DNA from: Paragyromitra xinjiangensis
Lineage: Eukaryota; Ascomycota; Pezizomycetes; Pezizales; Discinaceae
Assembly: GCA_038503065.1 (NCBI GenBank)
Contig: JBCAMK010000015.1
Location: forward strand, 1,302,001 to 1,366,000
Length of the DNA: 64,000 nt
Direction: 5' to 3'
In this document: piece after piece, positions 1 through 64,000 of the stretch
How the letters are laid out: each line of letters starts with the position of its first letter
Position numbering within the stretch: the first letter of the stretch is position 1
Position numbers and translations under genes: made by a program
Notes under the pieces: model-generated
What the model was told of the DNA's origin: nothing
The model's input: only the letters and a program-made list of their open reading frames with translations
The model's database searches: none

Positions 1-1
1 C

Positions 2-469
2 AGTATCCTCAAAGCCCTCGAAGAGCTATCCCAGAAGCTCGCAGCGGAGCATAAGGTTGTGTCAGAGTACACTACTCTAGCGCGTACTCTACCGGGTGAG
101 ACTGTGGTGCTGGAGGCGAGGATTGAAGAGTTGCAGAGAGAGCAGGAGAGTATGACGGGGGAGTTTCATCTGCCGTTGGAGGATACGTTGGGGTTGGTGG
201 CGGAGCGGGAGGCGGAGTTGGCGAGGTTGGAGAGGGAGTTGGAGGAGGTGGGGAGGGAGTTGCCGAGGAAGAGGAGGGCGTTGGAGGTGTTGGATAAGGA
301 GATTTCGCCGATGGAGATGGATAAAGAGGGGTTGGAGAAGTTTGCGAATGAGGCGGTGAAGATGAGGGATTCGGCGAGGGCGGAGGGGAAGGCGGATAGG
401 GAGACGATGGGGAGGTGGTATAAGTCGGTGTTTGAGGGGCTGGAGGCGTTGTTGCCGGATAAAGGGTGA
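2..469 (+). CDS. C-terminal part of a coiled-coil protein (5' end outside window)
   Basis: The frame is open from the window edge to a TGA at 467-469, giving about 155 residues. The product is very rich in Glu, Leu and Arg with heptad-like spacing, so most of it should be coiled coil. It ends in a short non-coil tail with the motif GRWYKSVFEGLEALL. The length, the coil and the WY-containing tail recall fungal kinetochore coiled-coil subunits such as Sos7/Kre28, but this is only a resemblance; other coiled-coil families are possible. No ATG can be assigned because the gene begins upstream. The third codon position is strongly G-biased towards the 3' end, unlike the neighbouring transposon. Confidence 0.6.
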   Translation, partial: SILKALEELSQKLAAEHKVVSEYTTLARTLPGETVVLEARIEELQREQESMTGEFHLPLEDTLGLVAEREAELARLERELEEVGRELPRKRRALEVLDKEISPMEMDKEGLEKFANEAVKMRDSARAEGKADRETMGRWYKSVFEGLEALLPDKG

Positions 470-1901
470 TGGGAGGGACTGGTGGAGAAGGGGAGGTTGT
501 AGATAGGGGGATTGTTCGTAAATGGTAATATAGGCTGGGGTTTTGTGGGTGCTGCTGCTTGAGAGACGGAGGTATGCTGTCGTCTAGGCTATTTCAGTAA
601 CTGGTGCGAATTGAAACTTGAGCAAGTGATAGAAGTTGACAAAATACCACCTGGTGTATAGAGGGTTCTCGATGGAGCCGTAGACTCTCCTAAAGACGAA
701 AGACGCAACTTATTTAGAATGTTAGATAGAGGAGAGCTTTGATATCGCGTTTTTATAAGAAAAGGTTGAATACTTCACTGCACCCACAAGATGACTTACC
801 TCACCACAAGCACCAACCTAGCACCTACCCAATATCAAGCACAAGAGCAAACGATGCCTTTTACTTAGTTATCCAGTCCATTAGAATACCCACGAATCAC
901 GCACTTAAGAACCATTTACTCAACTTACATCCTCTTCAACTTACCTATTACAACCCTCTACTCCCTGCCAATTTCGCGGTATCTAAACACGTCATCTTCA
1001 TGAACACTGCTCTCCGTTTATTCTTTGCCCTCCAACCCTTTCTATATTCCTTAAACCCCACAACCTCTAGCAAGCGCGACGATGTCCTTCCCTCGAAGTA
1101 GAGGGAAAGTAAAGCGTTTAGATTGAGGAAAGGGAGGGTGTTAGGGAAGAGCGCTATTCATATACCTTTTCAGCCCACATTTCTTAATCTCCCCTACATC
1201 ATCCCATCATTTTTGTCTCGTAGGAGTCGACCCGGAGATAACCTTCTCGCTATCGGACGGGGGAGGACCAGCGATTTGCATCGCCCACTCATTATTTTCA
1301 TTTCTAGATAACCTCTTATTCTTCTTGACTTCATCTATAGGTGATCTCAAAGTTTAGCTAGAGCTAGGGAAGCGAGCTGTGATTGGTGTTTCTGGCGATC
1401 GTTACCTTAGGTGGGGGTGTGTCTAAGGAGATACCATGCGAGTTTCGCTGCTGAATTGCTTGAACGGTTCGGTTTGTAAAAGTCTGGAATAAAGGGTTAA
1501 TATTTCCTCAGCTTTTGATGGTCGTTGGACTCATATCGTGTCACTCGCTGGTAGGGCTAGGGTTTTGTTTGCACAGTTAGGATGAAAAATCCAGATGAGG
1601 TTACGGTGGGTTTCAGGTAAGAGTGGAGATATCTAGGGATACCCACAATTCTCAGGCAAAGATGCAGGTAGTTTTTGCAATAAGTGTTCTAGACCGGGGC
1701 TAGCTTCCAGAAAATAGAAAATGCATCACGAAACGTTATGATAGGTTCTGGGAAAGATTTTGGTAGTAGCAACAATCTAAAAGTATAGAATTAAGACAAC
1801 TTAAACTAAGTCAAACTTGTAGCTAGCCTGATCCCTAATGTCTAATTCACCTAGGCTCTTGAATACCGCTGCATCATTTATCACTCGGGGTCTTGGGTAC
1901 C
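470..1901. other. Intergenic, no gene recognised
   Basis: It holds the 3' flank of the coiled-coil gene and then 1.4 kb without a supported gene. A 120-codon open frame at 739-1101 has no recognisable domain and no splice structure. The right end is the insertion site of the Copia element. Confidence 0.5.
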
Positions 1902-1906
1902 ACTTA

Positions 1907-2128
1907 TGTTGGATATTACTTCCTAATAGATACGGGCTCCGTGACTCGGTCGGAGGTCTCGGAGCGGAGCTCAGGCAGAGGCTCGGGCACCCGTGGTCGA
2001 GCGCTCGGCGGAGCCTCGGGAATAGGAATAGTACGTGGACCTTTGTGGGTACGAAGTCATAGTATATAGAGGGCAGGCAGCAGCCTGCCTGCTCTAGCAA
2101 TCAAGCAATCAATCGAGTTTTTACAACA
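1907..2128 (+). repeat. 5' LTR of the Copia element
   Basis: 222 bp, TGTTGG...ACAACA. It contains a TATATAGAG box near 2052 that could be the U3 TATA box, followed by a GC-rich palindrome (GGCAGGC-AGCA-GCCTGCC), then the R/U5 end. It is identical by eye to the 3' LTR. Confidence 0.96.
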
Positions 2129-2143
2129 GGTTATGAGCCCGGC
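2129..2143 (+). other. Primer-binding site matching the anticodon arm of initiator tRNA-Met
   Basis: The first 12 bases after the LTR, GGTTATGAGCCC, are the reverse complement of GGGCTCATAACC, the anticodon arm of eukaryotic initiator tRNA-Met (anticodon CAT). A match inside the tRNA rather than at its CCA end is the arrangement known for Drosophila copia and yeast Ty5, which prime with a 5' half-tRNA. The match to this fungus's own tRNA is inferred, since no tRNA-iMet gene lies in the window. Confidence 0.8.
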
Positions 2144-2627
2144 TCTGCGCCATTAGCCCTCCGCTTTTCGTTGCCCCTATATCTATATATCGATATACCC
2201 CCTAAACCTTATTTGAGCCGCGTTTTGAGCCTCACTGCCCCTGAGCTCGCTTCCACACATCGATCTCCCACACCTGCTCCTGCTCCTGCTCCTACACACG
2301 CCCTATAGGCAGAGCGATGCCACGCTCGCCTATCTTTTATTGATACCTACTCTTTAGTTTGCAGAGCATACCCTGCCCTATTCTTTCTCAGGCTTTGAGC
2401 CAGCAGCCACAACCCAGATCTCCCTACCTGCCGAGTGCCCCTGACGCACAGACCTCCAAATTCTTCAAATTTGGAGGACGACGCCCAACCCATCAAAAAT
2501 CAGGGTTAGAGTTACCGACTTAGCGAAATCTGCTACGCCTGCCTACCTACCTGTGCCTACCTGCCTACCTGTACCTACCTATTCCCACAATCAATTCAGC
2601 GATTCCTACCTCTATATAGCTGCTACC

Positions 2628-5600
2628 ATGTCAAACCTACCAGCACCTGTCGAAGAGCTCTACAAGAGCAAATATGGCGAATGCTCGAAGCTCAACCACA
2701 CCAACTACACCAAATGGAAGCACAGCATTGAGGTCTTCCTACTAGCTGAGAATGCTCTACAAATTGTCCTTGGCGAAGAGGATGCCCCTGCCGCAAATCT
2801 ACGATCTCAGCTTGCCGATTACAACCTTCGCAAAGGCCGAGCTATTGCAATTATCTACTCCTCCTGTACCTTTGACGTTCAAAGCTATCTCCACGGCATA
2901 TCCAACCCCCAAGAAATGTGGGAACGCCTAAAGGAGAAGCTTGATACTACTGCCTCTAACGCTGGTCGTGCTCTACTCCTCCGAGAATTCCACCGTACTC
3001 ATCCAAAGGAGAATGAGCCTATCTCCACATATATTTCAGCTCTCAGCCGCTATCGCCATCTGTTGGCTCATACTGATCAAGCCATTACTGATGAGACGTT
3101 TATTTACCACCTGATTTCTACCCTTCCTAAGGCTTTTGATAACTTTGTTGATATTGCTTTGGATCGTCCTGAGCACAATGCCGAGCACTTCATCAATAAG
3201 ATCCTTGAGGCAGAAAAGGTCTTACAAAGTCGCCAACCTGATAGTGGCAGCAGCTCCAACATGTCATCCACCTCCGGCAATGCTCTAAGAGTCCAAACCA
3301 ACTATCGAGGATCTGGAAACTCTCGTGGTCGTGGAAATGGTAGAGGAGATAGCCGCAGCCGCAGCCACAGTCGAAATCCCAACCGCTATCAGAGTTATGG
3401 AGGAGGTCGTTCCCGCAGTAGCAGCAGCTCACCACTCTGCTGGTATTGTGGAGCAATTGGTCACGTGGAAAGGGACTGTCATGTGAAGGAGAGAGGAGAG
3501 AGAGCGAGAAGGAGAGGAGGTTTTAGAAGAGGAAGTGGTGGTGGCCCTGGTGGTGGCCCTGGTCGATCCGATGGAAATCCTTCAGCTGGTGCAGCCTTTA
3601 CTACCGTTCAAGCCCTAGCTGCCTTCAGTGATCGCCATGCCTTAGTTGGCAGCCAATATGACGCTACCAATCAATGGATTGTCGACTCTGGTGCCTCTCA
3701 CCATATCTGCCCCAACCGTCGCTTGTTTACCAGCTTCAAAAGGCTCAGCAAGCCCATACAAATACACCTTGGTGATAACTCTACAATCCTGGCTACTGGT
3801 ACTGGTACTATTCGCTTGCTGCTTGGCTCTCAACGATATATTGATATCAAAGATGTTCTGTTTGCTCCTCGCTGCCACCTATCCCTGCTTTCTGTTGGCA
3901 TGCTTTCTACCGAATTCAGCGTTCGTTTCACACAAGGCACCTGCTATATCTCTCGAGCTAGTCAATCAACAGAAGTGCTACTCGCTCGCCTACATGATGG
4001 CCTTTATCGTCTTGCTGGTCAACCTATCCAGTCCTCTGCCACTACCATCCAAGTCAATAGTGCTTCTACTTCGCCATCTCTGGAGCTATGGCATCAACGC
4101 CTTGGTCATTTGGGAGCTACTGCTGTTAAGTCAATTGTTGGAGATTCAGTCAGTGGTCAATTGGACCTGTGCCCAGTATGTGTCAAAGCCAAACACCAGC
4201 GGAAAGTCATTCGGAAGCCAGTACTCCATACTACAGCCCCATTCCAACTTATTCACTCTGATCTTTGTGGCCCTCTCCCTGTTCCATCTGTCTCTGGTGC
4301 TCGATACTTCATCCTCTATATTGATGACTACTCTCGTCGAGCATGGGTCTATTTTCTACGAGGAAAAGAGGCAATTGAAGTGGTTTCCCGATTCCAAGAG
4401 TTTAAGGCATATATTGAGAAGCAGTATCCACAATGGCCAATCACAAGGTTCCGTTGTGATAATGGAAAGGGTGAATATGATAATCGTCTGTTTCGTGGCA
4501 TTCTTCGAGTCTCTGGTATTTCCTTTGAGCCATCGCCACCTTATACCCAGCACAAGAATGGAGTCAGTGAACGCATGATACGGACTATTGTCACCAAAGC
4601 CAGAGCTATGTTGATTGATGCTCAACTACCCTCAGATTTATGGGCTGAAGCAGTTGATACTGCTGTTTACCTTCATGAGCGATCCCCTTCCAGTTCTATC
4701 AATGGAAAGTCCCCTTATGAGATGCTTCATGGAGAGGCTCCTGATCTCTCACATCTCCGTCGATTTGGCTGTCAAGCCAATAAGTTGATCCCCAAAGAGC
4801 AGCGGGTTGATAAGAAGTTTGGACCTCGCTCACTAGAGTGTATCATGATTGGATATGTGCATGATACTCAGAAGATTTGGAGGATTTGGGATCCAGTCGG
4901 AAGACGTGCAGTTCAGGCATCTGACGTCATTTTTGATGAGAGCAAGATTGTGAGCCAATGGAATGGCCAAGAAGAAGCATTGAAGATGCTACTGCCGGAA
5001 GAGGTCATTGAAGTTGAAGACAAAGAACCAGGCTCGTGTGTGGTCCCTGTAGCTGAACAGGATGAGGTGGCTAGACCAGTATTGAGTCGAGAGAGTGTGG
5101 TAGACGTACCACAGGCTAGCACCGCCGAGGAGGAGGAAAGAACTGAGAACAGTGATATCGTCGATGCTAGCAAGCATGTCAGCATGGATTCCAGTGGAGC
5201 TCGAGTTAGAGATACCCAGGCAGAAAGTTTGATGCCCACTGATGCCCAATCACGCCCTCCTCGGTCATATATAAGAAAGAAGGCCGCCGATGAAGTTACC
5301 CCGCCAGAGAATCCAACTCTGAGAAGATCAACAAGAAAACGTACAGTACTTGCCATGAGAGCCAATAGTGAAGCTCAAGAAGATCCTACTAGATATGAGG
5401 AAGCAGTACAACACGAGTCCTGGAAGACGGCAATGCGGGAAGAGTATGCATCTCTGCAGACTAATAAGACCTGGGTATATTGTGATGAAAAGGTCGTTCC
5501 GGCAGGCAGAAAAGTGATTGGATGCAAATGGGTCTATAAGACTAAGAGGAAGCCTGATGGCTCTATCAGATATAAGGCTCGCCTTGTGATCAAAGGCTAT

Positions 5601-6977
5601 GAGCAAGTTGAAGGACTTGATTTTGGAGAGACGTTTGCTCCTGTGGCTAAATTGACTTCTCTTCGTATGATACTTGCGCTGGCCGCACAGTATGATTGGT
5701 TGATTGATCAAATGGATGTGGTGACTGCGTTTCTAAACCCTGAGATTGACGAAGAAGTCTACATGGAAGTCCCCAATGGCATTGATTGGCTGGATCCTGA
5801 TATATCCACTGACGAGTCCTTTAGTACTCCTGTTTGCTGCTTGAAGAAAGCACTTTATGGTCTTAAGCAAGCACCACGCCTTTGGTTCCAAAATATTGAC
5901 AGCTTCTTGAAGACCCTGGGATTCAATCAGTCAACAGCAGATCCTAATATCTACGTCTCGGCCCATGCACTCATACTCCTTTATGTTGATGATATCTTGA
6001 TTGTCAGTCAATCACGAAGGCAATTGGACCTGATAAAACAACAACTATTGGACCGCTACCGCATGACAGACCTTGGTGCCATTCAGCAGTTTCTAGGCTT
6101 GGAGATATCAATACGCCCTGATGTCATAACCCTTCGTCAAACCTGCTTCATTGATACAATACTCCAGCGTTTTGCAATGGCTGATTGCTACGGTCAAGCT
6201 ACACCAATGGAAAGTAAACTCCAGCTGTTTCGAGCTACTGATGACTCTACTGCTGTCCAGCCTCGTGAATACCAGGCTCTTATTGGCAGCCTGATGTATC
6301 TCATGCTAGGCAGTAGACCTGATCTAGCTTTTACCGTATCTACGCTCAGCAAGTTCAACGCCAATCCAACTATGGAACACCTGACAGCAGCCAAACGAGT
6401 CCTTCGATATCTGCAGTACACCAGAAACCTGTCGCTAGTCTACTCTCGAACTGACGCCAATATCAGACTGCAAGGCTTTACTGATTCTGATTGGGCTGGT
6501 TGTAAAGAAGATAGGAAATCTACTTCTGGCTACGTTTTTACCTTGACTGGTGCTGCGATCTCCTGGAAGTCTCGAAAGCAAGAAACAGTATCCCTATCCA
6601 GTACTGAAGCTGAATATATAGCTTGTTCGGAGACTGCTAAGGAAGCTATTTGGCTATGTCGATTACTAGATGAACTGCAATCCGCAAACAGCACCAAATC
6701 GCCCCAAATTATCTACGCTGATAATCAGAGCTCTATGAAGCTAGCTCAGAATCCACGCTTTCACGATCGTACAAAGCACATCGATATAAAACATCACTTT
6801 ATTCGGGAAGCCTGTGAGAAAGGCTTAATAGATCTCAGCTATCTACCAACTGGCGATATGACGGCGGATATCCTGACAAAGGCACTGTCGAAGGATCTTC
6901 ATTGGAGGCACACGCATGGGATGGGATTGAAGGACCCTGATAGGATATCAGACTTGAGTGGGAGTACGCATAGATAG
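2628..6977 (+). CDS. Copia Gag-Pol polyprotein
   Basis: A single 1449-residue frame. I chose the ATG at 2628 (context ACCATGT); the frame is open about 25 codons further upstream but without an ATG. Domains in order: Gag/UBN2-like N-terminus (LNHTNYTKWKHSIEVFL), an Arg/Ser-rich stretch, a CCHC zinc knuckle CWYCGAIGHVERDC (about residues 271-284), aspartic protease DSGA (D at about 353), GAG-pre-integrase (LWHQRLGHLG), integrase core (HSDLCGPL, RFRCDNGKGEY, then QHKNGVSERMIRT), reverse transcriptase with YVDD (about 1119-1122), and RNase H (DSDWAG, SSTEAEYIA, ADNQS, TKHIDIKHHFIRE). No frameshift separates gag from pol, as is usual for Copia. The element could be autonomous. Confidence 0.97.
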   Translation: MSNLPAPVEELYKSKYGECSKLNHTNYTKWKHSIEVFLLAENALQIVLGEEDAPAANLRSQLADYNLRKGRAIAIIYSSCTFDVQSYLHGISNPQEMWERLKEKLDTTASNAGRALLLREFHRTHPKENEPISTYISALSRYRHLLAHTDQAITDETFIYHLISTLPKAFDNFVDIALDRPEHNAEHFINKILEAEKVLQSRQPDSGSSSNMSSTSGNALRVQTNYRGSGNSRGRGNGRGDSRSRSHSRNPNRYQSYGGGRSRSSSSSPLCWYCGAIGHVERDCHVKERGERARRRGGFRRGSGGGPGGGPGRSDGNPSAGAAFTTVQALAAFSDRHALVGSQYDATNQWIVDSGASHHICPNRRLFTSFKRLSKPIQIHLGDNSTILATGTGTIRLLLGSQRYIDIKDVLFAPRCHLSLLSVGMLSTEFSVRFTQGTCYISRASQSTEVLLARLHDGLYRLAGQPIQSSATTIQVNSASTSPSLELWHQRLGHLGATAVKSIVGDSVSGQLDLCPVCVKAKHQRKVIRKPVLHTTAPFQLIHSDLCGPLPVPSVSGARYFILYIDDYSRRAWVYFLRGKEAIEVVSRFQEFKAYIEKQYPQWPITRFRCDNGKGEYDNRLFRGILRVSGISFEPSPPYTQHKNGVSERMIRTIVTKARAMLIDAQLPSDLWAEAVDTAVYLHERSPSSSINGKSPYEMLHGEAPDLSHLRRFGCQANKLIPKEQRVDKKFGPRSLECIMIGYVHDTQKIWRIWDPVGRRAVQASDVIFDESKIVSQWNGQEEALKMLLPEEVIEVEDKEPGSCVVPVAEQDEVARPVLSRESVVDVPQASTAEEEERTENSDIVDASKHVSMDSSGARVRDTQAESLMPTDAQSRPPRSYIRKKAADEVTPPENPTLRRSTRKRTVLAMRANSEAQEDPTRYEEAVQHESWKTAMREEYASLQTNKTWVYCDEKVVPAGRKVIGCKWVYKTKRKPDGSIRYKARLVIKGYEQVEGLDFGETFAPVAKLTSLRMILALAAQYDWLIDQMDVVTAFLNPEIDEEVYMEVPNGIDWLDPDISTDESFSTPVCCLKKALYGLKQAPRLWFQNIDSFLKTLGFNQSTADPNIYVSAHALILLYVDDILIVSQSRRQLDLIKQQLLDRYRMTDLGAIQQFLGLEISIRPDVITLRQTCFIDTILQRFAMADCYGQATPMESKLQLFRATDDSTAVQPREYQALIGSLMYLMLGSRPDLAFTVSTLSKFNANPTMEHLTAAKRVLRYLQYTRNLSLVYSRTDANIRLQGFTDSDWAGCKEDRKSTSGYVFTLTGAAISWKSRKQETVSLSSTEAEYIACSETAKEAIWLCRLLDELQSANSTKSPQIIYADNQSSMKLAQNPRFHDRTKHIDIKHHFIREACEKGLIDLSYLPTGDMTADILTKALSKDLHWRHTHGMGLKDPDRISDLSGSTHR

Positions 6978-7136
6978 GAACCCTGTCGGCAGTCATAGGT
7001 GTACTCTTTCCCCTTACCTAGCCAATTGTGGAAGGGGTTTTAACGAGGCTCCTATGGCTGGCCATATATTTTTATTTTTATTAGATGGATTTTTGTTGGT
7101 ACTAGATGTACAGAGATTTGTGGATATTTGGTCATT

Positions 7137-7150
7137 AGAAAGAGTGGGAG
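7137..7150 (+). other. Polypurine tract
   Basis: AGAAAGAGTGGGAG sits immediately before the TG of the 3' LTR, where plus-strand DNA synthesis would be primed. Confidence 0.85.
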
Positions 7151-7372
7151 TGTTGGATATTACTTCCTAATAGATACGGGCTCCGTGACTCGGTCGGAGG
7201 TCTCGGAGCGGAGCTCAGGCAGAGGCTCGGGCACCCGTGGTCGAGCGCTCGGCGGAGCCTCGGGAATAGGAATAGTACGTGGACCTTTGTGGGTACGAAG
7301 TCATAGTATATAGAGGGCAGGCAGCAGCCTGCCTGCTCTAGCAATCAAGCAATCAATCGAGTTTTTACAACA
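7151..7372 (+). repeat. 3' LTR of the Copia element
   Basis: 222 bp, the same sequence as the 5' LTR, followed by the second ACTTA target duplication. Confidence 0.96.
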
Positions 7373-7377
7373 ACTTA

Positions 7378-8909
7378 GTCGCACTCTTCTGTTTATATTG
7401 GAATGTAGCTTTCAAATATTATGGCTGCTCCGCCATTTTGTATTCGGAACTTACTATTTTGACTTATGAGGGGTATTGAGCTCCACTCTACGGGCTATGC
7501 TCTGATGCTTACTATAGTGCAACACCAGAACCTGTGGTACTTGGGCTACATATGTAGGGTGAGCTTTAACTTGTGGTTAAGTAAGTAGGAGTACCGATTC
7601 TTTCGGGCGACCGTACGAGGCTTAATAAAGACTGCCCACAAGTTTGTACCCAAAAAAGAGTGTGTATGTGACAATTGATTGAAATAAGTTTTATTGGAAG
7701 CTCCACTGAATCCACCATCCCTAGTTCCTACACGTTAAGCACTCGAGTAACTTCAACCAAGAGTTGCATATGATGAAATTAGTGCAGAAGATAAAGCAAA
7801 CTATTAGAAGAAAAGGCCTGGAATCGTTGGACCTTGATCGTTACACATTCATCTCGTTTTAACTGTTACCGTCATATCCTTAGCACGTCACCTAACTGGA
7901 ATTGAAAAATGCTCCTGTCTTACCGTGATTTATCAACCCGCTTTAGTATGCCGCTGCCAGGAAGGTTATCACGATGTGCTCACGCAATTGCAAGGATAAT
8001 GTTATTCGTGCTGGACAAGAAAAACAGTAATGATTAAGGCAACGCTTGACGGATACAATAAAGAAGTAAAATTAGAACTAAGCGAAATAAAGTAGTAGAA
8101 CTGGCAGATGATTTTTTCCTATGATATATTAACGTAGAACAAGGGTGAAATTTCCACCTTACAAACTTTTGAGCTCCGAAGGGCACATGCACATTGAACG
8201 GAACGGGACGAGCATATACCCTTATTAATATTCTACCAACTTTGAAAAGTGCTATACTATACCCTGTGATTTGCGCCGTGGCGAGATCAAAGTGTGGTAG
8301 AAACTAGAATACAGTGTGACCTAAGAGTTAGGACCCAGAAAGAAAAAGTCAAACAGCGTGGGCAACTATTCGCGGCGAACAGAAGCCAGCTCTCTATCTA
8401 GTCCCTACAAAAGTACCAACTAACTCAGCAAAATATATTACTGTTACCCTCAACCCACTTCGAATCTTGGTAAGTAAATTTGTGAGACTAGATATCTGCT
8501 TTTGCAAATGATTTGCTCTAACCGCCCCATGAAGCGTGAATCCCTTGGAAGTAATTGGCAGGAACACCGAGTGATAATTATAATGCAGCGTGTATGAATT
8601 ACCTATCTATCTATAGTGCATGATTATTCTAACTGGTAAGGAACCTTGATTTCTGCTGCGGTATTGGCTTACTTCGAATAAAACCTCTGCACCTCTACAC
8701 CCGCGAGCTGTAGATTCAAGCCTTTAAACTTAAGTGAGAGCGGTGGGATATGAATGTCATGTATTCATTAAGGACATCACAGTATACCCCGGATCTAGTG
8801 TAGATAAGTTGTTCGCGGATGGATCTCAGCCATTACTCCCAATTCCTAATATCAAAGTCTAAGCTATTCAAGGTAGGAAATTAGTTACTATACAATCTTT
8901 CCTCCATTT
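7378..8909. other. Intergenic, no gene recognised
   Basis: About 1.5 kb of A+T-leaning sequence between the Copia insertion and the end of the RS-rich gene. I see no coding frame of note, no RNA gene and no repeat. Confidence 0.5.
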
Positions 8910-10169
8910 CTATTTATCCCTCCCGCTCCCGCCTTTCGCCCAACTCGCCTTAATCGTAACCTCTCCTGTCTCTTCCTCCACCACCTTCCCCCTATCCCAT
9001 TCACGCACGCCATCCTTTGCCCACTTGATATTTGCTGTGTTCTTTGTATCATTATTCTCCCAAGCTGTGATAAAGTCCTCTCCGAAACCCGCACTCCTTA
9101 ACCTCTCCGCTCCCAGCGCCTTCCATTTCTGCCGATCTCGGTAAGCTTCTAGCGCATTATCCCAGTCGTCACCATCATCGGGGTCTGGCTGTACGTCCAT
9201 GGCTGGGTCGTATTGCTCGCTGAAGCGTGCGTCCATGGCAGAGGAGCCGGAGGTGGTTCCACGGCCTCGGGCGCGCGGGGGAGGGGCAGGACCGATTATC
9301 GCGTCGAGAGGGTCAGGGGAGTTTCCTTCAGCTTTCTTTCGCTTTCGGCTGCTTTTGTCTTGATCTGTGTCTGAGTCGTTCTGCCGTTTGGATCGGGGAG
9401 GTGATCGATGATGGCTTGTGTGATGTTTGGTATCCGAGGAACGATCCTTCCTGTCGCTGGGCTTGTCTTTAACCTTTTCTCTGTCTCTATCTTTGTGCCT
9501 GTCACTATCTCTCTCTTTCTCACTATGATGTCGCCCCGAACGATGTTCTCGATGCTTCCCATTCCTACTTCCACTTCTCTTGCGCTCCCCTGACCTACTT
9601 CTCTTCCTATGTCGTCTCCTCTCTCTCCCTGGGCTTCTACTTTTCTCTCTCTCGCCAGGTGTTCTGCTTTTTGATCTTCGTCGTTTCCTCTCCCTTGGCT
9701 TCTCCTCATTGCCCCGCTCCCGTATAGTAGGGGCTATGGTAGCCGACAACCTCCTCCCACCAACTCTATAAAGCTCCCTATCTGGCCTCTGCGCAGCCTT
9801 CGGCTTTGAACCCTCTTCATGGGTGCCTACTTCCTCCCCGCGCCGTTTCGATCGTTCCTTTAACCGCAAGACTCGCAATCGCTCTTTACTCTCCTCAGCT
9901 TCCTTCGCGAGCAGCGCGGCATTGTGACTATCAGCTTCACGGACGATGTTGCGCAGGAAGCGAGTGTTAGGCTTAGGTGCATTTGTAGTTGGCCTTCAGA
10001 TCCATAGCTGTTAGCTGAGGCTTGCTGTTGAAGTCGCGTGAGGAACTGACCTTTTTGGTAGGTACGCTTGCAATCCGAGGGCGGAGTATCGAATATTCTT
10101 GTCTTTGGCTTCCTTGGATAGAATGCCGGCAATAAAGTCGTCAGAGAGGTCGTCGGCCTTGGGGTTCAT
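8910..10169 (-). CDS. RS-rich nuclear protein, pre-mRNA-splicing-factor-38B-like
   Basis: Two exons: 10169-10051 and 9993-8910, with a 57-nt intron (donor GTCAGT, branch GCTAAC, acceptor GAAG). Product of 400 residues. The N-terminus is MNPKADDLSDDFIAGILSKE. The junction reads LPK-R-PTTNAPKPNTRFLRNIVREAD, and the KPNTRFLRNIVREADSHNAALLAKEAEES segment is characteristic of fungal proteins usually labelled pre-mRNA-splicing factor 38B. The middle is a long low-complexity Arg/Ser/Lys/Asp/His region. The C-terminus (DNALEAYRDRQKWKALGAER, then AGFGEDFITAWE) is conserved and folded-looking. I infer a nuclear role in splicing or RNA processing; the name in databases is by similarity only. Confidence 0.85.
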
Positions 10170-10561
10170 TGTGGCGCGTGTGGTTGGGTTGTTGATGGAG
10201 CTGGGCTGCGGGAGTGGGGAAACATGGTACTTAGACTGCCAGACAGCCAAGAAACGGCTGCCTACAAATCACGTGATATGGAAGTGCTGGTCTGACTGGC
10301 TTGAAGTGGCCAATAGATTTGTTTTCATCCCACCTATTGCAGGTTGCTACGCACGAGGGTCCCATTACTTGTTTACAATTGATATCGATCAGGCAAATGT
10401 CCTGCTGGGTATTTTCGATGCTACTATTTTATCTTGTTTTTGGCGATCGTGGATTCAGAGCCTGCCCATCCGATGAGGTAGAGGATTCGGGTCAAAAATA
10501 GGAATAGCTATTTAGGGGGGGATCAGCCTTTGGGAATAAAGATCAACGGCTTACGAATGAG
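10170..10561. other. Intergenic between two minus-strand genes
   Basis: 390 bp holding the promoter of the RS-rich gene and the 3' flank of the DUF7704-like gene. I recognise no specific site. Confidence 0.4.
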
Positions 10562-11089
10562 TTATCGTACCGTGAATCCAATGTTTCCTCCTGCCAGTGC
10601 ATTCCATCGGGTGGGATCGAAGAAGATCTCGGTTCCTACGGCCGTCCATGTAAAGTATCTGTGAATTTTGTCAGGAGCAATTCAAGGTGTGGTATCATGC
10701 TAGAGGAGAGTGGACATACAAATGTCCGATATCTCCGAGTGCCAGTGCAATAAGGAAGTTCCTGACGACAGATTTCTCATTCGTTGTTCTCAGAACTGCT
10801 GTAGAGCACATGGAGAGCAGCAAATAGCAGTTTGCAAGCTGCAAGACGGTGCCCTCTACATTGGGGGTGATTGCTGCAATTTGTGATGGTGCCGGTGGGA
10901 TTTGCTCTGCTAGAAACTTTGCTGGTGAGAGGTACGGATAAATGAAGCCAGCACATCTAAGGATTGGTTAAAAGCCGACCTTCACGTTTCTAATTTATCT
11001 AGTGGCCGGAAATTTGCACGAAACACGTACGTGGAAATAGGCTCTAAAGTTACAAAGATGAAATGGAAAAACGGCGGCAGAGAATACAT
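10562..11089 (-). CDS. Small DUF7704-like membrane protein
   Basis: Three short exons: 11089-11031, 10956-10720 and 10658-10562, with introns of 74 nt (GTACGT...TTAG) and 61 nt (GTATGT...ACAG). Phases agree at both junctions and the product is 130 residues. It starts MYSLPPFFHFIFVTLEPIST and contains ANCYLLLSMCSTAVLRTT, then ALGDIGHLYFTWTAVGTEIF and TRWNALAGGNIGF. The pattern LPxFF...EPIS, a central hydrophobic stretch and GDIGHLY...W...GN.G is that of the fungal DUF7704 membrane proteins, whose function is not known. I predict about three to four membrane segments. Confidence 0.75.
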
Positions 11090-11632
11090 GTCGGTGTATT
11101 GGCCAATTCCAGACGCAGGAGCCGTAGACTCGGTTCAAAGGTGATGATTCGAGCTGGTGAAGCTGCTGAATGTGAGTTGTGTCTGGTATAGAATAGAAGC
11201 CCGTGCTGACCTCGGTTTTATAGAACATGCAACGATACCCAACACTTTACGAGTGAGGTTCCAGATAAGAATTGAGACAGTACACGTCTGTGTTCCCGTG
11301 TCTCTATGCACAGCACCTCCACGTAACTCATCAACAGGGAACTCCGCTTTGCCTGCTTTTGGTGTAACTCATCGTGGTTTATGGGGATAAAACGCTCGAG
11401 TCTTGGCCGGCTTAGGTAATGGGCGCACAGCAGCTGCGGCTTACATTGGACTTCGCTACCGGGCACAGAATCCCTTTGGCGCAGTAACAGGACAAGCACC
11501 TCCACCCTTCTCTCTTGCCTTGTCACGGTTCCCACCCCACCATCACCTCCTCTTCTTCTCCTCCCCATTGCCTTCCGCTCTACAACATTCAATTGCAGGC
11601 ATTCACAGCTTTGTAGCTGCTTTCCCAACACA
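11090..11632. promoter_or_regulatory. Divergent promoter region between DUF7704-like gene and telobox Myb gene
   Basis: 543 bp between two start codons pointing away from each other. A pyrimidine-rich stretch (about 11500-11620) precedes the Myb-gene ATG, as is common at fungal transcription starts. I see no obvious TATA box. Confidence 0.45.
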
Positions 11633-13689
11633 ATGGATATGACCAGCCATCTTCTGGCTGCCCTCAACCTTCCTCCAATCCGCGACGTTCCTCCATACCC
11701 CTCCGGCTCAGATTCTCAGCCGAGAGATCGGCCCGCGCCTCTCGAGCCATCAACAAGCCAAGATGCGTATAGTACTCCGCAATACCAGCAAGGTCGACGA
11801 GAAACGAACCAGCAGCCACAACAGTCGTCACAGCAGCAACAACACCAACACCAACAGCAGCAACAACAGCAACAACAACAGCATCTACAACAGCAGCCTG
11901 CAGACACGTCAAAAGACCTTCCTCGTAATGATGCGCAGGATGGCATGGAAGACACCGTGATAGTTCGCATGAAACAACCACAACCAGCCCCACAGGCCCC
12001 ATCAATGGAAATCGAGAAGAGCAAAGAAAATGAGAAGGCGATGGACCGCCAAGACCAAAACCAAATTGCAACCCCATCTGGCAGTCGTTCATATCCTGCT
12101 CTACTCCCATCTGGAATGTCCACTACCGAGGGCCAGGGTGCTAAAACGCCAAACAGGCCCCCATCAGCTGCGGGTGGGAAATCTTCAAATAGACGAGTAA
12201 GGAGGAAGTGGACTGAAGAAGAGACGAATGATCTGATTAAAGGATGTCATCTTGTAAGCTATAGCGCGTCGGGCTCGAGTTTGAGGATATATGCTGATTT
12301 TACCAGCACGGCGTGGGGAATTGGAAGAAAGTCCTGGATGACTCGCAATTTCATTTTAATGGGCGCTCTTCGGTCGACTTGAAGGATAGGTTTCGGACGT
12401 GTTTTCCGAAGGAATACAAAAAAGCAAATGGGCGTGGATCAGAAGAGGACTCGGATGTCGGCCAGTCTCGGCCCGCTCCCCCAGGTGACACCATTGTTGT
12501 GACCCCGATTCAATCTCGGACTCCGAAAGGTCCGGATAGTGATAAAGGAAAAAGAAAAGCAACAAAGACAGAGATTCATCATGCTGAAGTTTTAGAGAAA
12601 CTTGGCATTACTCGTAGTTTTCCGAAGGTTCAACGTCGCGAAAGAAGAGAATTTACTGCTGAAGAGGACACTCGTCTTCTTCAAGGATTTACTATTGTAA
12701 GTTTTCTTTTTTCTAATGCTATGTTCCTTGAGATGATATTAACAGCAAGTAGCATGGAGCTTCGTGGTCAAAGATACAGAATGATTCCACTTTACAGCTT
12801 GGTCACCGCCGAGGTACAGATCTTCGCGATCGGTATTTACCCCTAACCCTTCTTTCGTCCCCTAACCCTCTTTTCAACACAATGGCCTAACTTTACTAGT
12901 TTCCGCAATGCATTCCCAGAGCGTTATGAATCAGCTGGCTTCAAAGCCCGCCCCAGGCAACGCCCGAAACCTCCCCGTTCATCTAACGAAAATTCTAAGC
13001 GAAAAGGTGAAGCCGGGGAAGATGGCGAGGAAGAAGAAGATGTTGACGAACGCGGTGAATCCAGCTTGGAAGGGTCTAATAAGGGTGACTCTACAGCACT
13101 GCTGATGCAGTCTCTTCTTGCTGGGCACCTTTCCCCAAGTTGGGGAAACCAAGAAGTTGTAGTAACTACATCGGATCAATCACCAGCACCGGGCAGTCTG
13201 GCACTGGATCCTGCTCTTAATGAGGGGTTCGCGGGATCATCCCTTAAGCAGATTACGGATGATTTTCTAGCGGTTGCTCAAGGGGCACCGAAAGAAGGAT
13301 CACAAAATACCGAGCAAGAAGGGCCACATGATCTTGTGAGGTGGGAGGATCATCAGATATTTGATCTTGACCCCGCCATGGAACCCACCCATGCACCTTC
13401 GCAGCAGGTTGCCCCAGTCGCTCAGGTTACTCAGATCACCCAAGTTGCTCAGGTTGCTCCGGTAGCTCCAGTGGCGCCAGTGGCTCCCGTTGCTCCCGTT
13501 GCTCCCGTTTCTATCCCTCAACCAGTTGAGAGCGCACCAAAAGAGCTTTCAAACCTCCCTACCGCCCGCGAAGACTCTACAGATTCTATAAGGACGGGAA
13601 CAAAAAGGCCAATTGAAGAGGAACATAATTCGATAGAAGCTGCAAAGAAACGACGTACAGTCGACGAACCGATGCCCGATGCCCAATAG
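11633..13689 (+). CDS. Two-telobox Myb protein (Teb1/Tbf1-type DNA-binding protein)
   Basis: Four exons: 11633-12253, 12307-12696, 12753-12832 and 12900-13689; introns of 53, 56 and 67 nt; product of 626 residues. The N-terminus is disordered with a polyglutamine run (about residues 56-90). Two Myb/SANT repeats follow, each split by an intron just before HG: RRKWTEEETNDLIKG...HGVGNWKKVL...SSVDLKDRFRTCFP, and RREFTAEEDTRLLQGF...HGASWSKIQ...GTDLRDRFRNAFP. VDLKDRFR and TDLRDRFR are the telobox helix 3 of TRF, Taz1, Tbf1 and Teb1 proteins, which bind TTAGGG-like DNA. Two such repeats fit S. pombe Teb1 best. The C-terminus has a VAPVAP repeat, and AKKRRT is a possible nuclear signal. Intron 3 itself contains telomere-like motifs. 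Confidence 0.85.
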
Positions 13690-14290
13690 GGGAATGAGTT
13701 TTGGCTTCCGTGGATGTAATATTATTCAGCTTTCCTACTTTCGGATTGTATCCTCTTTCCTCTCTTGATTCTCAATTGTCTAGGTTTGTGGTTTTTTGAT
13801 AGCTGGTATTGTTCCTTTTTTTGTTCTACTTTCGTTTTTTTTATACTTTGATTTGTCGTGCAAGGTGGGTTGGAGAGGCGAACTGGAATTTGATGTTTCT
13901 CTTTCTTTTCTTTCTTTTCTTTCAACTGTTTTTGCGATTTTCGTATTGGATCCTACTCTTTGATGGATGAATGGGCGCTGGTGCGAGAAACGGAGGACTA
14001 TTAAAGTTTGGCTGTAACTCAGACGTCGGGGATAGTCGGGAAGTTGTAAGGAGGGGTTTTCTAGTTGGATCATCCGTGCGTTGAGGCTCTGCAACCTTTG
14101 AGGTTAGAGTCAGTGGGGTACATGAAAATGACATATCGTCATGCACAACAAGCTTCTCGTAACTGTTCGCGTCGTCCCGTCCACTTTATAAGACACCCTG
14201 AAGCATCAATACGCACTAGTATTCCCAACAGACCTAACCCTTGGTTCATTATCCAACACTCAAAACCCACGACTCCCTAAAAAAACAACC
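13690..14290. other. Intergenic between two plus-strand genes
   Basis: 600 bp: the T-rich 3' flank of the Myb gene, then the ELP6 promoter. I see no other feature. Confidence 0.4.
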
Positions 14291-15291
14291 ATGCCGCGAC
14301 TGCTAGATCAACGACCCCACTATGCGCCTCTGCCACGGGAAGACGAACTTGTCCTTGTTACCTCAGTGTTGGGTGCGAGTGCAAGTTGGCTTACACAGAT
14401 TTTTGTAAGAGAGGCTTTGGCAACAAAGGAGAGTGGAGACCCAGGAGACTTGGGTCGATCAGTGGTGTTTGTAAGCTTCACGAGGGATTGGGGATTTCAT
14501 GCCGATTGCGTACGGAAATTGGTTAGTTAACTCAGTTCTAAATCTTCACCTTTCTCTATTTTTCCTTCTATGCTGGCTATTCCTGGAAGACTTTACTAAA
14601 ATATTTGAGGTACAGGGTATCGACCTGTCTCAACAAGCCCAAAAGGGCCGATTTGTATTCGTAGATGGACTATCAAAACTCTTCTCCCCACCAGGACCGC
14701 CTACGCCACAAACTGGAAATACTGCAGTACAATTATCAGCTGCAGGTGGAATCAAAGGGGTAGCAGCCAGCATCGCACAGGTCATAAAGCAGTTATCAAT
14801 AGCAGGGGGGAAACCGTTACTAATACTCGAGAACCCGGATTTCCTCCTCGCTGCGGTAGAGGGTGTGGGTGCGTTGGATATGGGAGATATGATTCTTGAA
14901 TTACGAGAGGTGGTTATTTTATTATGTTTTTGTCTGTTGTTTATGTTGTAGTGCTGATGGTGTTGGTGTTTATCAGCTGTCTCATTCTACGATTGTGGCT
15001 GTAAATGCGGATTCTGCTTTCTTGCATCATCCGAGGACACGCTTAGAAATGGACCATGCGGCTTTTGTGGTCACCTTGGCTCATAATGCGGCGTGGACAG
15101 TGGGGCTGAGATTGCTGGATACAGGGGTTGCGAGGGATGTGAGTGGGGTTATTAGGATTACGAGGGGAGCTGTGGGGGATAGGGAGGCTAGTGGGGGAGA
15201 GGTGGAGCTGGACATTGAGGAGAAGGAGGTTTTGTATTACGTTGGAGATGGGACGGTGGAGGTGTTTGATAGAGGGCAGGTACGCACATAA
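14291..15291 (+). CDS. ELP6: Elongator complex subunit Elp6
   Basis: Three exons: 14291-14521, 14616-14909 and 14977-15291; introns of 94 and about 67 nt; product of about 279 residues, the usual length. The second donor is weak: GTGGTT at 14910, or GTTATT three bases later, which would add one Val. Family features: PREDELVLVTSVLGASASWL at the N-terminus, VVFVSFTRDWGFH, GRFVFVDGLSKLF, KPLLILENPDFLLAA, then LSHSTIVAVNADS and EVLYYVGDGTVEVF. Elp6 is a RecA-like, ATP-binding-deficient subunit of the Elp4-5-6 ring of Elongator, needed for wobble-uridine modification of tRNA. It acts mainly in the cytoplasm. Confidence 0.88.
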
Positions 15292-17876
15292 ACTTGGGAT
15301 TAAAAGGAAGAAAAAAAACCGAAAAAAACCCTGCTAGATCTTAGATTCCGTGCTTTTCTAGGATTCTATATTCTGAGAGAATCTCAAAAGGCTTGCTATG
15401 AATACTTCCCTGGTTTCATCGAGCTCATTTACCTCTCATTATATCTCTACAGTGACTGCTAGAGGGTCGTAACGATAGTGGGTAGAAATTACTGAAGGAT
15501 CGGTCTAACTAAACCACGATATTTAAGCTGAATTCCGTCTTAACCTCAGTAGGGTTTTTGCCAAGAACAATCAAAATCGGTGAGGTCACTTAACAGGTGT
15601 GTGATGGATGGTAATATGTGTAATTAGTAATGATGGTATTCCACCGTACTATGCACGTACACAAGCGGGGGTACTGGGTCCAATTACTCTGGGCTAACTG
15701 TATACTCTCCAAATTTGCTTGTCTCGCTTGTTCGAACCATGAACTTAGTCATCTCCTTATTCACCTTCGTCAAATTTTGACCGCTCGATATAGTATATCT
15801 TGTCCCATTCCCCTGCACGTTGCACTGGATATTATCCATACACGAGAGCATGAAATAGTTAGATTCCTGCCACAGGCTTGAGGGTGACGGCGTCATAGCC
15901 CAAAGAACCTCTTGCTTATGTTGCGGTATGCCAATAATTTTTTCCGCGGGAGTGGTGGGGCCAAACTCTCATGACTTTCCACGATTTTTTCCTAATGCCC
16001 CAATTCTGTGAGGGGCAGAAGTAGCCCGTCAACAAGATGTGAGAGCCTAATGTAGGTGTGACCGTGAAGTTCGTCATTCATATAATTTAAGCCGTTGAAT
16101 GAATCTTCGTGAATGAGTAAGTGGTAGCTGTTTGCATGTCTTGCTCCACGGCTGGATAGTGTCGAATATCCTTGGCCGTCAGGCTTTCTTATTTGGTGAA
16201 ACTCATTCGGCTTCTGCTATATCTGAATAGATGGTGTTCGAAGAATTGCCTTATCAACTACCAGTGGTGGTGTCCTTGGCACATGTACGAATCGTTTATT
16301 TTCCGGTGAGGCGTAGATGCATCTATTTGCGTTCGTTTGAACGACTTTCGATAAATGTGGGGTAGACAGATTTCAACGAAACAAGTAAAGCCAAAATACC
16401 TGTCTAGTTTCTAATCATTCTCGCTGAAACTAGTCTTGCATAAGGGTCAGCTCAAGAGCCAAAGACACCAGAAACAAATAGGCAATACCTTAAACATGAC
16501 TCTATGTTCTATTTGAAAACCTCACCTTAACCAAACTCCCAGTCTCAAATAAACCAGGATATAAGCTCTATTCAGGTATCTTTTGAAGTTGAGCTAATGC
16601 CTCCTACTGTTTGCAATATCGCCTGCTGAGTTTCAACCAGCACCTATAGTGACAAGCCAAAAATCCAGAAATGTAAATGCAGTGAATAATCGCTTAGACA
16701 GGAGACGGCGGCTCTCCTGATAATCGAGGGACCACAAATAAGCTTAGTGATAGTAATGCAGATCTTCGTCGTAGTGAAATCCCTCATCGCTATAGCTGTA
16801 GAGCTGACGTCGATAAATGTTGCGTGTTCAATTCTCACGCTCGTAGTAATAGCAAGTCGTACTTCAGGTCCTGGGTCAGATACCATTCCCAGCAGCTATG
16901 CCATAACTTTCACCAGTGAAAATCCTAGGGTTTAGGTGCTGACGACATATTGAGTTATGTATTCATCGTAAAGCTCACTTTGCTCATGATATCTGTCTTG
17001 TTTAGGGGCTACTGAGACTCATGGATTAATAAGGGACTTACATCAGCGCTGAACTCTCTCGGGTAAAGGAACTTACAACGAGCAAATGTCTTTCGATCAA
17101 AGAAAATTTTAAAACTAAGTGCCTATAGCGTACTGACGATGGTTAATGTTTGGGAGGTACCATTCCTTTGCATGGTCGATAGTACTCGCATTCATGTAGT
17201 GAGAAAAGCGTTGATTGGATGAATGAATCTTTATGAATGTACAAGATAGAGTTGGAAATGGAGAAGACGAAGATGGAGGTGAAGTTAAATAGCGGATTGG
17301 GGCTAGAGAACGAGATGAAACGCATAGAAGAGGCAGCCCGACCAACTACATTAGGAATTGGTCCGTGCGCTGGGCCCTGCCTGTTGAAAGGTGGGCGCCC
17401 GGAGTTTCGGAACCGAATCCCCCACCTCAATATTTGGGTTGGGCCCGGGAACAGTTTCCGCGCATTCCAATCAGCTACTTTTTCCCCACCTACATGGTGA
17501 TCTTGTTTGAATCGCATAGATTTAGAGTATGAGGGAAGGGCAACAAGGAATATATTAAGAAAATAGATGATCCACGATTGATCGACCATTTCCAGAAGAG
17601 AAAAAAACCAGAAACCGCAAATCCGTGCTACCAAACGAAGAAAAAAACGTATAAACCCCACAAGGAAACCACCCAAAGAGACCTCCTCCAATAATGCCGG
17701 CCGAAACCTAAGACGTCTCATCGTAACTCACCCAATCTACCCTACGCCTTATCTTGCACACTCACGGTCATTGCATTCGTATCCCCAATGAATCCATCCA
17801 CGAATCCTCCCCCATTTAGCCTTATCGGAGCTACACCCAACCTACACGTAAGCCTCCCATCGCATATTCGCCTCGT
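15292..17876. other. Intergenic, 2.6 kb, no gene supported
   Basis: It lies between the 3' ends of ELP6 and SNX3. Small open frames exist (for example 17143-17721 on the minus strand) but none shows a domain or coding character. I see no repeat or RNA gene. Confidence 0.45.
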
Positions 17877-18536
17877 TCAGATGGACCAAGAAGTACGGTC
17901 CCAATTAGGATCTAAACAAATAATAAGCTGCGCTCCCAAGGCCTACCTAATTGACCCATCTCCCCTAATTTAAATATATATAAAAAAACGTACCTTGGAC
18001 AAAACTCGCCAAGACTTTACTCCCTGTCTGCAGCAACGGATGCCCTACTACGATTTGCAAGAACCGCTGCAGTCCCTCCCGACGGTGCTCGATCACATCA
18101 TCACTGAAACGGTTTGTGAAGACTTTGCCGGGAAGTGGCGGGATCGTCACACGTGACGACTCTCGCTCAAGGATGTCACGGAAGTGCTCGAAATCGCTGT
18201 AGCGTCGGCGGACAGATGAAAGTTTAAGTTTGAATGCGGGGATGTTGGTCTGTGGGTTTATGTGAGTCAGTGGGGGAGGGTAGATGACGTAGTGTAAGGA
18301 GGGAGGAAATACACGACAGACGACTTCATAGTCGGTGTACATCTTACGGCCAAAGCCATGGGTCTGTGGGTTCTTAACCTGTAGTCGCATGACGTTGTCG
18401 TTAGCTTCATGGAATGATGCCCGCCAGCGGCGACCGGGGAAGGGGGCGTGCGCACCTCTATCTCCAGAAAATTCTCCGGGGGCCCGTAGATCTCGTCGAA
18501 ACTCTGGGGCCGGGAGGACTGGATCGGTGCCTGCAT
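17877..18536 (-). CDS. SNX3: Sorting nexin-3 (Grd19/Snx3), PX-domain protein
   Basis: Four exons: 18536-18456, 18378-18313, 18249-17994 and 17911-17877; introns of 77, 63 and 82 nt; all phases agree. Product of 145 residues, typical of fungal SNX3. It reads [36 protein letters not shown], then the PX core [18 protein letters not shown] and [19 protein letters not shown], and ends [15 protein letters not shown] and the PPLPGK loop form the PtdIns3P pocket. The protein retrieves cargo from endosomes with retromer. The frame is also open upstream, with an ATG at 18638 that would add 34 residues; the 18536 ATG matches the family start better. APC5 is divergent. Confidence 0.93.
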
Positions 18537-19208
18537 AGTGGGTGGTAGTGTATTTTGTTCCTGAGGGAGCTTGTTGGCGACGTCGGGGGTAGAGGCGGTG
18601 ATTATGATGGTATGGGACTGTGTGGTGGGGGGAGACAAGGTGGTTGTCAGGGTGGTGGAACAGGGCTTGATGGGCTACTTATCGTCATGCATGGGGGGCC
18701 CTACAAATAGATACGGGTGAGCAGGGGTCACGTTCCCTATATTATACTGGTGATATTACATCTAATCTTCTCCGAGGCCGGGTGCCCGCCGCCTCCCCGC
18801 TTCTGAGTACCTGGTTACATATATGTGTGGTGCATATGGAATAGCACGGTGAGCACTTGTAGTTTCCCGTCCAGCGCTGTTTCATATTGCTGCTGCTGCC
18901 TGCTGCAGATAGTGCCATGACTTACATATGTTGATGAGGAGACCAACATCAAGTTCACGATTTCACGTGCATAGACTTTGTGCTCAAGCTAAAGTGGAAT
19001 GTTCCGCTGGGCACCTGACGCGTTGTTTACTGAACCTGCCAAGAGTGCCAAAGAGCCTCACTGTCACGAACTCCCACGACAACTTCACCCAAGTAATCGA
19101 GATATACAATTCTCGAATTCTCAAAATCCCATATCAAAATAAGCAAAAATCATAAAAATAGTCACAGGCATTCATCTAGTACTCTGATCCCGATTGTATA
19201 TCGCCTTG
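18537..19208. promoter_or_regulatory. Divergent promoter region SNX3/APC5
   Basis: 672 bp between the two start codons. It contains no gene and no repeat that I can see. Confidence 0.45.
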
Positions 19209-21612
19209 ATGTCTCGTTATCTCAGTAAGCCTCAATCATATTCCCTGGGTCCCTTTGCGTTGATATCTAATGCTAACACCCCCGGACAGCGCCTGGCAAG
19301 ATAGCCCTCCTGGCCCTTGTCGAGCTCTATGCTGAATCCCGCTTCCCCAACCAATCCATCGTCTCCGTCCTCTCCTTCGTAATCAAGCACCTTGTCTCGC
19401 CAAAGGAAAACACCACCTTCATCCTGACTCTTGATCAAATCAAAGCTGCCACAATCGACCGTCCTTCTGCTGTTGTAGGTCGCACAATCTTCGACCTCCT
19501 CCTCAAAAAGCTCTGGGAAATCAATTCCTTTGACGCCCTACACACCTTCTTCACCGACATCCAAACTTACCTTGTCGACGCTGAACGACCCGAGAAACCA
19601 CCTGTTCGAGTTCACGGCGAACGTTCCCTCCTCAGCAGATCCTCCGTTCTCGGCTGTTTCGTTCGTCGAGCAGGCCTCGAATATGTTCGTCTCCAATTCC
19701 ATGATGCAGTCTCACTCTGGCGTGCATTCATCCAATACCGCGAGCCAACCCTCTCTCTCTGGAAAAAACGCAATCTCGGTGCTGGCCCACTATCCTTTGA
19801 TGCTAACCTGAAAGGGCTCTCACACCATGACTCACTCGTGGTGCAAGTCTATGGACGTCTCCGTGAGAAGGACCCTTCTGTTTCCACTGATGATGTCGAG
19901 CGACTCCTCGAGTTCCAGGTCGACAATATGCAGCGGATGGGAACACGGATACCAGATGAAATGGCGCTGCAGCTTCGACAGATGTTGGATACGAACGTGA
20001 CAATTCCGGCATTATCGCATTATGTCGAATTTTTGAATAGTTGGCGGAGTGGAGACTACCCGGGTAGTTTTGATAACCTGCATCGGTACTTTGATTACAC
20101 AATGCATAACCGCGACCGCACGTTCTATCAGTATGCGCTGCTGAACTTGGCGATCCTGCAAGCAGACTTTGGGTGTTATAGGGAAAGTGTGCTTGCAATG
20201 CAGGAGACGATTAATACTGCGAGGGAGAATAAGGATATGGCTTGTTTGAACTTCTCGTTAAGTTGGCTATACCATTTTCATAAAGCACATCCGCAGGACT
20301 GTCCGGATGTTATTAGTTCACGGATGGAGAGAGAGAGTTTACAATTCTTGAAGGCGAAGGCGAAGGAGGGTGGGATGCATCATTTGCAGAGTATGGCGCA
20401 TCTTTCAGAGGCGAAACAGATTCTTGTTGGGGGTGAATCTGTTGCTGCAGCCTTCGAGAGTGTCCTCCGCAGCTCGCACCTCAATATCACCAAAAATATC
20501 CATAATGCCATGGGCTCCCAGATCTTGCTGCAAAGCTCACTATGGAGTAGGTTGGGCGTGAGTTATCTGGGGTGGATGAATTGTGAACTATTTCTTGCGA
20601 AATATAAGGATGACTCACCGGTTGAGGATGTGGTGAAGGCGTTATGCAGAGGAGCGTATATCATGAGTATGCGCGGGAGGTTCGATGAGGCGTTGGAGCG
20701 GCTAGAGGAGGTGGACCAAGAGTGTTTAAGGACACTGAAGGTTTATCAGTACTGGGCGACCTATGTGGGGTTACTAAAGTTGCGGAGCGCAATCTATAAG
20801 TATGTATTACTCATTATCCGAATTGCATGCTATATCACTCGGAATTTTCTGACTTTGCTACAGGGGCGACATTGCCGCGGCTGAGCTTCTTCTCCAACAA
20901 CTCTCGTCGACACCTTACGTCGAGCCCGATTGTGCGCTCGAGATATCAATATGCAGACTAGACCTGCAAGTACGGATAGGAAACTACTCCGCCGCACTCT
21001 CCTCCCTCACCGCACTAGCCGAAACACTCATCCGTGACCGCTCAGACCTATATCACCGACTGCGACTAATGGTCTTTAAAGCTGATCTGCTCCATAAATG
21101 TGGGCGTCCCCTCAAAGGACTATCTGTTGCCATCTCCGCCGCTACCATAGCCTGGCGGGCTCGTCTGCTGCCGGTGCTGTTCCAGGCCTTCAGGACGATC
21201 GCAGGGATCCTAATTCACCTGCGTGAGTTCGAGGCCGCATATAACATGCTGGATAGAGTGATGCCACAGGTACTAGAGTGCGAGGATGCTGCGTTGAATG
21301 CAGCGTGTTTCGGGGCTTTGGCGGAGAGCCAGATGGGAATGGCGGGTGGCGGGAAAGGGGAGGCAAGGGTGGGTGGGTTACATAGAGCGTTGGAGTTTAT
21401 TGATAGGGCGTTTGTTGGTGAGTAGTTACTATCTGATACTCTGGTATTGTTTGGGTGGAACTGACGAAGAAGTAGAATATTCACATATAAAGGATACGGA
21501 AGCAATGATGTCACTCATGAGCCAGAAGGCGAGGATACAGGACTTCCTTGGGGATAGGTCGTTGAGGGATGACGCGGTAAAGATGTATCGTCAGTTGCAG
21601 AAGGGCACTTGA
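19209..21612 (+). CDS. APC5: Anaphase-promoting complex subunit 5
   Basis: Four exons: 19209-19224 (only 16 nt), 19290-20799, 20864-21417 and 21476-21612; introns of 65, 64 and 58 nt; product of 738 residues. It begins MSRYL-TPGKIALLALVELYAE, the usual Apc5 N-terminus, with the first intron after five codons. It continues with helical TPR-type repeats (LNLAILQADFGCYRESVLAMQETI; LNFSLSWLYHFHKAHP; GRFDEALERLEEVD) to the end. Apc5 is a scaffold subunit of the APC/C ubiquitin ligase that drives mitotic exit. The third-exon end (GMAGGGKGEARVGG) is low complexity. Confidence 0.92.
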
Positions 21613-23171
21613 AATACGTAATGAGAAAAGGACTGTTAAGTCCAAGTAATCAACGCCGTTGGTATTTTATCTGTTAATTGGATCATGTGTTATCACTCGG
21701 TCGTTTCAGAGAATCTTTTCGAGTGGCTTACATCCTAGGAATGATGATAATGTAAATAATCGATTTCACGAGCAATCATAGATATGTTTGAGAAGATGAG
21801 GATGATAACCAAGGTCAATTAATCATACACGTATTCTCACAACGGGTGTTCAATCCGGGTTTGGCTGAGCAGCGACTACATGACCGTAGCCAACTACAGC
21901 CACCCTGCTGAGGACCCCGGCACGCACAACAAGTAAACTTCGCATTATGGTAACCCTACGCTGCGCCCGCGAACCAATCAACCCCCGTCGGCCAAGTTTT
22001 TACTTAGCGCCCAGACCCCCAGGTGTATAAAAGCTGGTCTTCCTCCTCATGATTTCGCATACCATCCCCGCATACTTGTAATTAGCGGCCGCGTTTCGGG
22101 GTAGCTAAAATAACATCATTCGAATTCTCTGGCTGCTTGCGAGGGAATAAAATTATTTGTTGGATTTGAGTTTTCCCTTTTAACGGAGTTGTTAATGAGC
22201 TTATCTTGATGCTGTAGATGAAAGATCACGGAATACTGGTTGATGCTTTGTAGGTGTAGTGAGAGGTGATTATTGATTGTTTAATGGAATTGATGATGAG
22301 GTGTGGAGATAAGATTTTGGTTAGATGAGGTGTGGTGGAAGGTAGTTATTATCGATTTTTTTTTGACGGAATTGATGACGAAGTATAGGGATAAGGTTCT
22401 GGTTAGATGGGAGGCCTATCCTGAGCGGAACTTTCTTTGTGGCTGGTTGTTCGTGGTCTGGTCTGGTAGTAGTAGTAGTAGTAATTTATTTACGTATCCA
22501 ACCCTATGGGTTATGACGATAAAAACAACACACACACACAAAACAAAACAACCTAAAACTAACAAAACATAATAAATAACCATACCCAAAGAAAAACCAT
22601 TTTCAACAAACACCCTTTCCACTTTCCATACATATCTTTCCCCGCCAACCATCGTGGTCCGGTCTGGGTGGTATGATTCTATCTCGGAGATATCGTCTTG
22701 CTCCGTGCTCCCTAAGGATGAGCAGTGGTTCAAGGATGGCAATGTTTCCTAACACAAAATACCGGAATGTATTTGATAGCTAGAGAAGCTTTGTTTATTT
22801 CGAGAATCACGCTGACAAGGTGATGATGATGAACGTGGCAGCCGATCTTTAACATTGACAGATTTTTGTGCTTAACGCCTTCGTTTATCCCAAAGAATAG
22901 TGATAACTAGAGAAAATTGAGTGGTGTTCTTATTCCTGTGCCCCGAAAAACAAAAAAGTTCCCCCAGCCATATCTATATAAAAGCCCGCAACCTTTGTAC
23001 AATACCTACCTGCCATCCGTAACTCATTACCCATGCAGCTGTTGAATAATTGTTTATACACCTCCCCTCTAGAGAGATACGAACACCGTGACCTGTAAAT
23101 TAAAAATACACGTAAAATCTAAAGAAAAAAAAAACTTTTGCTTCATCGTATCGCGAACTCAAGCAGGGTGA
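21613..23171. other. Intergenic, 1.56 kb
   Basis: It lies between the 3' ends of APC5 and RIM2. Two TATAAAAG sequences occur, at about 22026 and 22978, each followed by no supported open frame. There are short simple repeats: AGT triplets near 22470 and a CA/AAAC-rich run near 22530. I see no gene. Confidence 0.4.
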
Positions 23172-24534
23172 TCAAGCCTTCTCGCCGAATAACCGCAGAA
23201 TGGTTTCATACATCCCGAACATGATAGCGGCTGAAGGGACGACTCGGAGCTGGGTATACAGTTAGTGGTAATTCTCTCCCACAGCTAGGGTGGAACTTAC
23301 TAGATGTGGACTCAATCCTCCATACATGCTCACAAATCCCTCTTCTTTCCATATCATCTTGAAGCATTGTATCAACCCCGTATATTTCACTTGCCCATTA
23401 GCCATCGGCCTCTGCCTCAACCTCGTGCGGACCACCTCGTGCGGATATGTTACTATTGCAGCAAACAACTTCGCACTCCCTGCAGCACCGAGCTTTCCAC
23501 TCCAGTCCACAAACCCATCCCACGCTGTCTCCCTCTTTCCACTAGCTGCGAGTAGCTCCTTTCTTCGTGCAAGATACGCTTTCATCTTCTCGTACAGCAC
23601 CCATTGCAGCGTGCTTTCGGTTACACCGAGGTAGGATGCAGAGAGACCACGGTAGAGTCCCCGGAAGCCTTCTTCTCGCACGACCTGTACAGCGCAATCG
23701 AAGGAGTTCTTGTACTGGCGTTTGAGTCCACCATGGCCAGCGTGCTCTTTGTCGAGTTGGAGGCGTGTCTTGATGAGCCAGATAGGGTTTGTAACGGTTC
23801 CGGTGACAATTCCAGCGAAAGCTGCAGCAGTGAGGTGCACCCAGGTAGTCTCGATACCGTTGTTGAAGTGATTCGCTATGAAGCGTTTACCGTTTCCGTA
23901 GGTGGCGAAGTTTATTGCCCTAAGGGAGGGGAATGTTAGCTGCTGCTGGGATTCTGACAGAAGGGTAATTGGGACTGTGTACCTTGCTGGGACAACTCCG
24001 CTGAGATTTGGTCCTAGGCCTTTAAAGAGTGCTCGCCAGCCTTCGACTTTGTGTACGTTGCTGTAATTTGACCAGTCAGTCAATCTCAATTCTTGGTTCG
24101 GGAATGGATAGAGGAAGCTCACTTTAGTATTTGGAACGTCTCTTGAAAGTGTCTAGCTCCCTGTCGGATGAGCCCACCGGTATGCAGTTCTCTTTTTGCT
24201 GCTAATTGTTGTTTATAGAAATCGCTTTGTAGCCGAGTCTTGACAACATCGAGAGGTGAGGTTAGGAATGTAGATGTCATCCCACCAGCTCTGGATGAAA
24301 TGTTAGTTTGTCCTTATCTTTCGGTGATCTAACGGTGGTGGAAGCGACTTACGCCCCAGCGACAAAATGCGCCCATGGTTTCCGCTCAGATTTCGCTTTC
24401 GATTCCTTCGAGTCAGGCGCAGGCACGACGACTCCCAATTCCCGTGATGTAGGGAGGCTCTCTACAGACGAGGTGGCACGGACGCCAGGTGGGAATCGCG
24501 GGCGCTCCGACGACTTGGGATCGAAGGCGCTCAT
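23172..24534 (-). CDS. RIM2: Mitochondrial pyrimidine-nucleotide carrier Rim2
   Basis: Five exons: 24534-24353, 24290-24123, 24060-23983, 23919-23301 and 23249-23172; introns of 51-63 nt; all phases agree; 374 residues. It is a mitochondrial carrier (SLC25) protein with three repeats. The signature motifs are SPLDVVKTRLQS, NPIWLIKTRLQLD and YPHEVVRTRLRQR. NPIWLIKTR in repeat 2 and the C-terminal LRVVPSAAIMFGMYE point to the Rim2/SLC25A33-36 group, which exchanges pyrimidine nucleotides across the inner membrane. A polar 55-residue N-terminal extension precedes WAHFVAGA. Confidence 0.93.
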
Positions 24535-27500
24535 TGGGTAAGAAGTTGGGTTCGATCGGGTCGGCGGGAAGAAACAGCTCTTTACTTTGGGGTTTCGGGG
24601 GTCTTGTTGTGAATTGAGGTTTGTGGGGGTGTGATGTTCAACTTTTTCTTCTTCGTGGTGGGGTTCACTTATGGTATTTCTGGGTGGAGGGGAAGTTCAG
24701 ATTTTTTTTGGTGAGGCTCTGTCGGATGCGCCACCATCGGTAGCTAGCATCTGGGAAGCCGAGGAATTATCATTGGCAGCAAGGGTTGAAGAGCATCGGT
24801 CGGGTAACGGAGAAGAAAATACCTTTATCTAGGGCAAGATCTAGAGCGGACTGGCCAATAACTCTTAGCACGGTATCAGCATATCTGGAAGTTGTTGGCT
24901 TGGTGCACTTGCAGTAATTTCGATTCCCTCTAACACTAAGCCAGTCTTTCTTGCACGACAATGCACGGACCAGCATACCGTAGGGACTCGTGAAATATAG
25001 ACCGTTGCCAAGAGGGTGGCTTCCTGCCGAATTGTTGGATTACGAGAATACTATACTAATCAAAGGGTATACTATACCGATTGGAGGTGTGTTGTGTTAA
25101 TCTGCGAGCTGAAATCCTCTTCACCCCCCGACGTGTTGCAGATCGACCTCTAGAAAGGTATAGTCTAGCAAGCCGCCCTCTTAGCAACGGTCTGTATTTC
25201 ACGAGTCCCTACGGTAGGTGTATGTTTAGGGTGTTAAACGCTCCAAGATCTTATCCCTTGGGCCATAGCAAATTATGGACCAAACGATCCAATATTTTCA
25301 AGGCAAAAATCTACAGAAAAGTACAACTAAACAACACCTAAGCCCACTTCTCCTTTAAAGGATCCTAGAGGGGTACCTCTGCCATAATATAATCGGGTGT
25401 GAGCCCCCAGGAGTCCTTGTGTTGTGTGTGTAGTGCTGTAAAAGGTGCCATCCTAGGCATTATTCAAGCGCTGGCGCCTACTTTAAGCAAAACAGTAGAC
25501 TATTTGGGAAGCAGTAACAGATTGATTGAGCGATAGGGAAAATGTCTTTGGGTAGTTAAACTTACTTAAATGAGGTTGGAGAGCAATCAAATAAGAGATG
25601 GGGGTTAGGGGTTCTGAAATGTTTTCAGGTTGCTAATTTGAACTGATTCCTTATGTTGGCTCCATATGCATATGCATACAAAAAATGCCTCACTTATTTA
25701 GCGATGCGCCAATCCTAGCACCCACAGCTTCTTGGGAAAATAGATAAAAATGTGTGCTTGCTAGGAAATGACCCTCCTGTTTCTTCTCTAGAAGTACGTA
25801 TCTAACCATGGGGGGGGGGAAGGGTGAGTGAGTAGGCATGGTTGGGGCTCTACTTTGCGTTAAAAAGCCAGGCTTAAAATTCTGGGCCAGATGGCCCGGG
25901 ATATCGGTTGCTACGATCCATGGGATAAGACATACATGTATGTAGTACTGGATTCTGTAAAGGCCTCGGGGCGTTAGGAATTTAGAAATAGAGATGTTCG
26001 CGCGCCTTAGTCGGTTTAATCCTTCGATTCCTTCGGTTCAGGGGTGACTCTTTTCTCTGCGTCTAATATCCCCACGCTAATCTCCAAATTCTTTAGATTC
26101 AGAATTGACACTTCCATATACATTTGGTATAATATTTCAGCACACCCTCACCCGAAGCGTGCACCCTAGATACCTTGGAAATTAAATCGCCAAGATGGAC
26201 GAAAGGCTTAATTAAGAGGGCGTATGATTGACTTGAGGAACGGCGGTTTATGGATATAAGCATGGTTAGGGTTACAATTCCTATGACTATCTCCTGCCTA
26301 TGTTCTAGTCCTCACGCTATCGCGGTACTCAAGGTTGATGGATCCACGCTGGATTCTATAGTCACACTAATTAAGGACACTGTTACACTGATTCTCGCGA
26401 GCTAGGTTAACTCGCAAGCTTCCGTTATCCACAATTGCAATATATACCAGGGTGTTCATATGAGCATAAATACTGAGAACTCTAGTCCAATAGGATGAAA
26501 GAGATGCATATACCGCAAGAAGAACCCTACTCCCGGGTGGGAAATTTTATGCTGGGGAAGGGATTTCTCGCACCCCGAAAAGGTCGAGAAATTACTAGAT
26601 GTTAAAAACTGGTTGCGTCCTTATATTTTCCTTAAGCACCGATATCACTCCAACCGTAGCTCATGCCTAGTTCCAAGGTTTCTGTAGGGTACTTGGCAAA
26701 ATCAGCAGTCATACTGTAAAAACTCGGTCATAAAGAATTGGCCTGAACTCCGTAGAACAAGTGTCCCAGTTGGCGCAATCAATAGCTATAACCAGTAAAT
26801 AAACTACATGCGCATGCGCATATGCATGTTTAACCCAAACACTGTCTCCCGATCAGTTAAAGGGTGGATATTTCCTGCGGTCTCAGGCTAGGCCAATTTG
26901 TTATGACTAAATCCCTACGGCAGTTGTTGAGGGTGTAGTTAAATATTTTAGAGGCTCAGAATTCGTATAGTGTAGTAGCTGACCAGCTGGCATTATCACA
27001 ACTTTGTTTCAGTGAACCGCCAAACTAGAGGCGGTCCACTAGCTCCGATGTAGTCTCCCACAGGTCGATGATCATGAGATCACAGCACACCAACCCTCCC
27101 CCCCCCCCAGAAAATAGTCAATAAGATGGTAACTCCGCTCAATTTGTTGATGAGAATCCTGAGGTTTCGGCAGGTTGTGTTCCTATAAACTTGCGGAAGC
27201 CTATGCTCTACTCCTGACACATGTACACCGGGCTGTGGAAACCGGGAATAGATTGGAAGATAGGAATACTGCAAGACTTAATGAAACCCATCTCAGCTAA
27301 AGGTAAAACATGCATAACATCTATTTATACCCTGATTTCTGATGCTATTAGGAGTTTGCTGGCACTGTGGCCTCAGAAAAACCTGATATCAACGTGTCTT
27401 ATGCATGTTTCGCCTGCTGGCACTAGAGAAGATCTCGTTGATCCCTCGGTACCTCAATATCGTCTACTTGGCCTACAGTGTAGCGAGTTTCGAGTTCTCT

Positions 27501-28856
27501 GTAGTGGCGGTTACCAATTGGCCTATCAGCTTGTATGGTGATCGCCCCCTCTCGAGTTTCTCGGAGCAGGCGAGCGATAATCGTACCGGAGAAGTACCTG
27601 AGGAAGATTTATATCTCTCTATCTTTTTGATATACCCGATGATCCCTTTAATCACTCTCCTGATGGAATAACAAAGCATAGGAAGTAATATTTGTGGAAG
27701 CTAGGGCTTTTTTTAATTAACCCCGCCTGAGGTTTTGAGCTTAAACTACATGTACTGACTCTTGTGAGCAGGGGTTGGTTCTGCTTACAAACTAGCTCAC
27801 GCAGCTCACTAAATGCCAGCTAGATGAGACATCAAAACTGTAAATCCTAGTGGGTCAGAAGTGCAGGGCTGGAAGCTTAAGTTAGGCTACGCCGTCAAAA
27901 AGTTGGACATTCCCACGTTTCTAACAGATATACGGCTGATTGGTGCACGTTTTTAGCGGGGAAGCCGAAAATCTAGCCGAGTACTAGACATCACGCATCG
28001 ATCGACCAATCTCTAAGACGGTTTAAGCTCTAGGGGCGTATCAATTGTGCTTCCAAAGAAACAAGTCAAACTACTTAGAAAAGCCGAGTTTTCGCTAAAA
28101 CCCGTGCTCTGGCGCCTGACCCGTGCTAAAATCTAGCTGGTCAGATGGTAACACGCGGGTGCTCTGCAATGTTAGTCGTGAATTGTCTTTAATGTTTGTA
28201 AACGTGCAAGCCCTTCCCCAGATGCACTCCTATGCAGGCTCGGTTTGGTAATGCCAGCCAACCGAAACTCCTGTAGCAAGGGTAAGCGAGGGACGACCTG
28301 CGATCCCTAGGTTTCAACAGGGTCTCATAGATCATATAATACTCTAGGGGGTTTTAAGCCACTTTCGCTGCGCATATTTGCTATGCGAAAATCTAATTGG
28401 AGCTTGAGCATCTATCTACACGTTTTCTGCAAAGGCGATCAAAATGGCAACTGGAACAGCTAGAAGATCTATTGGGCTCTGACCAAATTGCCCCCACGCT
28501 GATGGACCGCTTAGATCGATGGATGAATTCGAAGATGTAGTGCAAAAACTAAGTGATCCCCGAGAAACTCACAATGGATACCCACCAGTCTGAGAAGTAC
28601 GTTTGGCTTCTTAATCTCAGTTGAAAAGTGCTCATACTGTAGTCTATCTCTGTACGGTGGTACAGGATTCTCTCTGACCATACGAGGGAACGAAATTTTG
28701 CATTTCTTTGGGATTCGCAATTTTTTTTTGAAAATCCCGGTAGGGGTCTCGTTGGACGGAGCACGGTTTCGGGATTTGGGGATACTCTAGATCGAGATTT
28801 TTTCTTGCCCCAGGTTTTCTGCTATTATGCATGTTTTCTATGATTAAATGCCGAGG

Positions 28857-28990
28857 CCGGGGGTGACCTGGTGGGCGGACGACCTTGGTGTCACCGATCA
28901 GCTCCAGCTGCGACCCATCTCGCAGTACTGCACAGCTACTTCATTCTCACCCAGTATGTTGCAGCTCGGTCCGTGGCGTGAAGCAGTTGG
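28857..28990 (+). repeat. Diverged duplicated segment, copy 1
   Basis: By eye it shares TGGGCGGAC..., CAGCTCCAGCTGCGACCCATC..., and GCACAG blocks with copy 2 at 29553-29690. Read in the plus strand it gives WWADDLGVTDQLQLRPI. Confidence 0.45.
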
Positions 28991-29552
28991 TATCTTAAGC
29001 TTCTCCATCAATGTTGATCATGGCTCTCACTAATGTCTAGTGTATAGGTATCGCCTACATACATGCAGCGTAGATGATTCCCCTACTAAACCTAAATCTT
29101 TGACCACGACCACTAACTGATGTATGGTAGGGCTTGGTACTTTTCTAAAAATTAGCCACCCGAGGAACGCAGTTTTTTCCACTCTTTTGTTTTCTAAGCA
29201 AAAACTCCGGAGCCCCAGCTGGCCAGTTGGATAGAGAAAAGATGTAGTGGCATGCAAGGATTGGTGTTTGCTGCGCATGCGCATGCAATATCAAAAATCT
29301 ACCAAAACATAACTATTCAAGATGGAACCCTAGTTAGAACCACTTTGGCTTCGAGTTTAATCAAGAAGCTTTTTATCTACCTATCCCTGCCTTCAGATGA
29401 ATTTTGAATTTTTGCGGCTTTCCCGCATGCATTGTCTGTGCGCTGAAACCGCATCACGAACACGTCTGATCAGCGAGTACAAGCAGATTGAGATCGCACT
29501 TTGTTGGTCTAAGTTTTCGCCTGTTTCGCATGTTCGCCATATGCATAGTTAA

Positions 29553-29690
29553 GTGTTGAGGCTGAGGATGACCAGTATTGGGCGGACTTTGATGTACCAG
29601 CTATTAACCTCCAACTGCAGTCCATCCTGCCTGTAGCGCACAGTGCCTCCCCCGCTCGTCGCCTCTCGGCTCATAGTGTAAAGTACATGT
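29553..29690 (+). repeat. Diverged duplicated segment, copy 2
   Basis: It matches copy 1 with many substitutions and small indels. One frame reads DDQYWADFDVPAINLQLQSI, so both copies may be fragments of one lost coding sequence, host gene or transposon. I cannot name it. Confidence 0.45.
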
Positions 29691-30127
29691 ACCCATACAT
29701 TGTGGTGCTATAACTAGCGAATAGCTGTTTTATGGAATCCCATTGTTGTCGTAGTTCCCGATGTTTGATATAAGGTATGGCTGCACCCACCTACACAGAA
29801 TATGTATTCTTCTTAACCCTTTCAAAATTCAGAGTTTTGCTCGCCCGCGGCCAGCACTAGCGGATCCCGAGATTACAAGCATAATTACGGCGGCGAACCG
29901 ACCCGGCCATTACGACTCACGGACATCGTCGCGTCGGGATTTAGGAATACGCGGATGCACATGCTAGAAGACGTATTTTATAAAGATATATATCTATAAG
30001 TTTTTCTATAGATTAGCTACGCCGCTATATAGTCCAGAGTTATATAGCTACGTATACTGTACGAAATTCTGTTGGACTAGTACCACATACTCCGATCTTT
30101 ATGCAATGGATGTTACAAGGTAAAAAC

Positions 30128-30141
30128 CCACGTGCACCCTC
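30128..30141 (+). promoter_or_regulatory. Upstream motif CCACGTGCACCCTC shared with the paralogue
   Basis: It lies 160 bp before the ATG at 30301. The same 14 bases occur at 50779-50792 before the paralogous gene. It contains the CACGTG E-box and is followed here by three CGACCCT repeats. It may lie inside a 5'-leader intron (GTAAAA at about 30120, branch ACTAAC, TTACAG at about 30192). Confidence 0.45.
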
Positions 30142-30300
30142 GACCCTCGACCCTCGATAGCAGAAACCTGCTGATACTAACTGTATTACAGTAACCGAAA
30201 CGAGAGCTCTCAAGGGGGTAATTCCCATGGGAAAGTAACTACAATATCTAACTACCCTTGTGAGTAATATAACACAAGCTCACTAGTTTAGGACTACCAT

Positions 30301-32323
30301 ATGCATTCGAAACACGCGTTTCTCCACTATGTGGTCCACCTATTTATTTTGCTTGGGGTTATCGCCTTCGCCATAGTAACATGGTTCTACCCATCCTCCA
30401 TCCTAGGAAACACCGTTCAAGGCATAGGCTTTTTGCTCCCCCAATCTTGCGCTCTTGAATTCAACGAAGCAATACTTAGTACTACCGAGATCAATAAAGC
30501 AGCTTCGGCAGCAGCGACCACTATCATGACATTACTTCCAGCTTTACTAACATTCTCGCCCTTCCCAATTGCTAGAATAAGCACTCTACTTATTTTTTCC
30601 ACCAGCGTAACAATATTAACCTCTGGTATAACATTGGGGTTATCAGTCCCCGAGATATCTACCCTGGCCAAAGATAGGATAACAAGAGTGAAAGACTTGT
30701 ACACTGAAGCTGAAATACTTGCAATTGCTCACGGTCAGTAATAGCATTCATTCTATTTATGGTTTTGCCAAAAGGGTTGCACAACTCAGATCCTTGGGAA
30801 TGATCAAAGCTGGAGACTGAGATGAAATTCTTGTAGGGTCGGATAACGAATCCCAACAACCACAACGCTTATCAGAGTCCCCTGGTGGCCATGGAGCAGT
30901 CGCAGCCGCAGCCTCGATAACGCTCGTACCAGCAATTCCCACGTTCCCTCAACCGTCCCCCCCAAGAACACCTTTGCAGCGCCCAGGCATGGCAGATACA
31001 GGGGCAGAACCTAAAACCCGTGACAAACTACAAGAACTCACGAAAAGGGTTTCAGATGATAATCGACCAAAGAGGCTGTATGTTAGCGGAATGGTGTTTG
31101 CATTCTTGTATCTGCAAGCTAGCTTATTTTTTTTACTTGTGACGTACGCGCCGACCATCGACACTATCAGTATTATCTGGATATGTTCTAATAGCATGGT
31201 TTCCTACTATGTGGTTTTTATCTGGATGGGGGTTGCAGCGCTATTTGCCGGAATTTTTCGCACACTTGCCGAGTCTTCATTTATGGGAGAGTACGAGATC
31301 TTTCATTTAAGCCCGTCGCCCCTAGGCCTGAGTGCCGCTCGCCTAGCAGAGTACGAGAACCTTTCTGTCACGAAGCCTCCGGAAAGTCGGAGGGCCGGGC
31401 CGGGTTCATGTTTGGTTTGGTACTTTCGATATATCTATTCGATCGTTCAGATTAGGGCTTGGTACAAGTATGTTGGGCCGTATCTTCCCCATAGAACTTT
31501 GAATCTAAATCTAACTTGTGAACTTCCCAGTTTATTTCAAGACCTTTCAACATCTCGAATAATTTTCAGTCTTTTCTTCAGGAGGCAACTCTCCCGACAT
31601 GCCATGATTGTAATACTTCGACCTACAGAGGAAGTGAATCCACCCAGCACCTGGACCCCACTATTCGATGTCCTTCGTGGCTACCTCCAAGCTATAATGC
31701 TTATCTTCCTCACTTTTATTTTTGGGAGCACCTATTCCGGCGATCTCTTCTATACACTCGTGTTCGTGGTCGTCTTCACCACCCTCATGGTTATATCAAG
31801 AACCTATAGTATATATTTTTGCTGGTGGATGGAAAAAGCTCTCGATGTCACCGTCATAGAATACGACACTCTTGAAGAATTAGAGGCAATTAGGACAGCA
31901 CTTACCAGAATCCCTAGCACGCTCGTGGAGAGCACAACCGGACACTACAGGTACTTAGAGGGATACAAGTTCAATGACAACGGACGTTACGATCCATCTA
32001 CCACCGAAGTCAACCCAAGGACTATCGGATGTCTTATTTGCATTGTCATGATGCTGTGTATTATTGCAGCGGCATCCGTTTTTGGGCGATTTGGTTGTGA
32101 TTTATGGTCGCATAAATGCGACGGGACACCTATGTCACCAAGTAACTTACTTCTTGATGGGTCGACTCTTCTCCTGATTTACTTTATACTTAATGGATGT
32201 TTTCTTTGCAAAATGATCATCAGGGGTTTCGACTCGATCAGTACTTACGACGTCTCCATTGCGAAACAAAATGCTGGAATCCTTGATTCCGAGTGCTCGA
32301 TCGAGATGACAGGACGCAATTAG
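30301..32323 (+). CDS. Multi-pass membrane protein, unknown family (paralogue A)
   Basis: Three exons: 30301-30733, 30837-31467 and 31531-32323; 618 residues. Intron 1 (103 nt, GTCAGT...GTAG) matches the homologous intron of paralogue B. Intron 2 (63 nt, GTATGT, branch CTAAC, CCCAG) is stop-free and a multiple of three, so it could be read as exon; the homologous place in paralogue B has stops, so I treat it as intron. Three hydrophobic segments lie in exon 1 (HLFILLGVIAFAIVTW; TTIMTLLPALLTFSPF; STLLIFSTSVTILTSGI) and about six to seven later. A soluble proline-rich segment follows intron 1. I recognise no domain and give no function. Confidence 0.75.
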
Positions 32324-33619
32324 CTACCGGAAACTAGTGAAAAGAGGGGCGGCCAGAGGTTAACACTTACCACAATTCTACTCATCTCTTTTCTCTCTTT
32401 CTTTCACGTTCCTTCTCTTTGACTCCCTTGAGCAGGCCATCAATAAGTCGAGTCCTGGTTTTGTTGTGTTTTCTAGCCTATCACTTCGAATTCGTTCTTC
32501 GCTTTGTTTAGTATCTTCTTTATTTAACTTGTTTGTGGTAAACTCACCCAACATACTTGAGTTCCTTATAATATTCGGTGACCGCGCATCACAAATTTTG
32601 TTTTCAATCGAACTTGGATATAATGGCGTGGGAAAATCCACTCTTGGGATTTTATCCCCAAACCGAACACCGAAACTCGACGAGGTTACATCTCCACAGG
32701 TCTCCGCGAGACAAGACATGCTTCTAGGTAAATACCACCCCATGCCATCTTTGCAAAGGCTTCAATCAGAGGAAGATCCGAGAGCTTAGGAACGAAACTC
32801 CTCCCACACACCAAGGAGGTTATCCGAAAGTACATCTTTACTAATAGGGTGCCCGCAGAGCTGAGGAACCAACCCCAAAAACCTCGCATGTACCTTCTTC
32901 TTCATACAGCCCAAACACAGTGATGCATGACCTAGACCCTAATTTCTTCTATGCTTAGAAAACAGGGTAGTGCGGGTTTCCCATCTTGCCTGGAGCTGGC
33001 TAGCATGAACAAACCTTTTGACTTTGATGTGAGGGTTTGTGGACTTAGGTTCACAGATAGGGCGAGTGTAAGATGGCGGAAACTTCGGATTAGCAGGAAC
33101 ACCTTGGTCCATGGTAAATAGCCCTGGCCTATTAACCCCCTTCCCAGACCATCCCATATGACCAACTAACCCTTATACAGCGAAATCGCCCTATAAGGAT
33201 ATGGGACTGCTCCAAAAACATATCTTTATAGAAAGGATATTCTTTAGAAAAACCGAGTGACTTTCCATGATCGCGAAAAAGTCGTTACAATCAATTATCC
33301 CCCGTATGTTTACAGACAGCGCGCGTTGAACTGCTGTCTTGCACTATGCTAAACCTATTGCCCGCTTCTAAAGTACATTGTGATCTTTTTTTGCCCTTGG
33401 CTCCCCATATCTCTAATCCTTTCCGCTTCTACATCTCTTCTCGTTCTAGTTAATTTAACCCTAACCCTAACCTCTCTATAAGGATATGCTAATAAAAAAA
33501 ATCGAGATCCTAAGGATATTCTTACATAGCAATATTCTCATTTCCCCATACAAAAATACCACCGGGCTGTCACCCATATCCTTATAAGCCGAATATCCTT
33601 ATATACTGATCCCTTATAG
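32324..33619. other. Gene-free, with scattered AAGGATAT palindromes
   Basis: No supported gene. Between 33.19 and 33.62 kb the motif TATAAGGATAT or a close variant, in either orientation, recurs about six times (33192, 33230, 33476, 33512, 33572, 33590), next to an interstitial telomere-like repeat. Confidence 0.4.
33456..33472. repeat. Short interstitial telomere-type repeat
   Basis: TAACCCTAACCCTAACC, nearly three units of the complement of TTAGGG, the usual telomere repeat of filamentous ascomycetes. Confidence 0.7.
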
Positions 33620-33622
33620 CTA

Positions 33623-34301
33623 TCCCATAGACCGTAACTACGCATTTTTGCACGGTATTCCGTGCGAATTTTTGGGAGGTTTCCTTCTTTTATCCACAAC
33701 ACCTTCAGCAACCCCCTTTGCCCCTACCTCATAGTGCAAAATACAAGTATCAACAACTGGAGATAATTTCAATATCTTGTCAAGATTGCTTAGAATTTTT
33801 TCTTGATGAGGGATGGCTCTTAGAAGTTGTAGGAATATGAGGGTGTGACCAAATATACCCCACAAAATTGGCTCTGAGAACATTGCAACAGCCTTTCCCA
33901 CTGATAATTTGCAACTAAAAACACCCACTTTTCCGCCTAAATTTCAACTTTTGAAGACCAAGATAATTAAGATAATTTGCAGCTCTCTCTAGATCATCTA
34001 ATTTGGCTACTTTATCTAGAATGTATACCTCAAAATTGTGTCTCATCTATAGGGGAGAGCTAGGGTTTTTCACTTTTAGCGAGAATTCACTCAAAAATGC
34101 GCCAAGCTTACAGTCTAGCAGATACTACCAACTTAAAATAGATCACATAAAATATTTAGAGATAGAAATGGTCCCTAGATTATGGACATATTCTCATTAA
34201 TTTCTCTAGATTTAAAAGGCTTGTTGTGGCTGTATAGGCTGTGATAAGCAGGTTGTAAATTCGCACGGTTTTCCGTGCAAATCTCGTTACGGTCCATGGG
34301 A
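33623..34301. mobile_element. MITE-like element with about 50-bp inverted termini
   Basis: The left end reads TCCCATAGACCGTAAC..., then GCACGGTATTCCGTGC. The right end, reverse complemented, reads TCCCATGGACCGTAAC..., then GCACGGAAAACCGTGC. Each terminus therefore carries its own GCACGG/CCGTGC hairpin. TA lies on both sides (33621-33622 and 34302-34303). 679 bp with no coding capacity. The TA duplication and size suggest a Tc1/mariner-type MITE. Confidence 0.65.
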
Positions 34302-34303
34302 TA

Positions 34304-37023
34304 GGGCGCACGATTTCGCTGTAATTATATTACTCCACCATACTTTCTCTCGGATGATAAGATACCCTAGCCTAAGGCCATAGAATAGCATAATAATATT
34401 ACTAGCTAGAGAATAGAATTCTTACTAGTTGAGTCTAACTTGAGCGTCGTAATCAAGCCTCCATATCTTTTTTTAACTCATCGTTTCATTGTTCTAGGGT
34501 ACAATTGCAAATTGAGCCTCCATATCACGGTTGAAGCTATATATATAGGCCTCAGCCTTTTGCATTACTAATCACCTTTCATACTTCATAAATGGTCTCT
34601 TCTTAGGCTCACCTTTGTGTATTTGCTTTGCGCATCGTGATACATGACTAGTCAGAGCGCAATTCCTACCCTACTGCCTCATGTCAGGCCGTTTCTTTAT
34701 CTGCGAGAAAGTACGTATATATATGTATACGGTAATACGTACACGTATACAAGTGTTAGATAGCCGAAAGCCTTCGGGAGTGCTAGGTCTCTTGGATAGC
34801 ATAAAATCTCAATATAAATCATGCAGGCCTAATATGCAGAGAACTATACTCAGGTTCAAGCGTAAAGAATATGAATTGAGCATGCCTTTTGTCACTCGAG
34901 CAATAGATTTCGATCCCTTCTCACCCAGTGTAACAACACCAACGAGTTATAAGTGTTGGCCAATTCAGATACATATATTCGTCATGCTTTTCTGAGTACT
35001 CAGGTAGGCCATAAGTAGTCGAAAATGTAAACTACATGTAGGTTATCCTGATCAGTTAGACTTTTAAGCTTGTCGTAACCCACAAATTGGCCAAGACACT
35101 CCTAAAGTTTGCGTTTTCGGTTACTTATGGCCTGCAGCTGCCCTGATTACTCTCGTCATACTACACCGAACACCTAGGCCTGTGGGTCGGAAGATATTAT
35201 TGATTTATCTTTAGCCGTGATACGCACACACGAAAATGAAGTGCGCAATCTTTATGGGATAATTGCACACTTGATATATAATATATGAGGGATAGGCCTA
35301 CTAACCTACATATACCAACAATAACGGGTGAAACCAGACTAAGAAACGAAAGAGTATTGTGCCAAGGCTGGTTGAGCAAGTTCTGAAGCTTCGACACCTC
35401 TTGTGAATTTCAAGATTTAGGAATTTTATTGCTTCTCATGCTCCCAATGAAAGTTTTAGCGGTAAGCATCAGCCATAGCTACAGCATCCTGCAGCTGCTT
35501 GCTAACCCTTTCTTCTACTACAAGAATTCTGATTCGAGTCAAACTCTAGTAGTTGAAGTTAGCTTCGGGCTCTATTGGCTAGTCTATAATCGCACGGAGT
35601 TGTCCTGAAATCTCTGTCCGTTTCCATTTGCTATTTTGAGGGCTTCCGTTCTTAGTTAATCATGGTGGAAGGGACTAGGTTAGGAGTTATGATATTATTG
35701 GTTTCTGTGGATGAATCCATTGCATTTAATGACTATTTACTGATTTTAATTAATTATAGCATATATATATATATATATCGAGGCACAATTCCCTTTCTGC
35801 AGTCTCAGCCTAACCTCGTTTGTTGTAATTATGGAAGTATGGTATTGGGAATGTATGTGCATGGGCAAATCTTTCCTACCTAATAAGAATCCCCCTCTCG
35901 AGATTTATGGATATTCCCTGGACAAATAGCGAATCATCAAGGGTAAAAAAATTGACTCTATTAGCCAAAATACTGGTGCAGTGCGAGAAGCCGGGCGCGC
36001 GATTGTTGGGTAGGGGAAATTGTACTATATATACTGTTAGCTAAGTCTAAATCTATGGCCTCCATCAATATCAAAAAACTTCATACACCTTGTTCCAAGA
36101 GCTTAAGATCAGGGTCATATCATGATAAAGTAGGTGATTCCAACCTGCACTATACTAGGCCTAAGTGGCCCATGCGTACGGACATGCCTATATACCTATA
36201 TTGAGATGTGCTACTTTTATTTGCCGGTACTCAGTACTACGAAGCGAGCCGCCGCAACTCCCCGAAGTTGCTAAGTCCTGAATTAAGATCAGCTTTCCCG
36301 CAAGCGAGAATTTCCTTACCAATATTTAAAGATCTTTACTAATAAATCAACCATTCGATGGCTAGCCTTCCCTTTCCCTTTTTAATTTTCTAGTTTGCTT
36401 AGCAGAAATACGTACGCGTATACCCAAATCTCGCTAAGATGAGTTCTTGCCGAGGGCAAACTGTGGAGGGTACTGGTCCGATGGAGCGTGAGCTGAGCCC
36501 ATTTAATTTATAGCTCGTCCGTTAACGTTATAATTAATCTAGATTAATCCCCCTGAGTTAATATTTGGTTAACGCTACAATAGGTCACCGCTATTATATA
36601 CGTATATGCGCTTCAATTGAAGCCGTGTAGATATCAATATATTAGAACGATCGGAAAAAGCTCGCGCGAGGCTAGAAATTGCCGGTGAATTCCCACGGTT
36701 GAGCACTTCACATATAATGAACATAAGACATAACGAATTCAGTTTTCAAGATTTACTGTGCGTGATCTCCGACATTCAGCTCTGCCCTGTGTGATGTCTT
36801 TGAAATATATATTATGTAATCCGGGTCGATGAGTCAGCTCAGGGCGCACGTCTGTAAGTGAATTTTTCAATTCACGTCCATACATGATATATCATGCACT
36901 AAAACCTACACGTGGTGGTATCATGCTAAGTTTTTATTATATCAATTCCCTAAGTTTCTCGGAACCTCTAATAACCGAGTTTTAATAACTGGGAGAACTC
37001 TTGGGGTAGCATACAGTATATAT
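34304..37023. other. Gene-free AT-rich block
   Basis: 2.7 kb with only short open frames, an (AT)n microsatellite near 35760-35778 and ATACGTA-type palindromes. No gene recognised. It ends at the left terminus of the 12-kb element. Confidence 0.45.
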
Positions 37024-37042
37024 CCCTGTGGTACATGCGGCC
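37024..37042 (+). repeat. Left terminal inverted repeat of the 12-kb element
   Basis: CCCTGTGGTACATGCGGCC; it differs from the reverse complement of the right terminus only by G/A and C/T transitions. Confidence 0.75.
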
Positions 37043-37506
37043 CCATACACGTAGTTTAAGTTAAACAATTTTGTGATCTATGGTAAACTACTGGTTGTGT
37101 GAATCAAACAATACCAGCTTCATTAAACCACAAAAATGTTTGTTTTATACACCTGGTCATTTTCTGTGGTTTATTTACACTGCTAGCGTTGGTTGTGGTT
37201 TAATTTGTCATCATAACATGCAGCTATATAGCTACCGGTCGCAACCACACACACATACACACAGTCAATGGGACTACAACCACACACTGGGAGTTCAGAT
37301 TGTACACAACGATCGGCTTACCACGGCTTTAGTTCCCTGCCCTTCTTCATTCTATTCCGTACCTGCATGAAAGCACTACCTTCAAACTAGTGGTTGTAGT
37401 CCTACTCTAATCGCGCAGAGGAAGGTGAGAAATTCCTTCAAAGCGCGATGAGACACGTCACAACAAAAATATGCTGACTAAAAATTGACTAATACAGACA
37501 CTCTTT

Positions 37507-38325
37507 GACAAGCCCGTTCTTTTAACTGTACTTAAACCCACCACCAAACATATTCAAAAGGATATGAGAAATAACTGATCAAGAGAAGCAAACTATAAAA
37601 ACTCACTATATATGCCCTAGACCTACTCAAGGAGCCCAATCTTTTGGCCGTACTGGCTAAGCTCTAGGACGAGTGGTTGTCTATCTGTGAGCCAAAATCA
37701 AAAAAACCCGCCACCATACACACAACTGAGAGCTAAAGGGATATGGCAGATATACAGGACTCCCATATACGCCCTAGACCACCTCAACGAGCCCAATATT
37801 TTGGCCGTACTGGCTAAGCTCTACGACAAGTGCTTGTCTATCTGTGAGCAAAAATCAAAAAACCCGCCACCAAATACATAACAGAGAACTAAAAATGATA
37901 TAACAGATACACAGGACTCCCATATACGCCCTAGACCACCTCAACGAGCCCAATCTTTTGGCCGTACTGGCTAAGCTCTGCGGCGAGTGCCCATCAATCG
38001 GTATGCCTAAATCAAAATTTCCGCCACCACATATACAACAGAGAACTAAAATTTATATGACAGATATACAGGACTCCCATATACGCCATAGACCTACTCA
38101 ACGAGCCCAATCTTTTGGCCGTACTGGCTAAGCTCTGCGGCGAGTGCCCATCAATCGGTATGCCTAAATCAAAATTTCCGCCACTACATATACAACAGAG
38201 AACTAAAAATGATATAACAGATACACAGGACTCCCATATACGCCCTAGACCACCTCAACGAGCCCATTCTTTTGACTGTACTGGCTAAGCTCTGCAACGA
38301 GTGCCCATCAATCAACAAGCCAAAA
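37507..38325 (+). repeat. 157-bp tandem array upstream of the dioxygenase gene
   Basis: Five copies with an exact 157-bp period: the word GTACTGGCTA starts at 37650, 37807, 37964, 38121 and 38278. A shorter degenerate copy lies at the left end. Each unit contains CCCAATCTTTTGGCCGTACTGG and CCGCCAC. The last unit ends a few bases before the dioxygenase ATG, so the array occupies the promoter and leader. Confidence 0.9.
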
Positions 38326-38329
38326 GCAA

Positions 38330-39577
38330 ATGGATTCTACTATTCCGGAGTTTTTTTTGGAGGATTATCTGGATAGCGAGAGTGAGAGTGAGACCTCATA
38401 TACTATGTGGGAGGATATACCAGAACCAGAAGATGAGGAATATTTAGAGTCCGCTCCTTTTCAAAAGTGGAACGCTCCTGAAATACCTGGGCCTCCTGGT
38501 TTAGTCGGACCTGAAAAACCATTGCATTGGAATTGTGAGCCTGCGTGGCATTTTGACCGTGCAGATTCACCTCCTATTAGCGAGTGGGATATTTCTGACT
38601 CTGATAACTCAATGGAGGAAGGATCTATACCAACCGCATCCAAAAACAGACGAAACCGCAAACGAAAGAAAAAACTCAACGGGTACAAGCGAGCAAAAGT
38701 TAATCAAGAACTGAAAGAAGTACACACTGCTCGAAGGGTTAATTTACCTGGCCTACAACGAAGAACTAGAAACCGGCAACCTCCTACACTATTTCAAAGA
38801 ACACCAGAACAGATTTTAGCCTCTCATAAGATTTTTACACGGGATGAAATAGTTCATGGCCTCAAAATTTCAGACTCTTCGCGATCAGGCTGTATGCTTG
38901 TTCATCTTTTTCCCATGAATACTCTCCCGTCCGATATATATGATATTTTGGTCAAATCTCATGAGCTTTATCAGTCATCTGTGGTTTTTCCTATCAACAA
39001 CTACAAGATAAACAATAAACGAGGTTCTTATACCACACAGTTCTTGGGCTGCTGGTACAAATCTGGTCGCTATCTTCAACCTTATATGACTGCACATTAC
39101 AGAGGTCCAGGATCTGGCCGTCACTACAAGCGAGTCAACAATCCCTACTATCTTGCAGCCAAACGGTTTCGGAAAGCCAATCAACGTCTCTTTTCTTTAA
39201 TTGAAGACCTTATCAAAATGCACTACCCTGACATCTATCAACTTTATAATGATATCCAAGTCCCCGAAGGATGTCATAAGTTTGCTGGTTTGTTTGCTGC
39301 TGTGGTTATAAATAACAAAGTTCAAACTAATCTTCATAAAGATTTGGGTGATATCAAAGGTGGTATTTGTATCATCGTGAATTGGGGAAGTTTTAACGGT
39401 GGAGACTTAGTTTTTTCAGAACTTCAATGTGTTGTTCCTTTTCCTGCTGGCTCAATTATTATTTTTCGTTCTGCTATTTTATCTCATTACAATATGCCTG
39501 TTCATGGTTTACGATATTCGATGGTTTTTATGACCGATAAGCGGTTAAAGAGATGGTCAGACAAACAGTTGGTTTAG
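38330..39577 (+). CDS. TET/JBP-like 2-oxoglutarate/Fe(II) dioxygenase
   Basis: One intronless frame of 415 residues. The N-terminal 110 residues are acidic and disordered; residues about 110-150 are Lys/Arg-rich (NRRNRKRKKKLNG), a likely nuclear signal or DNA contact. The C-terminal half has the fungal Tet-like oxygenase pattern: NLHKDLGD (HxD, H336 and D338), FNGGDLVFSEL, VPFPAGSIIIFRSAIL, distal His in LSHYNMP (H386), and Arg in GLRYSMVF (R395) for 2-oxoglutarate. All metal- and cosubstrate-binding positions are present, so it should be active. Family members oxidise methylated pyrimidines in DNA. In fungi TET/JBP genes are known to travel with transposons. The substrate here is inferred. 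Confidence 0.88.
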   Translation: MDSTIPEFFLEDYLDSESESETSYTMWEDIPEPEDEEYLESAPFQKWNAPEIPGPPGLVGPEKPLHWNCEPAWHFDRADSPPISEWDISDSDNSMEEGSIPTASKNRRNRKRKKKLNGYKRAKVNQELKEVHTARRVNLPGLQRRTRNRQPPTLFQRTPEQILASHKIFTRDEIVHGLKISDSSRSGCMLVHLFPMNTLPSDIYDILVKSHELYQSSVVFPINNYKINNKRGSYTTQFLGCWYKSGRYLQPYMTAHYRGPGSGRHYKRVNNPYYLAAKRFRKANQRLFSLIEDLIKMHYPDIYQLYNDIQVPEGCHKFAGLFAAVVINNKVQTNLHKDLGDIKGGICIIVNWGSFNGGDLVFSELQCVVPFPAGSIIIFRSAILSHYNMPVHGLRYSMVFMTDKRLKRWSDKQLV

Positions 39578-40007
39578 TTGGTTTTTTTTAAAAAATGGTA
39601 TATCCGTGGGGTATTTTCTATCAGTAAAAAGTTCAACCTACATTGGATTATATTTACAGTTCTCGGTGTACTAGACACATTAAGTACAGGTTTTTCTAAA
39701 GACTGTTGGACGTATTCAGTGGTATGGCATATATGTGAGTACGTTTAATGTTGGTTCTATCCCACTCATATTCTAATTCACGCTTCAAACACTCGTTACA
39801 GGTTATATAACAGGTATATTTTTTCAATCTCCATACATATATTACTTTCTTTATTGTGAACTACCAGTTGTTTTTAATATTTTAAGTGTTAGTGGATGAA
39901 TCCATTGCTGAGTTGATGTTAGATATCATGTGACTGGCACATGACTTCTGACCTTGATTGATCGCAAACTCAACTCAACCACCACATCTCCTTGTTCCAA
40001 CGTCAAA
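39578..40007. other. Spacer between dioxygenase and transposase genes
   Basis: 430 bp, AT-rich, with no feature seen. It presumably holds the transposase promoter. Confidence 0.4.
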
Positions 40008-40261
40008 AATGCCACGGACACGATTTCCTCGACAATGCGACTGTTCAATGTTTGGAGGAAGTGTGCATAATGTCTCAAGCCAGAGAGATTGGGTTAGGCA
40101 CTCAGCTTTGAAAGCACTGGATGCACGTGTATACCACACAGCACAAGCAGCAGCAGCACTCCAAACTTTGTAAGTGAGTTCATGGAAAAATGGAGGGGCT
40201 GAGTCCGAATTTGGGGATATCGAACCTGAATTCCCTGAAACTGATGAATTTCCGGATCCTG

Positions 40262-40470
40262 CAGACTTTCCCGAGCCAGCAGGTTTTGCTGATTTTCTGG
40301 ATCCTGCAGACTCTCCCGAGCCAGCAGGTTTTGCTGATTTTCTGGATCCTGCAGACTCTCCCGAGCCAGCAGGTTTTGATGATTTTCCGGAACCTGCAGA
40401 CTTTCCCGAGCCAGCAGGTTTTGATGATTTTCCGGAACCTGCAGACTTTCCCGAGCCAGCAGGTTTTGTT
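40262..40470 (+). repeat. 45-bp coding tandem repeat in the transposase
   Basis: More than four units encoding D-F/S-PEPAGF-A/D-DF-L/P-D/E-PA. It makes an acidic, proline-rich segment before the transposase core. Confidence 0.85.
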
Positions 40471-40718
40471 GAACAAGAAGATTTACTTGAATTCTTAGAT
40501 GTGGAGCTGGAAATCTGTGACGTTGAATTACCTGAAAAACGGTATCATGAGAAAGAGTTTATTGCAGGAGAGTTATGTGCAGGAGAGCTGCCGGTACCAG
40601 CATCACCACAATTGGAATCATATAGTGGATTTGAAAGGCCTTTGCTTAAAACAACACAATTGGAATCTGTGTCACTATCTCTAGAGCCAGCCAGACAATT
40701 GCAAAACGAGTTCGAGTA

Positions 40719-42395
40719 CATCAGCAAAAAGGGTTTCGCGCCCAGGCGAGCTTCCGGATATCAGCACGCCTACCTGCGTCCAGCTGCGTCCATACGTCTA
40801 CTACGCCCATACGTTCGCTCTATTGCTCGCCCCAGCACGCCCATACGCCTAGTACGCCCATACGTTCCCTCTATTGCGCGCCCCAGTACGTCCATACGCC
40901 TAGTACGCCCATACGATTGCTCTATTGCGCGCCCCAGCGCGTCCATACGCTTGGTACGCCTGGTATGCCTATACGCCTGGCACACCTATACGCCTGGTAC
41001 GCCCATATGCTTGCTCTATTGCTCGCCCTAGCACGTCCATACGCCCATGCGCCCACATACGCCCACGCCAACATACGCCCATGCGCCCAATCGCTCTATC
41101 GTACGCCCATGCGCCCATATACTGTCTCCTGGTCGCAAATTCAGCCAAGTCGAAACCCTAACCCTCGCTTACCCGACCCTCCTAGGCTCATCATGACCTC
41201 ACACGCGCCTTCCGCCAGCAATTCCCTTATATCAACCACACACCCCACCTCCTGCTCGCCTCCCACTTCCTGCTCGCCTCCCACCTCCTGCTTGCCTCCC
41301 ACCTCCTGCTTGCCTCCCACCTCCTACTCGCCTCCCACCTCCTCACCTCCCACCTCTCCACCTCCCACCTCTCCATCTCCCGCTCACCCCACCCCTCCAA
41401 TCCCCACCTTTTACCCGTCAGTCGACTGTGCTAACATGCTGTACTATAGAGTCTATTCAGCAGTCAATTCGGAGGCTTAGAAACAGCCGATTTGGAGTCT
41501 ATTCAGGAGCCTATTCAGCAGTCAATTCGGAGCCTATTCAGCAGTCAATTCGGAGTCTATTCAGCAGTCAATTCGGAGTCTATTCAGGAGTCAATTCAGC
41601 AGTCAATTCAGCAGTCAATTCGGAGCCTATTCAGGAGCCTATTCAGCAGTCAATTCGGCAGTCAATTCAGCAGGATTCGGAGGCTCAGAAACAGCCGATT
41701 CGGAGTCTATTCAGGAGTCAATTCAGCAGTCAATTCAGCAGTCAATTCGGAGCCTATTCAGGAGTCGATTCAGAGTCTATTCAGCAGTCAATTCGGAGTC
41801 AATTCAGGACTCAATTCAGCAGTCAATTCAGCAGTCAATTCGGAGCCTATTCAGGAGTCGATTCGGAGTCTATTCAGGAGTCTATTCAGCAGTCAATTCA
41901 GCAGTCAATTCGGAGCCTATTCAGGAGTCGATTCGGAGTCTATTCAGCAGTCAATTCGGGAGTCAATTCAGGAGTCAATTCAGAGGCTGCTCAGGAGGCT
42001 GTTCGGGAGTTGATTCGGAGGCAGGCAGGCAGCCGATTCGGAGGCAGTTGGATCAACAGCGGAAGCAAGATAATGGGTGGAATTGCGTCCTACATGTACA
42101 TAGAGCAGAATAGACTATTAGTGCCATACAAAGCAGCGTGACAAGCAGCGTGACATTCTACGTCCAATGCGCCCAATGCCGCCCATGGGAGGCTGTACGT
42201 CCAGTATATCAGGCTCGGATTTTCCAGGCCTGCGCCTGGGCGTGAACGAGGCAGGTCCTACGTCCAGTGCGCCCACACGCACGCCATACTAGTCAGTACG
42301 CCTAGAGCAGTGCCTAAAAAAAATCCGAGCCCAGTGCGCCCAGTGCGCCTATGGCACTGGGCGCGACTGGACGCAGACCCGGCTTTTTGCTGATG
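40719..42395. mobile_element. Nested 1.68-kb TA-flanked non-autonomous element
   Basis: The left end CATCAGCAAAAAG and the right end CTTTTTGCTGATG are inverted copies; similarity continues imperfectly inward for about 30 bp (GGGTTTCGCGCCCAGGCG against GGGTCTGCGTCCAGTCG). TA lies on both sides (40717-40718 and 42396-42397). Removing the element plus one TA joins NEFEY to PNEILTDSDL in the same transposase frame. There is no transposase inside; the interior is GC-rich ACGCCCATACG-type repeats (40.77-41.13 kb), CTCCCACCTCCTG repeats (41.25-41.38 kb) and a 12-bp minisatellite. The TA target suggests a Tc1/mariner-type family. Confidence 0.8.
41448..42010. repeat. 11-12-bp minisatellite inside the nested element
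   Basis: Dozens of units such as AGTCAATTCAGC, AGTCTATTCAGG and AGTCAATTCGG, in higher-order mixtures. Stop codons are absent from more than one frame simply because of the unit sequence. Confidence 0.9.
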
Positions 42396-45300
42396 TATCC
42401 AAATGAAATTCTCACAGACTCGGACCTCAATCTCGGAACCACTCAACCACATGAAGTAGAAGTTGACACAAACGATACTAGACTTTACTCTCCCGGAATA
42501 AGTTTATCAGATGACAGCATACAGAAATCACAAGGCTTACAGCAGCTTCAGGACATGTTAGAACTCAGTTCTAGTTCTGTTAATCCGGATCCAGGACCTT
42601 CTCTTAACGATATTGATGATTATATATCTTCGGACAACTCTGACGACTCTGGACCAGTAGGACAAATGAAAAGAGGCTTTGCTGAGAAACCCAAAACTAT
42701 TGAGTTGGGATCCAGATTACCACCAGCCGATATGGACTCAGACACAAGTTCCGATGATATCCCAACAAATGTGGCTAGTCTTGATGTAGCAGAGGATTTG
42801 GGCTTTGAATATAGACAACCAATTGGCGAATCCCTCACAACACAAGAAAAACTTTCTTTTGCTTTCCATGATATCACTTTAAAACACCAAATTCCTCGGG
42901 AAGCTGCTAATGATATCAGAGAACTTTTCGGGACTGTTTTCTCAGATGGACTACTTGATTATAGGACTGCTAGAAAGCGAATTGAACGAAAAACAGGGGT
43001 TAAAGAAATCTTATATGACTGTTGCCCTCATAGTCACATGTCATTTGCAATGTACCCTGATCTTGATAAATGTACTGATTGCAGTCATCCACGATGGAAA
43101 GAACAGACATTGCACTCCAAAGATTCAACCGGATTAAAGAAGGTTCCTTACGCCACTCATAGCTACATTCCTGTTACCCATCGAATACGTCTATGGTATT
43201 CAAATACGCAAAGGGCAGCCACAATGGTCAAATACAGATTTCAGGCGGAAAAAGATAAAGATAAAGGATTAGTATCTGACTATTGGTCTAGCGACTTATT
43301 TGAGGACATAAGAGATAAAAAAGGTCTTTTCGATCTTGATACAGATGTTGGTTTTATGATGAGCTCAGATGGAGTTAACGTTTTTAAGAGCCGACGAAGC
43401 TTCAGTATTTGGCCTCTTTTATTGGTATTCACTGACCCATTCCTAATGATCAGTACATTGAAACAACTCTAATACTCAAATAGATTAACTTAAACCTGCC
43501 GCCAAACATTAGGTTTAAGAAACGCAATATGTTGTTGGTTGGCTTTATACCAGGGCCAAAAAATCCAAAGGATCTGGATTCATTTCTTTTCCTGTTGATT
43601 CAAGAATTCTTGCAGCTAGAAAGGGGGATCGCGGATGTGTGGAATAGTTCTCGAAAGAGTTACTTTACATTGAAAGCTCATATATGTGTTGTTGGCGCTG
43701 ATATGGTTGGAAGAGAGAAACTAATGAATTTCAAAGGTAATTGGTGACAAAAGTATCAAATGAAACTAGCTGACTATTTCTTCAGGTAACCGAGGAACAA
43801 GTTACTGCCCTTACTGTTATGCCAAAGGGATATACAATCGTGGGATATACTGTCCTCTTAAACCTCCTACAAATCCTCCCACTAAAAAATGTAAAGAAGA
43901 CAACTCAGATCTTGCTTGGCTCACATACGACCCTTTCAATTTACCAATGCGCAATGATCAAGACACTCGAAAAGTTGCTGAACATGTGGTAAGGACAGGG
44001 GATGATATCGCTGCCAAAAAGTATGGGATTAAAGGACCTTCTTGTCTTTCAGAGCTGTCATCAATAGATGTCCCTCGCAGCTTTCCACCTGACGGCATGC
44101 ATTTATGGTGGGAGAATATTCTTCCAGATCTCGTGAAACACTGGCGTGGCAAGTTCTTCTCTGAAATAGTTACAGCTAGTATTGCTGATGCTGTTGTCAA
44201 AGATGCTCATAATCTTGGTCGCAGTGCTAGTGATGGAGACGAGTCATGGGAATCAGAGGACTCAGATTCTTCAGAAGACAGTCAAAAAGGGAGTAAATAT
44301 CCAGCACCTGGGAAACATAGGACGCAGCAAAAGAAGAAGTAGAAGAGTAAGAAAGGTAATACCAAGGGAAAGCAAAAAATAACTTCAACCACAATAAAGA
44401 AATTCATCAAAACTGATGACCCATATAATATACATCCAACAGAATGGATTCAAATTGGAAAAGATATGGCAAGCAGCGCTGCAACTTTTCCAACGCTTTT
44501 CGGAGAGCCAATAAGAGACTTTACCGAGCATTGTCAACACCTTAAAGCGGCAGAATGGAAAACCTTCACCTTCATCCTAGCACCAATATATATGAAAGGT
44601 CGGCTGCCAGAAGAGGATTATGTAGAATTGATCAATCTCATTGACGCCATCCACCTCTGTTGTGATTATGAAATCACAACTAGTGAGATTTTAGTCGTTG
44701 AAAGCCGTTTACAACGTTTTGTTGAATACTATGAGCGACGGTATTATAATCAACGTTGGGAGCGACTGTCAGCCTGTTTACCCGTGATCCACCAAGTTCT
44801 TCATGTGGCACAAGGAATTCGTTGGGCTGGACCAATGTTTGTTTATTGGCAATGGCCAATGGAGAGGGTTTGTGGTATGATTGCTGCCTCTGCGAAATCT
44901 CGTGTTTCAGCAAATCGCAACATGGCAATAACTATGACACTGAATGAGAGTCAGAACCATTTGCCGTATGTTATAACACATCCCACTACTGATGGGGAGT
45001 TTGAGGACTCAGATGGCAATGTCCTACTTCATCGGTTATTCGTCAAACGCCTTCAAACTAACCAGTCAAAACAAGTTTCATCACAAGTCTTACATGATGT
45101 ATTCAACAGACCAGCTAGGTCTCAGGCGTTGAATAATTGGCAACGTAGGGCTCTAAAGACTTTTTTTCAACAAAAGGTTACAGCAGAAAGTGCTATGCTT
45201 ACGATTCAAGACGATATGTTGAATACCGAAGTTGCATTGGAAGGAGTCCCAAAGCACTGCCTACATTGGACTTCCTATACATCAAAAGACATTGACGAGT

Positions 45301-45775
45301 CATTCACAGTAGTATCTTCCATGATGAGAAGAACAAACTCAACCAGGAATTCTTCAATGGTTATGTATGTGGTAAGAATTGCTGATGGATCTTACCGTCT
45401 TGCCTTTGGAGAGGTACTATTCTTTTTTACCATTCAAAAAGAGGATAAGAATACAGAGCATTTAGCTTATGTACAACAGTTTACGGTGGCAGCTGAAGGA
45501 AGACTTTTATACCAAGTAAGTCTTGGAATAAAAGTAGTCATTGAAGCTACTAATATTCGTGAATTGATTGAGCTCATCAAAAATGTTGATCGGATGTATA
45601 TAGTGCAACGCAATACCTGTATGTTCTAAAAGGGAAAAACCCTAACTCGCATGTTTGGCTATTACCCTGTTTTGTCCTGAATACTACTTTAACACGCAAA
45701 CACTATTTCAACGTCACATCTTCCCCACTCCTCATCATCACACCGATTCACTCATATCCATCTCATCCATCAACT

Positions 45776-48020
45776 ATGTCAGACTATCAAGCCTTTATGA
45801 GAGAGAAAAGGAGAATTGCTGATGCTGCTTGGGCAGCGCAAGTTACTTCTCAAAGTATGTTTTCACTCTTGATTAGTAGTTGCATGCTAGTAAACTGATA
45901 ATGACTGATATTTGACAATATTGTAGGAACTGAAATGACCGCTACTCGCTCTCAAGAAACTTGGATCCCTGACTCACAGTCAACTCAGCAAACGCCAGCC
46001 CCAGAACTTAGTGTTCACAGTGATTCAGAGTCCTCGCAAATCTCGAATTTAGCTACTAGCAACAACCTTCCCATAAGGAAGCTGACCACACTGTCAAGAA
46101 ATGACTCTAATGCTTCAGTTGAAGAATCTGTTATCAATAAAGCTACTACGAAGAGTGTCACACTACCTTCTAGTCCAGTTCATGCTGTTGAAAGGTCTAA
46201 AAAAACAGGTAAAAGTAAACTAACTGGCTATAAAGATCGCAAAGAGATGGCACGAAGAATGCGGCTGGATCCAAGCGAGTCTTTTGCTATTAGAGAAAAG
46301 CGAGAGTTTGTTAAAGTTGCTTGTATGAGACGTGGAGTGTTTCTTGACAAGCCATTTGAGGACTTTGAGGTCGCTGTTATGTATAAGCTGGTGAAAGTGG
46401 TTACACCTGAACTGCAGGCTCAGTATGGTGACTGGTGGCCTATGGATCTTACTCGAGATCTTATCCATGCTATCTGTTTGGATAAGGTACGTAATAATAA
46501 TGCTAGAAAAAGAGCTAAACAGAAGAAGCAGACTGTACATCATTCAAAGGATGTCCCACCAAACTCAGACGACGAGCAGCAACTCATCCCGCAAAAGAAG
46601 AAGTTGCGTCCTGTTGTGGATTCCTCAGATGATGAATTGGGTACTGACACATATACCGCTGCCCAAAAAAGAGCTTCAGGAACAACACGAAGAAAGTCAA
46701 GCCTGCCTCCATTGAATATTGACTTTATTACAACCACTCCCAAGGCTACAGCAGGTGTAAGCACGGGTGTATCTTTGACTGGAATAACTCCAAAAAGCAG
46801 CATTGATCCAGAGTTGTTGGCGCTCTCACCATTTAGTCTGCTAACATCTAGTCCTCTTATCAGTATGCTCATACTCACTACATACTATGTACAAAACTAA
46901 TTATAGATTGAACACATAGGTAATCGTTTCCTCTCAGGTGCAGTACCTTCTGCACCAACTGGTACAGAGAAAAATGGCTTGGAAGTTGAAAGTAAAACTA
47001 CAGCCCCACGCCAAACAGTATTGGATAATAGTGGAGTCAAGCCAGCAGCCACTCGACCCAGTACTCCAAGTTTGACTATTTTCATTATTGACCAAAATCC
47101 CTTCGAGATACCGTTTGATGCTCCATTCTCTGAGTTTTATACTCTAATTTCTCGTTTTTTGGTTTGTGATGAGAGTCAATTCATCCAGTATCACCCTGCT
47201 AATGGGAAGAAAAATGATCTGATCTGGCGACCCATTTCCGTTGAAGAGGAGTATGGTAAATTGTTGAGGCTGTGTGGTCATGTTGGGGTTCTACTTAGAG
47301 TTGTTGAAGGAGAGTATTTTAACTCTGAGGCTGAGGAAGAGGTATGTGCTTACATTTATGATTCATACTCCGCTGACTTTTGTAGGTGGAGGAATCCATT
47401 GGTTCTCAAGCTTTGAGTTGGGGGGTAGTGGACTTGAATAAGACAGAAGATATCCCGACCTCAAATCGTAATAAAACGGTTCAGTTGCCGCTACTATTAA
47501 TTTTACTTTCTCGTAGCTACTAACAATGCTGACTTTGTTTTAATAGACTAGGACAATTGAGGATATCTTGAGACCAGACACACTACCAACTGATTTAAAT
47601 CGCAAAGCGTCCAAAGCTGCTGAAGCAAGTACTGAGGTAGAAAGTTCCAACGTGGAACAATATCTTATTGGAAGCTTGTCTACTCAACCTCTTTCAGGAC
47701 AAAAGAATGTGGGCCGAAAGCGAGAAACCAGTACAAAGAAAACCTTTCTAGCAGCAGGACCTTCTGAACCAGTGAAGCGTAAGCCAGGCCGTCCTAGGAA
47801 GAATCCACTACCACTTGTTTCTCCAGCTGAGTCGCAACCACCATCTCACACAAGTTCTCAAGCCCCCAGTAGCTTGAAAACTAGTAGAGCCGGAAGAGTG
47901 ATTAAGAAGAGTGAGAAAGCTTCTGAAAATTCTAGGAATGAAACTGCCAAACGTCTGGCTGATAAGCTGACTGTTGCTAGGAGGAATTTGAAAAGGATAA
48001 AAGCAGAGTTTACACTTTAG
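45776..48020 (+). CDS. Transposon accessory protein with AT-hook
   Basis: Five exons: 45776-45854, 45927-46862, 46938-47341, 47386-47478 and 47547-48020; introns of 72, 75, 44 and 68 nt; phases agree throughout; 661 residues with no stop or frameshift. It begins MSDYQAFMREKRRIADAAW. A conserved-looking block lies near 46220-46510 (GYKDRKEMARRMRLDPSES, then DWWPMDLTRDLIHAICLDK). A second block, SLTIFIIDQNPFEIPFDAPF, lies near 47070. An AT-hook (KRKPGRPRKNP, about 47778-47810) precedes a basic coiled C-terminus. I do not recognise the family. By position and DNA-binding motif it may play the part TnpA plays in En/Spm, binding the subterminal repeats. Confidence 0.75.
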
Positions 48021-48274
48021 CTGAATGTGGCCATTTTCAAAAGGCCGGTTTTCAGGACAGTATACAATCGAAGTGAAAATTTTTGGTATTTTGGTACATC
48101 CCTCCCACACATTTCTATTCATTTGATACTAACATTATGCTATCTGACAATAGTTTCTTTTGATACCTATACGCAATATCTTTTTCTTGTATCTGAGCCA
48201 GTAGGGGTTTGGGGTTTAACATACCCGTGGTGGCTTAATTACATTGTCGTTTAGTTCAAAATAAAAGTTTTGTT

Positions 48275-48640
48275 TGAATAAACCATCTTGTAGTTTGGCT
48301 AAACCACTTGCGTGTTTGACTAAACCACTACCTGGTTGTTTGACTAAACCACATGACCGTTTGGCTAAACCACTTGCATGTTTGACTAAACCACCACTTG
48401 GTCGTTTGACTAAACCACCCGGTCGTTTGACTAAACCACATGACCGTTTGACTAAACCACCACTTAGTAGTTTGGCTAAACTACTTGACTGTTTGACTAA
48501 ACCACCTGCACATTTGACTAAACAACATGGTTGTTTGGCTAAACCACATGGTCGTTTGACTAAACCACATAGTTGTTTAACTAAATCACATGGCTGTTTA
48601 ACTAAACCACTTAGTTGCTTGTTTAAACTACTATAATCAA
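48275..48640 (+). repeat. Subterminal array of GTTTGACTAAACCAC units
   Basis: About 16 copies of GTTTGRCTAAACCAC spaced by short variable words (CTTG, ATGACC, CTGGTC). Single GTGGTTTA copies in opposite orientation lie near the left end (37138-37210), so both ends carry the motif. Confidence 0.85.
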
Positions 48641-48653
48641 ATCATTAATTCTT

Positions 48654-48870
48654 TATTGTTTAACTATTGTTTACCTGTTGTTTACCTGTTGTTTACCTGT
48701 TGTTTACTTATCGTTTATCCATTGTTTACCTGTTGTTTACCTGTTGTTTACCCGTTGTTTACTTATCGTTTATCCATTGTTTACCTGTTGTTTACCTGTT
48801 GTTTACCTGTTGTTTACTTATCGTTTATTCATTGTTTACTTGTTGTTTACTTGTTGTTTGAACGTTGTTT
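48654..48870 (+). repeat. 11-bp array TGTTTACCTGT
   Basis: About 18 units, TGTTTACCTGT with variants TGTTTACTTAT and CGTTTATCCAT, in a higher-order pattern. It lies directly inside the right terminus of the 12-kb element. Confidence 0.85.
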
Positions 48871-49025
48871 GCTAAAACCATTTGGTGTAATCTGTTTAAA
48901 TACTTATGGTATATTTTTATTGCTTAACTACTGCTTTTATACACCCTTGCTAGCAAATAAATAATCTATGTTAAACCACCAGTATGTTTATTTAAACCAT
49001 GCTCCTGAGTGTTTATTTAAACGCC

Positions 49026-49044
49026 GGCCACATGTACTACAGGG
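49026..49044 (-). repeat. Right terminal inverted repeat of the 12-kb element
   Basis: GGCCACATGTACTACAGGG on the plus strand, the imperfect reverse complement of the left terminus. Confidence 0.75.
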
Positions 49045-50778
49045 ATATGCTAGAGAAATTTCGAAATTTCTCTAAAGTATACACGGCAGAAGTAAGCAGT
49101 GGTAATACCGTATAATCTCAGTTTATTCGGACGGTTGCCGAGAGTCGTGGCTGGCGCCATAAACAAAAACTAATACTTTCTAAGGGGTGATCGAAGCAAA
49201 GCACAGCTCCAACATGAAAACTAGGTCATTTAGGGGGGATCAAAGCCAACACCAGAGTACCCAAGCCAAAGTTAAGTATATTCCACCCAGAAATAGCATA
49301 GTATCCGCAAGCCACCTGCTTGGCAACCATCCGAGATTATACGGTAGGGCGGTTACTGACGTTGAATAGTGTTTCACGAATTTTGTGATTCTAGTATACG
49401 TAGTCGCCAACGATCGATCGCCGCTCCATGTCTCACTAAAGCCTGCGCAGAAATACAGTAGTTTCTCGCAAATAACAAATACAACCGAACTGAGACTGCA
49501 GGGCGAGAGTTGCTGTTAGATTAGCTATTTAGCCGAGTAGACACTGAGACTCAATTACGTATACACCCAGCTAAGAACCAAAGAAATCTTCAGGTTTAAC
49601 GTAGATAGCAAAGATCTCGTTGCCCGCCGAGCGATATTACCATTCTATTATGCAGCCTCAGCCCGGTCGTATTCGTTATTTGCAAGGAAATAGGTACGGT
49701 ACCCAACTCTTCGGGTTTCTGCGTATACGGTATGGTGGACAGCCCAGTCACGCCAGTGGAGTAACCTATACATGTAGCTAAGGACCTCTGCCAAAACTTA
49801 TGTGTTGGCCCAGCGGGCGAGGCGCCCATAAATGGTTGGTGTTACCATACCGTATTATCTCGGGAATAGGAAACTGGCCTAGGCTAGACTGAAATACTTT
49901 AATCAAAATCACTCTATCAGGGAAGTAAATTATTGACTGTGCAGTAATTTCTGATGCTTAGCAGTCACTTTTGTCATTTTCCCGAGCCTTTTGGAGGGCC
50001 GATTTAGAAGTGCCTAGTCCAGGCCAGTCTCCTATTCCCGAGATAATACGGTATATGGCCAAGTCTACATACTCTACCAACGAAAACTATATAGAGTACC
50101 GATTTGTAGTAGTATACAGGTCTGGCTGTATACTCTATAAAAGCGTAGGCCGGGAGATCTACAGTTTTTAGGCCGTAATCAGAGCTTCCTTGATATGCTT
50201 CGCGATCGTATACATACTAATTCACAGAAGTGATCGATGACCAAAGAGAAGCATAGCTAAAACAATCAGTAGATTTATCAATCTACCCTCACTTTCCTAC
50301 CAAATGAATCTCCGGGATAGCAAATTCGCCAAGAATGCGGGTTGAGAAAACACAGCGGGCTTCGACCTAGCTAGTTGGCCAATAACCTTTAACTGCGATC
50401 CGGATCCACCCTCCAATGTACAGCTGTTTCATCACCTTGTGCCTTGGTTAATGCGGCAGAATAACTCGTATTTTAGTGGTGCCCGCAAATAGACTTTCCC
50501 CTGCGCATGTAGTCGTGCTCCTAGACTTGTCACGGCTCCCGATATCTGGTGGGTATGGTACTCGCGTAACTATATATATAGTAAGTTCTACCCCGAATTT
50601 GATTCTATCACTAACGACCTTCGAATTTGGTGCTACAAGCAAAAACACAGTAGCCAGATAACTAAGCCTTTAAGGTAATGTCAACCTCCTCTCGTAGAGG
50701 ATACATAAATTCTAACTTGCTATTCAGGGATATCTAAACTTTCTTAGTTCTATAGTGCGAAAGTCCCCCAAACTAGAG
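49045..50778. other. Gene-free block
   Basis: 1.7 kb between the transposon and paralogue B. CGGTATTATCTCGGGAATAGGA (49850s) is repeated in inverse form (TATTCCCGAGATAATACGGTA, 50030s), a small inverted pair about 180 bp apart. No gene seen. Confidence 0.4.
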
Positions 50779-50792
50779 CCACGTGCACCCTC
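50779..50792 (+). promoter_or_regulatory. Upstream motif CCACGTGCACCCTC, second copy
   Basis: Identical to the motif at 30128-30141. It lies about 120 bp before the codon that aligns with the start codon of paralogue A. Confidence 0.45.
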
Positions 50793-50969
50793 ATTGGTCC
50801 TTAGGGGATGGACTTCACAAAGTATTGAATCATCCCAAATCGTAGCGCTGATCATAGGTATCGGCTAACATATAGGAGGCATTATATTATTAGCCTACTA
50901 GCTCGAATCTTTAATCGTGTTATACGCGTACTTCGTCGCTATGGGATTCACCTATTTATTTTAGTTGGG

Positions 50970-53046
50970 ATGATCACCTGTGCCGTAGTATCGTGGGTCT
51001 ATACAATACCGCGCAATACTACAAGCGGTTTAAATATTTTAATCCCACAATCCTGCAGTCAGGACATTGATCAGCAGTTAAACGATACTCCCGAGGTCAG
51101 TAAAGTGGCTTCATCGGCGGCTAGTACTATCATGACATTACTCCCCGCTTTACTCACATTCGCACCCTTCCCGACTGCAAGCATAAGTGCTCTACTTGCT
51201 GTTTCCACTGGAGCAGCGCTCCTAACCTCCGGCATGGGGTTGGGGCTACCAGTCACCAGTATATACACTCTATCTAAGGATAAAATAATAAGCGTAAAGG
51301 AACTATGTACTGAAGATATAATACGTCGTTATGGTTAGTAACAGTATTTCATCACAATGTTTGGGGAGGTGGCTAGAAGACTTAGTCTTTCAAAAATAAT
51401 CTTGAACCAAAATTGAGCTAAAAGCTTTACAGGATACCTGTCAGATACTTCCTCCGAAAACCCACAAAGGCAGCCAGAACCCCCCGTGACCACGGAAAAT
51501 ATTATAATCGCGACAGCGTCTGCTGGAGAGCACTCACAAACCCCCAACCCATCGTCGGCACACGAGCAAACAAACTACCATGCAGAAAAGATTTCCGCGC
51601 TTCGACGATTGTATTCCACAAATAGGATATCACAAGAACACTCATCGAGTACGGATACCGTTTCCGGTGGAGCAACCCCCGAGCTTATGCCTCCCGCGCA
51701 TCTGTTGTGTCCCTTAGGCGAAACCTCCACCAGCCTACGAGAGCTTATGCTTAGTGCTTTAGATGAAAAAAGCCGATCGAAGAGACTATATGTAACTATG
51801 ATTATGCTCGCGTTTCTGCTCTTACAGAGCAGCTTCTTCTTTGTACTCTTAACGTACGTACCGTGGATCGACAGCCCCCAGATAATCTGGACATGCCCCG
51901 ACGATCTGAATTCTGCCTACTATGTTATTTCCTGCTGGATGGGAGCTACGGCGCTACTTACCGGGATTATCCGTACATTTGCCGAGTCTTCGTTTGTGAA
52001 CGCGAATGAGATATTTTACCTGAGTCCGTTACTTTCCTTCGACTCTAGATCTACTCACTTGACAAGGTGCGAAGATTGTTCTGTGGTCATGCAACCTCCT
52101 CAAGGTCGAACTATTGGGCTGGTTTCTTTGCTTGTTTGGTATCTTCGATGCATTTATTCAATTCTTCAGATCCAAGTGTGGTACAAGTATGCCTGTTCAT
52201 AATTTCCTCACTAGCTAGATTTTGGTCATGAGCCTAAAGCTAAACTGCGGATTCTTTATGGCTAGCCTTCTTAAATATCGTTCGACTACCCTCTCAATTC
52301 TTAAACTTTTCCTGAAAAGTCAAAAGTCACGACATGCCATGATGGTAATACTTCGACGCTCAGAGAAATTGTACCTAGCCAGCCGTTGGCAGCCACTACT
52401 CAGCATCCTTCGTGGCTATCTTCAAGCTCTAGTTCTCATATTTCTCACTTTCCTCTTTGGGAGCAGTTACCAGGGTGATCTTTTCTTCACGACCCTGTTT
52501 GTCATCGCTTTCGCCACCCTTATAGTTATTTCAAGAACATACAGCATCTACTTCTGTATGCAGATGGAAAAAGCTCTCAACATCACTGTCATAGAGTACG
52601 AAACCTCTGCTGAACTGGCGGCAATCAAGGTGATACTCGCTGGAATGCCTGACGTATTGGTAGAGAATATTACCAAGCGTTATAAGTACTCAGCGGGATA
52701 CAGGCTCGATGAAGACACAAATTGCAGTCAAGATCATGATCTCCCTGCTGTTAAAATTAGTCCGATTATTATCGGGCGTCTTTTTTGTCTCGTCTTGGTA
52801 TCCTTCATCATATTATTAGCGGTCATGTATAGTTTATGGGGCTATATTCTGTGGGGGAGGTGGGGAACGCCAATGTTACCAGACGATAGTAGCTTGGAGG
52901 GATCGATTCTCATCTTGGTTTATTTCGTGATTATTGGGTGTTTTCTCTGCCAGAGGATCCTCTCGGATTTTGATTCAATCAACCCCTACGATATTCCCAC
53001 CCCAAATAGCAGTCCTGCAACTCCATCGAATGTATGCGAACCTTAA
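50970..53046 (+). CDS. Multi-pass membrane protein, unknown family (paralogue B), start codon uncertain
   Basis: Exons 50970-51333, 51433-52186 and 52266-53046; 632 residues from the ATG at 50970. Both introns (99 and 79 nt; GTTAGT...ACAG, GTATGC...CTAG) sit where paralogue A has them. It matches paralogue A in order throughout: TIMTLLPALLTFAPFPTASIS, KSRHAMMVILRRSE, ILRGYLQALVLIFLTFLFGS, VISRTYSIYFC, and CFLCQRILSDFDSI. The frame is open well upstream of 50970 and aligns with the N-terminus of paralogue A (YGIHLFILVG), but the codon at A's start position is not ATG. The first in-frame ATG lies inside the first membrane segment. It is either a truncated or dying copy, or it has an upstream exon I cannot see. 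Confidence 0.7.
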
Positions 53047-55028
53047 GAAGCCTAAATCGACACGAAAATGGGCCTGCGCATAGAAAGGAACCTCGGCGCT
53101 CTCATCCCTCCTCTCTACTTTTCTAAATACATGTAGTCGGGTTTATATGCGGGCGGAACGTCCTGCGTTCAGTCATTTCTACTACATGTATATTCACTCT
53201 TTTTTTTCTGCTGAATATCCCTGCGGTCACTTTGGCTTTTGTTTTTGTTTTTGTTTGCGCAATCCTCTTTGCTTATATAACTAGCCACTTCTGTGCTGTC
53301 GTTCTTTAATGAATCACCCAATGTCACAAAGCTAACTATAACATATTTCTAATAAATATATCATTTCCCGCGAGCTACTTGGTCGTATTCTTTTCGGGGA
53401 GAAATTCGATCTTGCTCTTCGCCTCAAGCTCGCATACATGTAAGCCACAACGTGCCTCCGAAAAGGTGACGCAATGATTTCCAGTTATCTAGCCCAGAAA
53501 ATGCAATGGCTTTTACGGTATTTGGCCTGTGTCTTAAATCCGGACATATAGAATTGCTTGCAGGGAGCGGCCTCGCCGGACGAGGAGGGATGGGGGAGCT
53601 TTTCTTTAGTAAATACTATGTCCATATTTAAGGTAGTGCCAACACAAGAAGTTGTTCCCGTATCAAGTAAGATGTAACACCATTTCAGTCGTCTGTCGGT
53701 GTCGACCTATTAATGAAAACTAGGTTAATACCGACTACCGAGTGATATCCCGCGCCTAGATAATATATTGAAAAGAATCAAAAAGAAGGTTCCAATCAGG
53801 CTTCCCTAAGAACTTTCTTAATCTAGTGCGTGAATAATTAACTCTCCTGGGAGGGATCAAACCTACGACCCCCTGGCCCCTCTGGGCAACACAGTAGCCA
53901 TTAGGCTATCATAGCTGATGATATTATAGCGCCAGAAAAGGTCTTATCTCCCTTTTTAGGCCTACCTTTAATTTTCCGTACCCTTATACGGTGCACTGAT
54001 AAGATTGATAAATTATACTATCATAAACCAGGGTAGCCCCCTGTCTCTGCACTTTCCTTCACTTATATGTAGATAGAAAGATTCACTCAAGGACTTGTGA
54101 GTATAGAGGACGACTTGTGGGTGCGATAGAAACGCTTAGCAACGACTTCGGCCTAGGGCAGCCTCGTACCCAGTCCCATACTACCGAAGGCTGCTACGCA
54201 TCATAGGAACAGCCAGCAGGTAGTAGGGCATGGGTGAGAGCCTGAGGGTTTGTCAGTCTCTTCCAATAGGTTTCCCTCACGCACTTAACCTCTCATTAGA
54301 AATTCCCAGGTCTGTCCTCCTTCGTCTTTTTGCGGCAAGTTTATCCTCCGCTTCCTGCATAATCTTAGTGTTTTGAGAGACCGAATCAAACAGCATAGCG
54401 ATCTCTGACATATTCCGCAGGTAATCATCAACCTCCTCCTCCTCCTCCTCCTCCTCCTCCTCCTCCTACAAACTAGGTTAGGCAGTTAGTGCTCAAGTTC
54501 AGGTACGATACAGAATCTCATGCACTAATTTCACTTACCTAATACCAAGCTACCGTTTATCGATTGTTTTTTGGCAGGAAGACCGGGTTCGGCCCATTTT
54601 CACTTCAATTCTACAAGTGGTCTGCCACCTCTTTCCTTCCTCCCTTTTTCAGGTCATCTGCCAGCACCTGTTTTGGCGAGCGCTCTGTCTTCCCAGGCCT
54701 CCTAGGCTGCGCACGCTTTTGTTTCTCTCCAGCCCACCGACTACGCTCCCGGGATCAGCCGTACAACGTGTGCTCTGGGCCTTGGTATCCTTTCTATCCT
54801 ATCCCCTACTGCAAGCTCTCACGCAGTCATATCGTGGTAGCTGGAGAGAGGGAAGACGTTGGAATTGCTTCTATAGGCAAGGCGTTAATTAAAGGGTCAA
54901 AGCACAGCACGAATTTCCTGCCACCTTTCCTATAGAGGTAATTACAACGTCCTAGCGCGAAGTTCCCTCACTCGAGTTACTACGGTAGCTCTTCCATTCA
55001 AATATGCCCCGCACGAATACTATCTCTA
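53047..55028. other. Gene-free block with (CTC)n microsatellite
   Basis: 2 kb, no supported gene. A 36-bp (CTC)12-type run lies at about 54432-54467. An open frame at 54564-54935 has no recognisable domain. Confidence 0.4.
53853..53908 (-). pseudogene. tRNA-like sequence with pol III A and B boxes
   Basis: On the minus strand TAGCCTAATGG (53908-53898) fits the A box, and GGTTTGATCCC (53863-53853) fits the B box with one C-to-T change; spacing is normal for a tRNA gene. I find no matching acceptor stem, so this is a tRNA relic or a tRNA-derived SINE head rather than a working tRNA gene. Confidence 0.45.
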
Positions 55029-55650
55029 CTACGGCAGTAAATGCATCAATTTACACATTGCCCATACAAATCTAAGAAAAGGGATAAAATGATTTTACAG
55101 ACGACTTTACTGGTATCTTTTTAAAGGCTACTAGAAAAGGCATAAAGAAAGTCATCAGTAAATGCATCAGTAAATGCATATGGGTATCTTGAGAAGTCGT
55201 TGGGAAAGCCGTTGGGAAAGGCATCAGTAAAGGCATCAGTAAATGTGTATTTAGCTGCTTTTCCGGAATAAGTAGGCTATTCGAGGTTCAGCTATATGAC
55301 AGATAGTACAAGTGGTAAAGAACTCAGTAGATATACTAGATGCGCCAGGTTTAACTCATGGACCTGGTTACTTTTTGCTTTTAACTCCTTTAAATTAAGG
55401 TTTGGAAAGTCGTAGGGAAATGTGTATAATGTTACCAATGATACATTTCCTGATGCCTTTCCCGATGCCTTTCCCATACAAATTTTTGCTGTGCTTTTGA
55501 TGCATTCCCCTACGACTTTCCTGATGCCTTTCCCATGATACCTTTCCCACAAAAATAATACATAAGGATTTGATGCATTTACCGATAACTTACCCACAGA
55601 AAATAATGGGTGAGTAAATGATGCATTTACTGATGCATTTACTGCGCTAG
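55029..55650. mobile_element. Fold-back element built of short TGATGCATTTAC/TGATGCCTTTCCC units
   Basis: The left end GCAGTAAATGCATCA (55034-55048) and right end TGATGCATTTACTGC (55631-55645) are inverted copies. The left arm carries several GGCATCAGTAAA and ATGCATCAGTAAATG units; the right arm carries their reverse complements (TGATGCCTTTCCC, GATGCATTTACTG). The transcript could fold back on itself for hundreds of bases. There is no coding capacity. The target duplication is not clear. Confidence 0.6.
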
Positions 55651-58495
55651 TAGAGTATATCAGTCACATTTAGCACAAAAGAAAAGCATTATTCGATAAT
55701 CTTCGTATTAGCCGCGCTCTCCGTATTCGAATTAGAATTCATCACCCAAGCTAGCACCATCTTAGCGGTTGAACATAGTGTGGGGATGATACCCGGCAAC
55801 GACTCTGCCACCAATGACCCCTAAAGAGATCTCCTTTGAAGGTTGTCAACACCCTGCCTACCAAACAAGTAGACACCGTCGTAACCATAATGAAAACCCA
55901 AAACCAAGTACTTATAACGGATAGAGCCCTCGTAGAAGACTCATTCACCCGAAATCCGGTGAGTATATTACGAATCTTTGAACTTGGGCTCCAGCCATCC
56001 AAGTTTATACCTTGCGAATCCAAGATAATCGATGGTACCAATCCGGCCGCCCTTTCTTGGACGTAACCTAACACAGGAGAAAATGGCACGCGCTTCATGT
56101 GCGTGCACCCCCGTTTTTGAAAAAGGGATCATGCGTCCACTTCTGTGGATATAGGTCACAGATGTAAGATACCGTTCCTTTCCACATATACCGTGAAAAT
56201 GAACGAATAGGACACTAATCCTTCGGCCCCCGCTCAGTTTACCTAACAGCTAACCACTTTTGTTGAGGCCAGAAGTGGGCAGGGTTACGGATAGCGGAAT
56301 CACAGCCCTCCGATGGTATAATGCTGTTACTCGTATACGTATACTTGTGTGCCTTTTTTGACCAGAGCAGACTGTCAAGTAGCCGGAAAGAATTTTCCAG
56401 CGAATATCGTAGCCAGTTTAGTCAATATTCGAGATAGAGCTCTGATGAATTCACTGGTCTCGTTGTGCCAAAATGGAACGATAGATATACGAACTCACTT
56501 CTGGCCAAGCTCTTGCAGCTTCCCAATTCTATATTCTTTGATGCGGGACTTACCGAAGCTGGTAGCAGAGTTTCTGATATACATAACCCATAGAAATTCA
56601 CCACAGGAAACTGGACTTTTAACTACACATTCCTCCCATCTATGCCATCTGAGTAATTTTAAGAGTTTGGTTGCGATAAAAAAGGCATCGAGGTTTTTTT
56701 GCTATTTTTCAATTTTTTCCCCCTAGAATTAGTAGACTTTCAATTTAGAGTTTCATTCGGTTGCTAACTCAAAAGCACACATACTTCTGCCCATACACAA
56801 TAAGTAGATCGCCGAGCGATTCAGGTCCATTATCGAGAGACGGATGCGCCATCGCATTCCTAGTCCCTTTAACAGTAGCACAGTATGGTAGGCCTGGGAC
56901 ACGTTACCAACTGTACGCATCGATTTGAGTAGTATGCAATGTAATGGGGCTCTTTGTTCTTCCCGATCTCGACCCAATCAATAATTATTTGGCTCCAATC
57001 TATGTTAAATTTCATCCGCGATTGGCTAACTCCATTTCTAACACGTGATGTCTCCTTCTGCAACTTCCCACGAAAAATTAGTCATTCAGAGATAGTCTCC
57101 CCTATGCCTTTTATGGTGTTGGAGTCGTCTCTTCCGATGACGATCAGCAGCAGATTGTGGAAGCGGTCGATCACTTCTGATATCTCAAAGTAAACACGTG
57201 TTTCCGCGTTATGTTCCTACAATAGCTATTGATCAGCAGGTGATACTAGAATCTTGACTTATATCTTGAAGAGCTTACCTCGATACTCACATAGTTTCTC
57301 ACCAGTGAGCCCAGAGCTTCGTATTCTCGTACAGCCACTAGATGTGGATACACTTAACACATATTGATATCTTGGATAGACGGATATGGAATCCTGAAGC
57401 CGCAGAACTGCATTTTAACATCGCTTCACCTACTCTTACTCCCTAGGCTGGAGTAAGCCCCATAACCCCAAGGTCTGCCCACGTATCCTCCAGCTGAGGA
57501 ACTGCTCCTGCATTAACAGGGTAAGGATAATTGCTACTTTAGCGGGGCGAAAAGAACTATTAATGGCGGAGGAATCACTTCTTGTTGGTGCACAAGTGAA
57601 GTTTGACAGTAGTTTTGGTCAGGTAAGAGCTGCCTCCTCCGAAACCCCAAACAAAAGCAATCTGGAAACAGGCTCTCTATGGCTGTTTTAGGGTGGGATC
57701 GATCCCGACATACCGTTACTCAAGCATCGTATCTCCTAGTTAGTACTGAAGTGGGTGACCATGCGGGAATCCCAGGTGCACGTGCTGAACTCATTTCTTC
57801 TTGTCTTGTGTTTTTTATAAAGTCGAGGTTGGGGTAGCTAGACTCGCCCCCTTAGGGATTGTTGGGTGGGACCTAACAGAAATTAACTTTACTAAGATAG
57901 CGAGAATTGATTTCGTTCACTGAACCTGGCTAATGTACGTGCATATGCATGCAGCGGCGGGGATTTTAGAATTAGATGGATGGAATTATATAGAAATGGT
58001 TAACCTCACGGGAAATAAACCGGCCTACCTAAAGTCCGCCATAGCCGTTATCACTCGAGGTAATTGTAGTCTGATCTTTTGTCAGTCTGAATGGATGATG
58101 ATATTTTCCTGCCGTATATATCATTACCCCTCCACCTTCCCCTTGGGCTATGCGAGTGATATACAATCACCTTTCTAAAATTCTACAATTTGAATTTTTG
58201 CAAGTGCTGAGTTGGAGTACAACTTCGTCAAAGGGGCACAATTTCTACGCAATCCTTAACGATATTTCTACAATAGAAGACGATGAAATCTCTAGGGCGA
58301 TGATGCACACAAGGGTCAAGTCGATAATCCCAAGGACCAAGGTATACGCCCAGAAACTCATTCACTCGACCTCAGCATTCAAAAAATCGTACCCCAGGAA
58401 AAAAAGATGCTTGTTAACTTTTATTTTATTTAACACCCGAAGAAGTAAAAAAAAGATCCACCTCCCCAACAAACCAACCAGGCGATATAAGCCAC
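55651..58495. other. Gene-free block
   Basis: 2.8 kb with only short open frames, apart from the 5S-like relic at 57.7 kb. It is the end of the repeat-rich block before RPL21. Confidence 0.45.
57690..57790 (+). pseudogene. 5S rRNA-like relic
   Basis: The 3' two thirds resemble fungal 5S rRNA: GATCCCG, then CTAGTTAGTACT, GTGGGTGACCA, and GGGAATCCCAGGTGC. The first third is missing or too changed to recognise and the internal stems contain mismatches, so it is a pseudogene or a 5S-derived repeat, not a working gene. Dispersed 5S genes and relics are usual in filamentous ascomycetes. Confidence 0.7.
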
Positions 58496-59242
58496 TTAAA
58501 TAGTTGTCTCGTACGGGATTGGGACGATAGTCTCCGGGAGATTCTCCTTTGCAGAAACGATACGATCACCACGGGGCTGAACCGGCTGCCTCTTCAAATG
58601 AATGTGAGTTCCCTCTTCTCTAGCCTTCTTCTTCTTCTCGGCGTTGGCCTTGACACGGTTGACGAACTCTGTTCGGCACTTGGAGTGGTTGACGTGCTCG
58701 ATGCGGACGTTGACGCGCTTCTCGAGGAAACGGTTGCCGACCTTCTTGTAGATAATCACACCAAGAGCGGACTTGGTGACGTTGTAAACGACACCAGTCT
58801 TACCGTGGTAGACCTTGTGGGGCATACTAATAGGGAGATGATCAGGTCAGCGGTACTGTTCCTCAAATGAGAGAACATCCTGAGCGCAAGATCATCCCCG
58901 GATGTTCGAATAAAGAACTCCGGCGGTTTCAAGTGTCGCTAGGATCATGGAATGTTTTTTTTTTCAAACTGACCCCTTCTGGACGGCACCATTGGCCTTA
59001 ATGTCGACAATATCTCCGACTCTATAAATCACAATCAGAACCGAAATTTCTGCCAGGGTTTTGGGATCTCGAGGGTTTAAGTCACCTATAAATCTTAAGG
59101 TAGGTAGACAGAGGGATCATACCCTTCTTGCGAAAGTCGCGAGAGAAGGCATATCTAGTACCAGCGCGAAGACCTCCGGAGTGACCCCTGCATCACTGTT
59201 AAAATCGCAACAGCGTGTGTTTAGACAACATGGGACTTACAT
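58496..59242 (-). CDS. RPL21: 60S ribosomal protein L21 (eL21)
   Basis: Four exons: 59242-59241, 59187-59086, 59021-58974 and 58826-58496; introns of 53, 64 and 147 nt; 160 residues, the exact family length. It reads [19 protein letters not shown], then [18 protein letters not shown], then [20 protein letters not shown] and ends PYETTI. Unusually, the start codon is split: AT in exon 1 and G as the first base of exon 2 (donor GTAAGT directly after AT). Intron 3 is long for this genome and contains the hairpin GAACATCC/GGATGTTC. It is divergent from RPS9 across 338 bp. Confidence 0.96.
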
Positions 59243-59580
59243 TTTATCAAATTATCGGTGTTGGTGAGGGGTGGCTAGTTGTTGGGCGTTTGTCGTGAAA
59301 GTTGTCGATTATTGATTGTCGTCGTCAGTATAACCAAGCTGATGGTGTTGAAGGATCGTAATGTGGGCGTGTGCGGGAAATTCCAGGGTTCGCAAACCCT
59401 AAGACTGTGATTCACGATCTTGGCGGCTTCGAACCCCACAACACACACAAATCCTCCGCGCTGCTCACTGTTGGAGAATTTCCGATTTACAACAACAACC
59501 GAACGACAACGACGACAATCCAACTTCCCTGAAGGAACGAACGAAATTCGCACTCCTTCCCATACGGCCAACAACACACC
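59243..59580. promoter_or_regulatory. Bidirectional ribosomal-protein promoter with telobox-type motif
   Basis: 338 bp between RPL21 and RPS9. AAACCCTAA lies at 59394-59402, the half-telomere-repeat motif bound by Tbf1-type proteins and found in ribosomal-protein promoters of several fungi. The motif is seen; its use here is inference. Confidence 0.55.
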
Positions 59581-60486
59581 ATGGCTCCTCGTTCTTACTC
59601 CAAGACCTACAATACGTCTCCCAAATCTTGAAGTTCTGCTGGGATTGTTGTACTGACTCCAGCTATACAGGTCCCTCGTCGTCCCTTCGAGTCCGCGCGT
59701 CTGTGAGTACCACTGAGATTTGAGCGTGCTCATTCTCATGTCTCCATTGCTTATTTTACAATTCGCAATGTTTATCCGTCGCCTTCCAACTAATGATAGA
59801 ATTCGATATATAGCGATGCTGAGTTGAAGACCGTTGGTGAATATGGTCTCCGCAACAAGAGGGAGGTCTGGAGAGTGCAACTTACTCTCTCCAAGATTCG
59901 GTACGGATTTCCCACGCTCCGGTTATCTGGGGGAAGGTTTTATCTGCAAGGGACTGGAGGTAGCAGGAGTTTTGAAAGTAGGGTTTGCTGATACGGATGA
60001 TAGTCGTGCTGCCCGTCAGCTCTTGACTCTTGAAGAGAAGGACCCCAAGCGCCTCTTCGAGGGTAACGCCCTCATTCGCCGTCTTGTCCGTGTCGGTGTC
60101 TTGGACGACTCCCGCATGAAGCTCGATTACGTGTTAGCTCTTAGCGTCGAGGACTTCTTGGAGCGTCGTCTTCAGGTACGCCCCGAAATTATCTCTTTTG
60201 AATCCACAATCGCTAACTCTCCTCCCCCAAACAGACCCAGGTCTACAAACTCGGTCTTGCCAAGTCCATCCACCACGCCCGTGTCCTGATCCGTCAACGC
60301 CACATCCGTGTCGGCAAGCAGATCGTCAACGTTCCCTCTTTCATCGTCCGTCTTGACTCGCAGAAGCACATTGACTTTGCGTTGTCATCACCATTTGGTG
60401 GCGGACGTTTTGGCCGCAACAAGAGAAAGAAGGCCAAGGCTGCTGAGTCTAAGGGTGATGGTGAGGAGGAAGAGGAAGAGGAATAA
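59581..60486 (+). CDS. RPS9: 40S ribosomal protein S9 (uS4)
   Basis: Five exons: 59581-59611, 59669-59702, 59814-59900, 60004-60175 and 60235-60486; 191 residues, the family length. It reads [47 protein letters not shown], then the S4 RNA-binding region ([40 protein letters not shown]), and an acidic tail. Intron 1 fits only as AT-AC: it begins ATACGT, has TACTGAC near its end and closes CTATAC, joining A|AG into the conserved Lys of KTYKVPRRPF. No GT-AG choice keeps the frame. Introns 2-4 are GT-AG. Confidence 0.95.
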
Positions 60487-60891
60487 ACGTCTCGCCCCAT
60501 AAATAAAAAAGTTCTTTGTCAAATAACTCCAAAATTTGAAATCGGATGGGTTGATCTCGGGTTTTGAAATCGGATAGGAGTTTTATCTATTTATTTCTTT
60601 TTGTGAATTGTATTTGTAGGGCGTAATGAACGAAACCGACTGCAACACAAAGAATGTCCAAATTACCAAAAAGAACCAAAATATGTCATCAAAAATCACT
60701 CGTGCCTTAACTCTTGAATAGCAGCCGTAAATCTCGTGACCCCAATATTATTTTCATATCCATATTTTCCCAAACCTGACATATTTACAGATTGGAGCGC
60801 GTCACTGCCCAACCGTATCTAACCGAGTCCATACTCTGAATTCCCGTACTCGCTATGAAAAAACATAAAATACTCTCTGCCCTCATACTCC
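60487..60891. other. Intergenic between convergent RPS9 and SRP54
   Basis: 405 bp of shared 3' flanks, AT-rich, with no feature seen. Confidence 0.4.
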
Positions 60892-62765
<1,874 letters not shown>

Positions 62766-63013
62766 GGCGGGCGAGACAGCTGTATGGGTATCGTGGGGTA
62801 AAGATCTGAGATGGCGGGGTCCAGATGCAACTAGAAAGGGTTTGAGGCTCCCCAATTAGAGTTGCGGCGACGTTGAGGGAAAGATATGATAAGATCAAGA
62901 TCTGATAGCAGATTACCCGGCCTCGCTAAATCTTGACGCTGCACTCGACTTTTTTTTTGTAGTTTGGCGAAAGCTTGATACTCACTGCGACAGCAATTGT
63001 ACAACTACCAATA

Positions 63014-64000
63014 ATGGCAACTCCACAATCCCCCGAGTCCTCCGCCCCCGCGCGAACAAAAAGAACTTCAGCGCCAACTTCAGTAGTGAAGAAGGAGGAA
63101 ACTCGCACACCAGATGAAGTCAACGCAGCACTACAACAATATGGCCGTGGTAACAAAATTGCCGTGAAGGGCATCAAAGATAAAAAGCTTCGTGGAAACT
63201 TAAAAAAGCTAGAATACAAGTACAAAGCTGCAGCGACAAATGCTAAGGATGCAGAAATGCTCCTGGAGGAGGACAAGGGTTACTTGGAGGCGGAGGGAAT
63301 GGAACGGACCTATAAGTTCTCCCAGACGGATTTGGTCAAGGCGGTGGATGTGTCAACGGCGCAGAAGGCAAGTTCTGCCCATGTTTGCAGGTAGCGCCTG
63401 AGGCGAAGTGCTGACAGTTTTATCTTGGACTGAAGGGTTTCGAATTGAAACTACCATTATTCGGACCGTACGCAATGGACTATACACGGAACGGACGATA
63501 TCTGCTTCTCGGAGGTCTAAAAGGTCATGTCGCAGCATTCGACTGGAGAGAAGGCAAGCTGGCAACGGAACTTCAGCTGAACGAGACAGTGAGGGATGTC
63601 AAATGGCTACACAACGAACAGTTCTTCGCTGTCGCCCAGAAAAAATACACCTACATTTACGACCATGCTGGTGTTGAAATCCACTGCCTTAAATCACACA
63701 TCGAGGTCACCAACATGGAGTTTCTTCCATACCACTTTTTGCTGGCTACCGTTGGTACCGCTGGCTTCTTAAAATACCAAGATACCTCTACAGGCACCCT
63801 TGCTGCCGAGCATCGCACAAAAATGGGCGCCCCCTCGAGCATGACTATGAACTCCCACAACGCAATCATCCATGTTGGCCATGCAAACGGCACCGTTACT
63901 CTATGGTCGCCCAATATGAGTACTCCACTTGTCAAAATGCTGACCAACCGTGGCCCCGTCAGAGCACTAGCCGTAGACCGTAGTGGCAACTACATGGCTA
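63014..64000 (+). CDS. UTP7: U3 snoRNP protein Utp7, WD40 repeats (3' end outside window)
   Basis: Exon 1 is 63014-63367 and exon 2 runs from 63436 past the window edge. The intron (68 nt) is GC-AG: GCAAGT donor, branch GCTGAC, acceptor GAAG; it joins STAQK to [20 protein letters not shown]. The N-terminal basic part ([37 protein letters not shown]) and the first WD40 blades ([51 protein letters not shown]) match Utp7/WDR46. It is a component of the small-subunit processome in the nucleolus. The start is the ATG at 63014; the frame is open 13 codons upstream without ATG. Confidence 0.93.

What the first reader, a model, noticed from the sequence alone, without database searches (positions are those of the whole stretch)
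37024..49044. A CACTA-type transposon carrying its own TET/JBP-like DNA dioxygenase and an AT-hook protein
Seen: three plus-strand genes and subterminal arrays enclosed by inverted CCCTGT termini. The first gene encodes a complete Tet-like oxygenase (HxD, distal His, Arg), the second a Tnp2 transposase, the third an AT-hook protein. Known: fungal TET/JBP genes are mostly linked to KDZ transposons, with some capture by other transposon types; in plant En/Spm, DNA methylation of subterminal repeats silences the element and TnpA counteracts it. Inferred: the oxygenase may remove or change methyl marks on the element's own ends, giving self-reactivation. Tnp2 plus TET in an ascomycete is, to my knowledge, little described.
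Basis: partly seen in the sequence, partly recalled or inferred. Interest (0 to 1): 0.92.

Follow-up and report, generated by a model that had tools for sequence, protein, structure and literature searches.

The report
Broken fungal transposon carrying TET-like enzyme
In a fungus that is probably a morel or a close relative, a jumping gene carries its own intact copy of a DNA-demethylase-like enzyme; such captures are already known in fungi, but this pairing of enzyme type and transposon type looks new, and this copy's own transposase has been broken by another jumping gene.

Summary
The core observation holds. 37024-49044 is bounded by 19-bp inverted CCCTGT(G/A)GTACATG termini and encloses an intact 415-aa Tet_JBP protein (TET), a Tnp2 transposase and an AT-hook protein. 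The same termini bound three short non-autonomous copies elsewhere in the genome; two have 3-bp target duplications.

Corrections. (1) The arrays at 40719-42395 are a second, nested, repeated transposon (CATCA..TGATG termini, TA duplication) inside the transposase gene, which starts near 40009 and also has an in-frame TAG at 44340. This copy is unlikely to be autonomous. (2) No other copy found in this genome carries TET, so co-mobilisation rests on one locus. (3) Termini are not CAC, and this copy lacks the 3-bp duplication; the transposase matches both Tnp2 and Plavaka profiles.

TET capture by DNA transposons, EnSpm and Plavaka included, was published in December 2025 (PMC12730594). Its main text reports only Helitron and IS3EU carriers in Ascomycota, with an HxE enzyme type; here the motif is HxD, as in other types. 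Verdict: new variant of a known kind. Self-demethylation is plausible but untested.

The parts
37024..37042 (+). left terminal inverted repeat CCCTGTGGTACATGCGGCC
   Evidence: the 14-mer forms 4 inverted pairs genome-wide
37608..38330 (+). left subterminal array, 157-bp unit x 4.6, ending at the TET start codon
   Evidence: units recur in the partial left ends at C6 and C22
38330..39577 (+). TET/JBP-type 2OG-Fe(II) oxygenase, 415 aa, single open frame; H336xD338, D341, H386, R395
40009..40718 (+). N-terminal part of the Tnp2 transposase gene (CDCSM..H..H finger-like start, FPEPAGF repeats); in-frame TAA at 40171 that may be an intron donor (GTAAGT)
   Evidence: 10 of 58 Tnp2 relatives match here, among them Morchella P0046 and P0051, and P0031
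40719..42395 (.). nested non-autonomous transposon (CATCAGCAAAAAG..CTTTTTGCTGATG termini, TA duplication), repeated in the host; interrupts the transposase coding sequence
42396..43424 (+). Tnp2 transposase, continued (first catalytic D by reading)
43484..43736 (+). Tnp2 exon after predicted intron 43425-43483 (second catalytic D by reading)
   Evidence: PF02992
43786..44342 (+). Tnp2 exon after predicted intron 43737-43785, ending at an in-frame TAG at 44340-44342 where relatives read on
44343..45629 (+). C-terminal part of Tnp2 downstream of the TAG (H(3)H and catalytic E region by reading)
45935..48020 (+). third gene, several exons (boundaries approximate), AT-hook at 47775-47804
48270..48859 (+). 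right subterminal arrays (21/24-bp GTTTGACTAAACCAC units; 11-bp TTGTTTACCTG units)
   Evidence: 48667-48826 matches the short C14 copy at 81%
49026..49044 (-). right terminal inverted repeat CCCTGTAGTACATGTGGCC

Best explanation
This is one decayed, originally about 10.3-kb copy of a Tnp2 (EnSpm/Plavaka-like) DNA transposon that captured a TET/JBP oxygenase gene; a nested 1.68-kb transposon later landed in its transposase gene. Proposed working of an intact element: the transposase cuts at the CCCTGT ends; the AT-hook protein binds the AT-rich subterminal arrays; the oxygenase, whose start codon abuts the left subterminal array, oxidises 5-methylcytosine placed by host methyltransferases and so lifts silencing of the element's ends and promoters. 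Shown: ends, gene content, intact oxygenase frame with conserved catalytic residues, short sister copies with target duplications, disrupted transposase. Inferred: protein binding to the arrays, oxidation of 5mC, benefit to the element.
For: Ends and sister copies: (C3 and C14 copies 98% identical, with duplications CAT and TCA). TET; in alignment A2 the Fe ligands H336 and D338 are kept in 23 of 24 rows and D341 is Asp or Asn in 23 of 24; Asp/Asn there contacts N4 of 5mC in hTet2, NgTet1 and CMD1 (passages of PMC11040006 and PMC7854593). Foldseek's best PDB match of the domain model is CcTet (7vpn_D, E 6.7e-4). Tnp2: (nearest named relative Morchella sextelata, 70-73%). Third gene belongs to the lineage: its one other homologue lies about 5 kb from a related Tnp2. 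Nested insertion. Host has DNA_methylase matches at 3 places.
Against: No second TET-bearing copy of the element was found in this genome. The three other Tnp2 loci over cut-off have no TET match nearby. No contig length is shared between the TET hits and the Tnp2 hits of the protein database, compared by eye, so linkage elsewhere is unshown. The window copy lacks the 3-bp duplication. The match to Tet_JBP is near cut-off and the profile match to CcTet has only E 0.25. A2 left out 6 of the 20 rows of A1; in A1 one row (P0011) has Tyr for H336, and D341 is Tyr in one row and Val in one. The third-gene homologue has two stops and lies on the opposite strand. Host methylation and enzyme activity were not measured.
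Confidence: 0.6

Rival explanations
1. The TET gene is a passenger: captured or trapped between the element's ends, without a role in its life cycle, and only by chance still open.
For: Single TET-bearing copy; the other Tnp2 loci lack TET nearby; the transposase is already broken, so the copy is decaying. 415 codons without a stop is weak evidence when a roughly threefold longer gene has only one or two.
Against: Catalytic and base-contact residues are kept; the gene abuts the element's own subterminal array and has the orientation of the other two genes; 8 of the 19 first-round homologues are of 429-453 aa; repeated capture of TET by unrelated fungal transposons (PMC12730594) argues for a benefit.
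Confidence: 0.25
2. The oxygenase acts on another mark (6mA, or thymine as JBP does) or at many loci, so its effect is genome-wide rather than on its own element.
For: CcTet acts on 5mC and 6mA (listed abstract and passages of PMC11040006); oxidised mC in C. cinerea lies also over other transposons (as told in PMC12730594).
Against: The two CcTet positions tied to 6mA (Gly331, Asp337) align with Asp and Cys here; Asp at the first is the state of NgTet1 and CMD1.
Confidence: 0.3
3. The 12-kb unit is a composite of unrelated fragments that happen to lie between two TIRs, not one transposon.
For: A nested transposon is inside; the window copy has no 3-bp duplication; no other full-length copy was found.
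Against: Both ends match the two ends of the short C14 copy (its 1-156 on the left, its 788-947 and 963-1038 on the right); ATAT flanks both TIRs; a third-gene homologue and a Tnp2 lie about 5 kb apart again at C15:1157-1165 kb.
Confidence: 0.1

Closest known systems
TET+ EnSpm and TET+ Plavaka transposons of Basidiomycota (Kojima 2025, PMC12730594)
   Same: Tnp2-related CMCT transposase, TET/JBP gene inside the termini, 2-3 bp target duplications
   Different: Probable ascomycete host; CCC..GGG termini (theirs CAC..GTG, or CATCA..TGATG); HxD here as in the PU type carried by rust EnSpm, which could not be compared, and not HxE as in the PE type
TET+ Helitron1 and IS3EU of Pezizomycetes (PMC12730594)
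   Same: Probably the same host class; TET inside a mobile element
   Different: Different transposase (Tnp2); HxD motif where the paper's PE type has HxE
CcTet of Coprinopsis cinerea (7vpn, 7w5p, 8jkk)
   Same: Best structural match; HxD, distal His, Arg
   Different: About 12% identity in the structural alignment; positions of Gly331 and Asp337 are Asp and Cys
KDZ (Kyakuja-Dileera-Zisupton) TET transposons
   Same: TET beside a transposase
   Different: Transposase is Tnp2, not KDZ; the one KDZ match in this genome is elsewhere (C9)
Plant En/Spm (recalled)
   Same: Two proteins plus subterminal repeats
   Different: No oxygenase; TnpA was not compared with gene 3

Membership tests
TET/JBP dioxygenases | Tet_JBP domain | tested here: met
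   33.2 bits, under the 34.9 cut-off; 35.4 bits, over it, in the six-frame search; precomputed PF12851 in 14 of 19 homologues
TET/JBP dioxygenases | HxD...H Fe(II) triad and Arg for 2OG | tested here: met
   H336, D338, H386, R395; kept in 23, 23, 21 and 19 of 24 rows of A2, gaps counted as misses
TET/JBP dioxygenases | oxidation of 5mC in DNA | not testable with these tools
   needs an assay
PE-type TET (Kojima 2025) | HxE in place of HxD | tested here: not met
   HKD at 336-338; Asp in 23 of 24 rows, one gap
AG-type TET (CcTet-like) | Asp337 equivalent | tested here: not met
   Cys347 at H+11, Cys in 24 of 24 rows
PU-type TET (Kojima 2025) | PU-type conserved residues | not tested
   the paper's alignment figure is not held
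CACTA/EnSpm | Tnp2 transposase | tested here: met
   PF02992 68.3 bits, cut-off 28.6
CACTA/EnSpm | CAC..GTG termini | tested here: not met
   CCC..GGG
CACTA/EnSpm | 3-bp target duplication | tested here: inconclusive
   2 of 3 short copies yes; window copy no
Plavaka | Plavaka transposase domain | tested here: met
   PF18759 33.7 bits, cut-off 26.3, weaker than PF02992
Plavaka | TGT..ACA or CATCA..TGATG termini | tested here: not met
   CCC..GGG; the nested element 40719-42395 does have CATCA..TGATG
KDZ | KDZ transposase domain | tested here: not met
   the only PF18758 match in the genome is at C9, outside the window

The most novel reading that the evidence does not exclude
A separate HxD lineage of transposon-borne TET, with the canonical 5mC-contact Asp, was captured by a CCC-ended Tnp2 lineage in Pezizales and placed directly behind its subterminal array, forming with the AT-hook protein a self-demethylation module that keeps the element's ends active. 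(Whether the lineage is separate from the HxD PU type of rusts was not testable here.)
Probability: 0.3. Interest if true: 0.6.

Novelty: new variant of a known kind. Interest (0 to 1): 0.42.

Why it matters
It adds a Tnp2 carrier and an HxD enzyme to the TET-transposon pairings reported for Pezizomycetes, a group in which 5mC falls almost only on transposons in the one truffle told of in PMC12730594. The layout, with TET abutting the subterminal array, makes the escape-from-silencing idea directly testable by methylation maps and an enzyme assay.

Tried and rejected
Rejected: AlkB or prolyl hydroxylase (no such Pfam hit; ABH3 ranks tenth, below nine CcTet chains). Rejected: KDZ transposase. 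Rejected: internal arrays as part of the element. Led nowhere: viral contigs (two pattern matches, no relative) and plasmids (no match) for the TET; full-length AlphaFold model (pLDDT 38, not used); contig lengths of TET hits against Tnp2 hits (no coincidence, by eye); papers on morel methylation (of the 10 and 8 listed, none is on it); Iyer et al. 2014 is not held, so its content is recalled only. RIP indices (thresholds recalled): within the element both pass only in the AT-rich right arrays; they pass in the right flank too, so they say little. Transposase tree: 33 of 59 rows used, 26 dropped for coverage of the core; the other Tnp2 loci of this genome were not in it.
Full report
Setting. 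The window is G000:C15:1302001-1366000 of an unnamed 48.2-Mb, 22-contig genome. The nearest named relative of the transposase is from Morchella sextelata (70% identity; 73% over 277 columns, and in one clade with the window and P0026, support 99/93); M. snyderi, M. importuna and Pyronema omphalodes are among the 58 hits. One of 29 TET homologues is named, from Tuber borchii. The host is therefore probably a morel or a near relative; this is inferred, not looked up.

Ends. Arms 37020-37042 and 49026-49048 are 91% complementary. CCCTGTNGTACATG occurs 11 times exactly in the genome: inverted pairs at C3, C4, C14 and at the window element, plus single exact ends at C6 (two) and C22. The C3, C4 and C14 pairs bound 1.0-kb elements in which tblastn with the TET, Tnp2 and third-gene pieces finds nothing; C14 and C3 are 98% identical, C4 91%. 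Flanks: C3 CAT/CAT, C14 TCA/TCA, C4 CAT/AAT, so 2 of 3 have a 3-bp duplication. The window copy has TAT/ATA in that register, that is 4-bp ATAT or 2-bp AT. The left end recurs at C6 (90% over 690 columns, followed by a right-end piece in inverted order) and C22 (80% over 531 columns; 79%); neither has TET, Tnp2 or third-gene matches in the DNA held, 3 kb for C6 and 20 kb for C22.

Oxygenase. 38330-39577 is one open frame directly after the 157-bp subterminal array (array 37608-38330). Tet_JBP scores 33.2 bits or 35.4, near the 34.9 cut-off. There are 19 homologues at first and 29 with the profile. In alignment A2 (24 rows: the window, 13 first-round hits and 10 further ones) H336 and D338 are kept in 23, D341 is D or N in 23, H386 is kept in 21 and R395 in 19, gaps counted as misses. 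A2 leaves out P0011 and P0015-P0019 of the 20-row A1, chosen by me for coverage; in A1 the counts are H 17, D 18, D/N 17, H 14 and R 13 of 20, with Tyr for H336 in one row. The position of D341 is that of Asn1387 in hTet2, Asp234 in NgTet1 and Asp350 in CMD1, which bond to N4 of 5mC; CcTet has Gly331 there and uses Asp337 (passages of PMC11040006 and PMC7854593); here the latter is Cys. This placing rests on the HxD spacing and on the CcTet alignment, whose E-value is only 0.25. The domain model is modest (pLDDT 57, pTM 0.55); its best PDB match is CcTet (E 6.7e-4, the only one of 185 under 0.001), with ABH3, CMD1 and NgTet1 following.

Transposase. Spliced over 43425-43483 and 43737-43785 it matches Transposase_21 (68.3 bits) and Plavaka (33.7 bits). 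By reading the translation one sees D, D, C(2)C, H(3)H and E as PMC12730594 describes for the CMCT clade. Relatives reach further upstream: 10 of 58 hits, among them M. snyderi P0046 and M. importuna P0051 and the unnamed P0031, match between 40024 and 40716, so the gene begins near the ATG at 40009. Between lies the 1,677-bp element 40719-42395 with termini CATCAGCAAAAAG/CTTTTTGCTGATG, flanked by TA on both sides; joining the flanks leaves one open frame across the site. One search lists matches of the 39578-42350 query at 38 other places by my count (40 of 169 candidates scored, so a lower bound); 18 of the 38 reach to within 8 bases of the query's right end, and many of the rest share only the 12-bp array region. 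In four copies that I read the homology stops at the same right terminus; the left terminus was seen in two of them. Its termini are those that the paper gives for PlavakaB. Further, the frame has TAG at 44340-44342 where P0020 and the related locus L061 read on, and TAA at 40171 that could be an intron donor. This copy is thus very probably not autonomous. An ATG at 42351 inside the nested element's right end could start a shortened protein; whether it does is unknown.

Third gene. It has several exons with an AT-hook at 47775-47804. The one other homologue found in the genome, with two stops, is at C15:1157077-1157628, on the minus strand, about 5 kb from a related Tnp2 on the plus strand; no TET match lies between them in the stretch fetched. 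It thus looks like an old companion of this transposase lineage and TET like the later addition; this rests on one decayed locus.

Other TETs of the genome. C1:3431858 and C12:824328 lie in a repeated stretch that is 98.7% identical over 6.08 kb; the C1 copy has Helitron_like_N and PIF1 domains (the C12 frames were not scanned for these). Both TETs read HQD, not HxE. The rest are relics or weak matches.

Literature. Of PMC12730594 I read the abstract, passages, sections 18, 23 and 34 and the first of two parts of section 24; supplements were not seen. It shows TET captured by many fungal transposons, proposes escape from silencing, and names Helitron and IS3EU as the carriers found in Ascomycota. 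Searches (15 of 9,102 listed; 5 of 5; 10 of 743; 3 of 3) of the open library listed no paper on a Tnp2 carrier of TET in Pezizomycetes; most subscription papers and Table S1 were out of reach.

Host methylation. DNA_methylase (PF00145) matches lie at three places, one with a TAG inside the match; methylation itself was not seen.

Conclusion. A TET-bearing Tnp2 element, now broken; a new variant of a published kind. The mechanism, self-demethylation of the ends by TET with AT-hook binding to the arrays, is inferred.

Noticed in passing
40719-42395: Nested repeated non-autonomous transposon with CATCA..TGATG termini (PlavakaB-like by the termini in PMC12730594), TA duplication and internal 51-, 18- and 12-bp arrays; matches at 38 or more other places in the genome, not all of them full copies.
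   Followed up: yes
L057:29-6111 and L058:1-6081 (C1 and C12): 98.7% identical stretches, each with an open TET frame; Helitron domains confirmed in the C1 copy. The motif is HQD rather than the HxE given as hallmark of the Pezizomycete type.
   Followed up: partly
L054 5030-5554, L055 5348-5578, L056 5138-5410, L059 4844-5352: Fragments or weak matches of TET genes; no match to the window's Tnp2 in the 10 kb held around each.
   Followed up: partly
C6:242627-243384 (L049): Left end of the element followed by a right end in inverted order: probably a rearranged remnant of another copy.
   Followed up: partly
C9:1457361, C3:1794722, C3:2995367: DNA_methylase (PF00145) matches, so the host has candidate cytosine-methylation genes.
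   Followed up: no
2445-6977: Copia-like retrotransposon polyprotein in one 1,510-aa frame (recognised by reading, not tested).
   Followed up: no
42351: An ATG inside the nested element's right end is in frame with the rest of the transposase and could give a protein without the N-terminal finger.
   Followed up: no
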